A stretch of 64,000 nucleotides of DNA from Niabella sp. (GTDB taxonomy: Bacteria; Bacteroidota; Bacteroidia; Chitinophagales; Chitinophagaceae). The number at the start of each line of letters is the position of its first letter. Within the stretch, counting starts at the first letter, position 1. Below, piece after piece: positions 1 through 64,000 of the stretch. The notes below the pieces were generated by a model. It made no database searches. It had not been told where the DNA came from and saw nothing but the letters and a program-made list of their open reading frames with translations. Made by a program: the position numbers and the translations under genes. Where the stretch lies: positions 49,839 to 113,838 of the forward strand of contig JAPUDO010000019.1 in assembly GCA_027493055.1 (NCBI GenBank), written 5' to 3'.

Positions 1-1
1 G

Positions 2-76
2 CTTGGCTGGAAAGAACAGGAACGCTTCCTCATCCACGACCGCGATATTGTTGTAATGGAGAAATCAATTTTCTAA
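2..76 (+). CDS. C-terminal end of an unidentified protein (partial)
   Basis: An open frame enters from the left edge and stops with TAA at 74-76. Only 24 residues are visible, ending in RDIVVMEKSIF. This is too little for a family assignment. The frame is credible because it is open from the edge and is followed by a gap before the next same-strand gene, but it could be chance. Confidence 0.5.
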   Translation, partial: LGWKEQERFLIHDRDIVVMEKSIF

Positions 77-204
77 AATCTATAAACCGGTGGATAATCA
101 GCATTGTTAAGCGCTTATATTTTTAAAAGCACTACCTGGGTAATTATCCGCTTAGATATTACCAGGACAGGAATACCATTGTGCCATCAAACTCAAAAAT
201 CATC

Positions 205-1092
205 ATGTCTATGCAAGAGCATACTGAGTACAAACGCCTTGAAGAAGCATACACCCCGGAAAACCTCACAAGGATCTGCGGACAGATTCTTCAGCTATAT
301 AAACTGAAACAGTATGAACGTTTGCGGGCCCTGCTGGTGAAGATTGGCGACCCCGATGCCCATAAAGTGGGCGACAGGCAGCTTCTTGTAAAACTGATGC
401 TATGGTATCACCCCGACCGGCTGTCCTACTACCGGCAGCTTTTAAAAAATGAAAAGGAACACAGCAGCCTGGCTGAACTAAGCCATATCCTGGTCACCCA
501 AAATGATCCCTTACTGTTCGATCACGATGCCGCAAATGCTGTCAGTACTACAGATCCTGATCTGCCGGGTGAGGAATATGCCTGGCAGGAAGCTGAAGAG
601 GCAAATTACTATGATAGTGATCCGGACGACACAGAGACCGATACCTACTACGGAGAAAACGATAACAGCTTTTATACTATATTCAAAAAAAGCATGTATG
701 GCAGGACAGACATTATTTTACCCTCCTATATGCTGGAGGATATGGATGAGCTTGAACTGGCCAACAGGGGAATGGACAGCCTGGAAGGAATAGCCCATTG
801 CCGTCACCTGGTAATGCTTAATCTTTCGGGAAACGCGTTAACAAATACAGAGGGTATGGAAGCGCTGACTTACCTGGAGGAATTATATATTCCTGATAAC
901 GCAATCGGGTATATCGACACGCTCAGCCATCTGAGCCGGCTGAGAGTGCTGGACCTCTCCGGCAACCAGGTGGATGATATTACGCCGTTGTTTGAACTGG
1001 AGCATCTTGAATTTGTAAACCTGGAAGGAAATCCCGTTCCGGCCCTGCAGGTGAAGGCATTGAAAGCAAAAGGGTGCATCGTCATTATTTAA
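205..1092 (+). CDS. Leucine-rich repeat protein, cytoplasmic
   Basis: A protein of about 295 residues with no signal peptide or membrane segment. The C-terminal third (about residues 182-282) holds four to five SDS22-like 22-residue leucine-rich repeats, e.g. LVMLNLSGNAL and LRVLDLSGNQV, a fold usually used for protein binding. Before it lies a very acidic stretch (about 125-155). Around residue 68 there is KLMLWYHPDR, resembling the HPD turn of a J-domain, though a full J-domain is not obvious. Starts are possible at GTG 181, ATG 205 or ATG 211. I chose 205 because a promoter-like TACCATTG at 174-181 would put the transcript start just upstream. Partner and role are unknown. Confidence 0.75.
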   Translation: MSMQEHTEYKRLEEAYTPENLTRICGQILQLYKLKQYERLRALLVKIGDPDAHKVGDRQLLVKLMLWYHPDRLSYYRQLLKNEKEHSSLAELSHILVTQNDPLLFDHDAANAVSTTDPDLPGEEYAWQEAEEANYYDSDPDDTETDTYYGENDNSFYTIFKKSMYGRTDIILPSYMLEDMDELELANRGMDSLEGIAHCRHLVMLNLSGNALTNTEGMEALTYLEELYIPDNAIGYIDTLSHLSRLRVLDLSGNQVDDITPLFELEHLEFVNLEGNPVPALQVKALKAKGCIVII

Positions 1093-1181
1093 ACAGGCGA
1101 CAAAACCTGCTGTATGTAGCCGGAACCCGCTCTATATCTACAAACAAAAAAGTCTTCATGGCTTTCTGTTAGCATTGCAGC

Positions 1182-1727
1182 ATGAATAAAACAATTATCA
1201 ATCCCATTATCAAAGACCAGGTAACGTTCATGCAAACCGCGGTGGTTACCAATGGTCGTATTACCACTTTGCAGGTTACCTTAATGCCAGGCGGCGGTAC
1301 GCCTTTGCATTATCACAGGAACTTTTCAGAAACCTTCGTTGTAGTGGAAGGAACGCTAACTATTACACTGAAGCACAAAACCATCTCTCTCGCGGCCGGC
1401 CAAAAGCTTACAGTGGAAAAAGGGCAGGTGCACTGCTTTTCAAACGAATCTGTGGCGCCTGTTGTTTTTACCACGGTGATTCTTCCGGGTTCTGAAGGAT
1501 TTGAGAATGCCCTGCGTATTTTATATGGCCTTGCAGGCGACAATAAAACCGATGACAAGGGAATGCCTAAAAGCCTGCTGGCATTAGCGGTGGTATCCGC
1601 TATAAGCGATATGCGCCCCGCCGGCGCCGGCGTGTTGCTGGCGCCACTTATGGGTGTTTTTAATTATATCGCAAAGATCTCCGGGTTCCGTAAAAAGCTG
1701 GAGGCTCAGTACTGTAAGGACCATTGA
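1182..1727 (+). CDS. Cupin-domain protein with hydrophobic C-terminus
   Basis: A 181-residue single-domain cupin. Motif 1 is visible as GGGTPLHYHRNFSETF..G, with two His and one Glu as metal ligands. Motif 2 is GQKLTVEKGQVHCFSN, with the final metal His. The beta-barrel covers about residues 25-110. The C-terminal 60 residues are hydrophobic (about 130-168, rich in A, L, V and G) and may associate with a membrane, which is unusual for a small cupin. The substrate cannot be told from sequence. Upstream TAGCATTG (1170-1177) is a one-mismatch promoter -7 box only five bases from the ATG. Confidence 0.8.
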   Translation: MNKTIINPIIKDQVTFMQTAVVTNGRITTLQVTLMPGGGTPLHYHRNFSETFVVVEGTLTITLKHKTISLAAGQKLTVEKGQVHCFSNESVAPVVFTTVILPGSEGFENALRILYGLAGDNKTDDKGMPKSLLALAVVSAISDMRPAGAGVLLAPLMGVFNYIAKISGFRKKLEAQYCKDH

Positions 1728-1932
1728 ACCAATGATGGACAATCAACAGCAAGTGAAGCTGCCGGTTAAAAGCAGAAAAGAAGCTGTCTCCTAAAGTGTG
1801 TCAGCCTGAGGCCCCCAATAATAAAAAAATTAAGTTCATTGAAATGACAAGAAGCGTTGTCAGGCTGTCCAAAGGACTCCTTAGGGAGAGCTTGACGAAC
1901 CATTGAGCTATGGATTACTAATGCCCTTCGTA

Positions 1933-1950
1933 TTCCGATAGCTATCGGAA
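1933..1950. repeat. 18-bp perfect palindrome
   Basis: TTCCGATAGCTATCGGAA is its own reverse complement over all 18 bases. It lies in non-coding DNA and is the kind of palindrome that recurs between genes in this phylum. A single copy was seen in this window. Confidence 0.7.
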
Positions 1951-2278
1951 CAGGACGACACTTATTTTTTCATTTATTTAAACTTCTTGTCACTAACAAC
2001 TTGTCGAAGGCTAACGATTCTGGTATCAATATTTCGTTTCCCGGTAGTCATTGGGACAATATGACAACCAAATTGGCTTTTAACATCAGCTTTAGCCAGG
2101 AAGCCATTTATTCTTATAATCATTGCAACCCTTCAGGCAGGAAAGATGATAGGAAAAATAAGAGAGAACCCGCTAAAAAACTCCGTAAGGAGTAACATAA
2201 AGCAAAGAAGCCATCAACATCAGATGTGTTTGTACTGACCCAGGAAATTTATGCCGGCCGGCACTTGGGATATTTATG

Positions 2279-2286
2279 TAGCTTTG
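2279..2286 (+). promoter_or_regulatory. -7 promoter box for the 2318-3064 cluster
   Basis: TAGCTTTG matches the Bacteroidota -7 consensus TAnnTTTG exactly. It lies 31 bases before the first ATG of the cluster. No good -33 TTTG is seen at the usual 19-21 base spacing. Confidence 0.5.
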
Positions 2287-2317
2287 TGAGAGGTATTAAC
2301 AAGCTGTTACCCATTTT

Positions 2318-2482
2318 ATGCCCATAGCAACAATTATTACAGGATTGATCTTATATAGTTTCATTCGTAAAAGACCAATTAACAAGAAACGATCTGAAAC
2401 TATAGCAACAAACCTTACAGCTAAAGACTTAAATCCAATAGCCTGGCAGTTTTATGGACCAGACATTAACAAGATAAAATAA
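2318..2482 (+). CDS. Small 54-residue protein with one N-terminal membrane segment
   Basis: ATG at 2318 to TAA at 2480-2482. It begins MPIATIITGLILYSFI, a hydrophobic helix, followed by the basic RKRPINKKR, so an N-out single-pass topology with the basic end inside is likely. The C-terminal half is polar and ends FYGPDINKIK. It is five bases upstream of the CMD-domain gene and downstream of a -7 box, which suggests a translated first gene of that operon. I do not recognise the family; it could also be the remnant of a larger membrane protein. Confidence 0.5.
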   Translation: MPIATIITGLILYSFIRKRPINKKRSETIATNLTAKDLNPIAWQFYGPDINKIK

Positions 2483-2487
2483 AAAGT

Positions 2488-2793
2488 ATGAACCCCCTTG
2501 AAATTTTTCAAAAAGAGGCACCGGAAGTAGCAGCAGCATTTGACGGACTGATTGAAGCGTTAAAAAAGTCACCGGGGTTAGATGCCAAAACAAAACAATT
2601 GGTTTATATAGGGATAAAGGCTGCAATGGGCGATAGTACTGCAATTTATTTCCATGTGCAAATGGCAAAAGAGCTTGGAGCTACCAGGGAAGAAATCAGG
2701 GATACTATTTTAATTACCCTGTCTGTGTGCGGATTAAAAGGAGTAGCAAGCTGCCTTCCAACTGCTTTAGATATTTATGACAAAACAAAATAG
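2488..2793 (+). CDS. Carboxymuconolactone decarboxylase / AhpD-like small protein
   Basis: A 101-residue all-helical protein with the CMD-domain signature: L..K...LVYIGIKAAMGD......H..MAKELGATREEI..T. The family includes AhpD-type peroxidase partners, whose active site is a C-x-x-C followed by His. Here the His (FHVQMAKEL) is kept but the two cysteines are replaced (STAIYFH), while two other Cys occur later (VCGLKGVASC). It is therefore unlikely to run the normal disulfide chemistry. It sits between the small membrane peptide and the TfoX-like gene. Confidence 0.8.
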   Translation: MNPLEIFQKEAPEVAAAFDGLIEALKKSPGLDAKTKQLVYIGIKAAMGDSTAIYFHVQMAKELGATREEIRDTILITLSVCGLKGVASCLPTALDIYDKTK

Positions 2794-2800
2794 TTTTCAT

Positions 2801-3064
2801 ATGGCAGGTGATCTGTCCAATCAAATAAACATTGGTAAGGATACAGAAACCAAGCTGATGCAGGTAGGCATAGACTCTTATGAAAAATTAGTGGCAGCAG
2901 GAAGTGAGGGGGCTTTTATCCGGCTCCAGGCAATTGACCCTGGCGCTTGTTTGAGTTTACTGTATGGATTAGAAGGGGCAATAGAAGGAGTTAAATGGAA
3001 CGAATTGCAGCCAGATAAAAAACAAGCCTTACAACAGTTTTATAAGACAACAAAAAAGAAATAA
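2801..3064 (+). CDS. TfoX C-terminal domain protein
   Basis: About 87 residues matching the TfoX/Sxy C-terminal helical domain: INIGKDTETKLMQVGID, then AFIRLQAIDPGACLSLLYGLEGAIEG and a W..L motif. The TfoX N-terminal domain is absent. In proteobacteria Sxy/TfoX promotes competence with CRP; a stand-alone C-domain, which contains a helix-hairpin-helix-like part, has no assigned job. ATG 2777 would overlap the preceding gene by 17 bases, so I prefer ATG 2801, seven bases after that stop codon. Confidence 0.8.
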   Translation: MAGDLSNQINIGKDTETKLMQVGIDSYEKLVAAGSEGAFIRLQAIDPGACLSLLYGLEGAIEGVKWNELQPDKKQALQQFYKTTKKK

Positions 3065-3163
3065 AGCTGCAACAAAACTAGCATGTTCAGAACATATTGA
3101 GGGTATATGCAACACCGTATTTGCTAATACCAGCAGAAAAATACAGATAACTTCCATAGCTAT

Positions 3164-3196
3164 AAAAAAAGTCCAGGGCTATGAAAGCTCCGGACT
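3164..3196 (-). terminator. Intrinsic terminator for the 3300-4580 gene
   Basis: On the minus strand an 11-bp stem with one mismatch (AGTCCGGAGCT / AGCCCTGGACT) is followed directly by seven U. It lies in the gap between convergent genes, about 100 bases beyond the minus-strand stop codon. Confidence 0.7.
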
Positions 3197-3299
3197 ACAG
3201 TAAAACACAGGGTATTACGCGATAAATTAATAGGTTCTTTTCATTCTGAAAGATCCCTTCACTGATTTGGAAGTAACCGCATTCTTGCTATCCTATTGC

Positions 3300-4580
3300 T
3301 TAAAGTTTCCTTCTTAGTCTAAAAGTCCCAGTTACCTTTTTGGTTTTCGCCGGACATCCACTACCTACTTCATATACTGTTGCTTCAATACTTCCGGAGA
3401 TAATGCCACCTATACTTCCATACTTATCAATAGTTAGTTTACCTTTTCCATAATACGGCTTACTGTCATTACATTTATAGTACACCCCCCTATACGGAAC
3501 ATCGGTCCCACTTGATATATTGACCGTCAAACCAAATTTATCCGGTTCTGCCTCATTTCCCATATCAAAATTATCAGTCCTGTCTGCATGTAAGTTTATA
3601 GAAATACCACCCGTTAGCCCTGTACCCATAAGAATTGTCATGGAGCCCATCAACGCCGCATCATTTGAAAGACCAACATGTGTAGTTCCATCCACTTCCC
3701 AGGTAAAATATTCATCAGGCATCAGTTCGATTTCTGTCTGGACAATAACCAGACCCGATGTACCCGGCCTGTCAGGATGCGTTTTGTTCACCATATTCTT
3801 AATCTGTGCACCTACCGCAATTTTTGTGGGTTGTACAATGCTTGCCGGTGCGGTATAAGTTGCCGCGACACCTGTTTCATCGTTTTCCATCTCTAGATTC
3901 CTATCCCGTTTGACCTTACCGGGACCATTAACAAACCACGTATCCGTTTTGATCGGTTCCCTATCTCTACGGCACACTTTTCCATCCGGCCACTGTTCCA
4001 GATAATATAGAAGTATCTCCGTTTCTTCATTAGCAACCAGCTTGTTCCTTATCGCTACAATATGAAATAAACGATTAAGGTACCAATCGCTAAAATGCCG
4101 GGTATTCACCCGCACCTTGTGTGCGGCCTTGTCAATCTCCGTCATATACGCACTATAAAAATAGCCTTCTTTATCCTGATAGGCAAGATACAGGTAGTCT
4201 TCCGATGTCCCGGCCAGATCTTCCTCTGTATAGGCAAATGTTATTTTCACATCCTTATGAAAAGTCACATCTTCTGGTCCAAGACGATAAGCAGGCCCGG
4301 TTGCCGACGCTAATGTCTTGCTGATAGGCTGTATGGTAAATTGTACATCACTGTCGACCGCGCCCGCGGGAATATCGACCGTTATCATTCCGTCGGGTGT
4401 AGCGATCTGTCCTCCCGCAGCGCCGATCACCTTTACTATCGGGTTACCCTGTGAAACACCATGTTCTGCCTTAATCGGCACCAGTTCCCCTTTATTTGCA
4501 GGATCAGCATCTTTCCTGCAAGAGCCGATCGACAGCAGGAAACTCATACATAGTATAATATAGCTTAATTGATTTTTCAT
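3300..4580 (-). CDS. ZU5-like domain lipoprotein
   Basis: A 426-residue lipoprotein with signal peptide and lipobox LLSIGSC. Residues about 48-160 resemble a ZU5-type beta domain: IGAAGGQIATPDGMITVDIPAGAV is preserved as a pattern, followed by a conserved HFSDW. The rest is beta-rich and not recognised. ZU5-like domains are seen in bacterial surface proteins as protein-interaction modules. It is the last gene of the secreted-protein run starting at 8246, 14 bases after the pseudogene. Its own terminator lies at 3164-3196. No catalytic motif is seen. Confidence 0.75.
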   Translation of the reverse strand: MKNQLSYIILCMSFLLSIGSCRKDADPANKGELVPIKAEHGVSQGNPIVKVIGAAGGQIATPDGMITVDIPAGAVDSDVQFTIQPISKTLASATGPAYRLGPEDVTFHKDVKITFAYTEEDLAGTSEDYLYLAYQDKEGYFYSAYMTEIDKAAHKVRVNTRHFSDWYLNRLFHIVAIRNKLVANEETEILLYYLEQWPDGKVCRRDREPIKTDTWFVNGPGKVKRDRNLEMENDETGVAATYTAPASIVQPTKIAVGAQIKNMVNKTHPDRPGTSGLVIVQTEIELMPDEYFTWEVDGTTHVGLSNDAALMGSMTILMGTGLTGGISINLHADRTDNFDMGNEAEPDKFGLTVNISSGTDVPYRGVYYKCNDSKPYYGKGKLTIDKYGSIGGIISGSIEATVYEVGSGCPAKTKKVTGTFRLRRKL

Positions 4581-4594
4581 AATATTTATCGCTT

Positions 4595-4891
4595 TTATAA
4601 TTTCAACTCAATTTCCAGCACATCCCGGTATCTTTTAAAAAAGAGCACTATTACCGGCGCATGTTAAAGGTGGGGAGGGCCAGTAACTGTAGCAATATCC
4701 ACCGTACTACCCTGCTTAAACTCAGTATTTTATATACATCTCTTTAATATCCCTTGCGCTCATTTTTACCGTACACTACTCACTCCTCCGGGCGGTCCGG
4801 GTTCATTTACATTATTTTTTTTACAGGAGATACCTAAAACAATTAATCCTGCTAAAAGAAGCAGCTTCCCTAAGCGCTTTTGCGTATTCAT
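4595..4891 (-). pseudogene. Broken third paralogue of the CarboxypepD_reg lipoprotein family
   Basis: The 5' end (4891 down) encodes an intact lipoprotein signal, LLLLAGLIVLGISCKK, then PGPPGGVSSVR and a stop at 4766-4768. Directly beyond, in another frame, the DNA encodes the C-terminus of the neighbouring paralogue: VKMSARDIKEMYIK, STVDIATVTG and APVIV...VLEIELKL with a stop at 4595-4597. This aligns with the end of the 5703-6692 protein (LKMRAIGTKANVYE.., STVTF.., PVMVPSF..WDALEIGLKI). About 200 middle residues are missing, the frame is shifted and there is an in-frame TAA near 4664. The short 41-codon frame may still yield a lipopeptide. Confidence 0.8.
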
Positions 4892-4907
4892 AGTAAAATA
4901 TTTTCAG

Positions 4908-5636
4908 TTAATAATTATAAGTTACAGCAACGCCTTCGTACCAGTCTTCGGGAAAATCAATGGTAAGGCTTGATTGATAGCCGCCCGAACCCAGCGTATA
5001 TTTAAGCCGGAGCGGTTGCCTGTTCCCATTTTTAACATATACTGCAGTCAGCGTGTACCGGCCTATTGGTATGTCCGTTAATTTACCGTAAGATGATGTA
5101 TTGGGTAGCCCCGTATGCAGCTTTAACACTTCTCCATCTGAGCCGTCTATTAATTTTCCAACAGGAGTTAGCGTATATTCAATACTTTGCTCGTCTATAT
5201 CCAGCAGCAATGCACCATTGAGCTCAATATAGGATCCATAATACCCGTCTTCCGGCATGGGGCCGGAGAGTTTCCATTTGAAATTTCTTACAGCGCCCTC
5301 ATTGCTGAAAACATTATCATTGTCAGGATGCAGTGGCAGCCGGTAATTTTTACCATTATAGTTCTTTACAAGATAGGCGTTGGCATGATAAGTTCCTACC
5401 TTACTAATCTTGATCTTATAGTTTCCATTGGCATCTGTTTTACCAACGAAAGAATTATAGGTTCCTACAAGCGTGTTCTCTATAGTTACTTCTACATCGC
5501 TCAAAGGATTTCCTTTTGTGTCCACCACGCTTCCGGTGGCATAGCCGCTTTCGGGCGCGGCAGTATTACCCTCCTTCTTACAGGACATCAGTATTATTAT
5601 CCATACTATCAAATGCAGGAATAAGTTTTTTTTCAT
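4908..5636 (-). CDS. Lipoprotein with carboxypeptidase-regulatory-like domain (copy B)
   Basis: A 242-residue lipoprotein: signal peptide MKKNLFLHLIVWIIILMSC with Cys 19 as the lipid site. Residues about 32-85 form a CarboxypepD_reg/transthyretin-like fold (ATGSVVDTKGNPLSDVEVTI, then TDANGNYKIKI). The remainder is beta-rich with the IPIGRYTLTA motif shared with copy A. ATG 5636 is chosen because it gives the signal peptide; a longer frame from 5699 does not. It lies 66 bases after copy A and 16 bases before the pseudogene. No enzyme motif is seen; an outer-membrane structural or binding role is inferred. Confidence 0.8.
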   Translation of the reverse strand: MKKNLFLHLIVWIIILMSCKKEGNTAAPESGYATGSVVDTKGNPLSDVEVTIENTLVGTYNSFVGKTDANGNYKIKISKVGTYHANAYLVKNYNGKNYRLPLHPDNDNVFSNEGAVRNFKWKLSGPMPEDGYYGSYIELNGALLLDIDEQSIEYTLTPVGKLIDGSDGEVLKLHTGLPNTSSYGKLTDIPIGRYTLTAVYVKNGNRQPLRLKYTLGSGGYQSSLTIDFPEDWYEGVAVTYNY

Positions 5637-5702
5637 TTTAATTGTAGTTTTAGATACGTAATAACAACATAGGTTAGCGCCTGGTGCAAGCGTTCCCACT
5701 TA

Positions 5703-6692
5703 TTATATGGCTATTTTTAACCCTATTTCCAGCGCGTCCCAGTTACTCTTAAAAGAGGGTACCATTACAGGCGTATATTGATGGTTGGGCGTAAAGGTTA
5801 CCGTAGATGTACCCACTGCATTATCCGGCTTAAGACCCAGATGCTCATATACATTGGCTTTTGTACCTATAGCCCTCATTTTTAGCTTACGCCCATCACT
5901 CATTTTGGCATTGATGGTATATTTACCTACCGGGATATTGTGAATACTAAACCCGGTTGAGCTGCCAATTTGCCGGGTAATTTTGAAAGACCTTGTTTCT
6001 CCGTAAAGCCCCGTTCCTATAGGAATCAGCTCAATTTCAATAACACCATTTTCAGGCAGGTATTCCGGATTTTGATAGGGGTCTCCGGTATAATTAATAT
6101 TGAAACTAAAAGATAAAGCCCCACCGTAATAATTGCTTTCATTACCGGGTTGCTGCGCTACTTCATCAGGATTGGCAGGGCCATAAGACAGCAACACAAA
6201 GTTTTTGACCACTCCATTGCCCGACGGAAAGGAGCTGGTACCACCTACAGGATATAATGCAACAACAGCTGGTGTTTCATTATAGATTATTGTAGCAGCC
6301 GTACCAAAAAAATAGGCAGCACCGGCCGGAATACGGAACTCGTAATATCCGTTATCATTGGTGAGTGCGCTTCCGCTTGAATAAAATCCGCCTGTGAGTG
6401 ATGAGGACACACCAATATGCGCGCCTTTTAGGGGTTTGCCGCTTAAATCAGCCACATAACCTCTCGCTACATCTGCTCTAACAGATAAAGAAGGAAAGAC
6501 CGGCATTCGGGGTATAGCGTTTCCCATAACATTCACGTAGTAGCCATCTCCGGGAATAGCGAAATTGGCATGTCCATTCACAACAGGTAAATCGGGCTGG
6601 GCTTCCCAGGTTGTTTCTGCAGTAGCTTCGTCTGGCTCTTTTGAGCAGCCTGTTAGCGCACATACCATAAACAGCAGGTAAAATAGTTTCAT
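5703..6692 (-). CDS. Lipoprotein with carboxypeptidase-regulatory-like domain (copy A)
   Basis: A 329-residue lipoprotein with lipobox CALTGC near residue 15. A CarboxypepD_reg-like unit follows (ARGYVADLSGKPLKGAHIGV, then TNDNGYYEFRIPAGA). The C-terminal 100 residues contain HNIPVGKYTINAK and end WDALEIGLKIAI, homologous to copy B and to the pseudogene. Start chosen at ATG 6692, where the signal peptide begins. It follows yceI by 97 bases. The tandem arrangement points to local duplication. Function is not known. Confidence 0.8.
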   Translation of the reverse strand: MKLFYLLFMVCALTGCSKEPDEATAETTWEAQPDLPVVNGHANFAIPGDGYYVNVMGNAIPRMPVFPSLSVRADVARGYVADLSGKPLKGAHIGVSSSLTGGFYSSGSALTNDNGYYEFRIPAGAAYFFGTAATIIYNETPAVVALYPVGGTSSFPSGNGVVKNFVLLSYGPANPDEVAQQPGNESNYYGGALSFSFNINYTGDPYQNPEYLPENGVIEIELIPIGTGLYGETRSFKITRQIGSSTGFSIHNIPVGKYTINAKMSDGRKLKMRAIGTKANVYEHLGLKPDNAVGTSTVTFTPNHQYTPVMVPSFKSNWDALEIGLKIAI

Positions 6693-6789
6693 TATAAATA
6701 ATTTTTTGTCAGATAAGAAAATAAAAGCCAGGCAGGTATCATCCCGCCAGGCAGCGGTGTTCTGCAACGATCAGCTAATAACAAACAGC

Positions 6790-7398
6790 TTATAAATCAG
6801 AAGATGTGAAAGATAATTTAAGCGTAATGTCCACATCTGGCAAAATATAGAGCTCTGCACCAGGATCATTATAGCTGTTCATGCCCCATTGCAGGCGATC
6901 CAGCTTAAAGCTGCCTTCCGCAGACATTTTCCCTTTTGCTGTTTTAACCACTACCGGTATCTGGATGCTGTGGGTTTGGCCTATCATCTTAAAATCGCCG
7001 GTGATCATGGTATTGGCAGAAGAAGATGCAGCACTGTAGGGCTCTACTTTTGTAATGTGGAAACTGGCATCCGGATGTATTGCCATGTTAAAAAAGTCTG
7101 GGCTTTTTAAGTGGGTCAGCAATGCTTCCCGTTCCGCTGGATTGGTAAGGTCAAAATTGCTGATGCTGGCAATGGGAATAGTAAAATCACCACCGGTTAT
7201 TTTTCCTTTTCCATTGGTTTGCAGGGTACCGGACACTTTAAAAGCGCCCCTGTGAAAATGGGTAGGCGCACTGCCTTTCCATTCTACAGCAGAGCTTTCT
7301 TCGTTTACTTTAAAATCAGTTGAGCTTATTGACCCGTTGTGCGAACATGCGGTTAGTACAGATAGCGCAATGAGCGCGGCATACATCTTTCTTTTCAT
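6790..7398 (-). CDS. YceI-family lipoprotein
   Basis: A 202-residue YceI-domain lipoprotein, lipobox SVLTAC. The lipocalin-like domain shows the family pattern VEWKGSAPTHFHRGAFKVSG, IPIASISNFDL, HLKSPDFFNMAIHPDASF and ITGDFKMIGQTHSIQIPV. The family binds polyisoprenoid or similar hydrophobic ligands in the periplasm, and the closing D..L.L strand is present. It is 19 bases downstream of the cupin gene, so the two are probably co-transcribed. Confidence 0.9.
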   Translation of the reverse strand: MKRKMYAALIALSVLTACSHNGSISSTDFKVNEESSAVEWKGSAPTHFHRGAFKVSGTLQTNGKGKITGGDFTIPIASISNFDLTNPAEREALLTHLKSPDFFNMAIHPDASFHITKVEPYSAASSSANTMITGDFKMIGQTHSIQIPVVVKTAKGKMSAEGSFKLDRLQWGMNSYNDPGAELYILPDVDITLKLSFTSSDL

Positions 7399-7417
7399 TT
7401 TTGTTTATTGTAGTTGT

Positions 7418-7879
7418 TTATAAAAAATTTACTTTATACACGTTAGTAATTGAATCTATCATAGCCTTCATTCTTTCTGCCGGCGGAGCAACGGGCGCAG
7501 TAACTGTTTCGGGCAGTTCTGAAAGCGGTTCGCTGAATGCTATAAAATAATTCCAGAGATCTCCGGGAGTTATAAGGTTCATAAGCGTAGCTTTCCCCGT
7601 AAGTATTTTAAACGAATGCGGTACATTGCGGGGTGCAAAAAGGGCTTCGCCCTGCTTCAGTACGGTTACATTGTTTGCTACGGTTACGCTTATTTCACCA
7701 TCCAGCACATAGAAAGCTTCATCTTCATTTGTATGAATATGCGGTGGTGGCTCGGCGCCCTTCGGCAGGGTGAGTTCAAGCAATGCCAGCGTATTCCCTG
7801 TTTGCTCCGGCGCAATAAGTGTTTGAAAATAGCCGCCCTGGTAGCTTCTGTACCTGGCAGTGGTGATTAATGATTCCAT
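7418..7879 (-). CDS. Cupin 2 domain protein
   Basis: A 153-residue protein from ATG 7879 (MESLITTARYRSYQGG). It has cupin motif 1 (GAEPPPHIHTNEDEAFYVLDG) and motif 2 (GEALFAPRNVPHSFK), giving the 3-His/1-Glu metal site. The domain resembles small quercetinase-like cupins of Bacteroidota, but the substrate is unknown. No signal peptide is seen. It starts ten bases after the 7890-8246 gene and ends 19 bases before yceI. Confidence 0.85.
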   Translation of the reverse strand: MESLITTARYRSYQGGYFQTLIAPEQTGNTLALLELTLPKGAEPPPHIHTNEDEAFYVLDGEISVTVANNVTVLKQGEALFAPRNVPHSFKILTGKATLMNLITPGDLWNYFIAFSEPLSELPETVTAPVAPPAERMKAMIDSITNVYKVNFL

Positions 7880-7889
7880 TTTTGATGAT

Positions 7890-8246
7890 TTATCTGATTT
7901 GTGCAATATGTGTTTCGTTGATTTTTTTAACAGAAGAGACCCGGCATGTTTCGATGCGCAACAAGGCGGCGATGCTAGTAGCACCATCCACATCAACTGC
8001 ATTAGCCAGGCAGTTTAACCTTCTGATCATGGCTGGTTTATTGGTCTTTAACCGGTACCCGTTCATTAAAATTTCAAGGAACTGGTTGTCCGCTGCATCA
8101 TATAAGCGGATTATGGTATAGGGGTTAGAGCGCGGGCCGGTTTCGGTTACCCAGTAATGGCTTTCTTTGGGAAGATGGGCAGGCGTGGCTTTCACACTGA
8201 TCACGAACAGTAACAAGGTGCAGATGATGATAAAAAACTTTTTCAT
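7890..8246 (-). CDS. Small secreted protein of unknown function
   Basis: 118 residues with a clear Sec signal (KKFFIIICTLLLFVISVKA, cleavage after about residue 20). The mature part contains HYWVTETGPRSNPYTIIRLYD and MNGYRLKTNKPAMI, with two Cys near the end. I do not recognise the family. The frame is credible because of the signal peptide and the tight ten-base spacing to the cupin gene, which suggests a four-gene unit with cupin and yceI. Confidence 0.65.
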   Translation of the reverse strand: MKKFFIIICTLLLFVISVKATPAHLPKESHYWVTETGPRSNPYTIIRLYDAADNQFLEILMNGYRLKTNKPAMIRRLNCLANAVDVDGATSIAALLRIETCRVSSVKKINETHIAQIR

Positions 8247-8592
8247 ACGTATAATTTTTATGTTAAAAAATAAATACAGGGATAACTATTTTTTGCTGAT
8301 AAGAATGCAAGATTGAGGTTATTCCAGAACCCCAGCAAATAGCAGCGATGTATGCCGGCTTTCATCGTTATATGCCGATTTTTATTGCCGAATGCTTTCA
8401 GAAATCAAACATGAACCGGCTGTGCCAGTGAGATATAAATCAACTATATACGTTGTATCTCTTGCCTAGAAAAGCATCATCGATACTGTAGAGATACAAA
8501 AAGAGAAGGCTGGTGCTGTTATTCAAAAATTATAGTCATAAGGAAGGAGTCAGAAAAGTGCAGGATGTTTGAAAGAGGTTTGTATTAAAAAG
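8247..8592. other. 346-bp gap with a perfect 10-bp inverted repeat
   Basis: No gene seen. A perfect inverted repeat TTGTATCTCT (8453-8462) / AGAGATACAA (8490-8499) is separated by 27 bases. It could be a regulator site or an RNA hairpin. It is upstream, on the minus strand, of the 7890-8246 gene cluster and downstream of the SnoaL-like gene. Confidence 0.55.
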
Positions 8593-9042
8593 CTAATCCA
8601 TAACAAGCCTCCAGGTACCATTTATCTTTTTCCATACAGAGCTATATAGCCCTTTGGTTATTTTTTCATTTCCCAGGCTGTCTTTTCGTGTGAGTATAAA
8701 CCAGCCATATGTATAACCCAGGTCACCGCTTGCCGCTACGTCAATTTTCTTTGCCTCCCAGGTGATTTTAAAAGGCGCTTTCGTGCCATTAGGATATTTA
8801 GCTATATTTTTTTTAATAAAGTCAATATTATGAAGAATAGTGTCTCCATCATTAAACAGAGCAATCTCATCAGCTGCAACATCAAGCATGGCATGATAGA
8901 ATCCTTTTTGGGCCGAAGCATTGGAAAAGGATTGTTCTGCGTCCTTTAACTCCTGTTTCAATTTTTCAGGATGATGCATAGTAATGCCCCGGGAACAACC
9001 AATTGCAAAAAGAAACAGGTACATTATGGCAATATTTTTCAT
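8593..9042 (-). CDS. SnoaL/DUF4440-like lipoprotein
   Basis: 149 residues from ATG 9042, with lipobox FAIGC. The rest matches the NTF2-like DUF4440/SnoaL cone fold: a long helix (LKQELKDAEQSFSNAS), ADEIALFNDGD, then GDLGYTYGWFIL and VWKKINGTWRLVMD. Such domains bind small ligands or act as isomerases; no specific residues allow a choice. It lies 52 bases downstream of the response-regulator gene and may share its transcript. Confidence 0.8.
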   Translation of the reverse strand: MKNIAIMYLFLFAIGCSRGITMHHPEKLKQELKDAEQSFSNASAQKGFYHAMLDVAADEIALFNDGDTILHNIDFIKKNIAKYPNGTKAPFKITWEAKKIDVAASGDLGYTYGWFILTRKDSLGNEKITKGLYSSVWKKINGTWRLVMD

Positions 9043-9094
9043 TGTCTGTTTTTTTAGTTTTGCTGTCAGAAATGAAAAGAATATTTTTTCAGGC

Positions 9095-9835
9095 CTATTC
9101 AGTAGCAGGCAACGGGTTAAATTTATCTGCACAGGCCTGTTTGTAATTGCGCCCGATGGGAATTTTATTCCCCGCAATCAAAATATGATTGGGATGATAC
9201 CCTTCCATTTTATGTACAGGGATAATAAAAGAACGGTGAATACGCATAAACTCACCTATGGGCAGCAGCTTTTCTGTTACGCTGATCTTTTGTTTTGTAT
9301 GAAAGGTTTTATCTTTTGTGATCACTTTGATATAATCCTTTATACTTTCTATCCACAAGATATCTTTTGTGTTCACTTTTATTAAACGCCGCTCAACGCG
9401 CAGGTATAAAAAATGATCCTGGTGCTGTTGCACCGGGCTTTCCGCCGCCTGATGCGCTTCGCTTCTTTTACTGCCTCCGTTAATAAAGTGCATTACTTTA
9501 TCAATCGCCTGCAGGAAACGTTTCAATGGAATAGGTTTAAGCAAATAGTCTATCGCGTTAAGGTCAAACCCTTCAATAGCATACTCCTGGTAGGCTGTTG
9601 TGAAAATAATAAGCGGGGGCTTTTTCAAGCTGCGCACCAGGTCGGTTCCCAAAAGACGTGGCATTTTTATATCAAGAAAAACAAGGTCAATCTGATCATG
9701 CTGAATAGTCTGGAATGCTTCTATTGCATTGCTGCAGGTGCTCACAATTTCTATTTCGGGGATATGCATGGCATATTTCCGTATAATCTCCATAGCATGA
9801 GGCTCATCATCAACTATAACCGTCCGGATCTTCAT
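9095..9835 (-). CDS. LytTR-family response regulator
   Basis: 246 residues. Receiver domain at 1-120 with the acidic pocket (VDDEP), phospho-acceptor Asp 55 (VFLDIKMP), Thr 79/80 (FTTAY) and Lys 100 (DYLLKPI). A LytTR DNA-binding domain covers about 140-240 (YLRVERRLIKVNTKDILWIES, then MRIHRSFIIPV). Its start overlaps the kinase stop by four bases, a translational-coupling arrangement. LytTR regulators bind direct repeats upstream of targets; I could not identify such sites here. Confidence 0.92.
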   Translation of the reverse strand: MKIRTVIVDDEPHAMEIIRKYAMHIPEIEIVSTCSNAIEAFQTIQHDQIDLVFLDIKMPRLLGTDLVRSLKKPPLIIFTTAYQEYAIEGFDLNAIDYLLKPIPLKRFLQAIDKVMHFINGGSKRSEAHQAAESPVQQHQDHFLYLRVERRLIKVNTKDILWIESIKDYIKVITKDKTFHTKQKISVTEKLLPIGEFMRIHRSFIIPVHKMEGYHPNHILIAGNKIPIGRNYKQACADKFNPLPATE

Positions 9836-10914
9836 TTTTTATTTTTTGCTGTTGAAGATAATTGAACATTCAGCTCGGCAATAAAGCAGTCACCTTCATC
9901 AAAATACCGGAACAAATGTTTGCCCGGGTATAATAGTTCTAACCGTTTCCGCAAATTGAGCAGTCCTATATCCCCGCTACCTTTTTTACCGGAGCTGTTA
10001 ACAACCGGCTGTTCGGGTTTGCTGTTAGAAATTTTGAAAGCCAGTGTATCGCCGGAAACATATAATTCAATATTGATCCACGGTGTATCGGTAGTTTCCG
10101 CAGCGCCATGCTTAAAGGCATTTTCAACCAGGGGAAGCATCAGCAGCGGCGCTATTTTTACGTTTCCTGTATTATCACTCATATTTACATTCAGCTCCAG
10201 CCGGTCTTCATACCGAAGTTTTTCCAGCTCAATATAATCATTCAGCACTTCAATATCGCGTTTAAGCGATACCTGTTCAGCAGTGCATTCGTAAAGCACA
10301 TACCGGAGTATATTGGAAATACCCAGGATAATGGCTGGCGTTTGGGGTGCATTATCTAAAGAAAGTGCATACAGGTTGTTCAGCGAATTGAAAAGAAAAT
10401 GAGGGTGTAATTGTCCTTTTAAAAAATTGAGCTCGGCCTGAAGCACTGCCTGCTTTCGCTCGTTCCATAAGATGAACAATTTCAAAGTTACGCAGATCCA
10501 TACTACCGTATTGGTACGCTCAACAGCATTTACAAAATCCACAGGACTTTTCAACTGCGCCCATTTGGGCAGGCTGAGCTTTGGCCATGTAAAGCTGCTG
10601 TCTCTTAGTTTATAAAAGCGGTATATATAAGGGTCTGTAATAAAAACCTCCACCATCCTGTATAATACTGCAATTAATAACATGATCAACAGTACCAGGA
10701 AAAAGGTTTTAATATATTTATCGCGAAAGAAAAAACGCGGCACTACCCAATGGGCAATAAGATAAAAGTAGCACATATGCACGGGCAGCAGCATCAGGAT
10801 AATTTTCGCGCCCAGTTCATAACTGTCATACGCTGTACCATAAATAAATACCAGTAAGCTGAAGGAAAGCAGCCAGTAGAATAATTGTTTTAATATGGGA
10901 TACCTTGCTAACAA
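9832..10914 (-). CDS. LytS-type sensor histidine kinase (His_kinase family)
   Basis: 360 residues. Four predicted membrane helices (about 10-30, 35-55, 68-88 and 133-150), no large sensor domain. His_kinase motif QLHPHFLFNSLNN places the phospho-His near 172, and the ATPase N-box is PLVENAFKHG (about 255), with G-box GSGDIGLLNLRKRL. This is the usual short membrane-embedded kinase paired with LytTR regulators in Bacteroidota. The signal sensed is unknown. Confidence 0.92.
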   Translation of the reverse strand: MLARYPILKQLFYWLLSFSLLVFIYGTAYDSYELGAKIILMLLPVHMCYFYLIAHWVVPRFFFRDKYIKTFFLVLLIMLLIAVLYRMVEVFITDPYIYRFYKLRDSSFTWPKLSLPKWAQLKSPVDFVNAVERTNTVVWICVTLKLFILWNERKQAVLQAELNFLKGQLHPHFLFNSLNNLYALSLDNAPQTPAIILGISNILRYVLYECTAEQVSLKRDIEVLNDYIELEKLRYEDRLELNVNMSDNTGNVKIAPLLMLPLVENAFKHGAAETTDTPWINIELYVSGDTLAFKISNSKPEQPVVNSSGKKGSGDIGLLNLRKRLELLYPGKHLFRYFDEGDCFIAELNVQLSSTAKNKK

Positions 10915-11183
10915 ACAGTTGCCTTTTCTATAAAGTTAAGGCCGGTCCTTTATATTTTTTATGTTAGTAGACATAAGTAGCGTTTTGTCGATGAATGTAA
11001 TATGATTTTTTTAGCAATAATGCGGGAAGTACCAGTATTTATATCGAAAGCCCGGCTCATCAGATGGATTTCTTTGTAATAGTCATTTCTGTTCATGACT
11101 AAATCAACTGCAGAAAGCCATTGAGAACGTTAACCTGCATTATTCAGGAAACGGCAGCCCTGCAGGTTTGCATGCTATGTCTA

Positions 11184-11384
11184 TTACGCCTGTGCATTTA
11201 CTCTTTTGCATATATACTGCAATTCGTCAATGCTTTTTACGCAACTGAGCCTTATTCCTGTTATAAAAACTCCTATTACCTGTTCTGCATTTACCAGTAC
11301 TTTTACAATACCATTTATATACTCATCTGAAACAGGCGAATTTCCTTTCTGAAACCCGATGTTAAGTATTTCATGCGTAGTCAT
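11184..11384 (-). CDS. Possible small cytoplasmic protein, 66 residues
   Basis: ATG at 11384. The residues MTTHEILNIGFQKG and IRLSCVKSIDELQYICKRV resemble the pattern of small Bacteroidota proteins of the form (LGF..K)...(V..L..L..L), but I cannot name the family. No clear promoter. An overlapping plus-strand frame is less convincing. It may be real or a decayed copy. Confidence 0.4.
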   Translation of the reverse strand: MTTHEILNIGFQKGNSPVSDEYINGIVKVLVNAEQVIGVFITGIRLSCVKSIDELQYICKRVNAQA

Positions 11385-11640
11385 ACGATAAGCTTTGATT
11401 GTTTACAAAATGCTTTACTCTTTAATAAATTCAAATCGTATGCCAAATAAATTATTTTCATTTGCTAAAAGCTTTATGCTTTCAGCCTTTAGCCTTCATA
11501 TTGTACACCGTACGTCTGATATCGTACACGGTTCCAGGCACACAGGCCAGAGGCCTGCGCGAGAGGGAGCCTATCCTCCCTGTCAACTATCATCAGTCAT
11601 CTGTCAACTCACATCAGTAAGCCTTATGCTTTCGGCTTTT
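11385..11640. repeat. Repeat-mosaic gap
   Basis: The gap holds one copy of the 28-bp GTAC-rich repeat (11502-11529), a small hairpin CAGGCC-AGA-GGCCTG (11543-11557), a GGGAG/CTCCC hairpin just after, TCATCAGTCATCTGTCAACT words, and two copies of a word of the form AGC-TTATGCTTTC-GC (about 11470-11486 and 11623-11639). No gene. Confidence 0.6.
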
Positions 11641-12828
11641 TTACTGTATCACCAGCTCGTCCACTTTTTTCCCGCCGGGATCAAAAATGCTGAAGCGCGC
11701 TTCCTGGCCGGATATTTTAGCCTTCAGGATATTATTATTGGAGTTTACGATAACAGGAAATTTTACAGCAGCATTGGGCTGTATGATCCTGTGCCGGTGC
11801 TCATGGCCGCTTAGCATTACCTGCACACCGGCATCATTAAGAACCGGAACCCATTTTTCCAGAATTTCACTACTGCCATGCCAGCCGGCATCCGGCGGTA
11901 TATGACAAATAGCTATCCTGTGCTTTGCTTTTTTAAAGGCATCCGTTTTTACTATTTCATTCAACCACCGGGTCTGTTCATTCCTGTAATTATCCATATC
12001 AGTGATGCCACTGTATTCAATATCTGAATCGGGTTTATCTTCACCTCCGTCCAGCACCACAAAACAGGCATCTCCTCTTGTAAACATATAATAAAGATGG
12101 CCGCTGTTGGTGGGGAAATAATCAGGAAACTTTGAAGCAAAAGGCGCCCGCGTTTCATGATTCCCTCTGGCATAATACATTGGTTTCTCAGCCGCAAATA
12201 ACGCAGTGGCGGTATCCATAAAACCGCCGAACATCTCCGCCTCACTCCTGGAGGCATTGATCATATCGCCATTAAAAACAACAAAATCATTGGTAGTAAA
12301 ATCTACCTGAGATAACAGTTGCTTTAAAACATTATTCCGTTCATGAATATCGTTCACTACAGCAAACTCAACCGGCCCCGGCTTTCCGGCAGTAGTAAAC
12401 GTAAGCGGTTTTTTCGAATACACATTCGTAGCAGCAATGTCTCCGTAATGTATATATACAAACTCGTGCTTTAATACTTCCTGGCTGTAAATACGATAGC
12501 GGTACCTGGTGTTGGGCTTCAGGTCTCTAAGCGTTACTTTATGAACAGTACCTATATTTTTTAACCCATTGGTTGAGTAGAAGAACTTTTGCCTTTCCTT
12601 CTGATAAAAGTGGCTGCCATCATCCGGCGCCAGCTCCACCCATGCCGTAGCGGACTTGTTCGTGGTCCATACAATGGTTACCCCGGAGTCTGTCATTGCC
12701 TGTAAATAAGGACCATGAGATATTCTTATTCCCTCCTGTGCATTTACGCGGAAAGCGATAGTCAAAAAAAGCAGGCCGCTCAGTATACCGGACAAGCGGA
12801 TCGGTTTCATTAATGATTTCATCTTCAT
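11641..12828 (-). CDS. Secreted calcineurin-like metallophosphoesterase with purple-acid-phosphatase N-domain
   Basis: 395 residues with an N-terminal signal peptide (to about residue 30, FRVNA). Residues about 35-150 form an Fn3/PAP N-terminal domain (GPYLQAMTDSGVTIVW). The phosphoesterase domain has the metal motifs DIH, GDMIN, GNHE, CHIP and GHEHRH in the right order. It probably hydrolyses phosphomonoesters or diesters in the periplasm or outside. A secreted EEP-family gene lies directly upstream with a 63-base gap, so both may act in phosphate scavenging (inference). Confidence 0.88.
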   Translation of the reverse strand: MKMKSLMKPIRLSGILSGLLFLTIAFRVNAQEGIRISHGPYLQAMTDSGVTIVWTTNKSATAWVELAPDDGSHFYQKERQKFFYSTNGLKNIGTVHKVTLRDLKPNTRYRYRIYSQEVLKHEFVYIHYGDIAATNVYSKKPLTFTTAGKPGPVEFAVVNDIHERNNVLKQLLSQVDFTTNDFVVFNGDMINASRSEAEMFGGFMDTATALFAAEKPMYYARGNHETRAPFASKFPDYFPTNSGHLYYMFTRGDACFVVLDGGEDKPDSDIEYSGITDMDNYRNEQTRWLNEIVKTDAFKKAKHRIAICHIPPDAGWHGSSEILEKWVPVLNDAGVQVMLSGHEHRHRIIQPNAAVKFPVIVNSNNNILKAKISGQEARFSIFDPGGKKVDELVIQ

Positions 12829-12891
12829 ATTATATAGTTGTTCATTCCCGGGGGACGTACCCAGGAAAGAGTGGAACGGTTTCTGTCCTGA

Positions 12892-13698
12892 TTATTTTTT
12901 TACCAATTCAAGGGTAACTAAAACAGGCAGGTGATCAGATGCGTCTTCATTTTTGATCACTTCAACATTTTTTACTTTCCACACTTCCCCTTTATTTATA
13001 AAAATATAGTCAAGGCGATACTCCGGCTTTGTATAAGAATACGTGAGCTGAGGGCTGCCGTGTATTACTGCAGCATCATTTAACTTTTGGGTCAAAGCTT
13101 TATAAGGTTCGGTATCAGGAATAATATTAAAATCCCCGCCAACAATTACGGGCATCTTCATCCCCGTCATAATATCTGCAACTGCCCTGGCCTGCGCCAG
13201 CCTGTTGCCTCCAAACTCATGGCACAGGTGGGTACCTGCAAATGCTATTTTACGGCCATTCGGAAATTTATGCTCTATAACAATTAACGCCCTTCCTTCC
13301 CCTCCTTCGGGCACCGGAAGATGGTGTACTGTGTGCTTCGCAGGGTATTTTGATAAAAGCCCCTCGCCATATCCGCCTTCACTGTAGTCCATAGCTTTTC
13401 CAAAATAACCATGCATACCGGTCATTTTTGCTAATTCAGCTACCAGGTCTTTTTTTACCCCCCCATTAAATGAGGCCGTTCTTTTTGTCATGCTATCCAC
13501 TTCCTGCATAGCCACAAAATCAGGTTGATACTTATTAATAACTGCAGCAACTTTTTTAAGATTGCTATGCCCTGCGTTATAGTTTTCTTCACCGTGGTAA
13601 ATATTATAGGTAAGCACTTTAATGGTTTGTGCATATACAGTTTCGCTTAATGTGCACAAAAACAAAGCAAAAAACAGGCACAACCTTCTCATATTCAT
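12892..13698 (-). CDS. Secreted endonuclease/exonuclease/phosphatase (EEP) family protein
   Basis: 268 residues with signal peptide (to about residue 23, VYA). EEP catalytic motifs are present: LTYNIYHG (Asn), MQEVDS (Glu), GGDFNIIPD (Asp, Asn) and ASDHLPV (Asp, His). The family cleaves nucleic acids, inositol phosphates or sphingomyelin; the close match to secreted Bacteroidota proteins does not fix the substrate. It is transcribed away from pheS, with a shared intergenic region of about 100 bases. Confidence 0.88.
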   Translation of the reverse strand: MNMRRLCLFFALFLCTLSETVYAQTIKVLTYNIYHGEENYNAGHSNLKKVAAVINKYQPDFVAMQEVDSMTKRTASFNGGVKKDLVAELAKMTGMHGYFGKAMDYSEGGYGEGLLSKYPAKHTVHHLPVPEGGEGRALIVIEHKFPNGRKIAFAGTHLCHEFGGNRLAQARAVADIMTGMKMPVIVGGDFNIIPDTEPYKALTQKLNDAAVIHGSPQLTYSYTKPEYRLDYIFINKGEVWKVKNVEVIKNEDASDHLPVLVTLELVKK

Positions 13699-13789
13699 AT
13701 CAATGCTATTTTAATTTTATTATACTGTTTGTTCCTGCATAAATATACACCCGTTTTTAAAACACCCAACATCAAATATTAAACTTGGT

Positions 13790-13797
13790 TATCTTTG
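13790..13797 (+). promoter_or_regulatory. -7 promoter box of pheS
   Basis: TATCTTTG, an exact TAnnTTTG match, ends six bases before the pheS ATG. This implies a very short or absent 5' leader. A -33 TTTG at normal spacing is not clear. Confidence 0.6.
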
Positions 13798-13803
13798 CGT
13801 CCT

Positions 13804-14844
13804 ATGCAGGATTTGTTACAAAAGATAGAGGCGTATAAAAATGAGATCAGCGCTTTTAATGCTACAGATGATAAGCAGGCAGAAGCGTTTCGTATCAAAT
13901 GGCTGGGCAGCAAAGGCCTGGTAAAAGAGATCATGGGCGAAATGAAAAATGTGCCCAATGAGCAGAAGCGTGAAGCGGGGCAGATTTTGAACGAATTTAA
14001 ACAATTTGCCGAAGCCCGGTTCGAAGCACTGAAAGAGGCCACCGCGCCTGTTGAAAGTGCAGCTTCAGGGATTGATCTTACACTTCCCGGCGATGAAACG
14101 CCTCTCGGAAGCCGTCACCCTATTTCCTTAATGCGTAACCGTATTATTTCCATATTCCAGCGGCTGGGCTTTGCCGTGGCTGAAGGCCCCGAAATTGAGG
14201 ACGACTGGCATAATTTCACTGCGCTGAATATGCCGGAGCACCACCCGGCGCGCGATATGCAGGATACTTTTTATGTAGATGCCGGTGAAAATTCGGCGGT
14301 GGATTGGCTGTTGCGCACGCACACCAGTAATACGCAGATCCGCGAAATGGAAAAAGGAAAGCTTCCCATCCGTGTCATTTGCCCGGGCAGGGTATACCGA
14401 AACGAAACCATCAGCGCCCGCAGCCACTGCTTTTTTCACCAGGTAGAAGGCCTGTACATTGATGAAAATGTTTCCTTTGCAGATCTAAAACAAACCCTGT
14501 ACTTCTTTGTAAAAGAAATGTACGGCCAGGATGTACGCGTGCGTTTCCGCCCCTCTTATTTCCCCTTTACCGAGCCCAGCGCCGAAATGGACGTGAGCTG
14601 TTTTATCTGTGGTGGTAAAGGCTGTAATATCTGTAAAAAAACAGGATGGGTAGAAATTTTAGGCTGCGGTATGGTACATCCTAATGTGCTGCAAAACTGC
14701 GGGATTAACCCCGAAAAATATACAGGATTTGCATTTGGAATGGGCGTTGAGCGCCCGGCTATGCTAAAGTATGGCATCAATGATATCCGCCTGTTCAGCG
14801 AAAACGATGTGCGGTTTTTGAAACAGTTTACAAGCGCTACGTAG
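13804..14844 (+). CDS. pheS: Phenylalanine-tRNA ligase alpha subunit
   Basis: 346 residues, normal length for PheS, which with PheT charges tRNA-Phe in the cytoplasm. The N-terminal coiled coil (about 1-80) is followed by the class II core: GSRHPISLMRNRI, motif 2 with VYRNETISARSHCFFHQVEG, FRPSYFPFTEPSAEMDV, a Cys-rich insert CFICGGKGCNICKKTGW, and motif 3 GFAFGMGVERPAMLKYGI. A TTG at 13795 extends the frame, but ATG 13804 fits the promoter and family. pheT is not adjacent. A terminator follows. Confidence 0.97.
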   Translation: MQDLLQKIEAYKNEISAFNATDDKQAEAFRIKWLGSKGLVKEIMGEMKNVPNEQKREAGQILNEFKQFAEARFEALKEATAPVESAASGIDLTLPGDETPLGSRHPISLMRNRIISIFQRLGFAVAEGPEIEDDWHNFTALNMPEHHPARDMQDTFYVDAGENSAVDWLLRTHTSNTQIREMEKGKLPIRVICPGRVYRNETISARSHCFFHQVEGLYIDENVSFADLKQTLYFFVKEMYGQDVRVRFRPSYFPFTEPSAEMDVSCFICGGKGCNICKKTGWVEILGCGMVHPNVLQNCGINPEKYTGFAFGMGVERPAMLKYGINDIRLFSENDVRFLKQFTSAT

Positions 14845-14869
14845 TAAGGCTCTACATACATTATTTGCG

Positions 14870-14893
14870 AAAGAAGCTCTGGCTTCTTTTTTT
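14870..14893 (+). terminator. Intrinsic terminator of pheS
   Basis: Perfect 8-bp stem AAAGAAGC / GCTTCTTT with loop TCTG, running into a seven-T tract (14887-14893). Confidence 0.85.
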
Positions 14894-15024
14894 GTTATCC
14901 CGGCGCCAGTGCTTCTATCATCGAAATTGTGTCACTCACTTCAATTGTGGTGCATAACCTGGCTTTTTAATACGCATGTGTTTTTAAGCCCGCAGTATTC
15001 CTAAGCCGTATAAATTTGTAAAGA

Positions 15025-16200
15025 CTATTTTATCCACTGTTTCTTTGCTTTTATTAACGAGTCTAAAGGAAAATATTTTTTTGTCTCTTCAAGCTTTGAA
15101 ATATCACGATCTGTTTCCAAAACCTTTTTAAACTGAAGCATTTTCGAAAACTCTCCACCCAAAGAGCAGATCAGGTCAATACGCCTTATTGACTCTTTCT
15201 TAAATGTTGAATCAATAATGTTGAATTTTTCTACCATATAATGCTGTTCAACAGGCTTATAAAAAGCAAATCCTGTAAAAATATCTTTATACTTATAGTT
15301 CGTTTTAAACGGCCACAAATCAAACACATCTTTTCCAAAAGGTGTATTTGCAAAATCAAAACCAATATTCTCTTTATGTACAACATCAAAAGCCGCATCC
15401 CATTTGCCATCTTTCAGTAATACAGCATTCCCGCTATTATTTGCCCCTACTGTATTTAGCAATACATTAGCGGCTCTGTTGCCATATTCCTTAAAAAGAA
15501 AGTACCCGACATTTTTTAAAGGGACATCATTTATTAAAAACACTTTGTCGAACGCATGCCGGTAGTTCATTATTACAAGAGCCTTCTTTCTTTTGGCGTT
15601 AGCCTGTTTTATCTCATTGAACTTTGAAATGATTTGAGAGGCAATTATACTGTCCCGGTTTCCTATCATTAGCTTAAGGTGAGTCATCGAAGAACTGTCT
15701 GCGGTAGCCCAGGAAAAAGGAAGGTCAGAAGGATACAGGTTCAGGGCATATTTTTCCGGGACACTGTTATTGAGCCTGTAAACCTTTTCTAAGAAAAAAG
15801 GATAGTTTTTACTACCCCACATTGGCCAAAAGCTACAATTTTGCTGGAACAACGTGAAGTGCTGGGCGATGGTATTTTCAGGCAACCCTTTAGTATGCAT
15901 AAATGTGTTTAACTCCGGATTTAAAGTGCTTACGCCAACTTCCGTAAAGATATTTCCTACGTTTTTATAAAATCTTTTATCAGAGATGATATCAGCAATC
16001 AACTCATATTGGGTCATCTCCTGGTGATACCTTTCGCAAATGATCACAATATCATGCTGGTCAAATAATCCTAAAATATATTCTTTGGCAGATTGATCTT
16101 GTTTTTTTAAAAATGTTGTGTACGATGATATAGCATTGGTTTGTGCCAAAACTGCAGATGTGTTCAACAGCAAATAAAGCGCTATAACCACTTCTCTCAT
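15025..16200 (-). CDS. Secreted protein of the Tiki/ChaN/EreA-like type, unknown function
   Basis: 391 residues with a signal peptide (to about residue 19, VLA). Early in the mature protein VIICERYHQEMTQYEL and NIFTEVGVS resemble the Glu/His motifs of the erythromycin-esterase, ChaN and TIKI fold group, followed by NYRHAFDKV. The resemblance is weak and catalytic assignment is not safe. The gene is single, convergent with pheS. A -7 box TATTTTTG lies at 16220-16227 on the minus strand, 20 bases before the ATG. Confidence 0.65.
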   Translation of the reverse strand: MREVVIALYLLLNTSAVLAQTNAISSYTTFLKKQDQSAKEYILGLFDQHDIVIICERYHQEMTQYELIADIISDKRFYKNVGNIFTEVGVSTLNPELNTFMHTKGLPENTIAQHFTLFQQNCSFWPMWGSKNYPFFLEKVYRLNNSVPEKYALNLYPSDLPFSWATADSSSMTHLKLMIGNRDSIIASQIISKFNEIKQANAKRKKALVIMNYRHAFDKVFLINDVPLKNVGYFLFKEYGNRAANVLLNTVGANNSGNAVLLKDGKWDAAFDVVHKENIGFDFANTPFGKDVFDLWPFKTNYKYKDIFTGFAFYKPVEQHYMVEKFNIIDSTFKKESIRRIDLICSLGGEFSKMLQFKKVLETDRDISKLEETKKYFPLDSLIKAKKQWIK

Positions 16201-16219
16201 AAAAATCAGATTAGATGAT

Positions 16220-16227
16220 CAAAAATA
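16220..16227 (-). promoter_or_regulatory. -7 promoter box of the 15025-16200 gene
   Basis: Minus-strand TATTTTTG matches TAnnTTTG, 20 bases from the start codon. No -33 box at the standard distance. Confidence 0.4.
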
Positions 16228-16432
16228 CTTTTACAACATAATTTTTTTTTGGATAGAAAATAATGATTTCAATTACGCCTTTTTCTGATCATTATCAGTC
16301 TACCAGAATGAAGTTGTACTTACGAGTCAAATAGCTTTACGAATTTTAAGACCGGAAAGGTCTTTTCGTTTCAAAAAATCCATTTCTGCAAATAATGTTA
16401 CATTCGCCGCGATTTTAAAAAACAAAAAGTTT

Positions 16433-16990
16433 ATGAGCATGAATGTAAAGCTGAATGAACGCAGCAGCGGCACTTGCGAGCTATGCAGCAACCTGCCTGC
16501 AACACAGGAATATACCGTAAGCCCTAAAAGCGACGATACCATAGAACACCAGGTGGCGATCTGTGATAGCTGCCTGAGCAACATTACAAGCGGTGATACC
16601 AGCGATTACTGGCGTTGCCTGGAAGGCAGCATCTGGAATCCCGAACCGGCAGTGCAGGCGCTGAGCTATCGCATTTTATATACCTGTAAAGACCAGGAAT
16701 GGGCCAATGATGTTTTAAGTTCTGTTGAGCTGGATGAGAGCACTGTACAATGGGCGCTAAGCGCTTTTGAAGTAGCCGATGCACATAAAGATGCCTTTGG
16801 TAATACCCTGGAAAATGGCGACACCGTGGTACTCACCCAGGCATTAAATGTAAAAGGCACCAGCTTTAGCGCACCTAAAGGTACCGTTGTTAAAAAGATC
16901 AGGTTAGTACCGGATAATACGGAACAGATCGAAGGAAAAATAAACGAGCAGGTAATTGTGATCCTGACAAAGTATGTGAAGAAGAACTAG
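16433..16990 (+). CDS. phnA: PhnA (YjdM) domain protein with zinc ribbon
   Basis: 185 residues. The N-terminal zinc ribbon uses CELC (about 15-18) and CDSC (about 44-47). The C-terminal PhnA/YjdM SH3-like beta domain is recognisable: DAFGNTLENGDTVVLTQALNVKG, APKGTVVKKIRLV and EQVIVILTKYVKK. Despite the name it is not a phosphonate hydrolase; the true role of this widespread cytoplasmic protein is unclear. A small hairpin AAGACC-GGAAA-GGTCTT (16348-16364) lies upstream and may be in its leader. Confidence 0.9.
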   Translation: MSMNVKLNERSSGTCELCSNLPATQEYTVSPKSDDTIEHQVAICDSCLSNITSGDTSDYWRCLEGSIWNPEPAVQALSYRILYTCKDQEWANDVLSSVELDESTVQWALSAFEVADAHKDAFGNTLENGDTVVLTQALNVKGTSFSAPKGTVVKKIRLVPDNTEQIEGKINEQVIVILTKYVKKN

Positions 16991-17096
16991 TGGTTGTACG
17001 ATGTCAGATGTACGGGCTGCAATGTATTGGATGGATACTGGGCGCTGGTTGGTGTCTAACTTATAAGTACTAAGATTTAATGTCCTTTGAACCTTA

Positions 17097-17124
17097 CGTA
17101 CATCGTACACCTGATATCGTACAT
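17097..17124. repeat. 28-bp GTAC-rich dispersed repeat, reference copy
   Basis: The unit reads CGTACATCGTACAC, then CTGATATCGTACAT. Close copies of the same length occur at 11502-11529, 17366-17393 and 49962-49989, and a partial inverted copy at 16994-17015. All are between genes. Confidence 0.8.
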
Positions 17125-17515
17125 TTCACGTTATGCTGGTTACTGGTTACAAGTTTCCGATGAATATTGAACATTGAGCATTCCTGCCCCCGTCCGTACC
17201 GGCACGGGCGGACGTCCGGTCAGGCGGGGATTGTTGATTATTATCTGAGTATAGAATTTCTATATCGCCTATTTAATTAGGACACGGGTTGCTTGATACT
17301 GGTCTGTGTTCTGTCTCAATACTAAGTACTATTGTCTGGATACTGGATGCTTGTCTGCTACTTCTCGTACATCGTACATCTAATATCGTACATTTTACAT
17401 TATCCAGCATCCAACAAACTTTTCAACTTTCCATCCTGTCAACTGTCATCAGTCGACTGTCATCTTCCCCAACGGCTACCGCAAATTAGCTATCGTAATG
17501 GTATCCTGTTCTTTT

Positions 17516-17523
17516 TAACTTTG
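17516..17523 (+). promoter_or_regulatory. -7 promoter box of the 17546 gene
   Basis: TAACTTTG matches TAnnTTTG, 22 bases before the ATG. No good -33 box is visible. Confidence 0.5.
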
Positions 17524-17545
17524 GGAAACACTATTCTAAAAGGCC

Positions 17546-18073
17546 ATGAAGAATCCCATTACGTTTTTAATCTGCATTATATATTGTTTAGCCGCAATTG
17601 GCCAGCAGGCGGATACGGAATTTACCAAAGGCTGGTTGCTTGCCGGCAGGCTTACTAATGGTGCTATAACCAACTTTAAAAATACTGCTCCAGACTTGTA
17701 CACAGGCGGAATAGGCCTGAATACACAGTTTACAGTTGTTCCGGGTTTGTTACGGCTGGGTGCTAACGCTGGTGCTGTTTATCATAGCAAAAAAGTGTCG
17801 GGACTGTTCGGACCGATGGCAGCATTAAAACTGAAAAATTTTGCTACTAAAAATTTCGGGAGTCTTGCCAATATGCACCTGATAGCTGAAGCCAACTGGG
17901 GAACCAATAAGCAGCAGATGGCTGGCGGAGGATTGGGATTTGAGATCCTGGGGCTGGCTCATATAGGCATAACCGCACAGCGGGATTACAAATGGAACCA
18001 TTGGTGGCTGCAATCTTTCATAGCAATAAGGTTGAATAAATTTAAGCAGGAAGAGGATAAATACTCCAGGTAA
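17546..18073 (+). CDS. Secreted or outer-membrane beta-barrel-like protein, unknown
   Basis: 175 residues with a signal peptide (MKNPITFLICIIYCLAAIGQ, cleavage after about 18). The mature protein has alternating hydrophobic and Gly-rich strands (GLLRLGANAGAVYH, HLIAEANWG, GIGLNTQFTV) ending in a basic tail, as in small outer-membrane barrels. Family not recognised. It stands alone between repeat-rich DNA and the patatin gene. Confidence 0.65.
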   Translation: MKNPITFLICIIYCLAAIGQQADTEFTKGWLLAGRLTNGAITNFKNTAPDLYTGGIGLNTQFTVVPGLLRLGANAGAVYHSKKVSGLFGPMAALKLKNFATKNFGSLANMHLIAEANWGTNKQQMAGGGLGFEILGLAHIGITAQRDYKWNHWWLQSFIAIRLNKFKQEEDKYSR

Positions 18074-18210
18074 AAGTTCTGGTTAAAATTAACAGCATAC
18101 AGGTTGATAAGTAATCTTTACAGGCAGGCATCTACCCACAGGTGCATAAGCGCTGATAATTAAAAAATCCGTCCAACCGGGTTACCCGTGCGGGCATAAA
18201 AAACAAGCAG

Positions 18211-19248
18211 ATGAAACAAGCGCTGGTAATAAGTGGAGGAGGTTCTAAGGGAGCTTTTTCCGTTGGCGTTATAAAAGAGCTGGTTACTATTTATCAAACC
18301 CGCTTTGATATATTGGTTGGAACAAGCACAGGGGCGTTAATAATACCACTGGCAGCTCTTGGAGAAATGGATCAGCTGGAAAAACTTTATACTACAGTAA
18401 CGGACGCCGATATCATTGTAAAGTATAATATAGGCAAAAGGTTAGGCACTACTTCTATTTTTACGGCCGGCCCTTTAACCGCCCAGATTGATACTTTATA
18501 CACTGATGCCTTTTTCAAAAGACTCCAGGATTCGGGAAAGGAAATTTACCTCACTACTGTCTGCCTGCAAACAGAAGAGCTGGTGGTTTTTACAACGGCT
18601 TCCAACCCGGTTGAAACCAGTTATTATACAATACGCAAAATTGTAAATGGCGATCAGTTCAGGCGTGCCGTGCTGGCCTCTGCCAGCCAGCCTGTATTTA
18701 TGCCACCGATCAAAATAAACAAAAATGTGCCCGGCGAGCGCTTTCCTGATCATCAGTTCGTAGATGGCGGAGTAAGAGAATATGCAGGCCTGGGCATAGC
18801 CATAGATGCCGGTGCGGAAGAAATTTTCACGATCGCCCATTCAGCAAAAAATTTTGTTCCTGCATCAGGAACATTTTCCGACCTGTTCAGTATCCTGGAG
18901 CATACCATTGCCATGTTCATTACAGATGTTGCAGCCAATGATATTTACCAGCCACACCGGTATAATGAGGCATTAATATACATTCAAAAAGTGAGGGAAA
19001 AAATGAAATCTGCCGGAATTCCGGAAGCCGATATTGAAAAATTTTTTACTGTTGACGACATCCCCTGCAGCTATCAAAATAAAAAGCCAATAAAAATACA
19101 CATGATACAGCCCGAAGATAATTTAGGAGGCGGCCCGGGCGGCCTTGTGTTTGATCCCGGGGAAATGAAAGGAATGTTAGTAAAAGGGCAGATGGCACTT
19201 CAATCATACGTGGCTAACCTTAACCCCGGAGAAGTGCACTGGGCATAG
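18211..19248 (+). CDS. Patatin-like phospholipase
   Basis: 345 residues without a signal peptide. Patatin motifs are complete: oxyanion loop GGGSKG (9-14), nucleophile elbow GTSTG with Ser 39, and the catalytic Asp in VDGG (Asp 185), giving the Ser-Asp dyad. The family hydrolyses acyl lipids. The C-terminal 90 residues are specific to this subfamily and end LNPGEVHWA. It is monocistronic, with repeats on both sides. Lipid substrate unknown. Confidence 0.9.
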   Translation: MKQALVISGGGSKGAFSVGVIKELVTIYQTRFDILVGTSTGALIIPLAALGEMDQLEKLYTTVTDADIIVKYNIGKRLGTTSIFTAGPLTAQIDTLYTDAFFKRLQDSGKEIYLTTVCLQTEELVVFTTASNPVETSYYTIRKIVNGDQFRRAVLASASQPVFMPPIKINKNVPGERFPDHQFVDGGVREYAGLGIAIDAGAEEIFTIAHSAKNFVPASGTFSDLFSILEHTIAMFITDVAANDIYQPHRYNEALIYIQKVREKMKSAGIPEADIEKFFTVDDIPCSYQNKKPIKIHMIQPEDNLGGGPGGLVFDPGEMKGMLVKGQMALQSYVANLNPGEVHWA

Positions 19249-19867
19249 GGGTTAAGTGAAGGCGGACGGTCTGAAGGTCCAGAGGATTCCCAGGGAGAGA
19301 CCTAATCAAGAAGAGACAATATCGTTTACTTAACGTTTTTGTCTGGTTGCAGGTAATAACACCCGCAATGGCGGCAAACTATCAAGTAACAGGTATGCCC
19401 AGGTCCGGAGACCTGAGCAAGAGCTATTGGTTTCTAAAACAGTCAGGTAGCGGGTATACCCAGGTAGGGAGACTACTACTGTTCGAAACCTGAAAATATG
19501 TTTTAATCAAGCCTGAAAGCCCGCCTGCCGGACGGGCAGGGCTAATATTATTATAAAAAAAGCATCTACACCGATTAAAATCCTGAAGGGATGACATAAT
19601 ATCCTTTGGCACCCCTTCGGGGTTTTCGTCCAAAATCCAAACGATTTTTCTATAATAATAACATCTCTTCGAGATTTTTCTAAGGTTTTGAACACTTAAG
19701 GGCCGGAGACCTGAGCAAGAAAAGGTTGTCTTCGGCCTTTAGCTTCGGCTTCCAGTGAGTAGTATAGAATTTCTATATCACATAGCTGATAATCCCCTTT
19801 CCCTCTACTTGTTGAACTGTACTATTATTAAACAACTTTCAAACTCATCATTCACCCTCATCACTCA
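19249..19867. repeat. 619-bp repeat-mosaic gap
   Basis: No gene. Contains a hairpin CAGGTC-CGGA-GACCTG (19400-19415), two copies of the 18-mer CCGGAGACCTGAGCAAGA (19405-19422 and 19703-19720), a degenerate tandem neighbour of the first copy (about 19451-19475), a G/C-rich palindrome CCGCCTGCCGGACGGGCAGG near 19520-19540, the AAGGTTTTGAACAC word (about 19683-19696, shared with 41257-41270) and the 19-bp word also found at 17248 (19761-19779). Confidence 0.65.
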
Positions 19868-22150
19868 CTACTTCACCCACTCTATTTTTCCTGCTTTCAC
19901 ATCCCGTGAGTTACTGCCGATCATAATTTCAAATGCACCCGGTTCCCAATCGTATTTTAAATTGCTGTTATAAAATTTCAGATCTTCAGGCGTGATATTA
20001 AACGTTATGGGTTTAGTTTCACCAGCTTTCAGCATTATTTTCTGAAAACCTTTCAGCTCCTTAACAGGTCTGGTTACGCTTCCTACCATATCCCTGATAT
20101 AAAGCTGCACCACTTCCTGTCCATCGTACTTACCAGCATTAGTCACCTCAATACTTGCTTTTAATGTTTGATTTCCTTTTAAGGAGGTGCTGCTTAATTT
20201 CAGGTTGTCATAAGTGAAGCTGGTATAGCTTAGCCCATAACCAAACGGATACAGCGGGTCGTTACTTACATCAATATAATTGCTGCGGAACTTCTGAAAC
20301 CATTTACCCTCAGCTAAAGGACGTCCCGTATTTTTATGCGCATAATAAAGGGGAATTTGTCCTACATTTTGCGGAAAGCTCATGGTAAGCTTGCCAGCAG
20401 GATTAACATCACCAAACAATACATCCGCAACAGCAGCGCCTGCCTCACTGCCACCAAACCATACATTTAAAATAGCCGGTACATTTTTATCTTCCCAGGT
20501 AAGTGTAAGCGGACGCCCTGTAAACAACACCAGCACTACCGGCTTACCGGTAGCTAGCAATTGCTTTAACAATTTTTGCTGTGTTTCAGGAATATCCAAA
20601 TCAGTACGGCTGCTGGCTTCCCCGCTAAACTCTGCCGCTTCTCCCATTGCCGCTACAATCACATCGGCTTTAGCTGCAATATCCAGCGCTTCTTTTGCCA
20701 GCGCTTCTTCACTGCGGGCATCACGGTTCAGCGCTTTACCAAACATGGTGGCCCTTTCTTCCAAAGCCGCATCAGCAGTAAGGTTACTGCCTTTTGCATA
20801 CATTACTTCTGCGCTATTCCCTAATACCTGCTTTAAACCTGCCAAAACAGGTATTGACTTATCCTGCTTTGTAGCTACGCTCCAGGTGCCTGCCATGTTA
20901 TTAGCCGCATCGGCCAAAGGCCCTATCAACGCTATTTTTCCGGATTTTTTTAGTGGTAATAGCCCCCCTTCGTTTTTCAACAGCACAAAACTTTGCGCTG
21001 CAATCTGCCGGGCTATTTTCCTGTTGGCATCTGTAAAAATCTCTGTTTTGGCACGGCTCTCATCGCAATATTTATAAGGATCTTTAAATAATCCCAGCTT
21101 GTATTTGGCTTCCAGCATCCTGCGACAGGCTGCATCAATTTCAGCTGCGGTTATCTTCTTTTCCTGTAAAGATTTTTTAAGTGTTTTTAAAAAACCCTCA
21201 CCTACCATATCCATATCTATGCCTGCCTTTAAAGCCAATGCTGATACGGTCTGCAAATCACCCATGCCATGATCGATCATTTCGTTGATACCTGTATAAT
21301 CAGTTACCACAAAACCTTTAAAGCCCCATTGTTTCCGCAGCACATCTGTAAGCAACCATTTATTGCCGGTTGCCGGGATGCCGTCAATTTCATTAAAGGA
21401 TGCCATCACGCTTACCACACCGGCATCAACCGCGGCTTTATAAGGAGGGAAGTATTCATTGTACATTCTGATGCGGCTCATGTCCACTGTGTTGTAATCA
21501 CGGCCTGCTTCGCCGGCGCCATATAAGGCATAATGCTTAACACATGCCAGTATATTATCATTAGCTTTCAAATTACCCTGGTAACCTTTTACCATGGCCT
21601 TTGCTATTAGTGATCCCAGGTAAGGGTCTTCCCCATTGCCTTCTGATACCCGCCCCCAGCGCGGATCGCGTGCTATATCTACCATAGGGCTAAACGTCCA
21701 GCCTATCCCATCTGCACTGGCTTCAACAGCGGCAATGCGCGCCGATTGCTCAATGGCTTTCATATCCCAGGTGCAAGATAAGCCCAGCGGGATAGGGAAA
21801 GTAGTTTCATAGCCGTGTATTACGTCCATACCAAATAACATGGGGATCTTCATGCGACTTTGCTCTACCGCTACTTTTTGAATGGCCTTTATTTTTTCTA
21901 CCCCTTTAATATTGAACAACCCGCCAACAAGACCCTTCTTTACATTCTGACCAATATCAGAATTGGTGGCAGTTCCTGTTGTGAACTCACCGGCGCTTGG
22001 TAAATTCAGCTGCCCAATTTTTTCCTCTATTGTCATTTTGCTCATCAGCGATGTGATGAAACTGTTCATTGCTGCGTCATTATGCTGCGCATAGGAAGCA
22101 GTTACCAATAAAACAACAAACGTAAACGAAATCCATAGATTCTTTATCAT
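19868..22150 (-). CDS. GH3 beta-glucosidase, secreted (BglX-like)
   Basis: About 760 residues with a signal peptide. The GH3 N-domain (about 35-370) carries RDPRWGR, KHYALYG and the nucleophile region GFVVTDYTGI, Asp about 284. The GH3 C-domain follows (SFVLLKNEGGLLPL, VLFTGRPL), then the Fn3-like domain (LKGFQKIMLKAGE). It would cleave glucosyl units from beta-glucan oligosaccharides in the periplasm. It is the last gene of the polysaccharide locus, 32 bases after the SGNH gene. ATG 22150 is preferred; ATG 22159 is possible. GH3 enzymes with GH144 partners act on sophoro-oligosaccharides, an inference here. Confidence 0.92.
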   Translation of the reverse strand: MIKNLWISFTFVVLLVTASYAQHNDAAMNSFITSLMSKMTIEEKIGQLNLPSAGEFTTGTATNSDIGQNVKKGLVGGLFNIKGVEKIKAIQKVAVEQSRMKIPMLFGMDVIHGYETTFPIPLGLSCTWDMKAIEQSARIAAVEASADGIGWTFSPMVDIARDPRWGRVSEGNGEDPYLGSLIAKAMVKGYQGNLKANDNILACVKHYALYGAGEAGRDYNTVDMSRIRMYNEYFPPYKAAVDAGVVSVMASFNEIDGIPATGNKWLLTDVLRKQWGFKGFVVTDYTGINEMIDHGMGDLQTVSALALKAGIDMDMVGEGFLKTLKKSLQEKKITAAEIDAACRRMLEAKYKLGLFKDPYKYCDESRAKTEIFTDANRKIARQIAAQSFVLLKNEGGLLPLKKSGKIALIGPLADAANNMAGTWSVATKQDKSIPVLAGLKQVLGNSAEVMYAKGSNLTADAALEERATMFGKALNRDARSEEALAKEALDIAAKADVIVAAMGEAAEFSGEASSRTDLDIPETQQKLLKQLLATGKPVVLVLFTGRPLTLTWEDKNVPAILNVWFGGSEAGAAVADVLFGDVNPAGKLTMSFPQNVGQIPLYYAHKNTGRPLAEGKWFQKFRSNYIDVSNDPLYPFGYGLSYTSFTYDNLKLSSTSLKGNQTLKASIEVTNAGKYDGQEVVQLYIRDMVGSVTRPVKELKGFQKIMLKAGETKPITFNITPEDLKFYNSNLKYDWEPGAFEIMIGSNSRDVKAGKIEWVK

Positions 22151-22182
22151 ACAAAGCAATTTTTAATTTTAAAAGGAGTTAT

Positions 22183-22848
22183 TTATTTCTTCAGATAAGG
22201 CTGCATGGCTTTTTTCCAGATTGCATAACCTTTGGCATTCATGTGCAGGTTATCGCCCAGGAAAATATCGCTCATGATGCTGCCGTCTTCATTCAGCATT
22301 AAAGAATAAACATCCACAAATTTTGCCTTTTTATCTTTCAGCAGGAACTGTTTAATCAGTTCATTAGCCTCCTTGTACTTAAGCTGTAAATGTTTACGGC
22401 TGGGGCTGGGCTTCATGGACACATACACAAACGGGGTTGAGGGATATTTATCCCTTATATATTTATACAGGATCCTGAACCTGTCCATTACTGTTTCAAC
22501 AGAAGGGGCATCAGGCGAAGCGAAATCATTCTCACCGCAATACATTACAATTTGCTTTGGTGCATAAGGGAATATCACTTCATAGCGATACCGGATAAGG
22601 TCTGGCAATGAGGAGCCACCAAAAGCCCTGTTCAGAATTTTATGTCTGGGAAAATAATCCTTAACATCTTTCCAGAAAGTAAAAGAAGAGCTGCCAATAA
22701 ACAGGATCTGATTAGAAGCGGGGAAGGTGGCACTGTCCTGCTGCTTAAACTTTTGTACATCGTTCCAGAAAGGAAGGGTTTGCTGCGCCTTAACAATACC
22801 TGTAAAAAACAGGAACACTACCACTACAACCCATTTTAAATTTTTCAT
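22183..22848 (-). CDS. SGNH/GDSL hydrolase, secreted
   Basis: About 221 residues with signal peptide (MKNLKWVVVVVFLFFTGIVKA). The four SGNH blocks are present: FIGSSSF (Ser), AFGGSS (Gly), CGENDFA (Asn) and DNLHMNAKGY (Asp-His). The family removes acyl groups, so in this locus it may deacetylate a decorated glucan; that is inference. It lies between the GH43 and GH3 genes, preceded by a double hairpin. Confidence 0.88.
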   Translation of the reverse strand: MKNLKWVVVVVFLFFTGIVKAQQTLPFWNDVQKFKQQDSATFPASNQILFIGSSSFTFWKDVKDYFPRHKILNRAFGGSSLPDLIRYRYEVIFPYAPKQIVMYCGENDFASPDAPSVETVMDRFRILYKYIRDKYPSTPFVYVSMKPSPSRKHLQLKYKEANELIKQFLLKDKKAKFVDVYSLMLNEDGSIMSDIFLGDNLHMNAKGYAIWKKAMQPYLKK

Positions 22849-22888
22849 AAACATCATTTTATACAATTTTATTTTATACTTTTTTTGC

Positions 22889-22940
22889 TATACGAGGCGT
22901 CCTCGCCTCGTATAAGCGATGCTGTCGCCTCCGGGCGACA
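22889..22940 (-). promoter_or_regulatory. Double hairpin between the GH43 and SGNH genes
   Basis: Two perfect stems in the message: TGTCGCC-CGGA-GGCGACA (22923-22940) and an 11-bp stem TATACGAGGCG with loop AGGA (22889-22914). No U-tract follows, so they are not classic terminators. They may stabilise or process the operon mRNA and set the ratio of upstream to downstream genes. Confidence 0.65.
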
Positions 22941-22946
22941 CACTAC

Positions 22947-24809
22947 TCATTCCACTTTGATCACTTTACTTCTTTCACTCACACCGTTTTCATTAATGGC
23001 CTGGATACAATAATAGTATGTTTTTTGCGAGTCCATCGCTTTCATCCAGTATTCATTATTACTGTGCACCATAATGCTGGTATATAATTTACCAGGATGC
23101 GTGCCATAAAAAATATGGTACGCAAAAGCATTATCTACCGGGCGCCATTTTATAAAAGCACTGCGTTTATCCTTTTCTGTTCTAAGCACTATAAAGTCCT
23201 GTACTGCCTCTGGTTTTACCCCGTTGCCATTACCAAATACCCGTAACCCACTAATGGCAAACTTTCCCGAAGGCATGTGTATATTTTCCAGCTTAATATA
23301 CCTTGCCTGCACCGGCCTGTCGAGCTGTACATATTCATGTGGAATGTCTGTATTGTTTTTGCTTTTGTCTGTTAATAAGCTCCACTTTTTCCCGTCAAGT
23401 GAATAGTATAATTTATACTGATGGTACAGATCGGTGAATTTACCCAGCTTGCCGGAGTCAACATCCTGATCTGCATAATTGATCTGCACAGCGTTCACGG
23501 TGGAGACGTTTCCCAGGTCGGTTTGGATCCATTCTCCTTTATTTCCGGTTAACGCGCTCCAGTAAGTTTTCATCAGCTCATCCACCGCGTTGTTAGGCAC
23601 ATATCCTCCCAAAGTAGAAGACACCTGCACCGGTTTATTATAGTTCAGCAGCATCCAGCCTGTGAAATAAGGGGATAACCCATCTTTGCCGTATTCACTT
23701 TTTATGCCTGGCGAAGGAATATAATGCGGGTAATCGCCGAAGGTAGTATTGCACCACATCGTACCCTCACTATCGAAACCTGTAGGCCAGATGCCCAGCC
23801 TCCGCTCAAAAGTATTCTTTACAGAAATGACCGTTGTGGATACATGCCAGAAGTTATTGTAATTGTCTGTAAAAGTAGCGCCATGACCCGCACCGCGCAC
23901 AAAGCCGCCTAATTTAATGCTTAAGGGATCACTTTGCGCTTCAAAAGGGCCAAGAGGCCCGGTGCCCACCAGTAACCCGTCTGCATAGCCGCTGAATTCA
24001 GTGCCCGGTGCGCCATATTGCAAATAATATTTCCCGTTATACTTTGTCATGTGCGATCCTTCAATAAACGGATCCAGGAACGTATTGTCCATGTGCTCAC
24101 CAAAACGCTGCCAGCCAAAGCGCCAGGGTTCTAGCAGGTACATTTCTTTTCTTGTGCCCTGGGGCTGCATGGTTTTCCGGTCCAGCTCTACGCCGTACAT
24201 GGGAAATTTATTGCTGCTGCCATTATACATATACAGGCGTCCATCATCATCTGTAAAGAAAGAGGGATCCCACCCGCCGATATCAAACGAATCTACCAAA
24301 GGTTTCCATTCATTGGCTTTAGGATTGGTGCTCATCCAGATAGTAAAGTTGCGGCTGTAGGTGGAACCAAATACAAGCATGGTATCGCCAATGATACCAA
24401 CAGCAGGGGCGCATAGCTCATCGTACACCCCTGCATTCCAGGGACGTAAAAATTTTTTTGAAATAAACTTCCAGCTCAGCATGTCATTGCTCCACCAGTA
24501 ACCCCATTGATTGGTGCTGAAGAGGTAATAATCACCCTTATAATTTACGATAACGGGATCGGCGGTAGCACGGTGCCTGCCCCAGGTGCTGAAGTTGGGA
24601 ATGGGTGTATAACCATAATCTATGTTGATGGGGTTGCAGTAGGAGAACCTCACCCCTCCATAGGAGTCCTTTTGGATCGACCCCTCTCCGCGCAGAGAGG
24701 GGAGTTGCGCCGCCACATTTAAAGAGTAAAATAACAGGCTCAATAGCAGTACTGCCGCTGAAGTGTGCGACGCAATTACGCTGGGATATGTTCTCAAAGC
24801 CGGCAACAT
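22947..24809 (-). CDS. GH43-like glycoside hydrolase with discoidin and Fn3 domains
   Basis: About 620 residues. After a signal peptide the beta-propeller shows the GH43 triad: Asp in ADPVIV, Asp in GGWDPSFF and Glu in FIEGSHM. An F5/8-type C (discoidin) carbohydrate-binding domain follows (GEWIQTDLGNVSTVNAVQI, then ISGLRVFG), with an Fn3-like end (AFIKWRPVDNAFAYHIFYG). The substrate is not fixed by sequence. ATG 24809 gives a five-base gap to the GH144 gene. Just after the signal peptide, about 21 residues (LPSLRGEG...VRFS) are encoded by a palindromic repeat, see separate entry. Confidence 0.85.
   Translation of the reverse strand: MLPALRTYPSVIASHTSAAVLLLSLLFYSLNVAAQLPSLRGEGSIQKDSYGGVRFSYCNPINIDYGYTPIPNFSTWGRHRATADPVIVNYKGDYYLFSTNQWGYWWSNDMLSWKFISKKFLRPWNAGVYDELCAPAVGIIGDTMLVFGSTYSRNFTIWMSTNPKANEWKPLVDSFDIGGWDPSFFTDDDGRLYMYNGSSNKFPMYGVELDRKTMQPQGTRKEMYLLEPWRFGWQRFGEHMDNTFLDPFIEGSHMTKYNGKYYLQYGAPGTEFSGYADGLLVGTGPLGPFEAQSDPLSIKLGGFVRGAGHGATFTDNYNNFWHVSTTVISVKNTFERRLGIWPTGFDSEGTMWCNTTFGDYPHYIPSPGIKSEYGKDGLSPYFTGWMLLNYNKPVQVSSTLGGYVPNNAVDELMKTYWSALTGNKGEWIQTDLGNVSTVNAVQINYADQDVDSGKLGKFTDLYHQYKLYYSLDGKKWSLLTDKSKNNTDIPHEYVQLDRPVQARYIKLENIHMPSGKFAISGLRVFGNGNGVKPEAVQDFIVLRTEKDKRSAFIKWRPVDNAFAYHIFYGTHPGKLYTSIMVHSNNEYWMKAMDSQKTYYYCIQAINENGVSERSKVIKVE
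24648..24704. repeat. Palindromic repeat inside the GH43 gene
   Basis: The element runs from CCTCACCCC to GAGAGGGGAG, with a perfect 8-bp stem CCCCTCTC (24681-24688) / GAGAGGGG (24695-24702). It is in frame between signal peptide and catalytic domain. It has the form of a G/C-rich intergenic repeat and resembles the element inside alaS at 48972-49006. Confidence 0.65.
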
Positions 24810-24814
24810 AATAA

Positions 24815-26170
24815 CTACTTTATGTAAGGGCTTTGAAAGCCTAATTTTTTTAATCCATCCTGTACCTCGGGACAGCTCATGAAAAGGTCCCACAAAAGCC
24901 CTGTTCTGTAGTTTTCTATCATCACAACGATTGGACCCTGGTCTATGGCCAGGTGCGACTCAGCGTACCAGTTTTTGGCTTCATTAAAGGCATCTGTAAA
25001 ACCGTACTCTCTCCATATTTTATCTCCCAGGTCTACATAGAAATGCCTTAAAGCTTTCATGGATTTATCAGGTGTATAGGGAAACGCCGAGAGAGCGCCT
25101 GTAGGCGTTATGGTGCCATGATCGTTGGTGGGTGAATGCGCATCATACCCATTATAGGTATCGCTTGCGGTAAGTCCCCAGCAGTTTTCCGCATACCCTT
25201 TAAAAGCTTTGGGATTATCTACACAATACGCATAATTAATTAAAGTATGATTTTGATTTTGCTGCCAGTAGTCTGCATACTGATCTTTCAACCCTTTAGG
25301 GCTTAACCCTAAAAACGAGTAATGAGAGAAAAACAAAGGTCCGCCATAATCAAATCCCAATGGTAACGTGATATTGTAAAACTGCTTGCCGTTTTTAAAG
25401 AAATCACTTTGCGCCCAGCCGCGATGGTACACTTTACTGTTAACCGGGTATCTTGTGGATGAAGCAGCCAGTACGTAAGTGATCAGGCATTCATTAAACC
25501 CGCGAAGCGGAAAGTCCATTGCCCAGCCGTTATTGGGACTCCAATGCCAGTACAGTACTTCGCGGCCTTCACGTGTAAACCAGTCCCATTCAATATCATT
25601 CCATAAACCATTGATACGGCCACGCAGCTGCCTTTCTACATCATTATCTGCGTTAAAATACTGTCTTGCACAAAGCAATCCCTGGAACAGGAAGGCATTC
25701 TCTACTAAATCCGCCCCGTCATCTTTTCTGCCAAAAGGAATGACTTTGCCTGTTTCTCCATTCAGCCAATGTGGGAAAACACCATGATAGGCATCTGCTT
25801 TATAGAGAAACTTTACCATCTTTAATAAAAACCGCGCTGCCGTATCTCTTTCTATCCACCCCCTGTTCACTCCCGCAATAAGAGCCATGATACCAAAACC
25901 GGTGCCGCCGGTGGTTACTACCTCATGGCCATGAGCAAAAGTAATATTGCTTCGTTCGCGTGCAAGTCCGCTTACGGGATGGGCAAAGTCCCAGAAATAG
26001 CGAAGCGTTTGCTTTTGCACCAGGTCAACGAGGGCAGAATCAGAGATATTTTTATCAATCTTTAAGGTATAAGGTATAGATGCCGTTTTTCTGACAGCAG
26101 CTTTCTGGGCATTTGAATAAAACGGTGCCAGCAACCACAGGAAGACAAACGCAAACAAATAATTTTTCAT
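24815..26170 (-). CDS. GH144-type glucanase (Glycoamylase-fold domain), secreted
   Basis: 451 residues with signal peptide (to about residue 21, YSNA). The (alpha/alpha)6 'glycoamylase-like' domain is clear: QTLRYFWDFAHPVSGLARER, TGGTGFGIMA, GEKGK-like VIPFGRKDDGADLVENAFL, GFDYGGPLFFSHYSFLG, GYDAHSPTNDHGTI and GPIVVMIENYRTGLLWDLFM. This is the GH144 family, whose founding member from Chitinophaga is an endo-beta-1,2-glucanase. The protein is full length. A promoter box 45 bases upstream suggests that this gene starts a second transcript within the locus. Confidence 0.88.
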   Translation of the reverse strand: MKNYLFAFVFLWLLAPFYSNAQKAAVRKTASIPYTLKIDKNISDSALVDLVQKQTLRYFWDFAHPVSGLARERSNITFAHGHEVVTTGGTGFGIMALIAGVNRGWIERDTAARFLLKMVKFLYKADAYHGVFPHWLNGETGKVIPFGRKDDGADLVENAFLFQGLLCARQYFNADNDVERQLRGRINGLWNDIEWDWFTREGREVLYWHWSPNNGWAMDFPLRGFNECLITYVLAASSTRYPVNSKVYHRGWAQSDFFKNGKQFYNITLPLGFDYGGPLFFSHYSFLGLSPKGLKDQYADYWQQNQNHTLINYAYCVDNPKAFKGYAENCWGLTASDTYNGYDAHSPTNDHGTITPTGALSAFPYTPDKSMKALRHFYVDLGDKIWREYGFTDAFNEAKNWYAESHLAIDQGPIVVMIENYRTGLLWDLFMSCPEVQDGLKKLGFQSPYIK

Positions 26171-26214
26171 GGCGGACTTTTTATTATTGGATATAATGCA
26201 AACAGGAGCTGCTG

Positions 26215-26222
26215 CAAAATTA
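26215..26222 (-). promoter_or_regulatory. Internal promoter -7 box before the GH144 gene
   Basis: Minus-strand TAATTTTG matches TAnnTTTG, 45 bases before the ATG. A second start would let the four downstream hydrolase genes be expressed apart from susCD. No -33 box at standard distance. Confidence 0.4.
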
Positions 26223-26309
26223 GCATAAACGCTCCTTCTGTCATTATAGCAAATATGGCGAAAAAGGACGGGCTATCCAACAAAGCCGATGGGTTTTGAA
26301 ATAGTAAGA

Positions 26310-26738
26310 TTAAAGCCGGCTGATCTTATACTGCAGCACTTCTCTCAAATCGGCTAACTGTCCTTTACTATTGACATCCATTGTCAAAGGCAGCAGCTTA
26401 CCTACCGGCGCGGCTTTCTCAAACCCGGTTTTAATTTCATTGTTAACAGGCAGGTCTTTAATGCCCGAACCGGTTTTTGAGGTAAAATAGAAACCAAGTT
26501 TAATGAACTTTTCCCATACAGAAATCCATACCACGGTTTTCTTTTTATACTGCACCTTACAAAGCCATGCATTACCGTCTTTGTAAAAACGCCATTCTTC
26601 TGTAAGTTTCATGTCAGCAAACAATTGTCTTATACCCTCATAAACAGTAAACAACCTTTTTCCTATCATATTGCTTAAAACATCATCTGAAGGCGCTATG
26701 TCTGCGTTTCTTAATAACTGTAAGGTATTAGGCTCCAT
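26310..26738 (-). CDS. DUF3788-family protein
   Basis: 142 residues, cytoplasmic. The order LFADMKLTEEWRFYKDGNAWLCKVQYKKKTV / WISVWEKFIKLGFYF matches DUF3788 proteins, which have no established role. It carries no signal peptide, unlike all neighbouring locus proteins, and sits between the GH16 and GH144 genes with gaps of about 140-150 bases on each side. It may be a late insertion into the locus. Confidence 0.75.
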   Translation of the reverse strand: MEPNTLQLLRNADIAPSDDVLSNMIGKRLFTVYEGIRQLFADMKLTEEWRFYKDGNAWLCKVQYKKKTVVWISVWEKFIKLGFYFTSKTGSGIKDLPVNNEIKTGFEKAAPVGKLLPLTMDVNSKGQLADLREVLQYKISRL

Positions 26739-26888
26739 TGTATGGGATACTTTAGTTATACTTACATCTCAGTATGGTCAATAAATAAGAGGCTAAGGTA
26801 GTTTGTATTTTTTGCGTTTCAAATTAATATTTGCTATAACCCAAACTATTCCCCCGGCTTTTATATGCAGTGCAAAGTGCATCTCCAA

Positions 26889-27977
26889 TTATTTTTTTTG
26901 AAAAACCCTTACATAATCAATTTCATAGGTTGCGGGCAGTACAGATTCATCTATACCCTGTGCGCCTCCCCAGTTTCCGCCCCAGGCAAGGTTCAGCTTC
27001 AGATAAAACGGTGCATTGAAAGGCCATGTGTCTTTATTCTCCGCCTTATCATTCTGAAAAGTAAAGTACACTTCACCGTCTATGTATCCCTTTATAAAGT
27101 CTGTCGTCCACTCAACCGCATATATATGAAATTCATCCTGCGCAGTAGGAACAAGTTTTTGAGCTGTTTTTTGCGTATTGATGGCGTGGTTATACGCTTT
27201 GGTATGGATAGATGCATGAACCCGGTTGGGATCGTAGCCTACATGTTCCATGATATCAATTTCACCATCATCAGGCCAGGCCTTATAATTTTTCGGCATC
27301 ATCCAAAATGCAGGCCAGGTTCCTTTTCCTTTGGTGAGTTTTAAACGTGCCTCAAAATAACCGTAAGTCCAGCTCTTGTTGGTATTCATGCGGATAGAAT
27401 ACACCGTTCCGTTTATCTTTTTTGCTGTAAGACGGAGGATCCCGTCTTTTACTGCTGCTAACTGATCGCCGTCTTTGTCCCCGCTGACATAAGTTTGCAA
27501 TTCATTGTTTCCCCATCCTCCGCCGCCGGTTTCGTAGAACCATTCAGCGCTGGGTTTACTGCCATCGTTAAATTCATCGTTCCAAACCAGGGTGTAGCCT
27601 TCGGGCGTATTCACATTAACTGCAGGCTTACCTTTCTGTGTTACAGGAATACTCACCCGCGTGCTTCCTGATTTAACAGTCACCGAGCCTTCACGTGCAT
27701 CAGTTGTTGTATTGGCAGCAATAGTTACCGTTACCTTTCCGCTTGTATTTACAGAGCCTGCCGGGCTGCAAGTGATCCAGTTTTCGTTGCTGTATGCCGT
27801 CCATTCGCGGTCCGCTGTAACATCAACGCTGGAGATAGATTCGCCATAGTCTGCACTGATCTGGGAAACAGAGCAGCTAATATTGCCTCCTTCCCCTTTC
27901 ACTTTGTTATCATCTTTGCTACAGCACAGCGAGCTAAGCGCCATCAGGGATAAAATAAACAGGTTCATTGTCCTCAT
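26889..27977 (-). CDS. BACON-GH16 endo-beta-glucanase, surface lipoprotein
   Basis: 362 residues from ATG 27977, lipobox ALSSLCC. A BACON domain (about 35-115: REWTAYSNENWITCSPAGS, then REGSVTVKSGS) precedes a GH16 domain (about 125-362). The catalytic motif is GEIDIMEHVG, with nucleophile and acid/base Glu, in the form typical of laminarinase-type GH16. It would cut beta-1,3 or mixed beta-glucan at the cell surface. It follows the carbohydrate-binding lipoprotein gene by 62 bases. Confidence 0.92.
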   Translation of the reverse strand: MRTMNLFILSLMALSSLCCSKDDNKVKGEGGNISCSVSQISADYGESISSVDVTADREWTAYSNENWITCSPAGSVNTSGKVTVTIAANTTTDAREGSVTVKSGSTRVSIPVTQKGKPAVNVNTPEGYTLVWNDEFNDGSKPSAEWFYETGGGGWGNNELQTYVSGDKDGDQLAAVKDGILRLTAKKINGTVYSIRMNTNKSWTYGYFEARLKLTKGKGTWPAFWMMPKNYKAWPDDGEIDIMEHVGYDPNRVHASIHTKAYNHAINTQKTAQKLVPTAQDEFHIYAVEWTTDFIKGYIDGEVYFTFQNDKAENKDTWPFNAPFYLKLNLAWGGNWGGAQGIDESVLPATYEIDYVRVFQKK

Positions 27978-28039
27978 ATTTTCATTTTTAGAAGCATGTG
28001 CGGCATTACTGATTTTGCCGCACATGCATGATCATCATT

Positions 28040-29899
28040 TTATTCGTTGCAGGTCGATTCTTTCAGAATGATATTGCTGATCGTAACTTCGGTATTTGCC
28101 GGGTTTCCGCCAAAGTCAAACACCAGATTGACCTTATCTATATCCACACCATCCATGCCAGGCACTTTGAGCACAAAATCTTCATAGGCTGTCAGGCTGA
28201 CGTTCTTGGTAAAAAAGAAGGTTTGATCGTCATCCACCTTGGTAAGCTTAACGGTAACGCCGCTAATATTCTTTGATGCATTCAGCACACAATGGAAATC
28301 ATACTTATTGGCGCTGCTGGTGCTTATATTTGTTGTTTTGAAATGCACCTGGGCCTGCCATTGCAGTGATGTTGCAGTGGGCAGCGTAATTTTATACGAA
28401 TTACCATTGGCTACCAGTGCAGGATCAGCGATCTGGGCCCATTCCGGAGCGTAATAGAAGAAGTTCGTGTAGTTTACCGTTTTCCATTTGTTGCAATCTG
28501 AGTCCGGAAGCCATTTTACATTATCTTCCCCCGGATCTTCAATGACCGTACCGTCATCGCAGCTATGCTCTTTCAGCACAACGCGGCTCATGGTAACCGA
28601 TGTTCCGGCAGTATTGCCACCAAAATCCAGCACCAGGCTTACCTTATTCATATCAATCCCCGGCATATCTGTTTTAATGAACACATAATCTTCATACGCC
28701 TTTAGCGAAATCTTTTCCTCGAAGAAGAAGGTACCGTCTTCACCTGTTTTTACCAATTTTACCGTTACATTTTTATGATCTTTAGAGGAATTGAATACCG
28801 CGGAAAAATCGTAATTCTTTGCGGCATTAGTGGTTATGTTTGTCAGGAATTTTACCTGTGCCTGCCAGGTATCCGTTGTTGCAGCAGGCAAGGTAATCTG
28901 ATAAGCGTTACCATTAGCGGTGAAACCGGGATTAGCGATCTGATTCCATCCCGGAGCGTAATAGAACTCATTTGTAAAGGTTGCCGTTTTCCAGAAGTTA
29001 CAATCACTATCGGGATCATAGCCTCCGATCTTGGTGTCTCCTCCCGATGTTAGGATATAATGCCATGCAATATTACCATCGTCGGAAATTAACTCAAGTT
29101 TATTGGCTGAAATGCCTACTATTTTAAACTTCGGCGTTTGATAGGCCTGGTCAAAGGGAATATAAGGGAACAGTGTTTGTGCAGGGAATGTAAGGAACAC
29201 ATCTGTACCTTCCCCAACAAAATCATAAGTGGTTTTCTGTTCAGAAACAGGCGCCATAAAGTCTGCGTCATTATGGGGATTATGTTGGCTGAACAGGGAA
29301 CTTCCTTTATTTACATACACGGTACCGCCCGGGCCCGGGTTGTAGGTATAGTTCTTGTCATTCGTAAACGTCAGCACATCATCGTACAGTCCCCAATCGG
29401 CTTTTTCGTTGGGCGATGCGCTCCACCAGCCTGTACCGTCACTGCCTGACGGGCCGCAGGCCAGGTGCGCCACTTCTTTTCGTGCAATTGACCAGTTTTT
29501 GCTGCCGTTACCGGCAATGAGGCCAATATATTTATCAAAATCAACCAACGAATTATCAATAGTAAATGTTTTGGTAATGGCTCCATCGCTGATACCGTTG
29601 GTGTTCCCGATCTTGACATTCACGGAATAGGTGCCTGCGGTATTGTAAATCCTGGTAAACCCGTTAAGTGTGGAATAGACGGTTTTACTGTTTTCCTCAA
29701 AAATCCATACCGGGTAAACGCCTTTATTTTTAAGGGTAAAAGTCACCTGGTTGAGTTCCTGGTTCACCGCAATATCCACATCAATATCCGTAGCCAGGGG
29801 AATTCCTTCTTCCACAGGGCGGGCAATATCTTTTTTACATGCCGCGAAAGTAAGGAGTATGATCAGCAGGCTTCCTAAATAGCTATATATCTTTTTCAT
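28040..29899 (-). CDS. PKD/carbohydrate-binding surface glycan-binding lipoprotein with duplicated module
   Basis: 619 residues, lipobox LTFAAC. An N-terminal PKD-like domain (about 35-115) and a middle unit (about 120-310) precede two homologous modules, about 320-460 and 475-619. Each begins DSDCN.WKT, contains FYYAP.W.QIA.P, Q.Q...W...FT-like QAQV, FFF.. and ends L..DFGGN..T.VT.S...LKE..C. They resemble CBM4-type jelly rolls. By position after susD it is the SusE-like surface glycan-binding protein of this locus. Confidence 0.85.
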   Translation of the reverse strand: MKKIYSYLGSLLIILLTFAACKKDIARPVEEGIPLATDIDVDIAVNQELNQVTFTLKNKGVYPVWIFEENSKTVYSTLNGFTRIYNTAGTYSVNVKIGNTNGISDGAITKTFTIDNSLVDFDKYIGLIAGNGSKNWSIARKEVAHLACGPSGSDGTGWWSASPNEKADWGLYDDVLTFTNDKNYTYNPGPGGTVYVNKGSSLFSQHNPHNDADFMAPVSEQKTTYDFVGEGTDVFLTFPAQTLFPYIPFDQAYQTPKFKIVGISANKLELISDDGNIAWHYILTSGGDTKIGGYDPDSDCNFWKTATFTNEFYYAPGWNQIANPGFTANGNAYQITLPAATTDTWQAQVKFLTNITTNAAKNYDFSAVFNSSKDHKNVTVKLVKTGEDGTFFFEEKISLKAYEDYVFIKTDMPGIDMNKVSLVLDFGGNTAGTSVTMSRVVLKEHSCDDGTVIEDPGEDNVKWLPDSDCNKWKTVNYTNFFYYAPEWAQIADPALVANGNSYKITLPTATSLQWQAQVHFKTTNISTSSANKYDFHCVLNASKNISGVTVKLTKVDDDQTFFFTKNVSLTAYEDFVLKVPGMDGVDIDKVNLVFDFGGNPANTEVTISNIILKESTCNE

Positions 29900-29918
29900 A
29901 ATACTGTCACTGCTAAGG

Positions 29919-31439
29919 TTAATAATTATTTTGCGTCAATGTGCCTCCTGCCGCGTCAATCTCTGATTGCGGTATGGGCAGGTACTTTTTGGATTCCGTC
30001 CATGTGCCTGTACGGTATGCTCCATCTGGTACCAAGTACTGGGTAGCTAATCCAGAACGGATCAGGTCCCAATAACGCTTTCCTTCTCCCAAAAATTCCA
30101 GCCGGCGCTCTTTGATGATATTTTCACGTGTTGGAGAAATGGCGCTCAATCCGGCCCTGGTACGCACTTTGTCCAGGTAGGCCTGGGCGCTTCCGCTTCC
30201 CGACGCACCACGGGCAATCAGCTCGGCCGCATTTAACAAGGTCTCGGAATAGCGGTAAACACGGAAGTTGTTATTATAGTTCAAATCAGCATCGGCGGAG
30301 TGGTTGGCATTTCCACCAACCCTGGCAATATATTTCTTTAAAAAGAAGCCCTGATCCTGATACCGGGGCTGATAAGAAGCGCCGGGGTGCTGCACTTTAT
30401 ATTTCGCAAAGTTCAGGATACCGCCGTCGCGTCTTTGATCATTTTCGGCGTATAAGGCATAAGCATTCGCTTTAACAGGTTCAAATCCCCATCCACCATC
30501 ATAATCCGGACTGCCCGCCAAATTATATATACCTATAAACTTAGGATATACTGATCCGCCATCGTTGGTAGCATTGCTCCATGAACGTACAGCATTGCGG
30601 CTGTAATAGTTTATCTCAAAGATGGACTCTTTTGACCATTCTCCGCTTTCTTCCCATATCGAAGCGAAATTGTTGACCAGGTCATATTGCCCGGAATTGA
30701 TGATCTCCTCCATGTATTGAAGCGCCTTATTAAACCGCGCCTGGTCGTTTTGATACATCACCACTTCGGCATATAGCATATACGCCATTGCAAGTGATAC
30801 ACGTCCTTCTTTACCACTGCTGACCTTCATGGGCAAACCGCCATTTTTGATCGCATCCTCCAGGGTGGTAACAATACCTTCATACACCTGATCGGCTGTA
30901 TTTTGCTTGGCGATATAGGGGTATTCCAGGTTAGTTTCGTAATAAGGAATATTTCCCCACAGCTTCCATAACCAGGTGTAATAAAAAGAACGCAGCACTT
31001 TGGCTTCTGCCAGGTACAAAGCTTTTGATCCATCGGAGATGCCGTTCACATTGTCCATATATTGCATAACAATATTGGAGCGGTTTACGCCTGAGTAAAA
31101 GGTTGTCCACAAATCGCTGACCACCGAGGTAGGTAGCGCTGCGTAATTGAACATGCGGTGGAGATAGATGCAGTCATTGGCATCTGCGCCCCCTACATAA
31201 ACATCATCAGCCATTACGTCGGACACCAACCCAATATGAGTGTATTGCCCCCACGCATAGTCAAACCATTGCAGGGGATCATAGGCCGCTACCAGCGCCT
31301 CGAAGATGCGGGGCTCAGTGGTATAATATTCGTTCACATATAATTTATCGGCCGATTCCACGTCCAGGAACTTTTCTGAACAGCCGCTTTGTGTAAGAAT
31401 TGTAAAAATAGTTGTGATTATATAGATGAATCGTTTCAT
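29919..31439 (-). CDS. susD: SusD-family outer-membrane glycan-binding lipoprotein
   Basis: 506 residues, lipobox LTQSGC followed by SEKFLDVES. The TPR-containing SusD core is clear (YLAEAKVLRSFYYTWLWKLWGNIPY, LYAEVVMYQN) and the C-terminus has the conserved ERRLEFLGEGKRYWDLIR and KKYLPIPQSEID. SusD caps the SusC pore and binds the polysaccharide. Its gene follows susC by 18 bases. Confidence 0.95.
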   Translation of the reverse strand: MKRFIYIITTIFTILTQSGCSEKFLDVESADKLYVNEYYTTEPRIFEALVAAYDPLQWFDYAWGQYTHIGLVSDVMADDVYVGGADANDCIYLHRMFNYAALPTSVVSDLWTTFYSGVNRSNIVMQYMDNVNGISDGSKALYLAEAKVLRSFYYTWLWKLWGNIPYYETNLEYPYIAKQNTADQVYEGIVTTLEDAIKNGGLPMKVSSGKEGRVSLAMAYMLYAEVVMYQNDQARFNKALQYMEEIINSGQYDLVNNFASIWEESGEWSKESIFEINYYSRNAVRSWSNATNDGGSVYPKFIGIYNLAGSPDYDGGWGFEPVKANAYALYAENDQRRDGGILNFAKYKVQHPGASYQPRYQDQGFFLKKYIARVGGNANHSADADLNYNNNFRVYRYSETLLNAAELIARGASGSGSAQAYLDKVRTRAGLSAISPTRENIIKERRLEFLGEGKRYWDLIRSGLATQYLVPDGAYRTGTWTESKKYLPIPQSEIDAAGGTLTQNNY

Positions 31440-31457
31440 GTTTTTCCGTTTTTGTTT

Positions 31458-34400
31458 TTAAAAGGATAGGTTCAACCCGAAAGAAAAAACCCTGGCCTGC
31501 GGATATACACCGCGGTCTATGCCAATAGAAGTGCCTCCCGAAGATATTTCGGGGTCGAATCCTTCATATTTGGTTAAGGTGAGCAGGTTTTCAGCCGAAG
31601 CAAATACCCTGAGTTTAGAAACGAAATACCTACGTGTTAACTGATCCGGAAGCGTATAGCCAAGTACCAGGTTCTTTAGTCTCATATAAGACCCATCCTT
31701 TACGAACATACTTGAAGACAACCAGTTGCCATTGGCGTCGGTAAAAGAAAATCGTGGGATAGTATTTGACGTTCCCTCACCGGTCCATCTGTTAAGCATA
31801 TAAGCGGGCAGGTTGATGTACGATATGTCGGTTCTGCGGGTAGCATCGTAAATATCGTTGCCGAGGGTTCCCTGGAACATGAAGCTGAAATCAAAATTTT
31901 TCCAGGTTGCGCTGGCGTTAAATCCAAATGTCCAGTCGGGGTTGCCTTTGCCGATTATAGTACGGTCGGCGTCTGAAATCACACCATCGTTGTTGATATC
32001 TACAAAGCGAACATCGCCTGGAATGGCTTTGGGTTGTATCAGTGAGCCATCGGCACTCACATAGCTATTTATCTCATCCCGGTTCTGGAAAATACCATTG
32101 GCTTTGTAGCCGTAAAAATAGGGGAAGGGATAGCCATTTTCTGCCCGGCTGATGGTGCCTACATTCTGATAATAATCGTAGTTGGCAAAACCTTCTTCAT
32201 TTCCGAGCCGCAACATATTGTTCTTAATGTAAGAAGCATTAGCGCCTAAGCGAACACCCCATTGCCCTGCTCTAAACCGATAGGCAGCTTCAAACTCCAC
32301 CCCTTTATTTTCCATCTCGCCTACATTACCCGTAGGTTTTGCCTCACCCACATAGGATGGAATAGACATGACCATCAGCATACCATTGGTCTTTTTATAA
32401 AAATAGTCTATGGACAAGCTAAACGCATTCCTGAATAAACCAAGATCCAACCCAACATCTGTCTGTACCGACTCTTCCCATCTCAGGGAAGGATTGGCCA
32501 GCCCACTGGGTTTTGTACCCACATATATGGTACCATCCCCTGTTCCAAAAACATAATTGTTGCCCGAGGAGGTCAATGCCACATAACCAAACGCACCTAT
32601 GCTTTCGTTCCCGTTCTTTCCCCAGGAAGCTCTTAATTTCGTGGATGATAACCATTGGGGACGACTGTTCATAAACTGTTCGTTTGTTATGTTCCATCCC
32701 ACAGAGAACGAAGGAAAAGTAGCATAGCGGTTATTAGAGCCGAAGTTGGAAGAGCCGTCCCTGCGTATAGTTGCCTGGAACATATAACGCTCATCGTAGT
32801 TATAGCTCAAACGGGAGAATAATGACGCCAGTGTACGTGGACTGTACGCTCCTCCATACACACTCATATCTCCGTTTGCTGCCGTTCCGGTAGTAAAATT
32901 GATATTAGCCTTGCTTCCATCTTCTTCCACCAGGAAACGATTGGATCCGCCAATATTACGCCCTGTTGTTTTTTTAGCCGACTGTCCTACCAATACCTGG
33001 ATATTATGCTTATCCAGCAGGTTTTTTTCATAAGACAATACATTTTCCAATTGCCATACAAGCGCACGGTTCATGCTTGACCACACGCTGGATTCGTTCT
33101 TATAATTGGACTGTCCCAGGTAGTATTTAGGAGTCCAGCCGTCATTTCCCCAAAACGCCAGATCTGTTCCAAAAGATGACTTAAATTTCAGGTTGTCCCA
33201 GATGGATAACTCACCCCAGAAATTGGAGATAAATTTATCGGCATTGCCTTTATCGCCCGGAAGCGCCAGTTGCGCCAGCGGATTGGTGATCTCATTATAG
33301 CCTGCCCCGGCAATGGTATATACCTGTCCTGTTTTGGGGTCTTTCACCGCATAAGGATGCTGGGCAAGAGCGGCTTCTGGGTCCTCCTCGTATAAACCCA
33401 AAAGCGGAGAAAACGCAAGAGCGCTGCCTAATGGTGAGCCGTATTCGGAGTTGGTGGAAATACCCCTGGATTTTATGCGGGAGTATGACACATTCACTCC
33501 TAATGTGAACTTGTGCAGGTAGTTCCGGTCTTTATTGTCCAGCAGGTTGAAAATAGTGTTGGACCGGAGCGTCATACGGTTATAGTTGGAGCGATCCCAG
33601 TTGCCTCCAACAATACCCTCCTGGTCATAGTGTCCTGCCGAAAGGAAATAGTTAACTTTTTCGCTCGCGCCACTAATGCTAACCTGGTGGTTGGAAACCG
33701 GCGCGTTTTTATTAAAAACCAAATCCTGCCAATCTGTGCCTTTGCCATAAGAATAGGGATCGGCATAGCGGGGGCTTTGTCCTGAGTTTAAAAGGCCCTC
33801 GTTGATCAGAATGGCATATTCGGTGGCATTCAGCACATCGCGTTTTGTCCACCGGTTCTGATACCCCGAAGAGAAATCGTAGTTCACCCGTGGCTTTCCG
33901 ATGATTCCTTTTTTGGTTGTTACCAGAATAACACCGTTGGCCGCCCTTGCGCCATAAACAGCTCCCGAAGCCGCGTCTTTTAATACTTCAATGGAACTAA
34001 TATCGCTTGGGTTCAGGTAATCTATGCCGCCATCTATCGGCATTCCATCCACAATATACAGCGGATCGCTGTTGTTGATGGTTCCCACCCCTCTGATCCT
34101 GACTTTAGAACCTTCGCCCGGCTGGCCGGAAGATTGCGTAACCATAACGCCGGAAACCATCCCTTTCAGGGCATTGTCCACCCGAACGGGCGATGTATTT
34201 TTTAAATCATCGGCCGATATGCGGGAAATAGCAGCCGTTACCACACTTTTCTTTTGGGTGCCGTAACCCACCACCACTACTTCATCAAGGCCCTCTATAG
34301 CAGCAACCAGCTTTATCTCAATTGAGGTGCGGTTGCCCACAATTATTTCCTTCGTTTGATACCCAACCGCGCTTATAATAAGCACAGCCGCATCTCCAAC

Positions 34401-34904
34401 AGTTATGGAATATTCCCCGGCATCATTAGTAGCCACACCGTTGACGGTCCCTTTTTCCGTTACCGAGGCCCCGGCTACTGGATTGCCTTTTTCATCCGTT
34501 ACTTTACCGGTAACAGGAAGTACCGCATTTTCAACAGGCTTTCCTATAACAACTACCAGCCCGTTATTGATCTTTTTGTAAGAAAAAGAAGTGTTCAGCA
34601 ACACGGTTTGCATTATGTAATCGATAGTGGCATTTTTAGCTACCACGTTCACTTTCATATCGCTTTTTCTCACTTCTTCGTTATATACAAACCGGTAATC
34701 ATACCTTGATTCTATTCTTTTGAGAATTTCGGGTATGGTAGCATGTTCTATATTCAGGTTGATCCTTTTCTGGGAAGCCCCTTCAAAAGCCATTACCTGA
34801 AATGAAGTAATAAGAATTACAAAAACCGCCAGCTTCATTTTTAGAATAATTTTTATAAGCAGTGGTACTGGGCAAGACCCGGCAAGGCAATTATATTTTT
34901 TCAT
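31458..34904 (-). CDS. susC: SusC-family TonB-dependent transporter with STN signalling domain
   Basis: About 1148 residues. After the signal peptide an STN domain (about 45-115: ILKRIESRYDYRFVY) precedes a CarboxypepD_reg domain (GKVTDEKGNPVAGASVTEKG), a TonB-box-like DEVVVVGYGTQ, the plug (VRIRGVGTINNSDPLYIVDG) and a 22-strand-type barrel ending ARVFSFGLNLSF. The STN domain is the part that contacts a FecR anti-sigma factor, matching the upstream genes. ATG 34904 is chosen since it gives the usual MKK start and signal; GTG 34982 is further upstream. Confidence 0.95.
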   Translation of the reverse strand: MKKYNCLAGSCPVPLLIKIILKMKLAVFVILITSFQVMAFEGASQKRINLNIEHATIPEILKRIESRYDYRFVYNEEVRKSDMKVNVVAKNATIDYIMQTVLLNTSFSYKKINNGLVVVIGKPVENAVLPVTGKVTDEKGNPVAGASVTEKGTVNGVATNDAGEYSITVGDAAVLIISAVGYQTKEIIVGNRTSIEIKLVAAIEGLDEVVVVGYGTQKKSVVTAAISRISADDLKNTSPVRVDNALKGMVSGVMVTQSSGQPGEGSKVRIRGVGTINNSDPLYIVDGMPIDGGIDYLNPSDISSIEVLKDAASGAVYGARAANGVILVTTKKGIIGKPRVNYDFSSGYQNRWTKRDVLNATEYAILINEGLLNSGQSPRYADPYSYGKGTDWQDLVFNKNAPVSNHQVSISGASEKVNYFLSAGHYDQEGIVGGNWDRSNYNRMTLRSNTIFNLLDNKDRNYLHKFTLGVNVSYSRIKSRGISTNSEYGSPLGSALAFSPLLGLYEEDPEAALAQHPYAVKDPKTGQVYTIAGAGYNEITNPLAQLALPGDKGNADKFISNFWGELSIWDNLKFKSSFGTDLAFWGNDGWTPKYYLGQSNYKNESSVWSSMNRALVWQLENVLSYEKNLLDKHNIQVLVGQSAKKTTGRNIGGSNRFLVEEDGSKANINFTTGTAANGDMSVYGGAYSPRTLASLFSRLSYNYDERYMFQATIRRDGSSNFGSNNRYATFPSFSVGWNITNEQFMNSRPQWLSSTKLRASWGKNGNESIGAFGYVALTSSGNNYVFGTGDGTIYVGTKPSGLANPSLRWEESVQTDVGLDLGLFRNAFSLSIDYFYKKTNGMLMVMSIPSYVGEAKPTGNVGEMENKGVEFEAAYRFRAGQWGVRLGANASYIKNNMLRLGNEEGFANYDYYQNVGTISRAENGYPFPYFYGYKANGIFQNRDEINSYVSADGSLIQPKAIPGDVRFVDINNDGVISDADRTIIGKGNPDWTFGFNASATWKNFDFSFMFQGTLGNDIYDATRRTDISYINLPAYMLNRWTGEGTSNTIPRFSFTDANGNWLSSSMFVKDGSYMRLKNLVLGYTLPDQLTRRYFVSKLRVFASAENLLTLTKYEGFDPEISSGGTSIGIDRGVYPQARVFSFGLNLSF

Positions 34905-34967
34905 ATATTGCAATAGTTTAAATGATAGAATAGCTGCTGTCGCAAGCAGTGATACTGTCTTAATCCG

Positions 34968-35006
34968 GCGGAAAATGGTCACAACATTTTCCGCTTTATT
35001 TTTTTT
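34968..35006 (+). terminator. Plus-strand intrinsic terminator antisense to the susC leader
   Basis: A perfect 10-bp stem GCGGAAAATG (34968-34977) / CATTTTCCGC (34985-34994), loop GTCACAA, followed on the plus strand by TTTATTTTTTTT. No plus-strand gene ends here; all genes for more than 15 kb are on the minus strand. It may end an antisense RNA across the susC start, or fold as a leader hairpin in the minus-strand message, where no U-tract follows. Confidence 0.65.
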
Positions 35007-35068
35007 CTTAAAACTCAGGTTTCCTTATTCATTGTAATACAATCGTTTTTTTGTTAGAAAATATAATA

Positions 35069-36142
35069 TCAGTAAATAATTACTTTATCCTTTTCTATAC
35101 GGTATTGAAAACCGCCCACAGCTTTTAAAGAGGCCAGCACATCTTCAAGCGAATCATTTTCAAAGGTCCCGGTGTAAAGAATATCTCCTGTACTGCGGCG
35201 GAGCTCTATGGTTACGTTATACCAGCGCTCGAGCACTGGCGACAGGCTTTCAATCTTTTCCTGCTCAAAAACCAGCCGGTTCTTTACCCATTCTGTTTCC
35301 ACAACTGTTGTATCTTTTTTATTAGCAGCAATATTCAACAGCTCAAAGGCCTTCGTTTTTTTCGGGATGGCAGTTTGTACTCCGTTTACCGGCACCTCAT
35401 TTTGTACAATGATCTTCTCATTAGGCTCCAGCATTATCGTTTCGTGCTTTTTATTTTTCAGCAGCACTTCTACAGCCCCCCTCAACAAGGTAGTTTGAGT
35501 ATTGGCCTCATTGGGATAAGCCCGCACATTAAAGGCTGTACCCAGCACTTTTACATCTAGGGTTGGCGTATGCACGATAAAAGGACGGGAAGGATCTTTT
35601 GTTACATCAAAATACGCTTCGCCCGTCAGCGTAACCTCACGTGTATTGTTGCCAAACTCCTTGTCGTAAGTTAGTTTGGTATCTGCATTTACCCACACTT
35701 TAGTGCCATCGGGCAAAACCAGGTCCGTTTTGGACCCTTTTTTTGTAGACACTATATTAGCTGCCTGGTGTAAAGCCGTATTTGTTTGAGAATAATAAAA
35801 TACAGCCAAGCCTGCAATCAAAATTACAGAAGCAGCAGCCAGCCATACTTTAAGTTTCCTGTATTTACTGATGGGAACAGGCATTGTTTCAGGCTGATGC
35901 ATTTTTTGATGTAACAGCTTTAATGCCTCATTTACAGTATCGTTGTCAATATTTTTTTTATAGCTGAGTGAGCTGGCAAATACTTCATCCATACCTTCCG
36001 CAAGAAGCGAATGATCAGCGCTACTCCTGGTCAGGGCTGACAATTCCAGCTGCTCGTCAAGCGTCAGCTCCCCCGACTTTTTTCTTACCAATAGATATAT
36101 TAACCTTTCGTTATTCACCTGTATAAAATAGGACTTATACAC
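35069..36142 (-). CDS. FecR-family anti-sigma factor
   Basis: 357 residues. A cytoplasmic N-terminal part (about 1-85) binds the sigma factor, one membrane helix lies at about 89-107 (VWLAAASVILIAGLAVFYY), then a periplasmic FecR domain (GSKTDLVLPDGTKVWVNADTKLTY, GEAYFDVTKDPSRPFIV, TAFNVRAYPNE) and a DUF4974/STN-like end (YTGTFENDSLEDVLASL). It would release the ECF sigma factor when the STN domain of SusC signals substrate. A GTG at 36118 is an alternative start that matches the family's MNNERL start. Confidence 0.93.
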   Translation of the reverse strand: MYKSYFIQVNNERLIYLLVRKKSGELTLDEQLELSALTRSSADHSLLAEGMDEVFASSLSYKKNIDNDTVNEALKLLHQKMHQPETMPVPISKYRKLKVWLAAASVILIAGLAVFYYSQTNTALHQAANIVSTKKGSKTDLVLPDGTKVWVNADTKLTYDKEFGNNTREVTLTGEAYFDVTKDPSRPFIVHTPTLDVKVLGTAFNVRAYPNEANTQTTLLRGAVEVLLKNKKHETIMLEPNEKIIVQNEVPVNGVQTAIPKKTKAFELLNIAANKKDTTVVETEWVKNRLVFEQEKIESLSPVLERWYNVTIELRRSTGDILYTGTFENDSLEDVLASLKAVGGFQYRIEKDKVIIY

Positions 36143-36249
36143 AAAGACGCATTCTGGTAAGATTTACCCCCAAAAGAAAAAAGTTTTTTTTAATGATGAT
36201 GCAATCGAGCAATAGTCATCAGGTAGCGACAGTTAGCACCACTGAGCGC

Positions 36250-36834
36250 TCAGGATACACGCTTTTTATGATCTTCTATCATTACAGCTAATATATCGGC
36301 TAGTTTTTTCATGGCGATATTCATCTGGTTTTCTACTGTTTTTACTGAAATCTCCAGTAACTGTGCCACTTCGGCATATTTGAGTCCGTCTTCCTTGATC
36401 AGCTTAAATATCAGCCTGCACTTTGGCGGCAGGCTGCTAACAGCTATATTGATCTGCTGAAAAGTTTCTTTATTGATAAGCCTTAGCTCATGATTGCTTA
36501 ATTCATATACAAAATGCTCCCCCGCGTCTTCAATGCTGATGCTTCTCCGGAGGTCTTTATATCCTTTACTGCGCCAGTAACTGATGGCGCCATGCTTTGC
36601 CGCTATATACAAATAATGAGAAAGGTTCCTGACCGTGGGTAACATTTTACGGTTTTGCCAAAGTTTCAGAAACACATCTACACAAATTTCCTCCGCAACA
36701 GGTTTGTCCTTTAAAAGATCTGTTGTATAAGAAAGCAGTCCCGGATAGTATATCCTGAACAGCTCATCAAAAGCCTGTTCATTGCTATTTTCGGAAATAG
36801 CATGTATGAGATATGATAATCGTTGCGGCTGCAT
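36250..36834 (-). CDS. ECF sigma-70 factor, FecI-like
   Basis: 194 residues. Region 2 (AFDELFRIYYPGLLSYTTDLLKDKPVAEEICVDVFLKLWQNR) and region 4 (SLPPKCRLIFKLIKEDGLKYAEVAQLLEISVKTVENQM) are complete. It is followed by FecR with a 107-base gap and then the STN-SusC, the standard Bacteroidota cell-surface signalling trio. It would drive the locus and possibly itself. Confidence 0.95.
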   Translation of the reverse strand: MQPQRLSYLIHAISENSNEQAFDELFRIYYPGLLSYTTDLLKDKPVAEEICVDVFLKLWQNRKMLPTVRNLSHYLYIAAKHGAISYWRSKGYKDLRRSISIEDAGEHFVYELSNHELRLINKETFQQINIAVSSLPPKCRLIFKLIKEDGLKYAEVAQLLEISVKTVENQMNIAMKKLADILAVMIEDHKKRVS

Positions 36835-36901
36835 TGTTCAACGAAAATAAAAGATTATTGCTGCTTAGCCCCAATTTATAAACCCTGTTTTAATAGCGGG
36901 A

Positions 36902-38224
36902 TCAGGAGGTCTCTGCTTTTTCCTGGTTTATTTCGGAGGCAATACCTGGAATATTTGCCGCCGGCAGCTCCAAAGCAAAAGTAGTTCCTTTATCATCATT
37001 GTTTTTGAAAGTTAATTTACCTTCCAGCATTTCTGTAAATTCCTTGCAAAGCCTTAAGCCCAGTCCTGTTCCCTTTTCAGAAGCCGTGCCACGCCTGGAA
37101 CCAGGATTTATAGAAAAAATATGGGACCGCAGCGCTCCGGGAATACCTATCCCGTCATCTTTTACCTCCAGCACGCATATCATGCCGTCTGTTTTTGCCG
37201 AAAGCCAGATATTACCGTCTGCAGGAGTGAACTTTATAGCATTCATCAATAAATTCCGGACAATAAGCTCAAGCATCTGGCTGTCTGCTTTAACACTTAT
37301 GTTCTCAGGCAAATCAAGCCATAATGAAATTTGCTTTTTATGGCTTATACTCCGGGACAATTGAATTACCGGCCACAAGGTTTCCTTAACACTGAGGTTG
37401 CGAAGGTCTACCTGGATACTGTGCCCCTGCTTATTAGTCCATGCAAGAATATTGGAAAGCATAAGCGAGGCACTTTTTGTCATCAGCAGAAGCTGTTCAT
37501 TCATTTCCTTTCTCTCCTCCTCTTCCATGTCAAAATCAGACAATAGCTGCAAATATCCCTGCAAAGAGGCCAAAGGTTCCTTTAAATCATGCCCAAGAAT
37601 GGACAACAGCTTATTTTTAGTATCATTAGCCTCATGCAGCGCAGCAGATTGCGCAATCAATTGTTCTCTCTGCCTGTTATAAGCGGTTCGAACATAAGAC
37701 GCAATAAAAAAAGCAAAACCCGCAGTAATAAAATAAGTAGCCACAAGATCTATATACCTGTCAGTCTCACTCAGATATGTGTTCCTGATTGAACCAGGTA
37801 TTACCAGCTCCAACGTTATAAGTCCGGTTAGAATCAGCATATTAACAGGCAGCCATATAAAATACTGCCTCGTAGGGGTAGTTAATACCGATACCAGGAA
37901 GGCCAGCAAGAACATTGCATAGCTTGGTCCGTTCACCCCCGAATTATAATAGTAATTGGCTGCCAGCCCCAGACATAAGAAAACCTGGAATATAGCAGCC
38001 GACAACTGGTGAAATCCTTTAAATCTTGACAGGTAATACAAAACACCTGCGATACTTGAAACAATAACCAGCATCAGCGCCAAATGCGGAATGTGAAGGC
38101 CATAAGCAACCGGTACACTTATTAACAGGCACAAAACAAGCAGCACGCATACTGCATGGAATATGCGAACTTCCAGGGTAAAGGCATGCTCATTACCCAT
38201 TAACCATTTCCAATAACGAACCAT
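36902..38224 (-). CDS. Membrane sensor histidine kinase (orphan)
   Basis: 440 residues. Six to seven membrane helices cover about 20-185. A HisKA domain has LLSILGHDLKEPLASLQGY with His about 215, then the ATPase domain: N-box IVRNLLMNAIKF, G1 VKDDGIGIPG and G2 GTGLGLRLCKEF. No response regulator is adjacent. It lies 67 bases upstream of the ECF sigma gene on the same strand, but a link to the locus is only positional. Confidence 0.9.
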   Translation of the reverse strand: MVRYWKWLMGNEHAFTLEVRIFHAVCVLLVLCLLISVPVAYGLHIPHLALMLVIVSSIAGVLYYLSRFKGFHQLSAAIFQVFLCLGLAANYYYNSGVNGPSYAMFLLAFLVSVLTTPTRQYFIWLPVNMLILTGLITLELVIPGSIRNTYLSETDRYIDLVATYFITAGFAFFIASYVRTAYNRQREQLIAQSAALHEANDTKNKLLSILGHDLKEPLASLQGYLQLLSDFDMEEEERKEMNEQLLLMTKSASLMLSNILAWTNKQGHSIQVDLRNLSVKETLWPVIQLSRSISHKKQISLWLDLPENISVKADSQMLELIVRNLLMNAIKFTPADGNIWLSAKTDGMICVLEVKDDGIGIPGALRSHIFSINPGSRRGTASEKGTGLGLRLCKEFTEMLEGKLTFKNNDDKGTTFALELPAANIPGIASEINQEKAETS

Positions 38225-38511
38225 ACTGCACTGTTTAAAGGACTGACAGCAGACTTCTTTTAAGATAATATAGGCAGCACCTGAACAATGGGCTACGAAC
38301 CTGCCCTTACCAAAGTTTAGTCTTGAATAGTAAAGATATATAATTTAAACTCATAAAGATATATCCATAATTGAAGATGAAAAAATTATTTACAACATGC
38401 TTAAACATGGTTTAATGACCGGGAAAACAAACTGTTATAGTTTTGTAAATCAGTGAACTGGCGGCTTTAAAGGAAAATAAAAAATGACCGCTGTTTTATA
38501 AAATTGTCTTT

Positions 38512-39684
38512 TTATTTCAGCAGTTCTGCCAGCTTGATTTCCAGTTCCGGCCCGCGCAAACCCTGTGCAATTATTTTTCCTTCAGGATCTACCAGTACAT
38601 TAAAAGGAATGCCGTCAAACCCATACAAAGCAACTACTGAAGATTCCCAGAATTTAAGGTCGCTTACCTGTGGCCAGGTGAGGTTATCATCCTTAATAGC
38701 CTGTAACCAGGGTTCCTTCTTTTGGTCTAATGAAACACCAAGAATCGTAAAATTTTTGTCTTTAAACTTATTATAGGCTGCTACTATATTGGGGTTCTCC
38801 ATACGGCAGGGTTTGCACCAGCTTGCCCAGAAATCTATAAGAACATATTTCCCTTTGAACGAGCTTAACGCCAAAGGGCGCCCATTGGCATCGGGCATGG
38901 TAAACTCCGGCGCCGGTTTACCTACCAGCGCTCCTTTACCGGCATTATCCATTTGTGCCTGCAGGTCTTTTTGCAGGGCAACCAGCCCGGTATGACCGGG
39001 ATCTTTCTTTACCGCATCTGAAATAGTGGTGCTTACCTGTTCGTTGCTAAGCGGTTCCAGCCCAACAGCAGGATTGTTGGCAAATGACTGGTAATAACCT
39101 AATACAAACATGGTTAGCGCTACATTATCCGAATTTTTGATCTCACTTAAAGCAAGGTCTTTTAAATAGGAAGATGCCTCAGCCCTTGTTTTCAGCAAGG
39201 GGGCAATCAGACTGTCTGGTTTATTAAGCCGGTGCAGGCTGTCTATTTTAGTTGCCTGAACATGAATTTGCTGAAGCTTTTCATTAAAAGCAAACATAAA
39301 AGTTTTCATTTTTTCACTGGCAGGCGAGCCTTTTACTTCATATTTTTCGGAAAACTGGTTATTTTCCTGGCTCATTACCACGTCTATCTCTACTGATGGC
39401 CTGTCATTGATCACAGAAGCTACAGGATACATTCCCTGGTCTAACCTGATATTATAAATAGCAGATTCGCCGGTTTCGGCTTCTATAGAGAAAGTACCAT
39501 CACTTTTCAAAGCCGCCGAATCTACAATAGTAGCCCTCATAGTGCCAACAGGCACTTCTTCAAGGTACACCATCTTACCATTGGCATTGGTTATTTTTCC
39601 GGAAACGGTGAATGTACTTTTACTGCTATTTTTACAGGCAACAAATGCTATAGCAACTGTAACGATTAAAAAGATTTTTTTCAT
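38512..39684 (-). CDS. TlpA-type thioredoxin lipoprotein with DUF4369 domain
   Basis: 390 residues from ATG 39684, lipobox AIAFVAC. The N-terminal DUF4369 domain (FTVSGKITNANGKMVYLEEV) is followed by a helical linker and a TlpA/AhpC-type thioredoxin domain (about 255-390): APEFTMPDANGRPLALSSFKG, active site WASWCKPCRMENP. It is a cell-envelope thiol-disulfide reductase; partners unknown. The gene stands alone between gatB and the kinase. Confidence 0.92.
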   Translation of the reverse strand: MKKIFLIVTVAIAFVACKNSSKSTFTVSGKITNANGKMVYLEEVPVGTMRATIVDSAALKSDGTFSIEAETGESAIYNIRLDQGMYPVASVINDRPSVEIDVVMSQENNQFSEKYEVKGSPASEKMKTFMFAFNEKLQQIHVQATKIDSLHRLNKPDSLIAPLLKTRAEASSYLKDLALSEIKNSDNVALTMFVLGYYQSFANNPAVGLEPLSNEQVSTTISDAVKKDPGHTGLVALQKDLQAQMDNAGKGALVGKPAPEFTMPDANGRPLALSSFKGKYVLIDFWASWCKPCRMENPNIVAAYNKFKDKNFTILGVSLDQKKEPWLQAIKDDNLTWPQVSDLKFWESSVVALYGFDGIPFNVLVDPEGKIIAQGLRGPELEIKLAELLK

Positions 39685-39766
39685 TGTTGATATTTTCAGC
39701 CCATTGTCCATTGACGACAAACCATAGTAATTGGGCACTATGGACTATGAGCTATTGACTATGGAC
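39685..39766. repeat. Short gap of self-complementary date-like words
   Basis: Built of CCATAGT / ACTATGG words: a hairpin CCATAGT (39722-39728) / ACTATGG (39737-39743), plus CCATTGTCCATTGAC and TATTGACTATGGAC. The style matches 52755-52825. It separates gatB from the TlpA gene. Confidence 0.5.
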
Positions 39767-41227
39767 TTACTTTAATTTTTCCAAAATAATTTCATTGGTC
39801 TTTTTAGGATCGGCCTTACCTTTGGTACGCTTCATTACTTCACCTACAAACAAAGCCAGTAATCCTTTTTTACCTTTCTTATACGCAGCTACTTTATCGG
39901 CCAGTTGCTCCAGTACCGCATCAATGACGGGCTCCAGCGCTGATGAATCAGACTGCTGTATAAGATTGTTCTTTTCCGCTAAAATAATGGGGTCTTCAGC
40001 CGGGTTCTGTAACAAAAGTTGCATAAGCCGGGTGGAGGCCGTTGAAAAGCTAAGCTTTCCTTCATCCACACATTTTATAAGCGCTGCTATTTGCGCAGGC
40101 TGTAAAGGAAATTCACTGATCATTTTCCCGTTATCATTCAGCCAGCTTTTAACTGGCCCAAGCATCCAGTTAGCAATACTTTTAGCCCGGGCAGCCTCTC
40201 CCCCTCCTTCAGAAAGGCATGTGTCAAAATAGTCTGAAAACTCTTTCTCTTCCGTCAGCACCTGCGCATCATAATCCGGCAGCAGATACTGTTCCGTATA
40301 TTTTTTAATGCGTTCCGCCGGCAGTGCCGGGATGGTTGCCCTTATTTCATTAATAAATTCATCTTTTAAATCAAAAGGAGTTAAGTCCGGATCGGGAAAA
40401 TAGCGGTAATCCTCTGCGTCTTCCTTATCCCGTATGGCAAATGTGGTTCCGTTATTGGCATCAAAGCTGCGGGTTTGCTGCCTGATGGTTTCTGCGGACT
40501 CCATCATTGTAATCAATCGCTGGGCTTCAAAATCAATAGCCCGCTTTACGTTACGGATAGAGTTAAGGTTTTTTACTTCCACTTTGGTACCCAGCTTTTC
40601 ATCGCCTTTTTTTCTTACAGAGATGTTGGCATCGCAACGCATGCTGCCTTCTTCCATATTCCCGTCGCATACACCCAGGTAACGCACCAGTTTTCTGAGC
40701 TCGCTTACATAGGCAAATGCTTCATCACTGCTGCGGAGATCAGGCTCGGTAACAATCTCCACCAGTGGCGTACCGGCACGGTTATAATCTACCGCAGTAT
40801 TGCTTTCATCCACATCATGCAGGCTTTTCCCGGCATCTTCTTCCAGGTGAATACGGTTGAGCCTTATGTTTTTTTCACCGGCGGCAGTTTTGACCGTTAC
40901 ATAGCCGCTTTTACAGATAGGTGTTGTATGCTGGGATATCTGGTACCCTTTGGGCAGATCAGGATAAAAATAATTTTTACGGGCAAAGTAGTTTTTGTTT
41001 TCTATTTCGCAATGGCAGGCCAGCCCCATTTTTATAGCATGGCCAATAGCCTGGCGGTTCATCTTAGGCAAAGTGCCGGGATGTGCCAATGTAATAGGAC
41101 TTACATGTGTATTGGGTTCGGCGCCAAAAGCAATGCTGTCCCCACAAAATAATTTACTTTGCGTAAGTAGCTGGGCATGTACCTCAAGGCCTATCACTAT
41201 TTCGTATTGATCGTTTATTGTACTCAT
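39767..41227 (-). CDS. gatB: Aspartyl/glutamyl-tRNA amidotransferase subunit B
   Basis: 486 residues, normal length. N-terminal YEIVIGLEVHAQLLTQSKLFCGD, then ARKNYFYPDLPKGYQISQ, GTPLVEIVTEPDLRS, MEEGSMRCDANISVR and the C-terminal YqeY-like tail. It transamidates mischarged Glu-tRNA-Gln or Asp-tRNA-Asn with GatA and GatC, neither of which is adjacent. In the insert-prone helical part, CLSEGGGEAARA is encoded by DNA that resembles the palindromic repeat in alaS. Confidence 0.97.
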   Translation of the reverse strand: MSTINDQYEIVIGLEVHAQLLTQSKLFCGDSIAFGAEPNTHVSPITLAHPGTLPKMNRQAIGHAIKMGLACHCEIENKNYFARKNYFYPDLPKGYQISQHTTPICKSGYVTVKTAAGEKNIRLNRIHLEEDAGKSLHDVDESNTAVDYNRAGTPLVEIVTEPDLRSSDEAFAYVSELRKLVRYLGVCDGNMEEGSMRCDANISVRKKGDEKLGTKVEVKNLNSIRNVKRAIDFEAQRLITMMESAETIRQQTRSFDANNGTTFAIRDKEDAEDYRYFPDPDLTPFDLKDEFINEIRATIPALPAERIKKYTEQYLLPDYDAQVLTEEKEFSDYFDTCLSEGGGEAARAKSIANWMLGPVKSWLNDNGKMISEFPLQPAQIAALIKCVDEGKLSFSTASTRLMQLLLQNPAEDPIILAEKNNLIQQSDSSALEPVIDAVLEQLADKVAAYKKGKKGLLALFVGEVMKRTKGKADPKKTNEIILEKLK

Positions 41228-41761
41228 CGGAAACTGTAAAAATAATGTAAACCTATAAGGTTTTGAACACCTTACAGTTTTTTATGCAGAAAAGCCGGCA
41301 GTTTTTAACTACCGGCTTCCAAAAACCTAAACCACAAAACTCATCTTAAAAACGGCTGAAATAACAGCACGCTGCATCATTAAAAAACTAATATTTAAAA
41401 TAACAAACTAAAACTGTTTTTGTTTACTCATAGCTGCAACCCCGCTCATTTATCATTGGCTGTACCTGATTATTTTATTAAATGGCTTTCCCATCGTCAA
41501 AAGTAATTAGAGGCAACCTTTAACTATTTTTCAACCACATATTGAAGAAAAATTAAATACAATTTGCAGTTGTTAACCCTAATCAATAACTTTGCACCCC
41601 ATTGATAATTAGACTTTAACAAATAATAAAAACTTAACTGCTTGTTGCAGAAAATTATTGAGATTTACAGTAACCGGTATATACAATTAATTGCTGCCCC
41701 CGCATAAACAGGTTTGTTATGTCCCTGAAATCATTATGTCACTAAATTCAATACTATTATA
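41228..41761. other. Divergent 534-bp control region of gatB and the surface-protein gene
   Basis: Contains a hairpin CTATAAGGT (41253-41261) / ACCTTACAG (41269-41277) followed by six T on the plus strand, a second hairpin AAGCCGG (41292-41298) / CCGGCTT (41312-41318) with inner AGTT/AACT pairing, and the plus-strand promoter at 41563-41594. No ORF of note. Confidence 0.65.
41563..41594 (+). promoter_or_regulatory. Full consensus promoter of the surface-protein gene
   Basis: TTTG (41563-41566), 20-base spacer, TAACTTTG (41587-41594): an exact match to the Bacteroidota TTTG-N19-21-TAnnTTTG promoter. The leader would be about 160 bases before ATG 41762. Confidence 0.8.
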
Positions 41762-44302
41762 ATGAACATTAAAGACCAAAGTCTGCACTCTTTTTTATAC
41801 AAATTGTGTACAAGCCTTTTACTATTGACCCTGCTTTTTTTAATCAGCACACAGGTTTCAGCTCAATTGTACCCCTGCGATGGCCGACTGTATTTTACCA
41901 GGCAAATGGCAGGTGGAACAGAAGTGAGTGCGGTTACTGTTTCCGGTACCAGCACTGTAAACGTTAATAAAGTAGCAACAATTAAGGATATTAATACAAA
42001 TGCGACGGGTTATTATAATGGTTATATATATACCCAGGATTGGGGGCCTAGTAATTTCACACTGCTAAGGGTTGATGCCAACGGGACTACTACCTCTAAA
42101 ACCGTAGCGGGTATCACCAAGCAACAATATAATAACGCTGGTATTGATAAAAATGGTATAATGTACATTCTTTATACCCAATCTAACCCGATACTTTATA
42201 AAATAGATTTGAAACAGTGGGACGCTACGCTTACAGCTGAAGCCGTTACCTGTACTATGACCGCCGGAACCAGATTATGGGGCGACATTACTTTTGACCC
42301 CATCACAGGTAAGGCCTATGCCTGGTATCACCCCGGCTCTACGCCGACTGCAGGGCAAGCCGTTCGTGGGCTATACGAGATACAGAATATAACCTCTGCT
42401 AGCCCGAGCATTGTTAAAGTGGGCGGCGTAGCTGATTATACAATGGGCTCTCTTTTCTTTGACGAGCGCGGACGTATGTTTGCTTACGGGGTAACACCAG
42501 CTGGTGGTACCCAGGAATTTTTTTATAATATTAATTTAGCCACCGGCCAGCCCACACAAATAGGCAAATCTGACATATCGTCCCAATCAGATGGCTGCGA
42601 GTGTATGTACCGCCTCAGCCTTACCTTAACCGGGGGCGATAACGGCAATGGCACGGTAGATATTCCTTCCTGTTCTACGCCTGCCAATTTCAACTTTCAG
42701 TTTACAGCCACCAATACGGCTTCTGGCAGCTTCTCGGGCATTACTTTTGATTTTCCGCTGGACAGCCGTTTTTCTTTTGTAGAATCTGCCGCAACACTTA
42801 AAACTTTTTTTGACAACCAATTCCCGGGATCCAATACCGTTGTAACACTTTCCGGCATAAACGGGGGAACTAATAATCATTTATATGTAACAGGTATTTT
42901 CGTTAAAGGCACATCAGATAACGGGGGAAACGCAGTGATTGCCCAGTTTGGCGTTGATGTAAAAATTGCCGATGCCGGTGCTATTGCAAATAATGAAAAA
43001 GTACAATTCCAGGCTAATATAGGTGGCCTTACCGCTTATTATGGTACAACAGAAGGATCTTCGGACCCCCTGTTGTTTGGCAAGCAGGCTACAGAACTCA
43101 CTTTCCTGAGAACTGACGATTGTAATAAATCTATATCCGGAACGGTGCACAATGACGCTGATGGCCCTGCCAATGGTGTAGGTGGACCCACTATAGAAGG
43201 TGTTGTTGTAACCCTGTACCTGGCCGATGGTACTACGCAGGTAGCGACTACAACCACTAACGCCCAAGGTATTTATAGCTTTGCCAATTTGCCCGCGGGC
43301 AATTATGTTGTAAAAGTAACTGAGCCTGGCGGCTATGCACATGTAAGCTCTACTGATGTTGCCAGCAGCCAGGTCGATGGGAGTACACCGGTAATCCTTG
43401 CAAACGCAAACATAACCAACGTAAATTTTGGTTTACAGCAGCGCCCATCGGCTTACGATGTAGCAACCCAGGTAACTGGAGCTCCTACACCGGATATAGC
43501 TATTCCCTTAACAGTCATGCCCTTGCAGGGCAGTGATCCTGAAGACCAAAGCAACCAGTCAGACTGGACCAACACCAACAATGGAGGAAAGCTGATCATT
43601 ACCAGCCTGCCATCAGGCGATGATGGCCTTCCAAACGGTTTTGAGGTATCCTATAACAGCCACGTCATTACTGCTGCTGATATTGCTGCGGGCGGATATA
43701 TTATTGAAAATTATGACCCGTCTTTGCTTGTATTAACGCCCCGTACACCTGCCGGAGACGTTACAAAAACTACGTTCAAATATAAAACCATAGATGCTTT
43801 TGGGGCTGAAAGTGCCGAGGCCAGCGCTGTTATTACCTTCACTCAATCTTTACCGGTAGTATTTGGAGCTATTAATGCAATCTTCTCAAACGGCGTTTTA
43901 AATGTGGACTGGCAATCGCTCACAGAAGAAAACAATAGCTATTACGATGTACAGGTATCAAGAAATGGAGTTGATTTTGTATCCCTCGGCTCTGTAAAAA
44001 GTAAAGCCGAAAACGGTAATTCTTCCCTGCCCATCAACTATACCTTTTCTAAATCTGTAAATGAGGTCGTACTTGGAATAGCTGTTTTAGCAATAGCAGG
44101 AGGATTAGGATTCCGGAGAAGGAGAAAACCGATATCTTATGTATTGCTGAGCATGGGACTAATAGCTGCTATCTACTCCTGTACCAAAGAAAGAGCAGAT
44201 CTGTTGGATAATAAAGATTCCAAGCTGTTTGTACGCATTGTACAGGTAGATAAAGATGGCTCAAAGTCTTATTCAGAGGTTGTAACTGCTGTAAACAAAT
44301 AG
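41762..44302 (+). CDS. Large secreted surface protein with SdrD-B-like domain and double-helix C-terminus
   Basis: 846 residues. Signal peptide to about residue 35 (VSAQ), then an eight-bladed-looking beta region with repeated DKNG/DPITG motifs (about 40-285), a DUF11-like part, a SdrD-B/Cna-B-like domain (about 455-550: SGTVHNDADGPANGVGGP, TNAQGIYSFANLPAGNYVVKV) and LPVVFGAINAIF...WQSLTEENNSYYDVQVS. Instead of a type IX signal the end has a helix LGIAVLAIAGGLGF, RRRRK, a second helix ending in a lipobox-like LIAAIYSC, and a 40-residue polar tail. Its own promoter and terminator make it a single-gene unit. Function: cell-surface adhesion or matrix is a guess. Confidence 0.8.
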   Translation: MNIKDQSLHSFLYKLCTSLLLLTLLFLISTQVSAQLYPCDGRLYFTRQMAGGTEVSAVTVSGTSTVNVNKVATIKDINTNATGYYNGYIYTQDWGPSNFTLLRVDANGTTTSKTVAGITKQQYNNAGIDKNGIMYILYTQSNPILYKIDLKQWDATLTAEAVTCTMTAGTRLWGDITFDPITGKAYAWYHPGSTPTAGQAVRGLYEIQNITSASPSIVKVGGVADYTMGSLFFDERGRMFAYGVTPAGGTQEFFYNINLATGQPTQIGKSDISSQSDGCECMYRLSLTLTGGDNGNGTVDIPSCSTPANFNFQFTATNTASGSFSGITFDFPLDSRFSFVESAATLKTFFDNQFPGSNTVVTLSGINGGTNNHLYVTGIFVKGTSDNGGNAVIAQFGVDVKIADAGAIANNEKVQFQANIGGLTAYYGTTEGSSDPLLFGKQATELTFLRTDDCNKSISGTVHNDADGPANGVGGPTIEGVVVTLYLADGTTQVATTTTNAQGIYSFANLPAGNYVVKVTEPGGYAHVSSTDVASSQVDGSTPVILANANITNVNFGLQQRPSAYDVATQVTGAPTPDIAIPLTVMPLQGSDPEDQSNQSDWTNTNNGGKLIITSLPSGDDGLPNGFEVSYNSHVITAADIAAGGYIIENYDPSLLVLTPRTPAGDVTKTTFKYKTIDAFGAESAEASAVITFTQSLPVVFGAINAIFSNGVLNVDWQSLTEENNSYYDVQVSRNGVDFVSLGSVKSKAENGNSSLPINYTFSKSVNEVVLGIAVLAIAGGLGFRRRRKPISYVLLSMGLIAAIYSCTKERADLLDNKDSKLFVRIVQVDKDGSKSYSEVVTAVNK

Positions 44303-44336
44303 CAGCTTAACTTTTATGCAGGATATCCTGCAAATT

Positions 44337-44376
44337 AAAAATGCACCTGACAAGTAAATATCAGGTGCATTTTTTT
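44337..44376. terminator. Bidirectional terminator
   Basis: AAAAATGCACCTGA (44337-44350) / TCAGGTGCATTTTTTT (44361-44376). The stem is perfect and has T-runs on both strands, serving the surface-protein gene (+) and the PDZ gene (-). Confidence 0.9.
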
Positions 44377-44446
44377 CAGACCAAAGTATGTGGAGAATAC
44401 TTAAAGCATTCATAGCAGGTTCATTACTTTAATATTGCATTACATT

Positions 44447-45439
44447 TTACAAATCTGCTGTTTTTATTTTTTTGCGAAGCTGTACTTCAATGTTTTCTGT
44501 GCGTCCTTTGCGATCTATTTTTAGCTTTATGGAAGAGCCTGAGTGGCTTTTCCGGGTTTGGGCAATCATATCATCTGCGTTATTTACAGGGGTACTGTTG
44601 GCTTCTTTAATCACATCTCCGGCTTTCAGACCTGCCTTGTCCGCATCAGAATCTTTTTCCACTTCCATCACTTTAACCCCTGCACCTGTTTCCATCTCCT
44701 GTATTTTTATACCGAGTTTAGGGCCGTTGCCTATGCTGAAATTCGGGTTAGTTTGAATATGCCATCTCCTGTTGCTGTTTCCCAATTCGTTTTGAAGATT
44801 CCCCAAAACATCATTGAACTCAAAGTTGGGAGCTGCCTGAAACATCATTGTCTGCGGAGCTTTCCATTTAGTAAGCGCTGCCGTAACCGCAGCTTTTTTA
44901 CCTTCTCTTATATAGCTGATCTCTACTTTATCTCCCGGATTTTTGTCTTTCAGGGCTTTGGACAATTCATCCGGCGATGCTATTTTTTCACCATTTACTG
45001 CCGTGATAATATCCCCTTCTTTTAACCCTGCTTTTTCAGCAGCGCTTTCATCACTCACGCTTTTCACAGTCACACCCTCTTCGGTTTTCTCAGTAGTTAC
45101 CCCCAGCATGGCTTTATTGGCTGCCAAAGGAGCATAGGTTATATTTCCATAGTTCCTGAATGTCCGTGCGCCATCGCTCCAGTCATCACTGGGTATCCCG
45201 CTAAAATTATCAAGATCCTTGATCTTCATGCGCTTAACGGTAATATTCCCTTTTTCTTCCTCCTTTAAAGGTTTTCCATTTACGGTAATATTTTCCCCGT
45301 CCACAACAATATTCATTTTACCGTTATCGGTTCCTTTTTTTGTGATGATGATCCGCTCCACATCTTTGCCCGATTCTTTTTCCTGGGCAAATAAAATTCC
45401 CGGAAGTGCAGCTGTTATTAATAAAAGTACTTTTTTCAT
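44447..45439 (-). CDS. Periplasmic protein with two PDZ domains and no protease domain
   Basis: 330 residues with signal peptide (to about residue 18, LFA). Two PDZ domains: about 112-190 (MLGVTTEKTEEGVTVKSV, AGLKEGDIITAVNGEKI) and about 245-325 (LGIKIQEMETGAGVKVMEV, AGLKAGDVIKEANSTPV). These are as in DegP/HtrA, but no trypsin domain precedes them; the N-terminus is a charged KKG/DGEN region instead. It may bind C-termini of envelope proteins as a scaffold. The gene has a good promoter. Confidence 0.88.
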   Translation of the reverse strand: MKKVLLLITAALPGILFAQEKESGKDVERIIITKKGTDNGKMNIVVDGENITVNGKPLKEEEKGNITVKRMKIKDLDNFSGIPSDDWSDGARTFRNYGNITYAPLAANKAMLGVTTEKTEEGVTVKSVSDESAAEKAGLKEGDIITAVNGEKIASPDELSKALKDKNPGDKVEISYIREGKKAAVTAALTKWKAPQTMMFQAAPNFEFNDVLGNLQNELGNSNRRWHIQTNPNFSIGNGPKLGIKIQEMETGAGVKVMEVEKDSDADKAGLKAGDVIKEANSTPVNNADDMIAQTRKSHSGSSIKLKIDRKGRTENIEVQLRKKIKTADL

Positions 45440-45479
45440 TTTTTAGAATTTAAATTTTTCTACGTTAATCTTCGTACTT

Positions 45480-45509
45480 CAAAGATAGGAGAATTTTTAA
45501 AATACGAAA
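45480..45509 (-). promoter_or_regulatory. Promoter of the PDZ-protein gene
   Basis: On the minus strand a TTTCG (45509-45505) is followed after 17 bases by TATCTTTG (45487-45480), an exact -7 box. The leader is about 35 bases. Confidence 0.6.
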
Positions 45510-45529
45510 TGTTTCGGAAGTGTTAATAT

Positions 45530-45826
45530 TTAGTCAATCAGCCGGAAGGAGAAAAACATAGTGATGAAAAACAGGATCACCAATCCTATCAGAAATAAAA
45601 TGCTGGCTATGCGTTCCAGCAAAAGGCCCCTCCTGCTCTGGCGGTTCAGTGATAAAAAAGACAACAGTGCAGCACTCATAAAAAATACCATCGCCACACT
45701 CGAAAGCTCATCTATTAATGTCAAAGAAGATTTACTAAAAAACCGTAGCGATGTTATTACAAGAAAACAGATACCAATAAGGTTGGACGAAGCGTTAAGC
45801 ACATGTGGAGAACGGGGTTCTTTCAT
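45530..45826 (-). CDS. Small integral membrane protein, unknown
   Basis: 98 residues from ATG 45826. Three membrane helices: about 14-32 (LIGICFLVITSLRFF), 39-56 (VAMVFFMSAALLSFL) and 72-95 (ASILFLIGLVILFFITMFFSF), with a basic loop RQSRRG between the last two. Family not recognised. It lies 50 bases downstream of the ion-channel gene on the same strand, so co-expression and perhaps a membrane partnership are possible. Confidence 0.7.
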   Translation of the reverse strand: MKEPRSPHVLNASSNLIGICFLVITSLRFFSKSSLTLIDELSSVAMVFFMSAALLSFLSLNRQSRRGLLLERIASILFLIGLVILFFITMFFSFRLID

Positions 45827-45876
45827 TCGTTTAAAATTTTGATGCTTTATTTTAAAAATACTTTCAAAGGGAACAG

Positions 45877-46770
45877 TTAAATATCTGCTTTTCCCGTTTT
45901 GAGCGGGGCACCGCATTTTTTACAAAATAAAGCATCCGAGGCATGGTTCTTATTGCCGCAATTGCTGCACGCGCGGTCATCATTTTCCATATCTCTGTAC
46001 CTGGAAACCAACGAAGCCGACATAATACCTGTGGGCACCGCTATGATGGCATAACCCAGGATCATGATAAACGAGGCAATTATTTTGCCTATGGCTGTCA
46101 TCGGTGCCACATCGCCATAGCCAACTGTGGTAATGGTAACAATGGCCCAGTAAATACTTTGGGGAATACTGTGAAAGCCCGGGTTATGCTTGTACTCAAT
46201 CACATACATTAATGACCCCAGGAAAACCGTCAGCAATACAATAAAAAAAAGAAATACCAGGATCTTGCTAAAGCTGCGCAACAGCGCAAACATCATATAC
46301 CGGCTTTCATCCAGCAGGCGCACCATACGGAAAATACGGAATACCCGCAGCAGGCGGAAAGACCGGATGATCATGAGCATGTGCCAGTTGGGCAGTATAA
46401 AATCCAGGTAAGAAGGAAGGATGGCCAGGAAATCAATAACGCCATAAAAGCTACCCGCATACCTTTTTGCCTCCCGCACACAATACAGCCGCAGCAGATA
46501 TTCTATGGTGAAAACCACCAGGAAAACATAATCGAGGATATGAAAAACCTTTTGATAAGCAATGGCTATAGACTCTACACTTTCCAGTATCAACAATATA
46601 ATATTGACAAGGATAAGTATAAACAGCCCGACATCGAAGAGTTTTCCCGCAGGCGTGCTGCTTTGAAAAATGGTTACATACAGCCAATGCCTGAAGCCCT
46701 CTTTTTCTTCAGGAGCATTTTGGTCCTGCAATACATCATGTTTGTCGGGTATGAGTCGGAAAAGAGACAT
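45877..46770 (-). CDS. Voltage-gated potassium channel-like ion transporter with C-terminal zinc ribbon
   Basis: About 297 residues. Six membrane helices with an S4-like Arg array (IIRSFRLLRVFRIFRMVRLL) and the selectivity filter TITTVGYGDV between S5 and S6. The cytoplasmic end carries two CxxC pairs (CSNCGNKNHASDALFCKKCG), a zinc ribbon rather than an RCK domain. ATG 46770 fits the family start; ATG 46827 would add a hydrophobic leader. It conducts K+ across the inner membrane. Confidence 0.9.
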   Translation of the reverse strand: MSLFRLIPDKHDVLQDQNAPEEKEGFRHWLYVTIFQSSTPAGKLFDVGLFILILVNIILLILESVESIAIAYQKVFHILDYVFLVVFTIEYLLRLYCVREAKRYAGSFYGVIDFLAILPSYLDFILPNWHMLMIIRSFRLLRVFRIFRMVRLLDESRYMMFALLRSFSKILVFLFFIVLLTVFLGSLMYVIEYKHNPGFHSIPQSIYWAIVTITTVGYGDVAPMTAIGKIIASFIMILGYAIIAVPTGIMSASLVSRYRDMENDDRACSNCGNKNHASDALFCKKCGAPLKTGKADI

Positions 46771-47135
46771 CAACCAAAGTAAAATTAAAAAACGGAAAAT
46801 GGAAATATTTATAAAGGATTTGAGCATCCGGAACAGAAAAACGGTCTCAAAGTAAGGTGGTTATAGCTTTTGCTTATACCGGTTATACACAGGCCTGGAG
46901 GCCTGCGTAATAATAAGCCGGTATCAATTTTATTTAAATAAATACCACGTGGTTTGTGTGACACAAACCATGGCAGCGCCTCGGGCAGTGTCTGCACTGC
47001 CCGGAAAAGTGTTGGTAAATCTATAATGATAGTTTTGATGCCCGTTCATTATAAGACATAGATGCTTCTAACTAAACAAAAACCTCACAGTTTCAGTACC
47101 TGTGAGGTTTAGAAATTTATTTTGCGCTGCAATAT
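46771..47135. other. 365-bp gap with a tandem array of perfect hairpins
   Basis: Three perfect stem-loops: CAGGCC-TGGA-GGCCTG (46890-46905), GGTTTGTG-TGA-CACAAACC (46951-46969) and CGGGCAGTG-TCTG-CACTGCCCG (46982-47003), followed by the alaS terminator. No gene. The first nearly repeats 11541-11559. Confidence 0.75.
47074..47109 (-). terminator. Intrinsic terminator of alaS
   Basis: Perfect 10-bp stem AACCTCACAG (47081-47090) / CTGTGAGGTT (47100-47109); on the minus strand it ends in a U-rich run. It lies 27 bases after the alaS stop codon. Confidence 0.85.
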
Positions 47136-49841
47136 TTATAATAAATTTTTGACGGTTTCTATCACTTTCAGCAAATTGCCGGCATCCTGGCCACCGGCAG
47201 TAGCCAGTGTTTTTTGGCCGCCGCCACCGCCCTTAATTAACGGGGCAACGTGCTGTTTAATGATCTGGCCGGCGTCAAGACCTTTTGCCGCCACCACATT
47301 TTCCGCAATGCTTACCGCCACAAACGGCTTGCCCCCGATGTTGGCACAAAGCACCACTGCAAAATCTTTCAGGTGGTTTCTCAGGTCTGCACAAAGTTTC
47401 TTCAGCGCATCGGCATTGCTTACTTCCACTATATCTCCTATAAAGTTCACCTGGTTAATGATCTCGTCTTTATGCAACAGTCCATTACGGATGCCTACCA
47501 GCTCACGGGCCTCCAGGCGCTCTACATGCTTTTCAAGCGCTGCTTTCTCCGTTATAAGCTTTTCCACAGCTTTTATGGGGTCATTGGTTTTTAATAATTC
47601 ATTTAACGCTTTATTCTGGTTCAGGCGCTCATACATATACTGCAATGCCGCCGGCCCCGTAAGCGCTTCAATACGGCGCACGCCTGCTGCAACGGCTGAT
47701 TCGCCGGTAATGACAAACAGGCCAATCATCCCGGTATGCAGCACGTGGGTACCACCGCAAAGCTCCACACTAAAAGGAATTGCTTCCGCTTCTCTGCTCC
47801 CGGGGGAGAAAGTGTCCCGCACTGACGGAACGGATGAAGGCTGGGAATCAATGGTAACCACTCTTACCACATCACCATATTTTTCGCCAAATAAAGCCAT
47901 CGCTCCCAATTTGAGCGCTTCCTCTTTGGGCATTTCCCTGATTGTCACCGGCAGGTTTTCCCTGATCTTATCATTTACAATACGCTCCACCTGGCGCAGC
48001 TCATCATCTGTAATTTTTGCAAAATGCGATACGTCAAAACGCAGCACATCCGGAGAAACCAGCGAGCCCTTCTGATTTACATGCACTCCCAGCACCTGCT
48101 TTAAGGCCGCATGTAATAAGTGCGTTGCGGTGTGATTGTAAGTGGTGTACACCCTTTTTTCCGTATCCACAATGGCTCTTAAAGGCTGATCAATATTTCC
48201 GGGAAGCCTGTCCGTAAAATGTATGATCAGGTCATTCTCCTTCTTTGTATCAGTAATCATTAATTCTTCATCATTAATGATTAATTTCCCTTTATCCCCT
48301 ACCTGCCCGCCGCTTTCAGCATAAAAAGGCGTTTTTTCCAGAACCAGCTGGTACTGCTCTTTACCTTTTGCTGAAACCTTGCGGTACCTGGTTACCCTGG
48401 TGCCTGTGTTCAGGTCTTCGTATCCTACAAATTGGGAAGGCACCTCTTCTCCCACCAAAATCCAGTCTTCAGTATCCACGGCCGTTGCAGCACGGGAGCG
48501 TTCTTTCTGCTGTTTCATTTCGGCCTCAAAACCCTCCTCGTCTACAGTAAGATTATTTTCAGACGCAATCAGCCGGGTAAGATCTGCCGGGAAACCATAA
48601 GTATCATACAGCTCAAAAGCATCTTTTCCATTTATATGGCCTCCACTTGCTGACTTAATGATATCATCAATTCTCTTTAACCCTTTTTCCAAGGTGCGCA
48701 GGAAGGAATCTTCCTCTTCCTTAATCACTTTTGTAACAAAAGCTTCCTGCTGCTTTAATTCGGGGAATACCTGCTCAAACTGGGCTGCTATTACCGGTAC
48801 CAACTGACTGAGTAAAGGCTGCTTATAATCTAAATAAGAGTAATAATACCGAACAGCACGACGTAAAATACGTCGGATCACATAGCCCGCTCCTGTATTG
48901 GACGGTAACTGCCCGTCGGCAATAGTAAAGCTGATGGCACGTATATGATCTGCCAGAACACGGAAGGCGACAGCCTCCCCCCAACCCCCTCCGAGGAAGG
49001 GGGAGCTAACGGCCGCAGCATTATATTTCCGCCCCGTTATCTTTTCCACTTCTGCTATAGTACCTGTAAAAACATCGGTATCATAGTTGCTGGTTTTGCC
49101 CTGCAATACGCGAACCAGCCGTTCAAAACCCATACCGGTGTCTACGTGCCTGGCAGGCAGTGGCTCCAGGCTGCCGTCTTTTTTCCTGTTGAACTGGATA
49201 AATACATTATTCCATATTTCTATTACCTGCGGATGATCAGCATTTACAAGTGTTTTGCCATCAACAGCCGCTCTTTCTTCAGCCGGGCGGCAGTCTATAT
49301 GTATCTCTGAACAGGGGCCGCAGGGGCCGGTATCGCCCATCTCCCAGAAATTATCTTTTTTATTTCCTTTCAGGATCCTTTCAGGATTTATCCATTTCGC
49401 CCATTCATTGTAGGCTTCCTGGTCAAAAGGCAGGCCTTCTTTTTCATCTCCTTCAAAAACAGTTACATACAGGCGGTCTTTATCAATTTTGTAAACTGAT
49501 GTAAGCAATTCCCAGCTCCACTCAATGGCTTCTTTTTTAAAGTAATCCCCAAAGCTCCAGTTACCCAGCATTTCAAACATGGTATGGTGATAAGTATCCA
49601 CGCCTACTTCTTCCAGGTCGTTATGTTTACCGCTTACGCGCAGGCACTTTTGGGTATCGGCTACACGGGAGTACGGACTTTGCTTATTGCCCAGGAAATA
49701 GTCCTTGAACTGGTTCATGCCCGCATTGGTGAACATAAGCGTAGGGTCGTTCTTTATAACAATAGGTGCGGAAGGAACTATATGGTGGCCTTTGCTTTTA
49801 AAAAAATCAAGAAACTGCTGTCTTATTTCACTGCTGGTCAT
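47136..49841 (-). CDS. alaS: Alanine-tRNA ligase
   Basis: 901 residues, slightly longer than usual. The class II core begins IRQQFLDFFKSKGHHIVPSAPI; the editing domain has HTATHLLHAAL and the metal motif CGGTHV; the C-Ala domain ends in GGGGGQKTLATAGG. Between ITGRKYN and FRVLADHIRAISF there are about ten extra residues (VSSPFLGGGWGEA) that coincide with a palindromic repeat in the DNA. The insert sits near the end of the aminoacylation domain. The gene has its own promoter and terminator. Confidence 0.97.
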   Translation of the reverse strand: MTSSEIRQQFLDFFKSKGHHIVPSAPIVIKNDPTLMFTNAGMNQFKDYFLGNKQSPYSRVADTQKCLRVSGKHNDLEEVGVDTYHHTMFEMLGNWSFGDYFKKEAIEWSWELLTSVYKIDKDRLYVTVFEGDEKEGLPFDQEAYNEWAKWINPERILKGNKKDNFWEMGDTGPCGPCSEIHIDCRPAEERAAVDGKTLVNADHPQVIEIWNNVFIQFNRKKDGSLEPLPARHVDTGMGFERLVRVLQGKTSNYDTDVFTGTIAEVEKITGRKYNAAAVSSPFLGGGWGEAVAFRVLADHIRAISFTIADGQLPSNTGAGYVIRRILRRAVRYYYSYLDYKQPLLSQLVPVIAAQFEQVFPELKQQEAFVTKVIKEEEDSFLRTLEKGLKRIDDIIKSASGGHINGKDAFELYDTYGFPADLTRLIASENNLTVDEEGFEAEMKQQKERSRAATAVDTEDWILVGEEVPSQFVGYEDLNTGTRVTRYRKVSAKGKEQYQLVLEKTPFYAESGGQVGDKGKLIINDEELMITDTKKENDLIIHFTDRLPGNIDQPLRAIVDTEKRVYTTYNHTATHLLHAALKQVLGVHVNQKGSLVSPDVLRFDVSHFAKITDDELRQVERIVNDKIRENLPVTIREMPKEEALKLGAMALFGEKYGDVVRVVTIDSQPSSVPSVRDTFSPGSREAEAIPFSVELCGGTHVLHTGMIGLFVITGESAVAAGVRRIEALTGPAALQYMYERLNQNKALNELLKTNDPIKAVEKLITEKAALEKHVERLEARELVGIRNGLLHKDEIINQVNFIGDIVEVSNADALKKLCADLRNHLKDFAVVLCANIGGKPFVAVSIAENVVAAKGLDAGQIIKQHVAPLIKGGGGGQKTLATAGGQDAGNLLKVIETVKNLL
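48972..49006. repeat. Palindromic repeat inserted in frame in alaS
   Basis: The 35-bp stretch reads AGCCTCCCCCC...AAGGGGGAGCT on the plus strand, with an inner CCCCCT/AGGGGG pair around CCGAGGA. It has the form of a G/C-rich intergenic repeat, is far more G-C-skewed than flanking coding DNA, and encodes extra residues absent from typical AlaRS. Confidence 0.7.
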
Positions 49842-50189
49842 TGTATTATTTTAAGGGCTGCAAAGATAGAGAGAAGTAAGCAAGACGGAAAGTCTGAAAG
49901 TCGGGAAAGTCCGGGGTCCGAAGTCGTTGCAGCGATGCTAGTTACCGGATTGCTGGTTTGTCGTACATCGTACACCTAATATCGTACATGCATAGCCAGA
50001 AACCTGTAACCGTCCACATATCTCCGGTCTTCCAACATCGGGCATCAACTTTGGTCTTCTGACCTCCGACTTTCCGACCTTCCGACCCCTGACTTTATTA
50101 TTTACCGCTCATCCAAAAACGATATGCACTATTTAACCAAATCATTAAATTCGTGGTTTCACATAACAAAACACCCCCAAATTAAACGT
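49842..50189. repeat. 348-bp divergent gap with inverted word arrays
   Basis: The left part (49884-49930) is made of AAAGTC/GGTCCG words, the right part (50054-50097) of their complements (CTTTCCGACC, CCGACCCCTGAC), so the region could fold into a large imperfect hairpin. Between them lies a 28-bp GTAC-rich repeat copy (49962-49989). The alaS -7 box is at the left end. Confidence 0.6.
49861..49868 (-). promoter_or_regulatory. -7 promoter box of alaS
   Basis: Minus-strand TATCTTTG, exact TAnnTTTG match, 19 bases before the alaS ATG. No clear -33 box. Confidence 0.55.
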
Positions 50190-52736
50190 ATGCAAAGAAT
50201 TTTGACTGTTTTTTTCCTGGTGCTGATGGCATTCCAGGTTTCCGTATCTACAGCCCAAAGAAAGAGTAAAAAAAATCAGCCGGCACCGGTGCCTGCCGCC
50301 ATAACTGATACTACTAAAAAAGCGGTTGTTGGTCCTCCCGGCCAGCCTAAACCGTACAAGGACGTGATTACCGGTAAGGCCGTTACAACAAAAGGCATGT
50401 TTACATTGCACAAAATTGATGACAAATATTTTTTTGAGATACCTGACAACCTGTTTGAGCGTGATATATTAGTGGTAGCACGCCTTTCAAAAGCTGCTGC
50501 CGGCTTCAGGACCGGCGCCAGCTACGCAGGAGACCAGATCAACTCCAATACGATCCGTTTTGAAAAAGGCCCTAATAACAGGATCTATTTAAAGCGCACT
50601 TCGTTCCGGGAAATTGGCCGAGACAGTACAGATGGCATGTACCATAATGTGATGAACAGCAATATTCAGCCTATTGGCGCTTCCTTTGAAGTAAAAGCCT
50701 GGGCGCCCGGCAATAACGGTGCTGTCATTGAAGTAACGGACTACATGAATGGAGATAACGATTACTTTTTCTTTTCGCCGGTTATTAAAAAGATGCTGGG
50801 AATAGGCGCCATCCAATCTGATAAATCATACATTTTGCAGGCTAAGGCATTTCCGGCCAACATGGAAATAAGAACAGTTAAAACATATATGTACACGCCG
50901 GTAACTCCTCCCGGCACGCCTCCTAATCCCTACACCGTGAGCACCCCACTTACATTTGAGCTGAACACCTCTATGGTACTGCTGCCAAAAGTGCCTATGC
51001 AGCCCCGTTATTTTGATGACAGGGTGGGTTATTTTACTACGCAAACGATCACCGATTTTGACGTAAACCCACAGGGCATTGACCAGTACCGCTACATTGC
51101 CCGTTACAGGCTGGAACCTAAAGACGAGGATATTGAAAAATATAAACGTGGTGAGCTGGTAGAACCTAAAAAACAGATCGTTTACTATATTGATCCTACT
51201 ACGCCCAAAAAATGGGTGCCTTACCTGATACAGGGTATAAACGACTGGCAGGTTGCTTTTGAAAAAGCAGGCTTTAAAAATGCCATTGTAGGAAAAACAG
51301 CTCCCTCCTATGAAGAAGACAGCACTTTCAGCCTGGAAGATGCCCGCCACAGCGCCGTTATTTATAAGCCCTCTGATATTCCTAATGCCAGCGGCCCTAA
51401 TATACATGATCCCCGCAGCGGTGAGATCATGGAAAGCCATATCAACTGGTACCATAATGTTATGAGCCTGGTACGTAACTGGTATATGATCCAAACGGCA
51501 GCCGTTGATCCCAAAGCACGAAAACTGGAGTTTGATGATGAGCTCATGGGGCAGCTGATCCGCTTTGTAAGCAGCCACGAAGTGGGGCATACACTGGGGC
51601 TGAGGCACAATTTCGGCTCTTCTTCTACCGTTCCTGTAGAAAAATTAAGGGACAAGGCCTGGGTGGAAGCCAACGGGCATACACCTTCTATCATGGACTA
51701 TGCACGCTTTAATTACGTGGCGCAGCCTGAAGACAATATTTCGGAAAAGGGACTGTTTCCCCGTATCGGCGATTATGATACCTGGGCCATTGAGTGGGGT
51801 TACCGCTGGTATCCCGAAGCTAAAAACGCCGACCAGGAAGTGCCGCTGCTGAATAAGATCACCATGAATAAGTTACAAAACCCACGCCTCTGGTGGGGCG
51901 ATGGCGAGGGCTACCGCGATGACCCCAGAAGCCAGACCGAAGACCTGGGCGATAATGCAATGAAGGCCGGCAACTACGGTATCAAAAACCTGAAAAGGAT
52001 TATTGAAAATATTCCCCAATATACGCATCAAAGCAATAAGGATTTTACCAGCCTGGGGACGATTTATGGCGAAATTGCGGGCCAGTTCAGGAGATATACC
52101 GGACACGTAACCGGAAATATAGGGGGATTGGAGCGTACTCCTAAACGCATTGAGCAAAAGGGACCCGTATACCAGTTCACGCCCAAATCAAAGCAGAAGG
52201 AAGCAATGAGCTGGCTGCAAACCAATGTTTTTGCTACACCCACCTGGCTTCTTAAACAAAATTACGCCGCACTAACCGGTCAAAACCCGTTGTCTATCCT
52301 GGCCTGGGTTCAGGACAGGGCCTTATCGGGCCTGGTTGATGCAGGTACTCTATACAGGTTAAGCAGGTTTGAGGCTGAAGAGGGTTCCAAAGCCTATAGC
52401 CCCAATGAAATGCTGGGAGACTTAAGAAAATCAGTGTTTTCTGAACTGGCTTCCCGAAAGGCAATTGACTTATACCGCAGGCAATTGCAAAAATCCCTGG
52501 TGGAAAAACTGATAACGCTGTCTGTTCCTCCAAAATCCAACCAGGAAGCTGCAAACAAAGCGGGCAGCAGCTATGTTAACCCAGCCACCATTGATGTGGT
52601 ATCAGTAGTGAAAGGCCAGCTGCGCATCCTTGCCGGGGAGATTCGCAGCGCAGCTAACAGCTACAGCGATGCAGCCTCTAAAAATCATTTACTGGATTTA
52701 CAGGACAGGATCAAAATGGCGCTTGATCCAAAATAA
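50190..52736 (+). CDS. Secreted zinc-dependent metalloprotease (DUF5117/DUF5118 type)
   Basis: 848 residues from ATG 50190, with signal peptide (to about residue 23, STA). N-terminal DUF5118/DUF5117 beta regions (about 60-400) precede a metzincin-like domain with HEVGHTLGLRHNFG (three zinc His) and the Met-turn PSIMDYARFNY. The C-terminal region is helical. Such proteins are common in Bacteroidota envelopes; the substrate is unknown. It is transcribed away from alaS and ends at a strong terminator. Confidence 0.92.
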   Translation: MQRILTVFFLVLMAFQVSVSTAQRKSKKNQPAPVPAAITDTTKKAVVGPPGQPKPYKDVITGKAVTTKGMFTLHKIDDKYFFEIPDNLFERDILVVARLSKAAAGFRTGASYAGDQINSNTIRFEKGPNNRIYLKRTSFREIGRDSTDGMYHNVMNSNIQPIGASFEVKAWAPGNNGAVIEVTDYMNGDNDYFFFSPVIKKMLGIGAIQSDKSYILQAKAFPANMEIRTVKTYMYTPVTPPGTPPNPYTVSTPLTFELNTSMVLLPKVPMQPRYFDDRVGYFTTQTITDFDVNPQGIDQYRYIARYRLEPKDEDIEKYKRGELVEPKKQIVYYIDPTTPKKWVPYLIQGINDWQVAFEKAGFKNAIVGKTAPSYEEDSTFSLEDARHSAVIYKPSDIPNASGPNIHDPRSGEIMESHINWYHNVMSLVRNWYMIQTAAVDPKARKLEFDDELMGQLIRFVSSHEVGHTLGLRHNFGSSSTVPVEKLRDKAWVEANGHTPSIMDYARFNYVAQPEDNISEKGLFPRIGDYDTWAIEWGYRWYPEAKNADQEVPLLNKITMNKLQNPRLWWGDGEGYRDDPRSQTEDLGDNAMKAGNYGIKNLKRIIENIPQYTHQSNKDFTSLGTIYGEIAGQFRRYTGHVTGNIGGLERTPKRIEQKGPVYQFTPKSKQKEAMSWLQTNVFATPTWLLKQNYAALTGQNPLSILAWVQDRALSGLVDAGTLYRLSRFEAEEGSKAYSPNEMLGDLRKSVFSELASRKAIDLYRRQLQKSLVEKLITLSVPPKSNQEAANKAGSSYVNPATIDVVSVVKGQLRILAGEIRSAANSYSDAASKNHLLDLQDRIKMALDPK

Positions 52737-52863
52737 CAATAACAGATAGTGTTAAGTGTGAGTTGTCAATAGTGAATAGTCAATAATCGTGGATACATAC
52801 TCACTATTGACCATTCACTACTCATGTTAAATACAACAATTCTTAAATTAAAGTGATACTTCC

Positions 52864-52891
52864 AAAGCGGTGGGCATTCCATCGCTTTTTT
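52864..52891 (+). terminator. Intrinsic terminator of the metalloprotease gene
   Basis: Ten-pair stem AAAGCGGTGG / CCATCGCTTT with one G-U pair, loop GCATT, followed by six T. Confidence 0.85.
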
Positions 52892-53082
52892 ACGTGTTTA
52901 TTATTGTTAGGGAAGGCATCGCCGAAAGGATGTTCTACCGGATATGCATTAAGGGAAAATGTAAAATATTAAATGTGTAAACTATCAACCGTCATCTATC
53001 ATCTGTCAATTTAAACAAGTATGAAGCATCCGGTAACCAGTATCAAGCATCCAGTCACGGCTCTTTCTTACAGGTAAAACCT

Positions 53083-53191
53083 AAAAAAAAGGCCCTTCCG
53101 TAGAAACGGACTGACCTCTAACGATTGCTTGCCATATGAAAAATCTTAAAAAACGCTTTTTTGTCACCAGCCACTTCAATTCCCTCAATCA
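53083..53191 (-). ncRNA. Candidate small RNA, about 108 nt
   Basis: On the minus strand a -7 box TATATTTG (53204-53197) is followed by about 108 bases with no ORF, ending in a hairpin TCCGT-TTCT-ACGGA extended by imperfect GGtC/GgCC pairing and eight U (53090-53083). An AAAAAA-GCG-TTTTTT hairpin lies inside. I do not recognise it as 6S, SRP or tmRNA. No -33 box at normal spacing, so transcription is uncertain. Confidence 0.4.
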
Positions 53192-53333
53192 CAATACAAA
53201 TATAATACATACTTTTTTGTTTATATATACCGATTTCCCCTGTTTATAGGATGCCAAATACAGTTTTTGTTATCAAAAACCTTTATTTTACAGTAACTTA
53301 CCTGTTATTTTTAAGTTATATCTAAGGATATTC

Positions 53334-53364
53334 CTTGTTTTTTTTATTATTAAGTTTATTTTTG
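53334..53364 (+). promoter_or_regulatory. Promoter of the 53370 gene, near-leaderless
   Basis: CTTG (53334-53337), 19-base spacer, TATTTTTG (53357-53364). The ATG starts only five bases after the -7 box, so the transcript would have almost no leader. Confidence 0.65.
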
Positions 53365-53369
53365 TTTTA

Positions 53370-54947
53370 ATGCCGAAAAAACCAAGCGACATATTATTTC
53401 AACTGATCCGCTCATTAGAAAAAGCAGAAAAAAGGCACTTTAAGCTTTATATAACCCGCAGTTCGGGCAACGCAGACCTTAAAATCATCAAACTGTTTGA
53501 TGTATTGGATAAAATGGACGCTTACGATGAGAAAGTGCTTCAGAAAAAACTAAAAGACGTTACCAAGCCACAGCTATCTAATTTAAAGTCGCATCTGTAC
53601 AAAGAGCTTTTAGCCAGTTTGCGGCTGCTGAAAAGTAATGACAGCCTGGACCTGCAGCTGAACGAGCTTTTTGACTCGGCTCATATACTTTATAAAAAAG
53701 GGCTCTTTTTTCAAAGTCTCAGGGCTATTGACAAAGCCAAGGAAGTAGCAACGCTTAACCAGAAATTCTTCTTTTTGCCTTTACTGCTCTCCCTGGAGAA
53801 AAGGATTGAGGCCCTTAACGTAACCGATACTTTTAAGACGCGTATTGACGAGCTTTCTGAAGAAGCCAATGAAGCGAACCTGAAGCTGGATATGATCACC
53901 AGGTTGTCCAATCTTTCATTGCAGATGTATGGCTTTTTTATTGCTAATGGCCATGCCCGTAATGAAGATGAGGAAGATAAGGTGAAAAAGTTCTTCCGGC
54001 AGTCCCTGCCATCGGGATCAGCACAGCAGGAAGGTTTTTATGAAAGGTTGTATTATTACCAAAGTTATACCTGGTATGCTTTTATCCGGCAGGATTTTTT
54101 AATGTACTACCGGTACTCCCGTAAATGGGTGGATCTTTTTGAAGAGAAACCCAATATGAAAAGGGTTGAAACCGGGCACTTCATTAAAGGATATCACAAC
54201 CTGCTGAATGCCCATTTTGACCTGCGTAACTATGCTGAGCTTAAAAGAGTGCTGAAAGAATTTGAGGCATTTTCACAAACCAAGCGCGTGCAGGATAATG
54301 AGAACTTCACGGTTCAGTCCTTTGTTTATATAGCGGGCGCCAAGATCAACTTTTATAATATAACCGGTTTATGCGAAGAGGGTATTAAAGAGATTCCGAA
54401 GATTGAGGAAAAGATACAGGAATATGACCTGTTCCTGGACAGGCACCGGGTAATGGTGCTGAACTATAAAATAGCCCTGTTGTATTACCTGTCAGGGGAT
54501 TACAGTACTTGCATTGACTACCTGCAAAGGATCATTAACGACTCTTCCGAGTTGCGTACGGATCTGCAATGTTATGCCAGGCTGATGCACCTGCTGGCCC
54601 ATTACGAGCTGGGCAACCTGGAATTAATGGAATCGCTGACGCGCTCTGTTTTCCGGTATATGTCGCGCATGAAAAACCTCACTATCATTGAGCAGGAAAT
54701 GTTCCGGTTTTTACGTAATTCCTTCAAGTTTACGGGCAGGCAGCTGAAGCCTGAATTTGAACAGGTACTGCAAAAAGTAAAGCACCTGGAGGGCAACCGT
54801 TTTGAAACCCGCTCACTGGCTTATCTTGATATTATTTCGTGGCTGGAAAGTAAGGTTGCCGGAAAGCCTATGCAGGAGATTGTATATAATAAATACATGA
54901 AAAGCAAACGTAGACTTGAAGTTGGCAACAGTGAGGACCTGAAATAA
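53370..54947 (+). CDS. All-helical (TPR-like) protein of unknown function
   Basis: 525 residues, cytoplasmic, with no signal peptide or membrane segment. Almost entirely helical with charged surface helices and TPR-like spacing, e.g. AHILYKKGLFFQSLRAIDKAKEV and ALLYYLSGDYSTCIDYLQRII. The N-terminus (SDILFQLIRSLEKAEKRHFKLYI) looks like a conserved cap. I recognise it only as a Bacteroidota-type conserved hypothetical. It is followed by the truncated haemoglobin gene with its own promoter. Confidence 0.75.
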   Translation: MPKKPSDILFQLIRSLEKAEKRHFKLYITRSSGNADLKIIKLFDVLDKMDAYDEKVLQKKLKDVTKPQLSNLKSHLYKELLASLRLLKSNDSLDLQLNELFDSAHILYKKGLFFQSLRAIDKAKEVATLNQKFFFLPLLLSLEKRIEALNVTDTFKTRIDELSEEANEANLKLDMITRLSNLSLQMYGFFIANGHARNEDEEDKVKKFFRQSLPSGSAQQEGFYERLYYYQSYTWYAFIRQDFLMYYRYSRKWVDLFEEKPNMKRVETGHFIKGYHNLLNAHFDLRNYAELKRVLKEFEAFSQTKRVQDNENFTVQSFVYIAGAKINFYNITGLCEEGIKEIPKIEEKIQEYDLFLDRHRVMVLNYKIALLYYLSGDYSTCIDYLQRIINDSSELRTDLQCYARLMHLLAHYELGNLELMESLTRSVFRYMSRMKNLTIIEQEMFRFLRNSFKFTGRQLKPEFEQVLQKVKHLEGNRFETRSLAYLDIISWLESKVAGKPMQEIVYNKYMKSKRRLEVGNSEDLK

Positions 54948-54982
54948 AAGATGTTTTTATCTTTTATTTTAAGAAATTGATC

Positions 54983-54990
54983 TACTTTTG
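54983..54990 (+). promoter_or_regulatory. -7 promoter box of the truncated haemoglobin gene
   Basis: TACTTTTG matches TAnnTTTG, 18 bases before the ATG. The next stretch has a small GCGC-TGAAA-GCGC stem (about 54990-55002). The -33 box is poor. Confidence 0.5.
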
Positions 54991-55008
54991 CGCTGAAAGC
55001 GCGTTTTT

Positions 55009-55404
55009 ATGGGTGTTCATAAGGATATTGAAAATATAGAAGACATTACATTATTAGTGAACAGCTTCTATGGCAGGATAAGGGAGCATGAATTGCTGGG
55101 CCCTATCTTTAACGGCGTAATACAAAACCGATGGCCCGAACACCTGGAAAAGATGTATCGCTTTTGGCAAACCGTTTTACTGGAAGATCATACTTATTTT
55201 GGCAGCCCTTTCCCGCCCCACGCCAAACTGCCTGTAGCAAAAGAACATTTTGATGCATGGCTTGAAACCTGGCGTGCTACCCTTCATGAGCATTTTACCG
55301 GACCAAAAGCTGATGAAGCCCAATGGCGCGGCGAAAAAATGGCCGCCATGTTCCTGTATAAAATAGAATATTACAGGGACAGCACCGCAACATCGTTAAT
55401 ATAA
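55009..55404 (+). CDS. Group III truncated haemoglobin
   Basis: 131 residues. Family pattern: LVNSFYGRIREHELLGPIFN, MYRFWQTVLL, Y-containing DHTYFGSPFPPHAKLPV and the proximal-His helix KEHFDAWLETW. The fold binds haem in the cytoplasm; group III members are linked to oxygen or nitric-oxide handling, not proven here. Its own promoter suggests independent control from the upstream gene. Confidence 0.92.
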   Translation: MGVHKDIENIEDITLLVNSFYGRIREHELLGPIFNGVIQNRWPEHLEKMYRFWQTVLLEDHTYFGSPFPPHAKLPVAKEHFDAWLETWRATLHEHFTGPKADEAQWRGEKMAAMFLYKIEYYRDSTATSLI

Positions 55405-55609
55405 ATACCCTCCCGTTTACATAGCTATCTATACTCTCAGCCTTTCCCTGTTTATTTTTTATTGGGTGTAACATTTTGCTTTCCTGTACGACTAATGTAT
55501 GTAAGCAAGAAAGTAAACAATGTGTGAAAAGGTTGCATTACCGCTGTGCTTTTCACCCGTTAAAAATAGCAGTTCACCGGCTATTTTAATACGGTTCACC
55601 ATTATCTTC

Positions 55610-55641
55610 TTGCCTTACAACATGCACCGGGCGTATGTTTG
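55610..55641 (+). promoter_or_regulatory. Promoter of the PepSY-like gene
   Basis: TTG (55610-55612), 21-base spacer, TATGTTTG (55634-55641); leader about 45 bases. Upstream lies a perfect hairpin AAAATAGC / GCTATTTT (55563-55587), a possible weak terminator for the haemoglobin gene. Confidence 0.65.
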
Positions 55642-55688
55642 TGAAACAAATACAATAACACAACTTAATATTTAAAAATTTATTCAAA

Positions 55689-56138
55689 ATGAAAAATTTA
55701 ATTCTTTCCGCAGCCGTTATGTTCTCTCTTAGCTTTAATGCCTCGGCAGCCCCTAAGGAACCAGCAAGCGAAAAAGCACAAAAAACTTTCTACACAATAT
55801 TTAAAGATGCTGGTAATGTAAGCTGGAGCAATACAGGCCGGCAATACAATGCTTTCTTTGTTGCCGGTAATATTAAAACCCGTGCTATATTTGACGCAAA
55901 GGGAAACCTGTTGCAAACTATCCGTTATTACGGTGAAGAACAGCTACCTGAGAATGTTCTTTATAGTGTGAAGAAAGCATACAAAGGAAAAGAGGTGTTT
56001 GGTGTAACAGAAGTATCAAACCAATATGGTGTAGGCTACAGGATTGTATTAAAAGACGCAAAACACTACACACATATCAATATCAACAATATGGGTGAAA
56101 CCGAGGTGGTATCAAGATATAAAAGAGCAGATAAATAG
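55689..56138 (+). CDS. Secreted PepSY-like domain protein
   Basis: 149 residues with signal peptide (to about residue 20, ASA). The mature domain matches the PepSY-like pattern of Bacteroidota: KTFYTIFKDAGNVSWSNTGRQYNAFF, IFDAKGNLLQTIRYYGEEQLPENV, KKAYKGKEVFGVTEV and Y.I.L.D...Y. Such proteins resemble BLIP/PepSY inhibitor folds; the role is unknown. It has its own promoter and a terminator downstream. Confidence 0.8.
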   Translation: MKNLILSAAVMFSLSFNASAAPKEPASEKAQKTFYTIFKDAGNVSWSNTGRQYNAFFVAGNIKTRAIFDAKGNLLQTIRYYGEEQLPENVLYSVKKAYKGKEVFGVTEVSNQYGVGYRIVLKDAKHYTHININNMGETEVVSRYKRADK

Positions 56139-56200
56139 GCTGGGGCATACCGGCGGCAATAGCTACAGCCTGACAAATTTTTTTCTCATGTAAAACAATC

Positions 56201-56236
56201 GGAGAGGATAGTCTTATCTTCTCCCTTTTTATTTTT
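56201..56236 (+). terminator. Intrinsic terminator of the PepSY-like gene
   Basis: GGAGAGGATA / TATCTTCTCC stem with one G-U pair and loop GTCT, followed by CTTTTTATTTTT. It lies between convergent genes. Confidence 0.75.
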
Positions 56237-56248
56237 ATGATATAGCGT

Positions 56249-57625
56249 TTACATATCAATACCCCTAAGCTTCCTGTATAACTTCAGTGCATATACATCT
56301 GTCATGCCCGATATAAAATCAAGTATGTGCATTGTTTTTTCATAAGGGGTTCCGGCTTCATCAAATATAAACTGGCTGGGAAGCAGCGCCAGTATTTTCT
56401 GATGTTCTTTGTCCCTTCTCTCTTTTGGGGTTAAAGCAGCAGTAACAAAGTCTTCTACCAGCCCCGACATAATGCGGTAGCCTGCTATTTCCAGTTCTAT
56501 TACCTTTTTGGCATTATAGATCTTATTTACCGATATTTTACTGATCTTATCCAAAACATCCTGCATGCCGGGTATTGCATTCATCAGGCTTTTATTGAAG
56601 ATGCCTGAAAGTATAGCATCGCGGTTTTGCCAGAACACATCACTGCATTTATACGTTAAGGTATTAATAGCTTTGGCCCTCAGATAAGCTATTGACTCAT
56701 TGGCATCGCCACGCAGGCTGGCTGCCATTTTTTTTACCCGTTCTATACTATCCGGGTGATGCTGAATAACAGAGAGCAGGATGTCATGCACTTCTTCATA
56801 GCTTAAAAGGCCCAGCCGGTGGGCATCTTCAAAATCAATAATATTATAGCATATATCATCTGCCGCCTCTACAATAAATACAAAAGGATGGCGCCGGAAC
56901 ACCACTACCCCATCAGTATCATCGGGAATCATATGCAGCTCTTTTGCTATGCTCCGGAATACCGGTTCATCCATATTAAAATATCCGTACTTTTTCCGGT
57001 GAACAAATCCTTTGGCAGCGGCAAGCGATTCGCAGGGATATTTAATAACAGATCCCAGGGTACTGTAAGTAAGCCGGAACCCGCCTTCGGCCCTGCCATT
57101 CTGGTGCATGGTTAAAATACGCAGCGCATTGGCATTACCTTCAAAAGTAGTGAGGTCTTTCCATTGGGCCTTACTGAAAAGCTGCTTAAACGCTATGTCT
57201 TCGGGGTTTGACGTATCTCTTCTCCTGAAATATTTTGAAATAGCATCTTCTCCTGAATGTCCGAAAGCCGGGTTACCCAAATCATGCGCGAGGCAGGCTG
57301 CGGCTATCACATATTTCAGGTCGCTGGTATAAAACGTGACGGCCTTTTGATCTTTCTTTACTTCATCCAGCTCACCCATCCGCTCTCCTATCAGGCCTCC
57401 CAGGGAGCGCCCTACACTGGCTACTTCCAGGGAATGGGTAAGGCGATTATGTACAAAAATCTCTTCAGGCAAAGGGAACACCTGCGTTTTATTTTGCAGC
57501 CGCCTGAAAGGACTTGAGAAGATGATGCGGTCCCAATCTCTTTCAAAATCGCTTCGTATATCTGTTGTAGTGCTCTCCATCCCATACCGTTTGGAAGAGA
57601 AGCAATTATTCCAGGTCATAGCCAT
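56249..57625 (-). CDS. dgt: Deoxyguanosinetriphosphate triphosphohydrolase
   Basis: 458 residues with an HD-domain metal site: NRLTHSLEVASVG (His) and CLAHDLGNPAFGHSGEDAI (His-Asp), then EAADDICYNIIDFEDAHR (Asp). The N-terminal SPFRRLQNKTQVFPL is the Dgt signature. It hydrolyses dGTP to deoxyguanosine and triphosphate in the cytoplasm, controlling the dNTP pool. The gene diverges from the M28 peptidase; its -7 box is at 57645-57652. Confidence 0.95.
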   Translation of the reverse strand: MAMTWNNCFSSKRYGMESTTTDIRSDFERDWDRIIFSSPFRRLQNKTQVFPLPEEIFVHNRLTHSLEVASVGRSLGGLIGERMGELDEVKKDQKAVTFYTSDLKYVIAAACLAHDLGNPAFGHSGEDAISKYFRRRDTSNPEDIAFKQLFSKAQWKDLTTFEGNANALRILTMHQNGRAEGGFRLTYSTLGSVIKYPCESLAAAKGFVHRKKYGYFNMDEPVFRSIAKELHMIPDDTDGVVVFRRHPFVFIVEAADDICYNIIDFEDAHRLGLLSYEEVHDILLSVIQHHPDSIERVKKMAASLRGDANESIAYLRAKAINTLTYKCSDVFWQNRDAILSGIFNKSLMNAIPGMQDVLDKISKISVNKIYNAKKVIELEIAGYRIMSGLVEDFVTAALTPKERRDKEHQKILALLPSQFIFDEAGTPYEKTMHILDFISGMTDVYALKLYRKLRGIDM

Positions 57626-57644
57626 GCTTAGAAGTTTAATGTGC

Positions 57645-57652
57645 CAAAATTA
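57645..57652 (-). promoter_or_regulatory. -7 promoter box of dgt
   Basis: Minus-strand TAATTTTG, a TAnnTTTG match 19 bases before the ATG. Confidence 0.5.
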
Positions 57653-57681
57653 GAGGAAAGAGTTTATGGCAGTTAAAAAGG

Positions 57682-57712
57682 TTTGTTTTTAGGTGATAAA
57701 TCATCTACTTTG
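57682..57712 (+). promoter_or_regulatory. Promoter of the M28 peptidase gene
   Basis: TTTG (57682-57685), 20-base spacer, TACTTTG (57706-57712, one base shorter than TAnnTTTG). The ATG is four bases after the box, so the transcript is nearly leaderless. Confidence 0.6.
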
Positions 57713-57716
57713 TGTC

Positions 57717-58646
57717 ATGAATAAATACTTCTTACTCATTTTTTTACTTTCCTTCTCTATTGTACATGCCCAGATCTCTGAGAAGAGCCTGAAAAAGCAC
57801 ATCAGTTTTTTAGCTTCTGACAAAATGAAAGGGCGTCAGACGGGAAGCAAGGAAGTGGGAATGGCGGCAACCTATATTGAAAAGCAATTCAAAAAATACG
57901 GGCTCACTCCTATGGGAGATAATGGGTTTCGCCAAAGCTTTGAAGCCAAAGTAAAAAGAGTGGTGGTTGCTGACAGCATCAGGAAAGCAGAGAATATCAT
58001 CGGGTTTTTAGATAACGGGGCTGCATATACTATTGTTATCGGGGCTCATTATGACCATATCGGGTACGGAGACCTGGGCAATAGCAAGGACTCCCTGAAT
58101 ATTGGAAAAATCCATAACGGTGCAGATGATAATGCCTCGGGAACTGCCGGGCTGCTGGAGCTTGCCAAACATTATGCTACAAATAAGACCAGGGAACCTT
58201 TTAATTTGCTTTTTATAGCTTTCTGTGCAGAAGAGTTAGGGCTGATAGGATCAAAATATTTTGTAGAAAATCCCACTGTACCTCTGGACAAGATCCATTG
58301 GATGCTGAATATGGATATGATTGGCAGATATAATCCTGACAACGGCGTAGCTGTGATTGGGTTTGGTACCAGCTCTTATTTCCCTGAAATTTTTAAGGGG
58401 ATTACCCCGGATATAAAATTCTATACTGGCAAGGACGGCAACGGAGGCTCTGACCAGACATCGTTTTACAAAAAGAATATTCCCGTTTTATTTTTCCATA
58501 CCGGCGGACACCCCGATTATCACAAAACAGGAGATGATACTCATAAAATAGACTTTACGGCCTTAAAATCTATCCTTGAATTAGAAATAAATGTTATTGA
58601 CAAATCCATGAGCGTTCCTAAAATGGATTTTATCTGGACGAATTAA
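57717..58646 (+). CDS. Secreted M28-family aminopeptidase
   Basis: 309 residues from ATG 57717 with signal peptide (to about residue 18, VHAQ). Zinc ligands in order: His in GAHYDHIG, Asp in GADDNASG, catalytic Glu-Glu in FCAEELGLIGS, Asp in NMDMIGR and His in GGHPDYHKTGDD. The co-catalytic di-zinc site is complete. It would trim peptides in the periplasm. An upstream ATG at 57693 exists but precedes the promoter box. Confidence 0.93.
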   Translation: MNKYFLLIFLLSFSIVHAQISEKSLKKHISFLASDKMKGRQTGSKEVGMAATYIEKQFKKYGLTPMGDNGFRQSFEAKVKRVVVADSIRKAENIIGFLDNGAAYTIVIGAHYDHIGYGDLGNSKDSLNIGKIHNGADDNASGTAGLLELAKHYATNKTREPFNLLFIAFCAEELGLIGSKYFVENPTVPLDKIHWMLNMDMIGRYNPDNGVAVIGFGTSSYFPEIFKGITPDIKFYTGKDGNGGSDQTSFYKKNIPVLFFHTGGHPDYHKTGDDTHKIDFTALKSILELEINVIDKSMSVPKMDFIWTN

Positions 58647-58758
58647 AAGCAAATATGTTATGCGCACTTCTTGCCTGAGCCAAAAGTGCTTCGTTTCATT
58701 GTTGCCCCGAAGCGACAACATAAGCATGTGCAGCGAGGACGCCACATATAGCACTCAT

Positions 58759-58786
58759 AAAAAAAGAGGCCTTAACGACCTCTTTT
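58759..58786 (-). terminator. Intrinsic terminator of the GH2 gene
   Basis: Perfect stem AAAAGAGG (58762-58769) / CCTCTTTT (58779-58786), with seven U at the minus-strand end. Confidence 0.85.
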
Positions 58787-58807
58787 GATATCTGCATGGA
58801 ACTTTTC

Positions 58808-61800
58808 TTATTTAATAATGCTGATCGTATAGGTATAGCTATATTCCTTTTCACGGAAACGATATTGGTCCAAAGGCCTGGCACCCCAGGAGTTTAACCC
58901 GGCTACGCCACGCTGGAATAAATCAACATTCAGTATCACTCTGTCAGCAGGCAAGATATCAGAGGCATGTTGCTGCTTTTTAGTTGTACCGGGATCCCAG
59001 TCTTCGGTGCGGTAATTGGTAGCGCTTACATGGAGTGGCTGTGCACCTGTTACACGTATGCCTTTTCCATCTTTATCGGTAAGGGTAAACCAGCGCACAT
59101 CTGTTTTGTTACCAGCTTCCTGCGGGCGGAAATACGGGAATGCCTGGTCTTCCACGTTACCCTTCCAGATGCCCATGAACGCATCTTCTTTCCTGTCCAC
59201 GTAATTTTCCCAGGGGCCGCGGCCGTACCAGGTAAAGTTATTGAAGCGCTTAGACAGCTCCATATTCATACCAAATCGCATCATTTCAGGCAGATCATCG
59301 GCTAACGCCTTATAATGAGAAGCAATGGTAAGGCTGCCGTCTTTATTAACCATATAAGCTACGTTTACCGCCGCATCTACCCCGGCAGGCTTGATCTCAT
59401 AATTGATAGTAACAGTGCCTTCCTTATCATTCACACTTTTAAAAGTGGTTCTCTGCGCATGAGAAGCGGCATCCCATAAGCGAAGATGATATTGCTCCCC
59501 GGAGCCAAAATCATTATCGGTTGGGGCACGCCAGAAATTGACTTTGGGAAGTTTTCCAAATAACCAACCGATAGAACTGTTGATGGAAGCAAGTCCGCGC
59601 CCATTCTTATAGAACTCGTAAGAGACACCGTTAGCAGAAAGCGTCAGCTTATCACCTTCTTCTTTCTTTTCTACGTTGCTTCCATTGTCCTTTGCCGCAG
59701 CAAAGTAGCTGTTATTATTGAATGCAACTTCACCTTTAGCTGCTTCAAATCCTGCCGGTAAAAACTGTGTAGCGTTTTTAGTATAAGCATGTACCTGCAA
59801 ATAGTATTCTGTACCTGGCGCGGCGCTTATTACAGGAAGGTTCAGTTTTACATCCTTCCTTGAATCGGCAGCAATGGTAACATCAAAGTTGTCGGTAGCG
59901 GCCATTTCTCCATTTTTCAGCAACACCCATTTAAATGTATAATCTTTAGGTGTTACAGGAATAAACTTGAAGTCATTGATAACGGTTATAATGCCATTAT
60001 TTACATCTTTTGCTTCAAATAAAATGTTCTGATATACTTTTTTGACAATATGCGTATGAGGCAGGTATTGCTGATCGGGTGATATAATACCATCCATACA
60101 GAAGTTACCATCGTTAGGCTTATTGTAACCGTACAGATCACCGCCATAAGCCCAATACTCCCTGCCCTGCTCGTCTTTGGTTTTATAACCGTGGTTATAC
60201 CACTCCCAGATAAAGCCGCCCTGCATGTTTTTGCTGGTGCGCATCAAATCCCAATATTCCTGGAAGTTGCCCATGCTGTTGCCCATGGCGTGGGCGTACT
60301 CGCACATAATATAAGGGCGACCGAGATCCTTCTTTGCATCGCGCTGCATATCACCCCAGGAGGGATACATGTGGCAGATAATATCGGTGTTCCTGTCTCT
60401 TTGGTAAGCCTGCTCGTATTGTACCGGGCGGCTCTTATCACGCGCCTTTGCCCAGTCATACATGGTAAAGAAAGCCTTTCCGTTGCTGGCTTCATTACCT
60501 AAAGACCAGAAGATGACGGATGCATGATTTTTGTCCCTCTCAATTAATCTTTTTATACGATCCAGGTGGGCCGCCTGCCACTCAGGAAAATTGGAAACAT
60601 TATCAGGGCCGTAACCCAGGCCATGCGATTCGAGGTTGGTTTCATCAACCAGGTAAATGCCGTATTCATCGCATAATTTATACCATAAAGGCTGCTGCGG
60701 ATAGTGAGAAGTACGAACGGCATTAATGTTCAGCTCCTTGAACAGCTGTATGTTCCGCAGCATAACAGTTTCATCTACTACCTGCCCGGTATTGGTATTG
60801 AACTCATGCAGGTTCACTCCTTTAAAATACACTTTCTTCCCGTTGATGAATACCTGCCCGTCTTTGATCTCCACTTTTCTGAAACCAATACGGTGCGAAG
60901 TAGCTTCAACGATGTTGTTTTTACCATCCTTTAGAGTAATCAGCATGTTGTACAGGTTAGGGGTTTCAGCGGTCCATTGCAATGGCGATTTTACCACGCC
61001 TTCAAACCATAAAGAGTCTGTACTGTTTGGAGCAACATTGATTTTTTTTGTTTGTGTAAATATTTTTTTGCCCGCTTTATCCAGGATGCTTACTTCAACC
61101 GTTTGTGCAGCTGCATTATTGCTATAGTTTTTAATTTTTACATCAGTACTGAACAACCCGTTTTTATATTTTGCATCCAGATCGGCGTGAGAGAAAAAAT
61201 CCAGGATGCGCGTTTGTGCCGTACTGTACAGATATACATTCCTGTTGATGCCTCCCAGGCGCCACATATCCTGGTCTTCCAGGTAAGTGCCGTCGCTGAA
61301 TTTATGTACCTCGCAGGCCAATAAATTTTTTCCGGGGCGGATATAGGGTGTGATATCAAATTCGGCAGGGCTTTTGGCATTTTCTGTATAACCCGCTTTT
61401 TTACCATTCACCCATACATACATGGAGTTGGTGCCCCCTTCAAAATGCAGAAACACTTTTCTGCCGTCCCAGCTCTGAGGAATATCAAACTCATGCCGGT
61501 AAGCGCCGGTTGGAGAGTCGTCCCTGTTAATGAATGGCGGATTTTTAGGGAAGCCAAAGCCGATATTAACATACATAGGAATACCGTAGCCATTAAATTC
61601 CCAATTGCCAGGCACGGGCATCAGGGTCCAGCCCGATTGACCGGAAATTTGGTTAGGTGCTCCTTTCTTCGATGATGCACCACTGGTAACAGTGTAACCT
61701 TCTTCAAAAAAACCGGCAGGCACATCAGCTATTTTATCCGTCCAGTAAAACTGCCAGTTACCATTCAATGACTTAAAGTAAGGCGAGGCTTCATAATTGT

Positions 61801-61960
61801 TGACAGCGGCCTGCGCCTCCGCTGCATAAGGCAAGGCCGTGGCCCGCGTATCTTCTTTATTAATGGCAAATACTTCGGGGTTTTCCCAGTCGGGGCGGTG
61901 CTGGGCATAAACACTAATAAGGCCGCAGTAAGCCAGGGCGAACAAAACTATTTTTTTCAT
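58808..61960 (-). CDS. GH2 beta-galactosidase, secreted (LacZ-like, long form)
   Basis: 1050 residues with signal peptide (to about residue 19, VYA). All five LacZ-type domains are seen: sugar-binding (WQFYWTDKIADVPAGF, GTYLEDQDMWRLGGI), Ig-like, TIM barrel with acid/base Glu in FWSLGNEASNG and nucleophile Glu in IMCEYAHAMGN, then the small domain and beta-sandwich 5 (RAPTDNDFGSG, WYGRGPWENYVDRK). It releases terminal beta-galactose. It is 110 bases downstream of the DUF2264 gene, so both may process one glycan. Confidence 0.95.
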   Translation of the reverse strand: MKKIVLFALAYCGLISVYAQHRPDWENPEVFAINKEDTRATALPYAAEAQAAVNNYEASPYFKSLNGNWQFYWTDKIADVPAGFFEEGYTVTSGASSKKGAPNQISGQSGWTLMPVPGNWEFNGYGIPMYVNIGFGFPKNPPFINRDDSPTGAYRHEFDIPQSWDGRKVFLHFEGGTNSMYVWVNGKKAGYTENAKSPAEFDITPYIRPGKNLLACEVHKFSDGTYLEDQDMWRLGGINRNVYLYSTAQTRILDFFSHADLDAKYKNGLFSTDVKIKNYSNNAAAQTVEVSILDKAGKKIFTQTKKINVAPNSTDSLWFEGVVKSPLQWTAETPNLYNMLITLKDGKNNIVEATSHRIGFRKVEIKDGQVFINGKKVYFKGVNLHEFNTNTGQVVDETVMLRNIQLFKELNINAVRTSHYPQQPLWYKLCDEYGIYLVDETNLESHGLGYGPDNVSNFPEWQAAHLDRIKRLIERDKNHASVIFWSLGNEASNGKAFFTMYDWAKARDKSRPVQYEQAYQRDRNTDIICHMYPSWGDMQRDAKKDLGRPYIMCEYAHAMGNSMGNFQEYWDLMRTSKNMQGGFIWEWYNHGYKTKDEQGREYWAYGGDLYGYNKPNDGNFCMDGIISPDQQYLPHTHIVKKVYQNILFEAKDVNNGIITVINDFKFIPVTPKDYTFKWVLLKNGEMAATDNFDVTIAADSRKDVKLNLPVISAAPGTEYYLQVHAYTKNATQFLPAGFEAAKGEVAFNNNSYFAAAKDNGSNVEKKEEGDKLTLSANGVSYEFYKNGRGLASINSSIGWLFGKLPKVNFWRAPTDNDFGSGEQYHLRLWDAASHAQRTTFKSVNDKEGTVTINYEIKPAGVDAAVNVAYMVNKDGSLTIASHYKALADDLPEMMRFGMNMELSKRFNNFTWYGRGPWENYVDRKEDAFMGIWKGNVEDQAFPYFRPQEAGNKTDVRWFTLTDKDGKGIRVTGAQPLHVSATNYRTEDWDPGTTKKQQHASDILPADRVILNVDLFQRGVAGLNSWGARPLDQYRFREKEYSYTYTISIIK

Positions 61961-62070
61961 TTAACAACTTTATGATTTAAAAATACAGCAAAGTATATTT
62001 ACAAACATATTAAATTCCTAAACTGGTGCTTCGGGATTGCAAGTCTCTAAGAACATATCCAACCACTGGC

Positions 62071-64000
62071 TTAATAAACAATCTCTCTTATTCCATCCTT
62101 TTTGAAAAAAACCTTCAAAGATCCCTCATTGTCTATTATTTTATTAACGGGCACCAGCTCATCCTTTTTCCATTTTTGCCCTGACCGTTTCCAAAGCATT
62201 AATGTTATATAAGTATGCTCCTGCTTTGCATCCAGTTTACCCGAAACATTTACTACGCGGCTATGCTCGCTTTGCGGATGTACATCCCTGGTATCAACAT
62301 CATATATCTTATCCCAGCCTTCATAATTGATCATGGCTAATTGATATATCCCGTTATCAATGATAACAACTTCCCTCCCTTTCACTTTTTTCTTTATTGT
62401 TTTAATAGCTCCTTTTAACTCAGGCAAGGCATAATGGCCCAGTCTTAATTCCGTTGGCACATCAGCGCTTATTTTATCTATCCTTAATATCCCGTTGGGA
62501 AGAGGCATATCTGCCAGCTTCAGTTTTATATGGGGATTTGTTTCCAATACCGCATCCCTGTAATAAATGCCATTATCAAATTTTTTGAAATCGTACAAAC
62601 GCAAAGGCTCCCATTCATTCTTTGCATTCTTAATAATATAATTCATAGAGACCACCCCTTCCACACTATCTGCCTGCCAGGGGAAAGCACTGTTATAAGA
62701 GAGCCTGTTGTAATTTTCGCTGGCGCGGAAGGTTTCCCAGGCCCCAATCAGTTTTACTTTACACCAGGCGCGTATTTCCGAGGCACCGATATTGGGATAA
62801 TCAGTAATCAATATATTAGCCGTATCTGCAAAATGGTTATACACCCGGCCTTTCTTCATTTCCGTATCCCAGGCGCCGTCATTCTCTGTTGCTGTCCAGA
62901 ATGGACTGTCTTTGGGTAACATTAGCGCAAAAAAAGCCTTGCCCATCCAGTACACACTTCCCCTGCAACTATAAGGCTGCACTGCCGGCTCAAAAGAACC
63001 ATACACACCAAGTGTGGGAACATTATCTTTTAAAAAACCAGGATGGGTTAAAAACTGCTTCATTACGCCTGATGCAATTCTTCGCATCCAACCATAATTT
63101 ACTTTGGGATCATTTTGCAGTCCCATCAAAGCAAAGGGCACTACCGAACCGATCCTGTAGGTCATGCTTCTTCCCCATACAATCATTTCTCCGTCTTTGC
63201 TGAACATACAGGGATAGGAGACTTTCAGATCATCAAAGTTTTTGAGGAACTTTTCAGCATATACAGGATAATATTTCTTTCCAAAATATGCTGCCCATAG
63301 CGGACCATACATCTGGAAAGCCCACATGCTGTAATAATCATAAGCCGGCGCATCGTTATACCATCCGCTGCCGCGGTAATGCTCTAATGATTTATCCAGG
63401 TATTCAACCAGCAGCTTTTCGTTAACAGCATAGCCTTTCATTTTAAAGAAGCTCAATACAAAAATGTTAAAGAACTTCCAGTTGGAGCCTACTGTTTTGC
63501 CATCGCCATAGCTCAGCATGGTATGTGCCAAAAGATCTTTTTGTTCTTTGGTCAATGGATCAAACAGCACTTCAGGAACATAAAACAGGGAAACCGCCAA
63601 AGCGCCAAACTCAACCAATACCTGGCTGGGGCCGCCTCCTTTTTCCTGCGGCTTTATATATGATTTGCTTTTGGCGTTCAGCAGGTTCAAGATCTGGTGA
63701 CGGTAATAATCAGCCACACGGATATTATTTAATACCAGGTTCGAGTCTTCTTTCAGCAATGGGGCGGCAATAAATAAAGTACGGCTTAAGCCTTCCAGCT
63801 TTTCTGTTGGCACCTGTGCTACCGACCTGGGATAGCTTTTGCCTGGCTCTTTGGGGAACTGCATTGGGTCATCTATATTGTCAATATAGCTGAATGCGCC
63901 CCGCAGCAGGTACAGGCCCATTTGCTTCCAGTGCTCGCGGGTAATACCGGTTTTAGGGCTTAGTTTATAATCCGGTTTATCTATCTTAAATGAAGGCTGG
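62071..64000 (-). CDS. DUF2264-domain protein (partial at the window edge)
   Basis: About 643 residues visible; the frame is open through the right edge, so the start and any signal peptide are outside. The visible N-terminal part reads PDYKLSPKTGITREHWKQMG, then LEGLSRTLFIAAPLL, the helical-toroid DUF2264 region. The last 150 residues are a beta domain. DUF2264 is linked to a glucuronidase-type glycoside hydrolase family, as far as I recall (GH154). It precedes the GH2 gene on the same strand. Confidence 0.85.
   Translation of the reverse strand, partial: QPSFKIDKPDYKLSPKTGITREHWKQMGLYLLRGAFSYIDNIDDPMQFPKEPGKSYPRSVAQVPTEKLEGLSRTLFIAAPLLKEDSNLVLNNIRVADYYRHQILNLLNAKSKSYIKPQEKGGGPSQVLVEFGALAVSLFYVPEVLFDPLTKEQKDLLAHTMLSYGDGKTVGSNWKFFNIFVLSFFKMKGYAVNEKLLVEYLDKSLEHYRGSGWYNDAPAYDYYSMWAFQMYGPLWAAYFGKKYYPVYAEKFLKNFDDLKVSYPCMFSKDGEMIVWGRSMTYRIGSVVPFALMGLQNDPKVNYGWMRRIASGVMKQFLTHPGFLKDNVPTLGVYGSFEPAVQPYSCRGSVYWMGKAFFALMLPKDSPFWTATENDGAWDTEMKKGRVYNHFADTANILITDYPNIGASEIRAWCKVKLIGAWETFRASENYNRLSYNSAFPWQADSVEGVVSMNYIIKNAKNEWEPLRLYDFKKFDNGIYYRDAVLETNPHIKLKLADMPLPNGILRIDKISADVPTELRLGHYALPELKGAIKTIKKKVKGREVVIIDNGIYQLAMINYEGWDKIYDVDTRDVHPQSEHSRVVNVSGKLDAKQEHTYITLMLWKRSGQKWKKDELVPVNKIIDNEGSLKVFFKKDGIREIVY

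Follow-up and report, generated by a model that had tools for sequence, protein, structure and literature searches.

A short dispersed palindromic repeat of Bacteroidota lies in frame within alaS of a Niabella species and keeps a preferred codon phase in genes of Chitinophagaceae

The alanine--tRNA ligase gene (alaS) of a Niabella species contains, in frame, one copy of a short palindromic repeat that is dispersed in the same genome and that, within genes of the family Chitinophagaceae, is read almost exclusively in one codon phase. The copy is found in a stretch of DNA of 64,000 nucleotides, referred to below as the window, from a genome (G000) of 5.75 Mb in 131 contigs. Palindromes within protein-coding sequence are best known from Rickettsia, an intracellular group. 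New here are the codon-phase lock and the presence in Bacteroidota of a coding-tolerated palindrome with a motif unlike that of the Rickettsia palindromic elements (RPEs). The initial annotation of the window knew of no standard description of such a repeat in this phylum, and none was found in open-licence papers (those under subscription may hold one). The explanation that we consider probable is that of a short selfish palindrome, spread as DNA, which is tolerated in loops because one of its readings is a neutral linker.

The initial annotation had placed a palindromic unit of 35 bp in the reading frame of alaS. Both the palindrome and its in-frame position are borne out, and a covariance model, built from 16 copies in the present genome and others of its genus, corrects the length to 36 bp (Table 1); the alaS copy is part of this model, and its E-value is therefore not independent. 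On the gene strand the element reads AGC TCC CCC TTC CTC GGA GGG GGT TGG GGG GAG GCT, i.e., SSPFLGGGWGEA, and it uses the codon phase that is shared by 50 of the 53 sense copies located in long open reading frames (ORFs). The GGGGGAG of the tail has an alternative pairing partner within the alaS copy, i.e., CTCCCCC at 48999-49005. Elsewhere in the window, the covariance model gives no match up to E = 10. With at most two mismatches allowed, the pattern CCCCCNNCCCCCNNNGNRGGGGGNG has a single match in the window and none in any of 100 dinucleotide shuffles; the pattern was composed post hoc, with the sequence already known. No Rfam match at E ≤ 1 was obtained for positions 48800-49200 of the window, and a repeat search of the alaS locus with arms of at least 8 bases missed the palindrome because its arms are imperfect.

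Table 1. Coordinates, in the window, of the host gene and of the parts of the palindromic element.
Feature	Position	Strand	Basis
alaS, alanine--tRNA ligase, 901 aa, host gene	47136-49841	minus	Pfam tRNA-synt_2c, tRNA_SAD and DHHA1 matches
36-bp palindromic element, 12 codons SSPFLGGGWGEA, residues 279-290	48972-49007	minus	covariance model and sequence
Inner hairpin, 5' arm, CCCCCTTC on the gene strand	48996-49003	minus	sequence; stem register from alignment of copies
Three-base loop CTC, exactly one codon; dyad axis mid-codon	48993-48995	minus	sequence and alignment of copies
Inner hairpin, 3' arm, GGAGGGGG	48985-48992	minus	sequence and alignment of copies
Spacer TT and conserved tail GGGGGGAGGCT, final codons G-E-A	48972-48984	minus	sequence, alignment of copies, RNA fold

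The nearest alaS among the best 80 named records is that of Niabella pedocola, with 79% in the best segment. The spacing between KY and (V/I)AFRV is 17 residues in the present protein and mostly 8 (KKYDFSDSREAIAFRV) in relatives, i.e., a net gain of 9. The initial annotation, which had proposed about ten added residues, was thus right about extra residues relative to most relatives. The linker is not short in every relative, and longer, unlike linkers are found in L011, L081, G015, G012 and G004. The residues AAAV directly before the element are likewise absent from the aligned relatives, and none of these carries the same residues encoded by unrelated codons, an outcome that the annotation had taken as decisive against an inserted repeat. 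With the covariance model, none of the 80 alaS loci from the named collection was found to have a copy inside alaS; the two matches at E ≤ 0.1 are both located upstream of alaS in L020. Nor was a copy found at the alaS loop in 19 loci of other members of the genus, which gave two weak matches away from the loop (E = 0.35 and 3.2). To the eye, the alaS loops of G012 (SPSPHMDKGSGDEEAF) and G004 (LPNPSGGLLGE) look like decayed copies of other types; the covariance model gives no score to these sequences.

An AlphaFold model was calculated from 39 AlaRS sequences (mean pLDDT 81.7); its pTM is 0.54, and only the local reading is therefore used. Residues 280-285, for which the pLDDT is below 50, are found between a helix at 275-279 and a helix at 287-308, such that the insert is predicted as a low-confidence loop with its GEA end starting the next helix. 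In the cytoplasmic AlaRS of known structure 4xem, which we take to be the human enzyme, a long, unrelated linker is found at the site of the insert.

Outside alaS, the repeat is found throughout the genome. A search with the alaS stretch gave four further matches of 32-35 bases with 85-88% identity (E ≤ 0.003), and the covariance model identifies 24 copies at E ≤ 0.01, a number that rises to 48 at E ≤ 10, with scores of up to 54 bits. Fourteen of the 24 strict copies are genic by the ORF rule described below, and copies are also found outside long ORFs; the recurrence elsewhere in the genome on which the initial annotation had staked its proposal is thus observed. The AlaRS loop is variable in length, also when 4xem is included, and the stretch could on that ground have arisen in place, as a low-complexity linker native to the protein. 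Such an origin is refuted by the occurrence of the same DNA in unrelated genes and outside long ORFs, and we give it next to no credence.

Aligned copies of the inserted repeat are composed of a stem CCCCCTCC/GGAGGGGG, a three-base loop, a spacer of 2-3 bases and an GGGGGAGGC tail, together about 33-40 bp, and related element types end in GGGGTGAGG or GGGGAGAGG tails. The share of copies located in long ORFs, as determined for the sample of 60 family copies described below, is 19/28 for GGAGG, 9/21 for TGAGG, 2/9 for AGAGG and 2/2 for other tails. A reversed pattern is not a valid control for GGAGGGG..GGGGAGG, which is nearly mirror-symmetric and whose reverse therefore matches the same kind of site; the covariance model was relied on instead.

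The distribution of the repeat in the genus is patchy, with 8 of 17 genomes (the present one included) positive at E ≤ 0.01 and 1 to 57 copies in each (24 in G000, 57 in G007, 10 in G015). At E ≤ 0.001 the element is found in 72 of 195 genomes of the family and in 113 of 395 genomes of a phylum sample; these searches score the best 35 (family) or 17 (phylum) first-look candidates per genome, and copy numbers are therefore lower bounds. The best copy is located in a long ORF in 17 of 29 family genomes, compared to 6 of 29 genomes from other families (Fisher p = 0.007), and the difference is found also when the further sample is included (49 of 89 family copies, p = 0.0013). On these samples the repeat is phylum-wide, and its colonisation of genes is strongest in Chitinophagaceae. 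In the present genome, 23 of 44 copies are genic, compared to approximately 66% of random positions in their loci by the same ORF criterion. The genic share is therefore not much below chance, unlike that of ordinary REPs, most of which reside between genes. The somewhat reduced share would be expected if badly read insertions are lost.

This dispersal suggests that the repeat is mobile. One candidate mover is a RAYT (REP-associated tyrosine transposase, Y1_Tnp) encoded in the same genome, in which case the element would be a REP. Six Y1_Tnp genes are found in the present genome, such genes are present in 144 of 195 family genomes, and they are somewhat commoner where the element occurs (60/72 compared to 84/123 genomes, Fisher p = 0.028; Spearman correlation of counts 0.36). 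However, of the 35 Y1_Tnp loci scanned (29 from the family and 6 from the present genome, i.e., not all matches), none is flanked by the element and one (L325) has a copy, which lies on one side at a distance of about 600 bases. The covariance model finds no copy at the six loci of the present genome, near three of which (L089, L091 and, on both sides, L094) other hairpins are found. Furthermore, 12 of the 72 genomes with the element have no Y1_Tnp match, e.g., G028 with 19 copies (72% complete), G067 with 9, G155 with 8 (a single contig), and G195 and G039 with 5 each, and the element bears no GTAG or CGTC tag. A Y1_Tnp/RAYT as the mover is thus not supported, and we consider it quite unlikely. 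No mobilising enzyme for the element was found.

The GTAG/CGTC REPs resemble the element in that they are stem-loops of 20-40 bp with many copies, some of which are located in ORFs, including uvrA and tRNA synthetase genes. According to the sections of the source that are drawn on here, they are mostly intergenic, and these sections state no codon-phase rule and name Bacteroidetes once, for CGTC repeats (PMC3733652). An unpaired GTAG end is absent from the aligned copies. CGTC REPs have a CGTC, TGTC or CCTC tag, a stem of 8-9 bp that starts with AT pairs and a loop of 4-5 bases, and the element differs from these in that its stem does not start with AT pairs and its loop has 3 bases. By its tag and stem, the element is neither a GTAG nor a CGTC REP. 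As a separate observation, the element tail contains CCTC when read as its reverse complement.

At E ≤ 0.01, the hosts of the repeat in the present genome are AroA, IspG, a DUF255 protein, AlaRS, LeuRS, an HlyD-type adaptor, ArgC, UvrA, MiaB, IleRS, PurH, TrpA, HolB and CarB, together with the ORF of HddC (L164), a heptose-phosphate guanosyltransferase, where the copy is located at the N-terminus. Weaker matches are found in GcvP (E = 0.014), PurL (0.036), a GH2 enzyme (0.06), a GH115 enzyme (0.3), RmlB (8) and a RapZ-C protein, whose match scores about 15 bits. Second copies, assigned to the same ORFs by position, are found in HolB (E = 0.01), LeuRS (0.2), UvrA (0.85) and IleRS (3). The names of hosts in this genome were checked with profiles for 21 ORFs, of which AroA, IspG, LeuRS, ArgC, UvrA, MiaB, IleRS, PurH, TrpA, CarB, GcvP, PurL and RmlB are named by a profile above its curated cut-off; HolB, below its NCBIfam cut-off, was identified through Pfam DNA_pol3_delta2. 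Names in the family sample (LeuRS, MetRS, GcvT and others) were assigned by eye.

These hosts were aligned with orthologues from G016, G007 and G015, of which G016 is a single contig with no copy at E ≤ 0.01. In each of the 21 host segments compared, of about 150 aa, the G000 protein exceeds its G016 counterpart in length, with differences that range from 1 to 30 aa; HddC with its N-terminal element was omitted, and length changes outside the insert are also counted, as for AroA (+15 over the longer segment and +5 at the insert). The net gain at the insert is not a constant 12 residues but, e.g., +1 in HlyD, +2 in GH115, +4 in PurL, +5 in AroA and +9 in alaS. Therefore, either residues of the host loop have also been lost or the insertion replaces sequence; a clean insertion of 12 codons alone does not explain the varying gain. 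Some loops are hosts in more than one genome, often with a different copy. Loops in UvrA and GcvP are shared by G000, G007 and G012, those in IspG, AroA, MiaB and the RapZ-C protein by G000 and G007, and loops are reused in other genera in the DUF255 protein (G101) and the RapZ-C protein (G028). In hosts other than alaS, too, the inserts presumably reside in loops.

A recurrence of this kind, with C/G-rich stems inside long housekeeping ORFs and the same loops carrying copies in other genera, could also mean that the hairpin is kept for a function at the RNA level, e.g., slowing of ribosomes at loops or tuning of mRNA stability, such that the coding location is adaptive. However, orthologues in copy-free genomes manage without the hairpin, and the versions in alaS of G004 and G012 appear to have decayed. 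In addition, the alaS copy does not fold more stably than shuffled sequences. Its RNA fold of -23.2 kcal/mol is not clearly better than the mean of the shuffles (-18.9 kcal/mol, z = -1.48, equalled by 14 of 200), nor is its DNA fold (z = -0.92); there is no clear excess because a sequence of C-runs and G-runs folds anyway. We consider a role of the hairpin in RNA highly improbable.

The codon phase of the tolerated repeat was read at the 3' end of the element within the longest ORF, taken from stop to stop, that spans at least 200 codons and contains the copy with margins of 30 codons. For the present genome 44 of the 48 model matches were counted (L197-L200, below 15 bits, were excluded), and among the 23 genic copies phase 0 is used in 17/17 sense and 5/6 antisense copies; the 14 strict genic copies (9 sense, 5 antisense) are all in phase 0. 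The best copies of 29 family genomes, 17 of them genic, use this phase in 10/13 sense and 3/4 antisense cases. The corresponding numbers for 60 further family copies, of which 32 are genic, are 23/23 and 7/9. This last sample was hand-picked down the listing before the sequences were seen, with G180 limited to three copies; the skipped rows include G170:C11, G094:C120, G094:C362, G118:C40, G107:C12, G059:C193 and G059:C195. Genome G007 with its 57 copies was kept out of the count because alaS and other genes show breaks. Over these three samples from Chitinophagaceae, phase 0 is thus found in 50/53 sense copies, with GEA at the 3' end, and the matching phase in 15/19 antisense copies. After clustering into 55 sites, which merges some distinct positions in LeuRS and other proteins and therefore undercounts sites, the fractions are 39/42 in sense (binomial p = 9e-16 against 1/3 and 3e-9 against 1/2) and 9/13 in antisense (p = 0.009). 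No lock is seen in the other families of the phylum, where 6 of the 29 loci sampled are genic and phase 0 is used by 2/4 sense and 0/2 antisense copies.

Stop codons do not explain the lock, since the other phases are mostly stop-free: of the 39 phase-0 sense sites, 28 lack stops in every one of the three phases and the other 11 in two of them. In phase 0 the hairpin loop is one codon, and both strands therefore read a similar S-P-S-x-G-G-G, followed in sense by the G-E-A of the tail; the other sense phases read peptides of the LPLLRRG or PPPSEG types. Ranked by use, the six readings are sense 0 (50 copies, mean peptide charge -0.74), antisense 0 (15, -0.32), antisense 2 (4, -0.05), sense 2 (2, +1.00), sense 1 (1, +1.51) and antisense 1 (0, +2.00), which is the exact rank of the mean charge, a match noticed post hoc and among six classes only. 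Use of the readings in the order of charge is what selection on the peptide predicts. An excess of diversity at the third codon position in genic copies is not clear (0.18, 0.30 and 0.29 at the three positions, compared to 0.15, 0.19 and 0.24 in non-genic copies).

The simplest account of the phase lock is that it is caused by selection for the neutral linker reading, and these observations are consistent with such a cause. The lock could instead stem from the insertion mechanism, i.e., from a codon-periodic target or an in-register template switch between in-gene copies, independently of the peptide. A sense lock that is nearly complete, net gains other than 12 residues, which suggest that host sequence is replaced, and identical loops struck across genera (DUF255 in G000 and G101; the RapZ-C protein in G000, G007 and G028) are in line with this possibility. 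Yet the base composition of the flanks, 15 bases on each side, reveals no strong target motif, the 3' end keeps its phase although element lengths vary and hosts are unrelated, and a use of readings that follows peptide charge would not arise from a mechanism that ignores the peptide. We regard a lock produced by insertion in place of peptide selection as unlikely.

The unit in alaS is one of many copies of a short palindromic repeat that occurs dispersed in genomes across Bacteroidota. In the explanation that we consider probable, this repeat is selfish DNA filtered by selection on its peptide, and a trans-acting process would spread it as DNA. In Chitinophagaceae the repeat would have entered many genes, essential ones included, where the copies would remain in the mRNA and be translated. 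They would survive in variable loops when read as a small, polar, uncharged or slightly acidic linker, i.e., as S-P-S-x-G-G-G from the hairpin on either strand and G-E-A from the tail on the sense strand, while the phases that yield RR-rich peptides would be lost by purifying selection. The alaS insert itself is probably translated, apparently as a harmless flexible loop. A bolder version, which we put forward tentatively and as less than an even chance, is that in Chitinophagaceae a phylum-wide mobile palindrome has turned into a mobile linker: its mid-codon dyad axis would give a similar neutral S-P-S-x-G-G-G on both strands, and as selfish DNA that is translated it might have invaded essential genes in both orientations, with the same loops repeatedly lengthened. 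In the boldest form of this idea, the lock would be set at insertion, with loop sequence replaced in register with the codons.

The palindrome has hosts that are nearly indispensable to the cell, and the codon-phase rule goes beyond what stop codons explain. The inserts constitute a natural series of about 12 codons each (in AlaRS, LeuRS, IleRS, UvrA, TrpA and others) with insert-free orthologues, which suits tests of how proteins accept new loops and of how translation shapes a DNA repeat. They also caution against taking stretches of this kind in public protein records for ancestral sequence.

RPEs were reportedly described by Ogata et al. (2000/2002), and the initial annotation named them as a precedent, which is apt as an analogy. 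In Bacteroidota, whose genomes here are mostly 2-7 Mb in size, a shorter palindrome with a different motif appears to do what these elements do in Rickettsia. As described in the parts of PMC6649704 and PMC3767692 that are used here, RPEs are dispersed palindromes in conserved protein genes, with the frame intact and with the same sites occupied in orthologues, and the inserts are reported to be solvent-exposed. The present element is likewise dispersed (24 copies at E ≤ 0.01), in frame and extra relative to orthologues. It differs from RPEs in its length, i.e., 36 bp compared to 100-150 bp (PMC3767692, in the part consulted), and in that the ATGAC motif of RPE-4, -6 and -7 is absent from the element and the aligned copies. 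Furthermore, it is found in another phylum, and a single codon phase is used here even though most copies have no stop in any frame. By length and motif, the element is best seen as analogous to RPEs and not as a member of that group.

Two other groups of repeats share single traits with the element. The coding palindromes of nematomorph mitochondria are also located within protein genes, but they are perfect repeats of up to 284 bp whose arms encode conserved residues and, from the portion of the source that describes them, do not constitute a dispersed family of one sequence (PMC6649704). The enterobacterial RU repeats are small mobile repeats that also run into ORFs and are set apart from the element by their description, in the sections of PMC2759123 drawn on, as MITE-like and 103-168 bp long.

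The PurH segment of the Niabella sp. genome (purH, L167) is 30 residues longer than that of G016, a single-contig genome of the same genus, and, read by eye, a second, decayed element (SQTPPSGDGW) seems to lie near the first one in this protein. Also by eye, LeuRS looks like a recurrent host of element copies across genera (loci in the table), and these copies are found at several positions, the editing domain among them. The alaS loop that harbors the element carries other element-like inserts, decayed as judged by eye, in two congeners, G004 (L134) and G012 (L147); the former (LPNPSGG) is apparently an antisense copy, and the latter resembles the type with a TGAGG tail.

Among genes with a Y1_Tnp transposase domain, L094 of the Niabella sp. 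genome has hairpins of two differing kinds, CTGCGAAACTTAAAGTTTCGCAG and CTTCGGGACTTGCAGTCCCGAAG, on its flanks, both of which carry hairpins. Together, gene and hairpins look like a classical REPtron that belongs to another repeat family than the element. The congener G015 harbors eight equal-scoring Y1_Tnp matches (its entry covers contigs C1, C8, C9, C10 and C13), apparently copies of a single IS200-like transposase gene. This genome has ten palindrome copies, and the seven examined are near-identical, of type CTCCCTCTCCGTGAGGAGAGGGCTGGGGTGAGG, and all located outside long ORFs.

Y1_Tnp genes of the Niabella sp. genome and LeuRS host loci
Feature	Locus	Position	Remark
Y1_Tnp gene	L094	C23:74025-74258	within 231-codon ORF
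Y1_Tnp gene	L089	C53:46630-46974	hairpin TTTGTCCCATAGGGACAAA flanking both sides
LeuRS hosts	L157, L186, L293, L294, L297, L350, L352, L373		by eye
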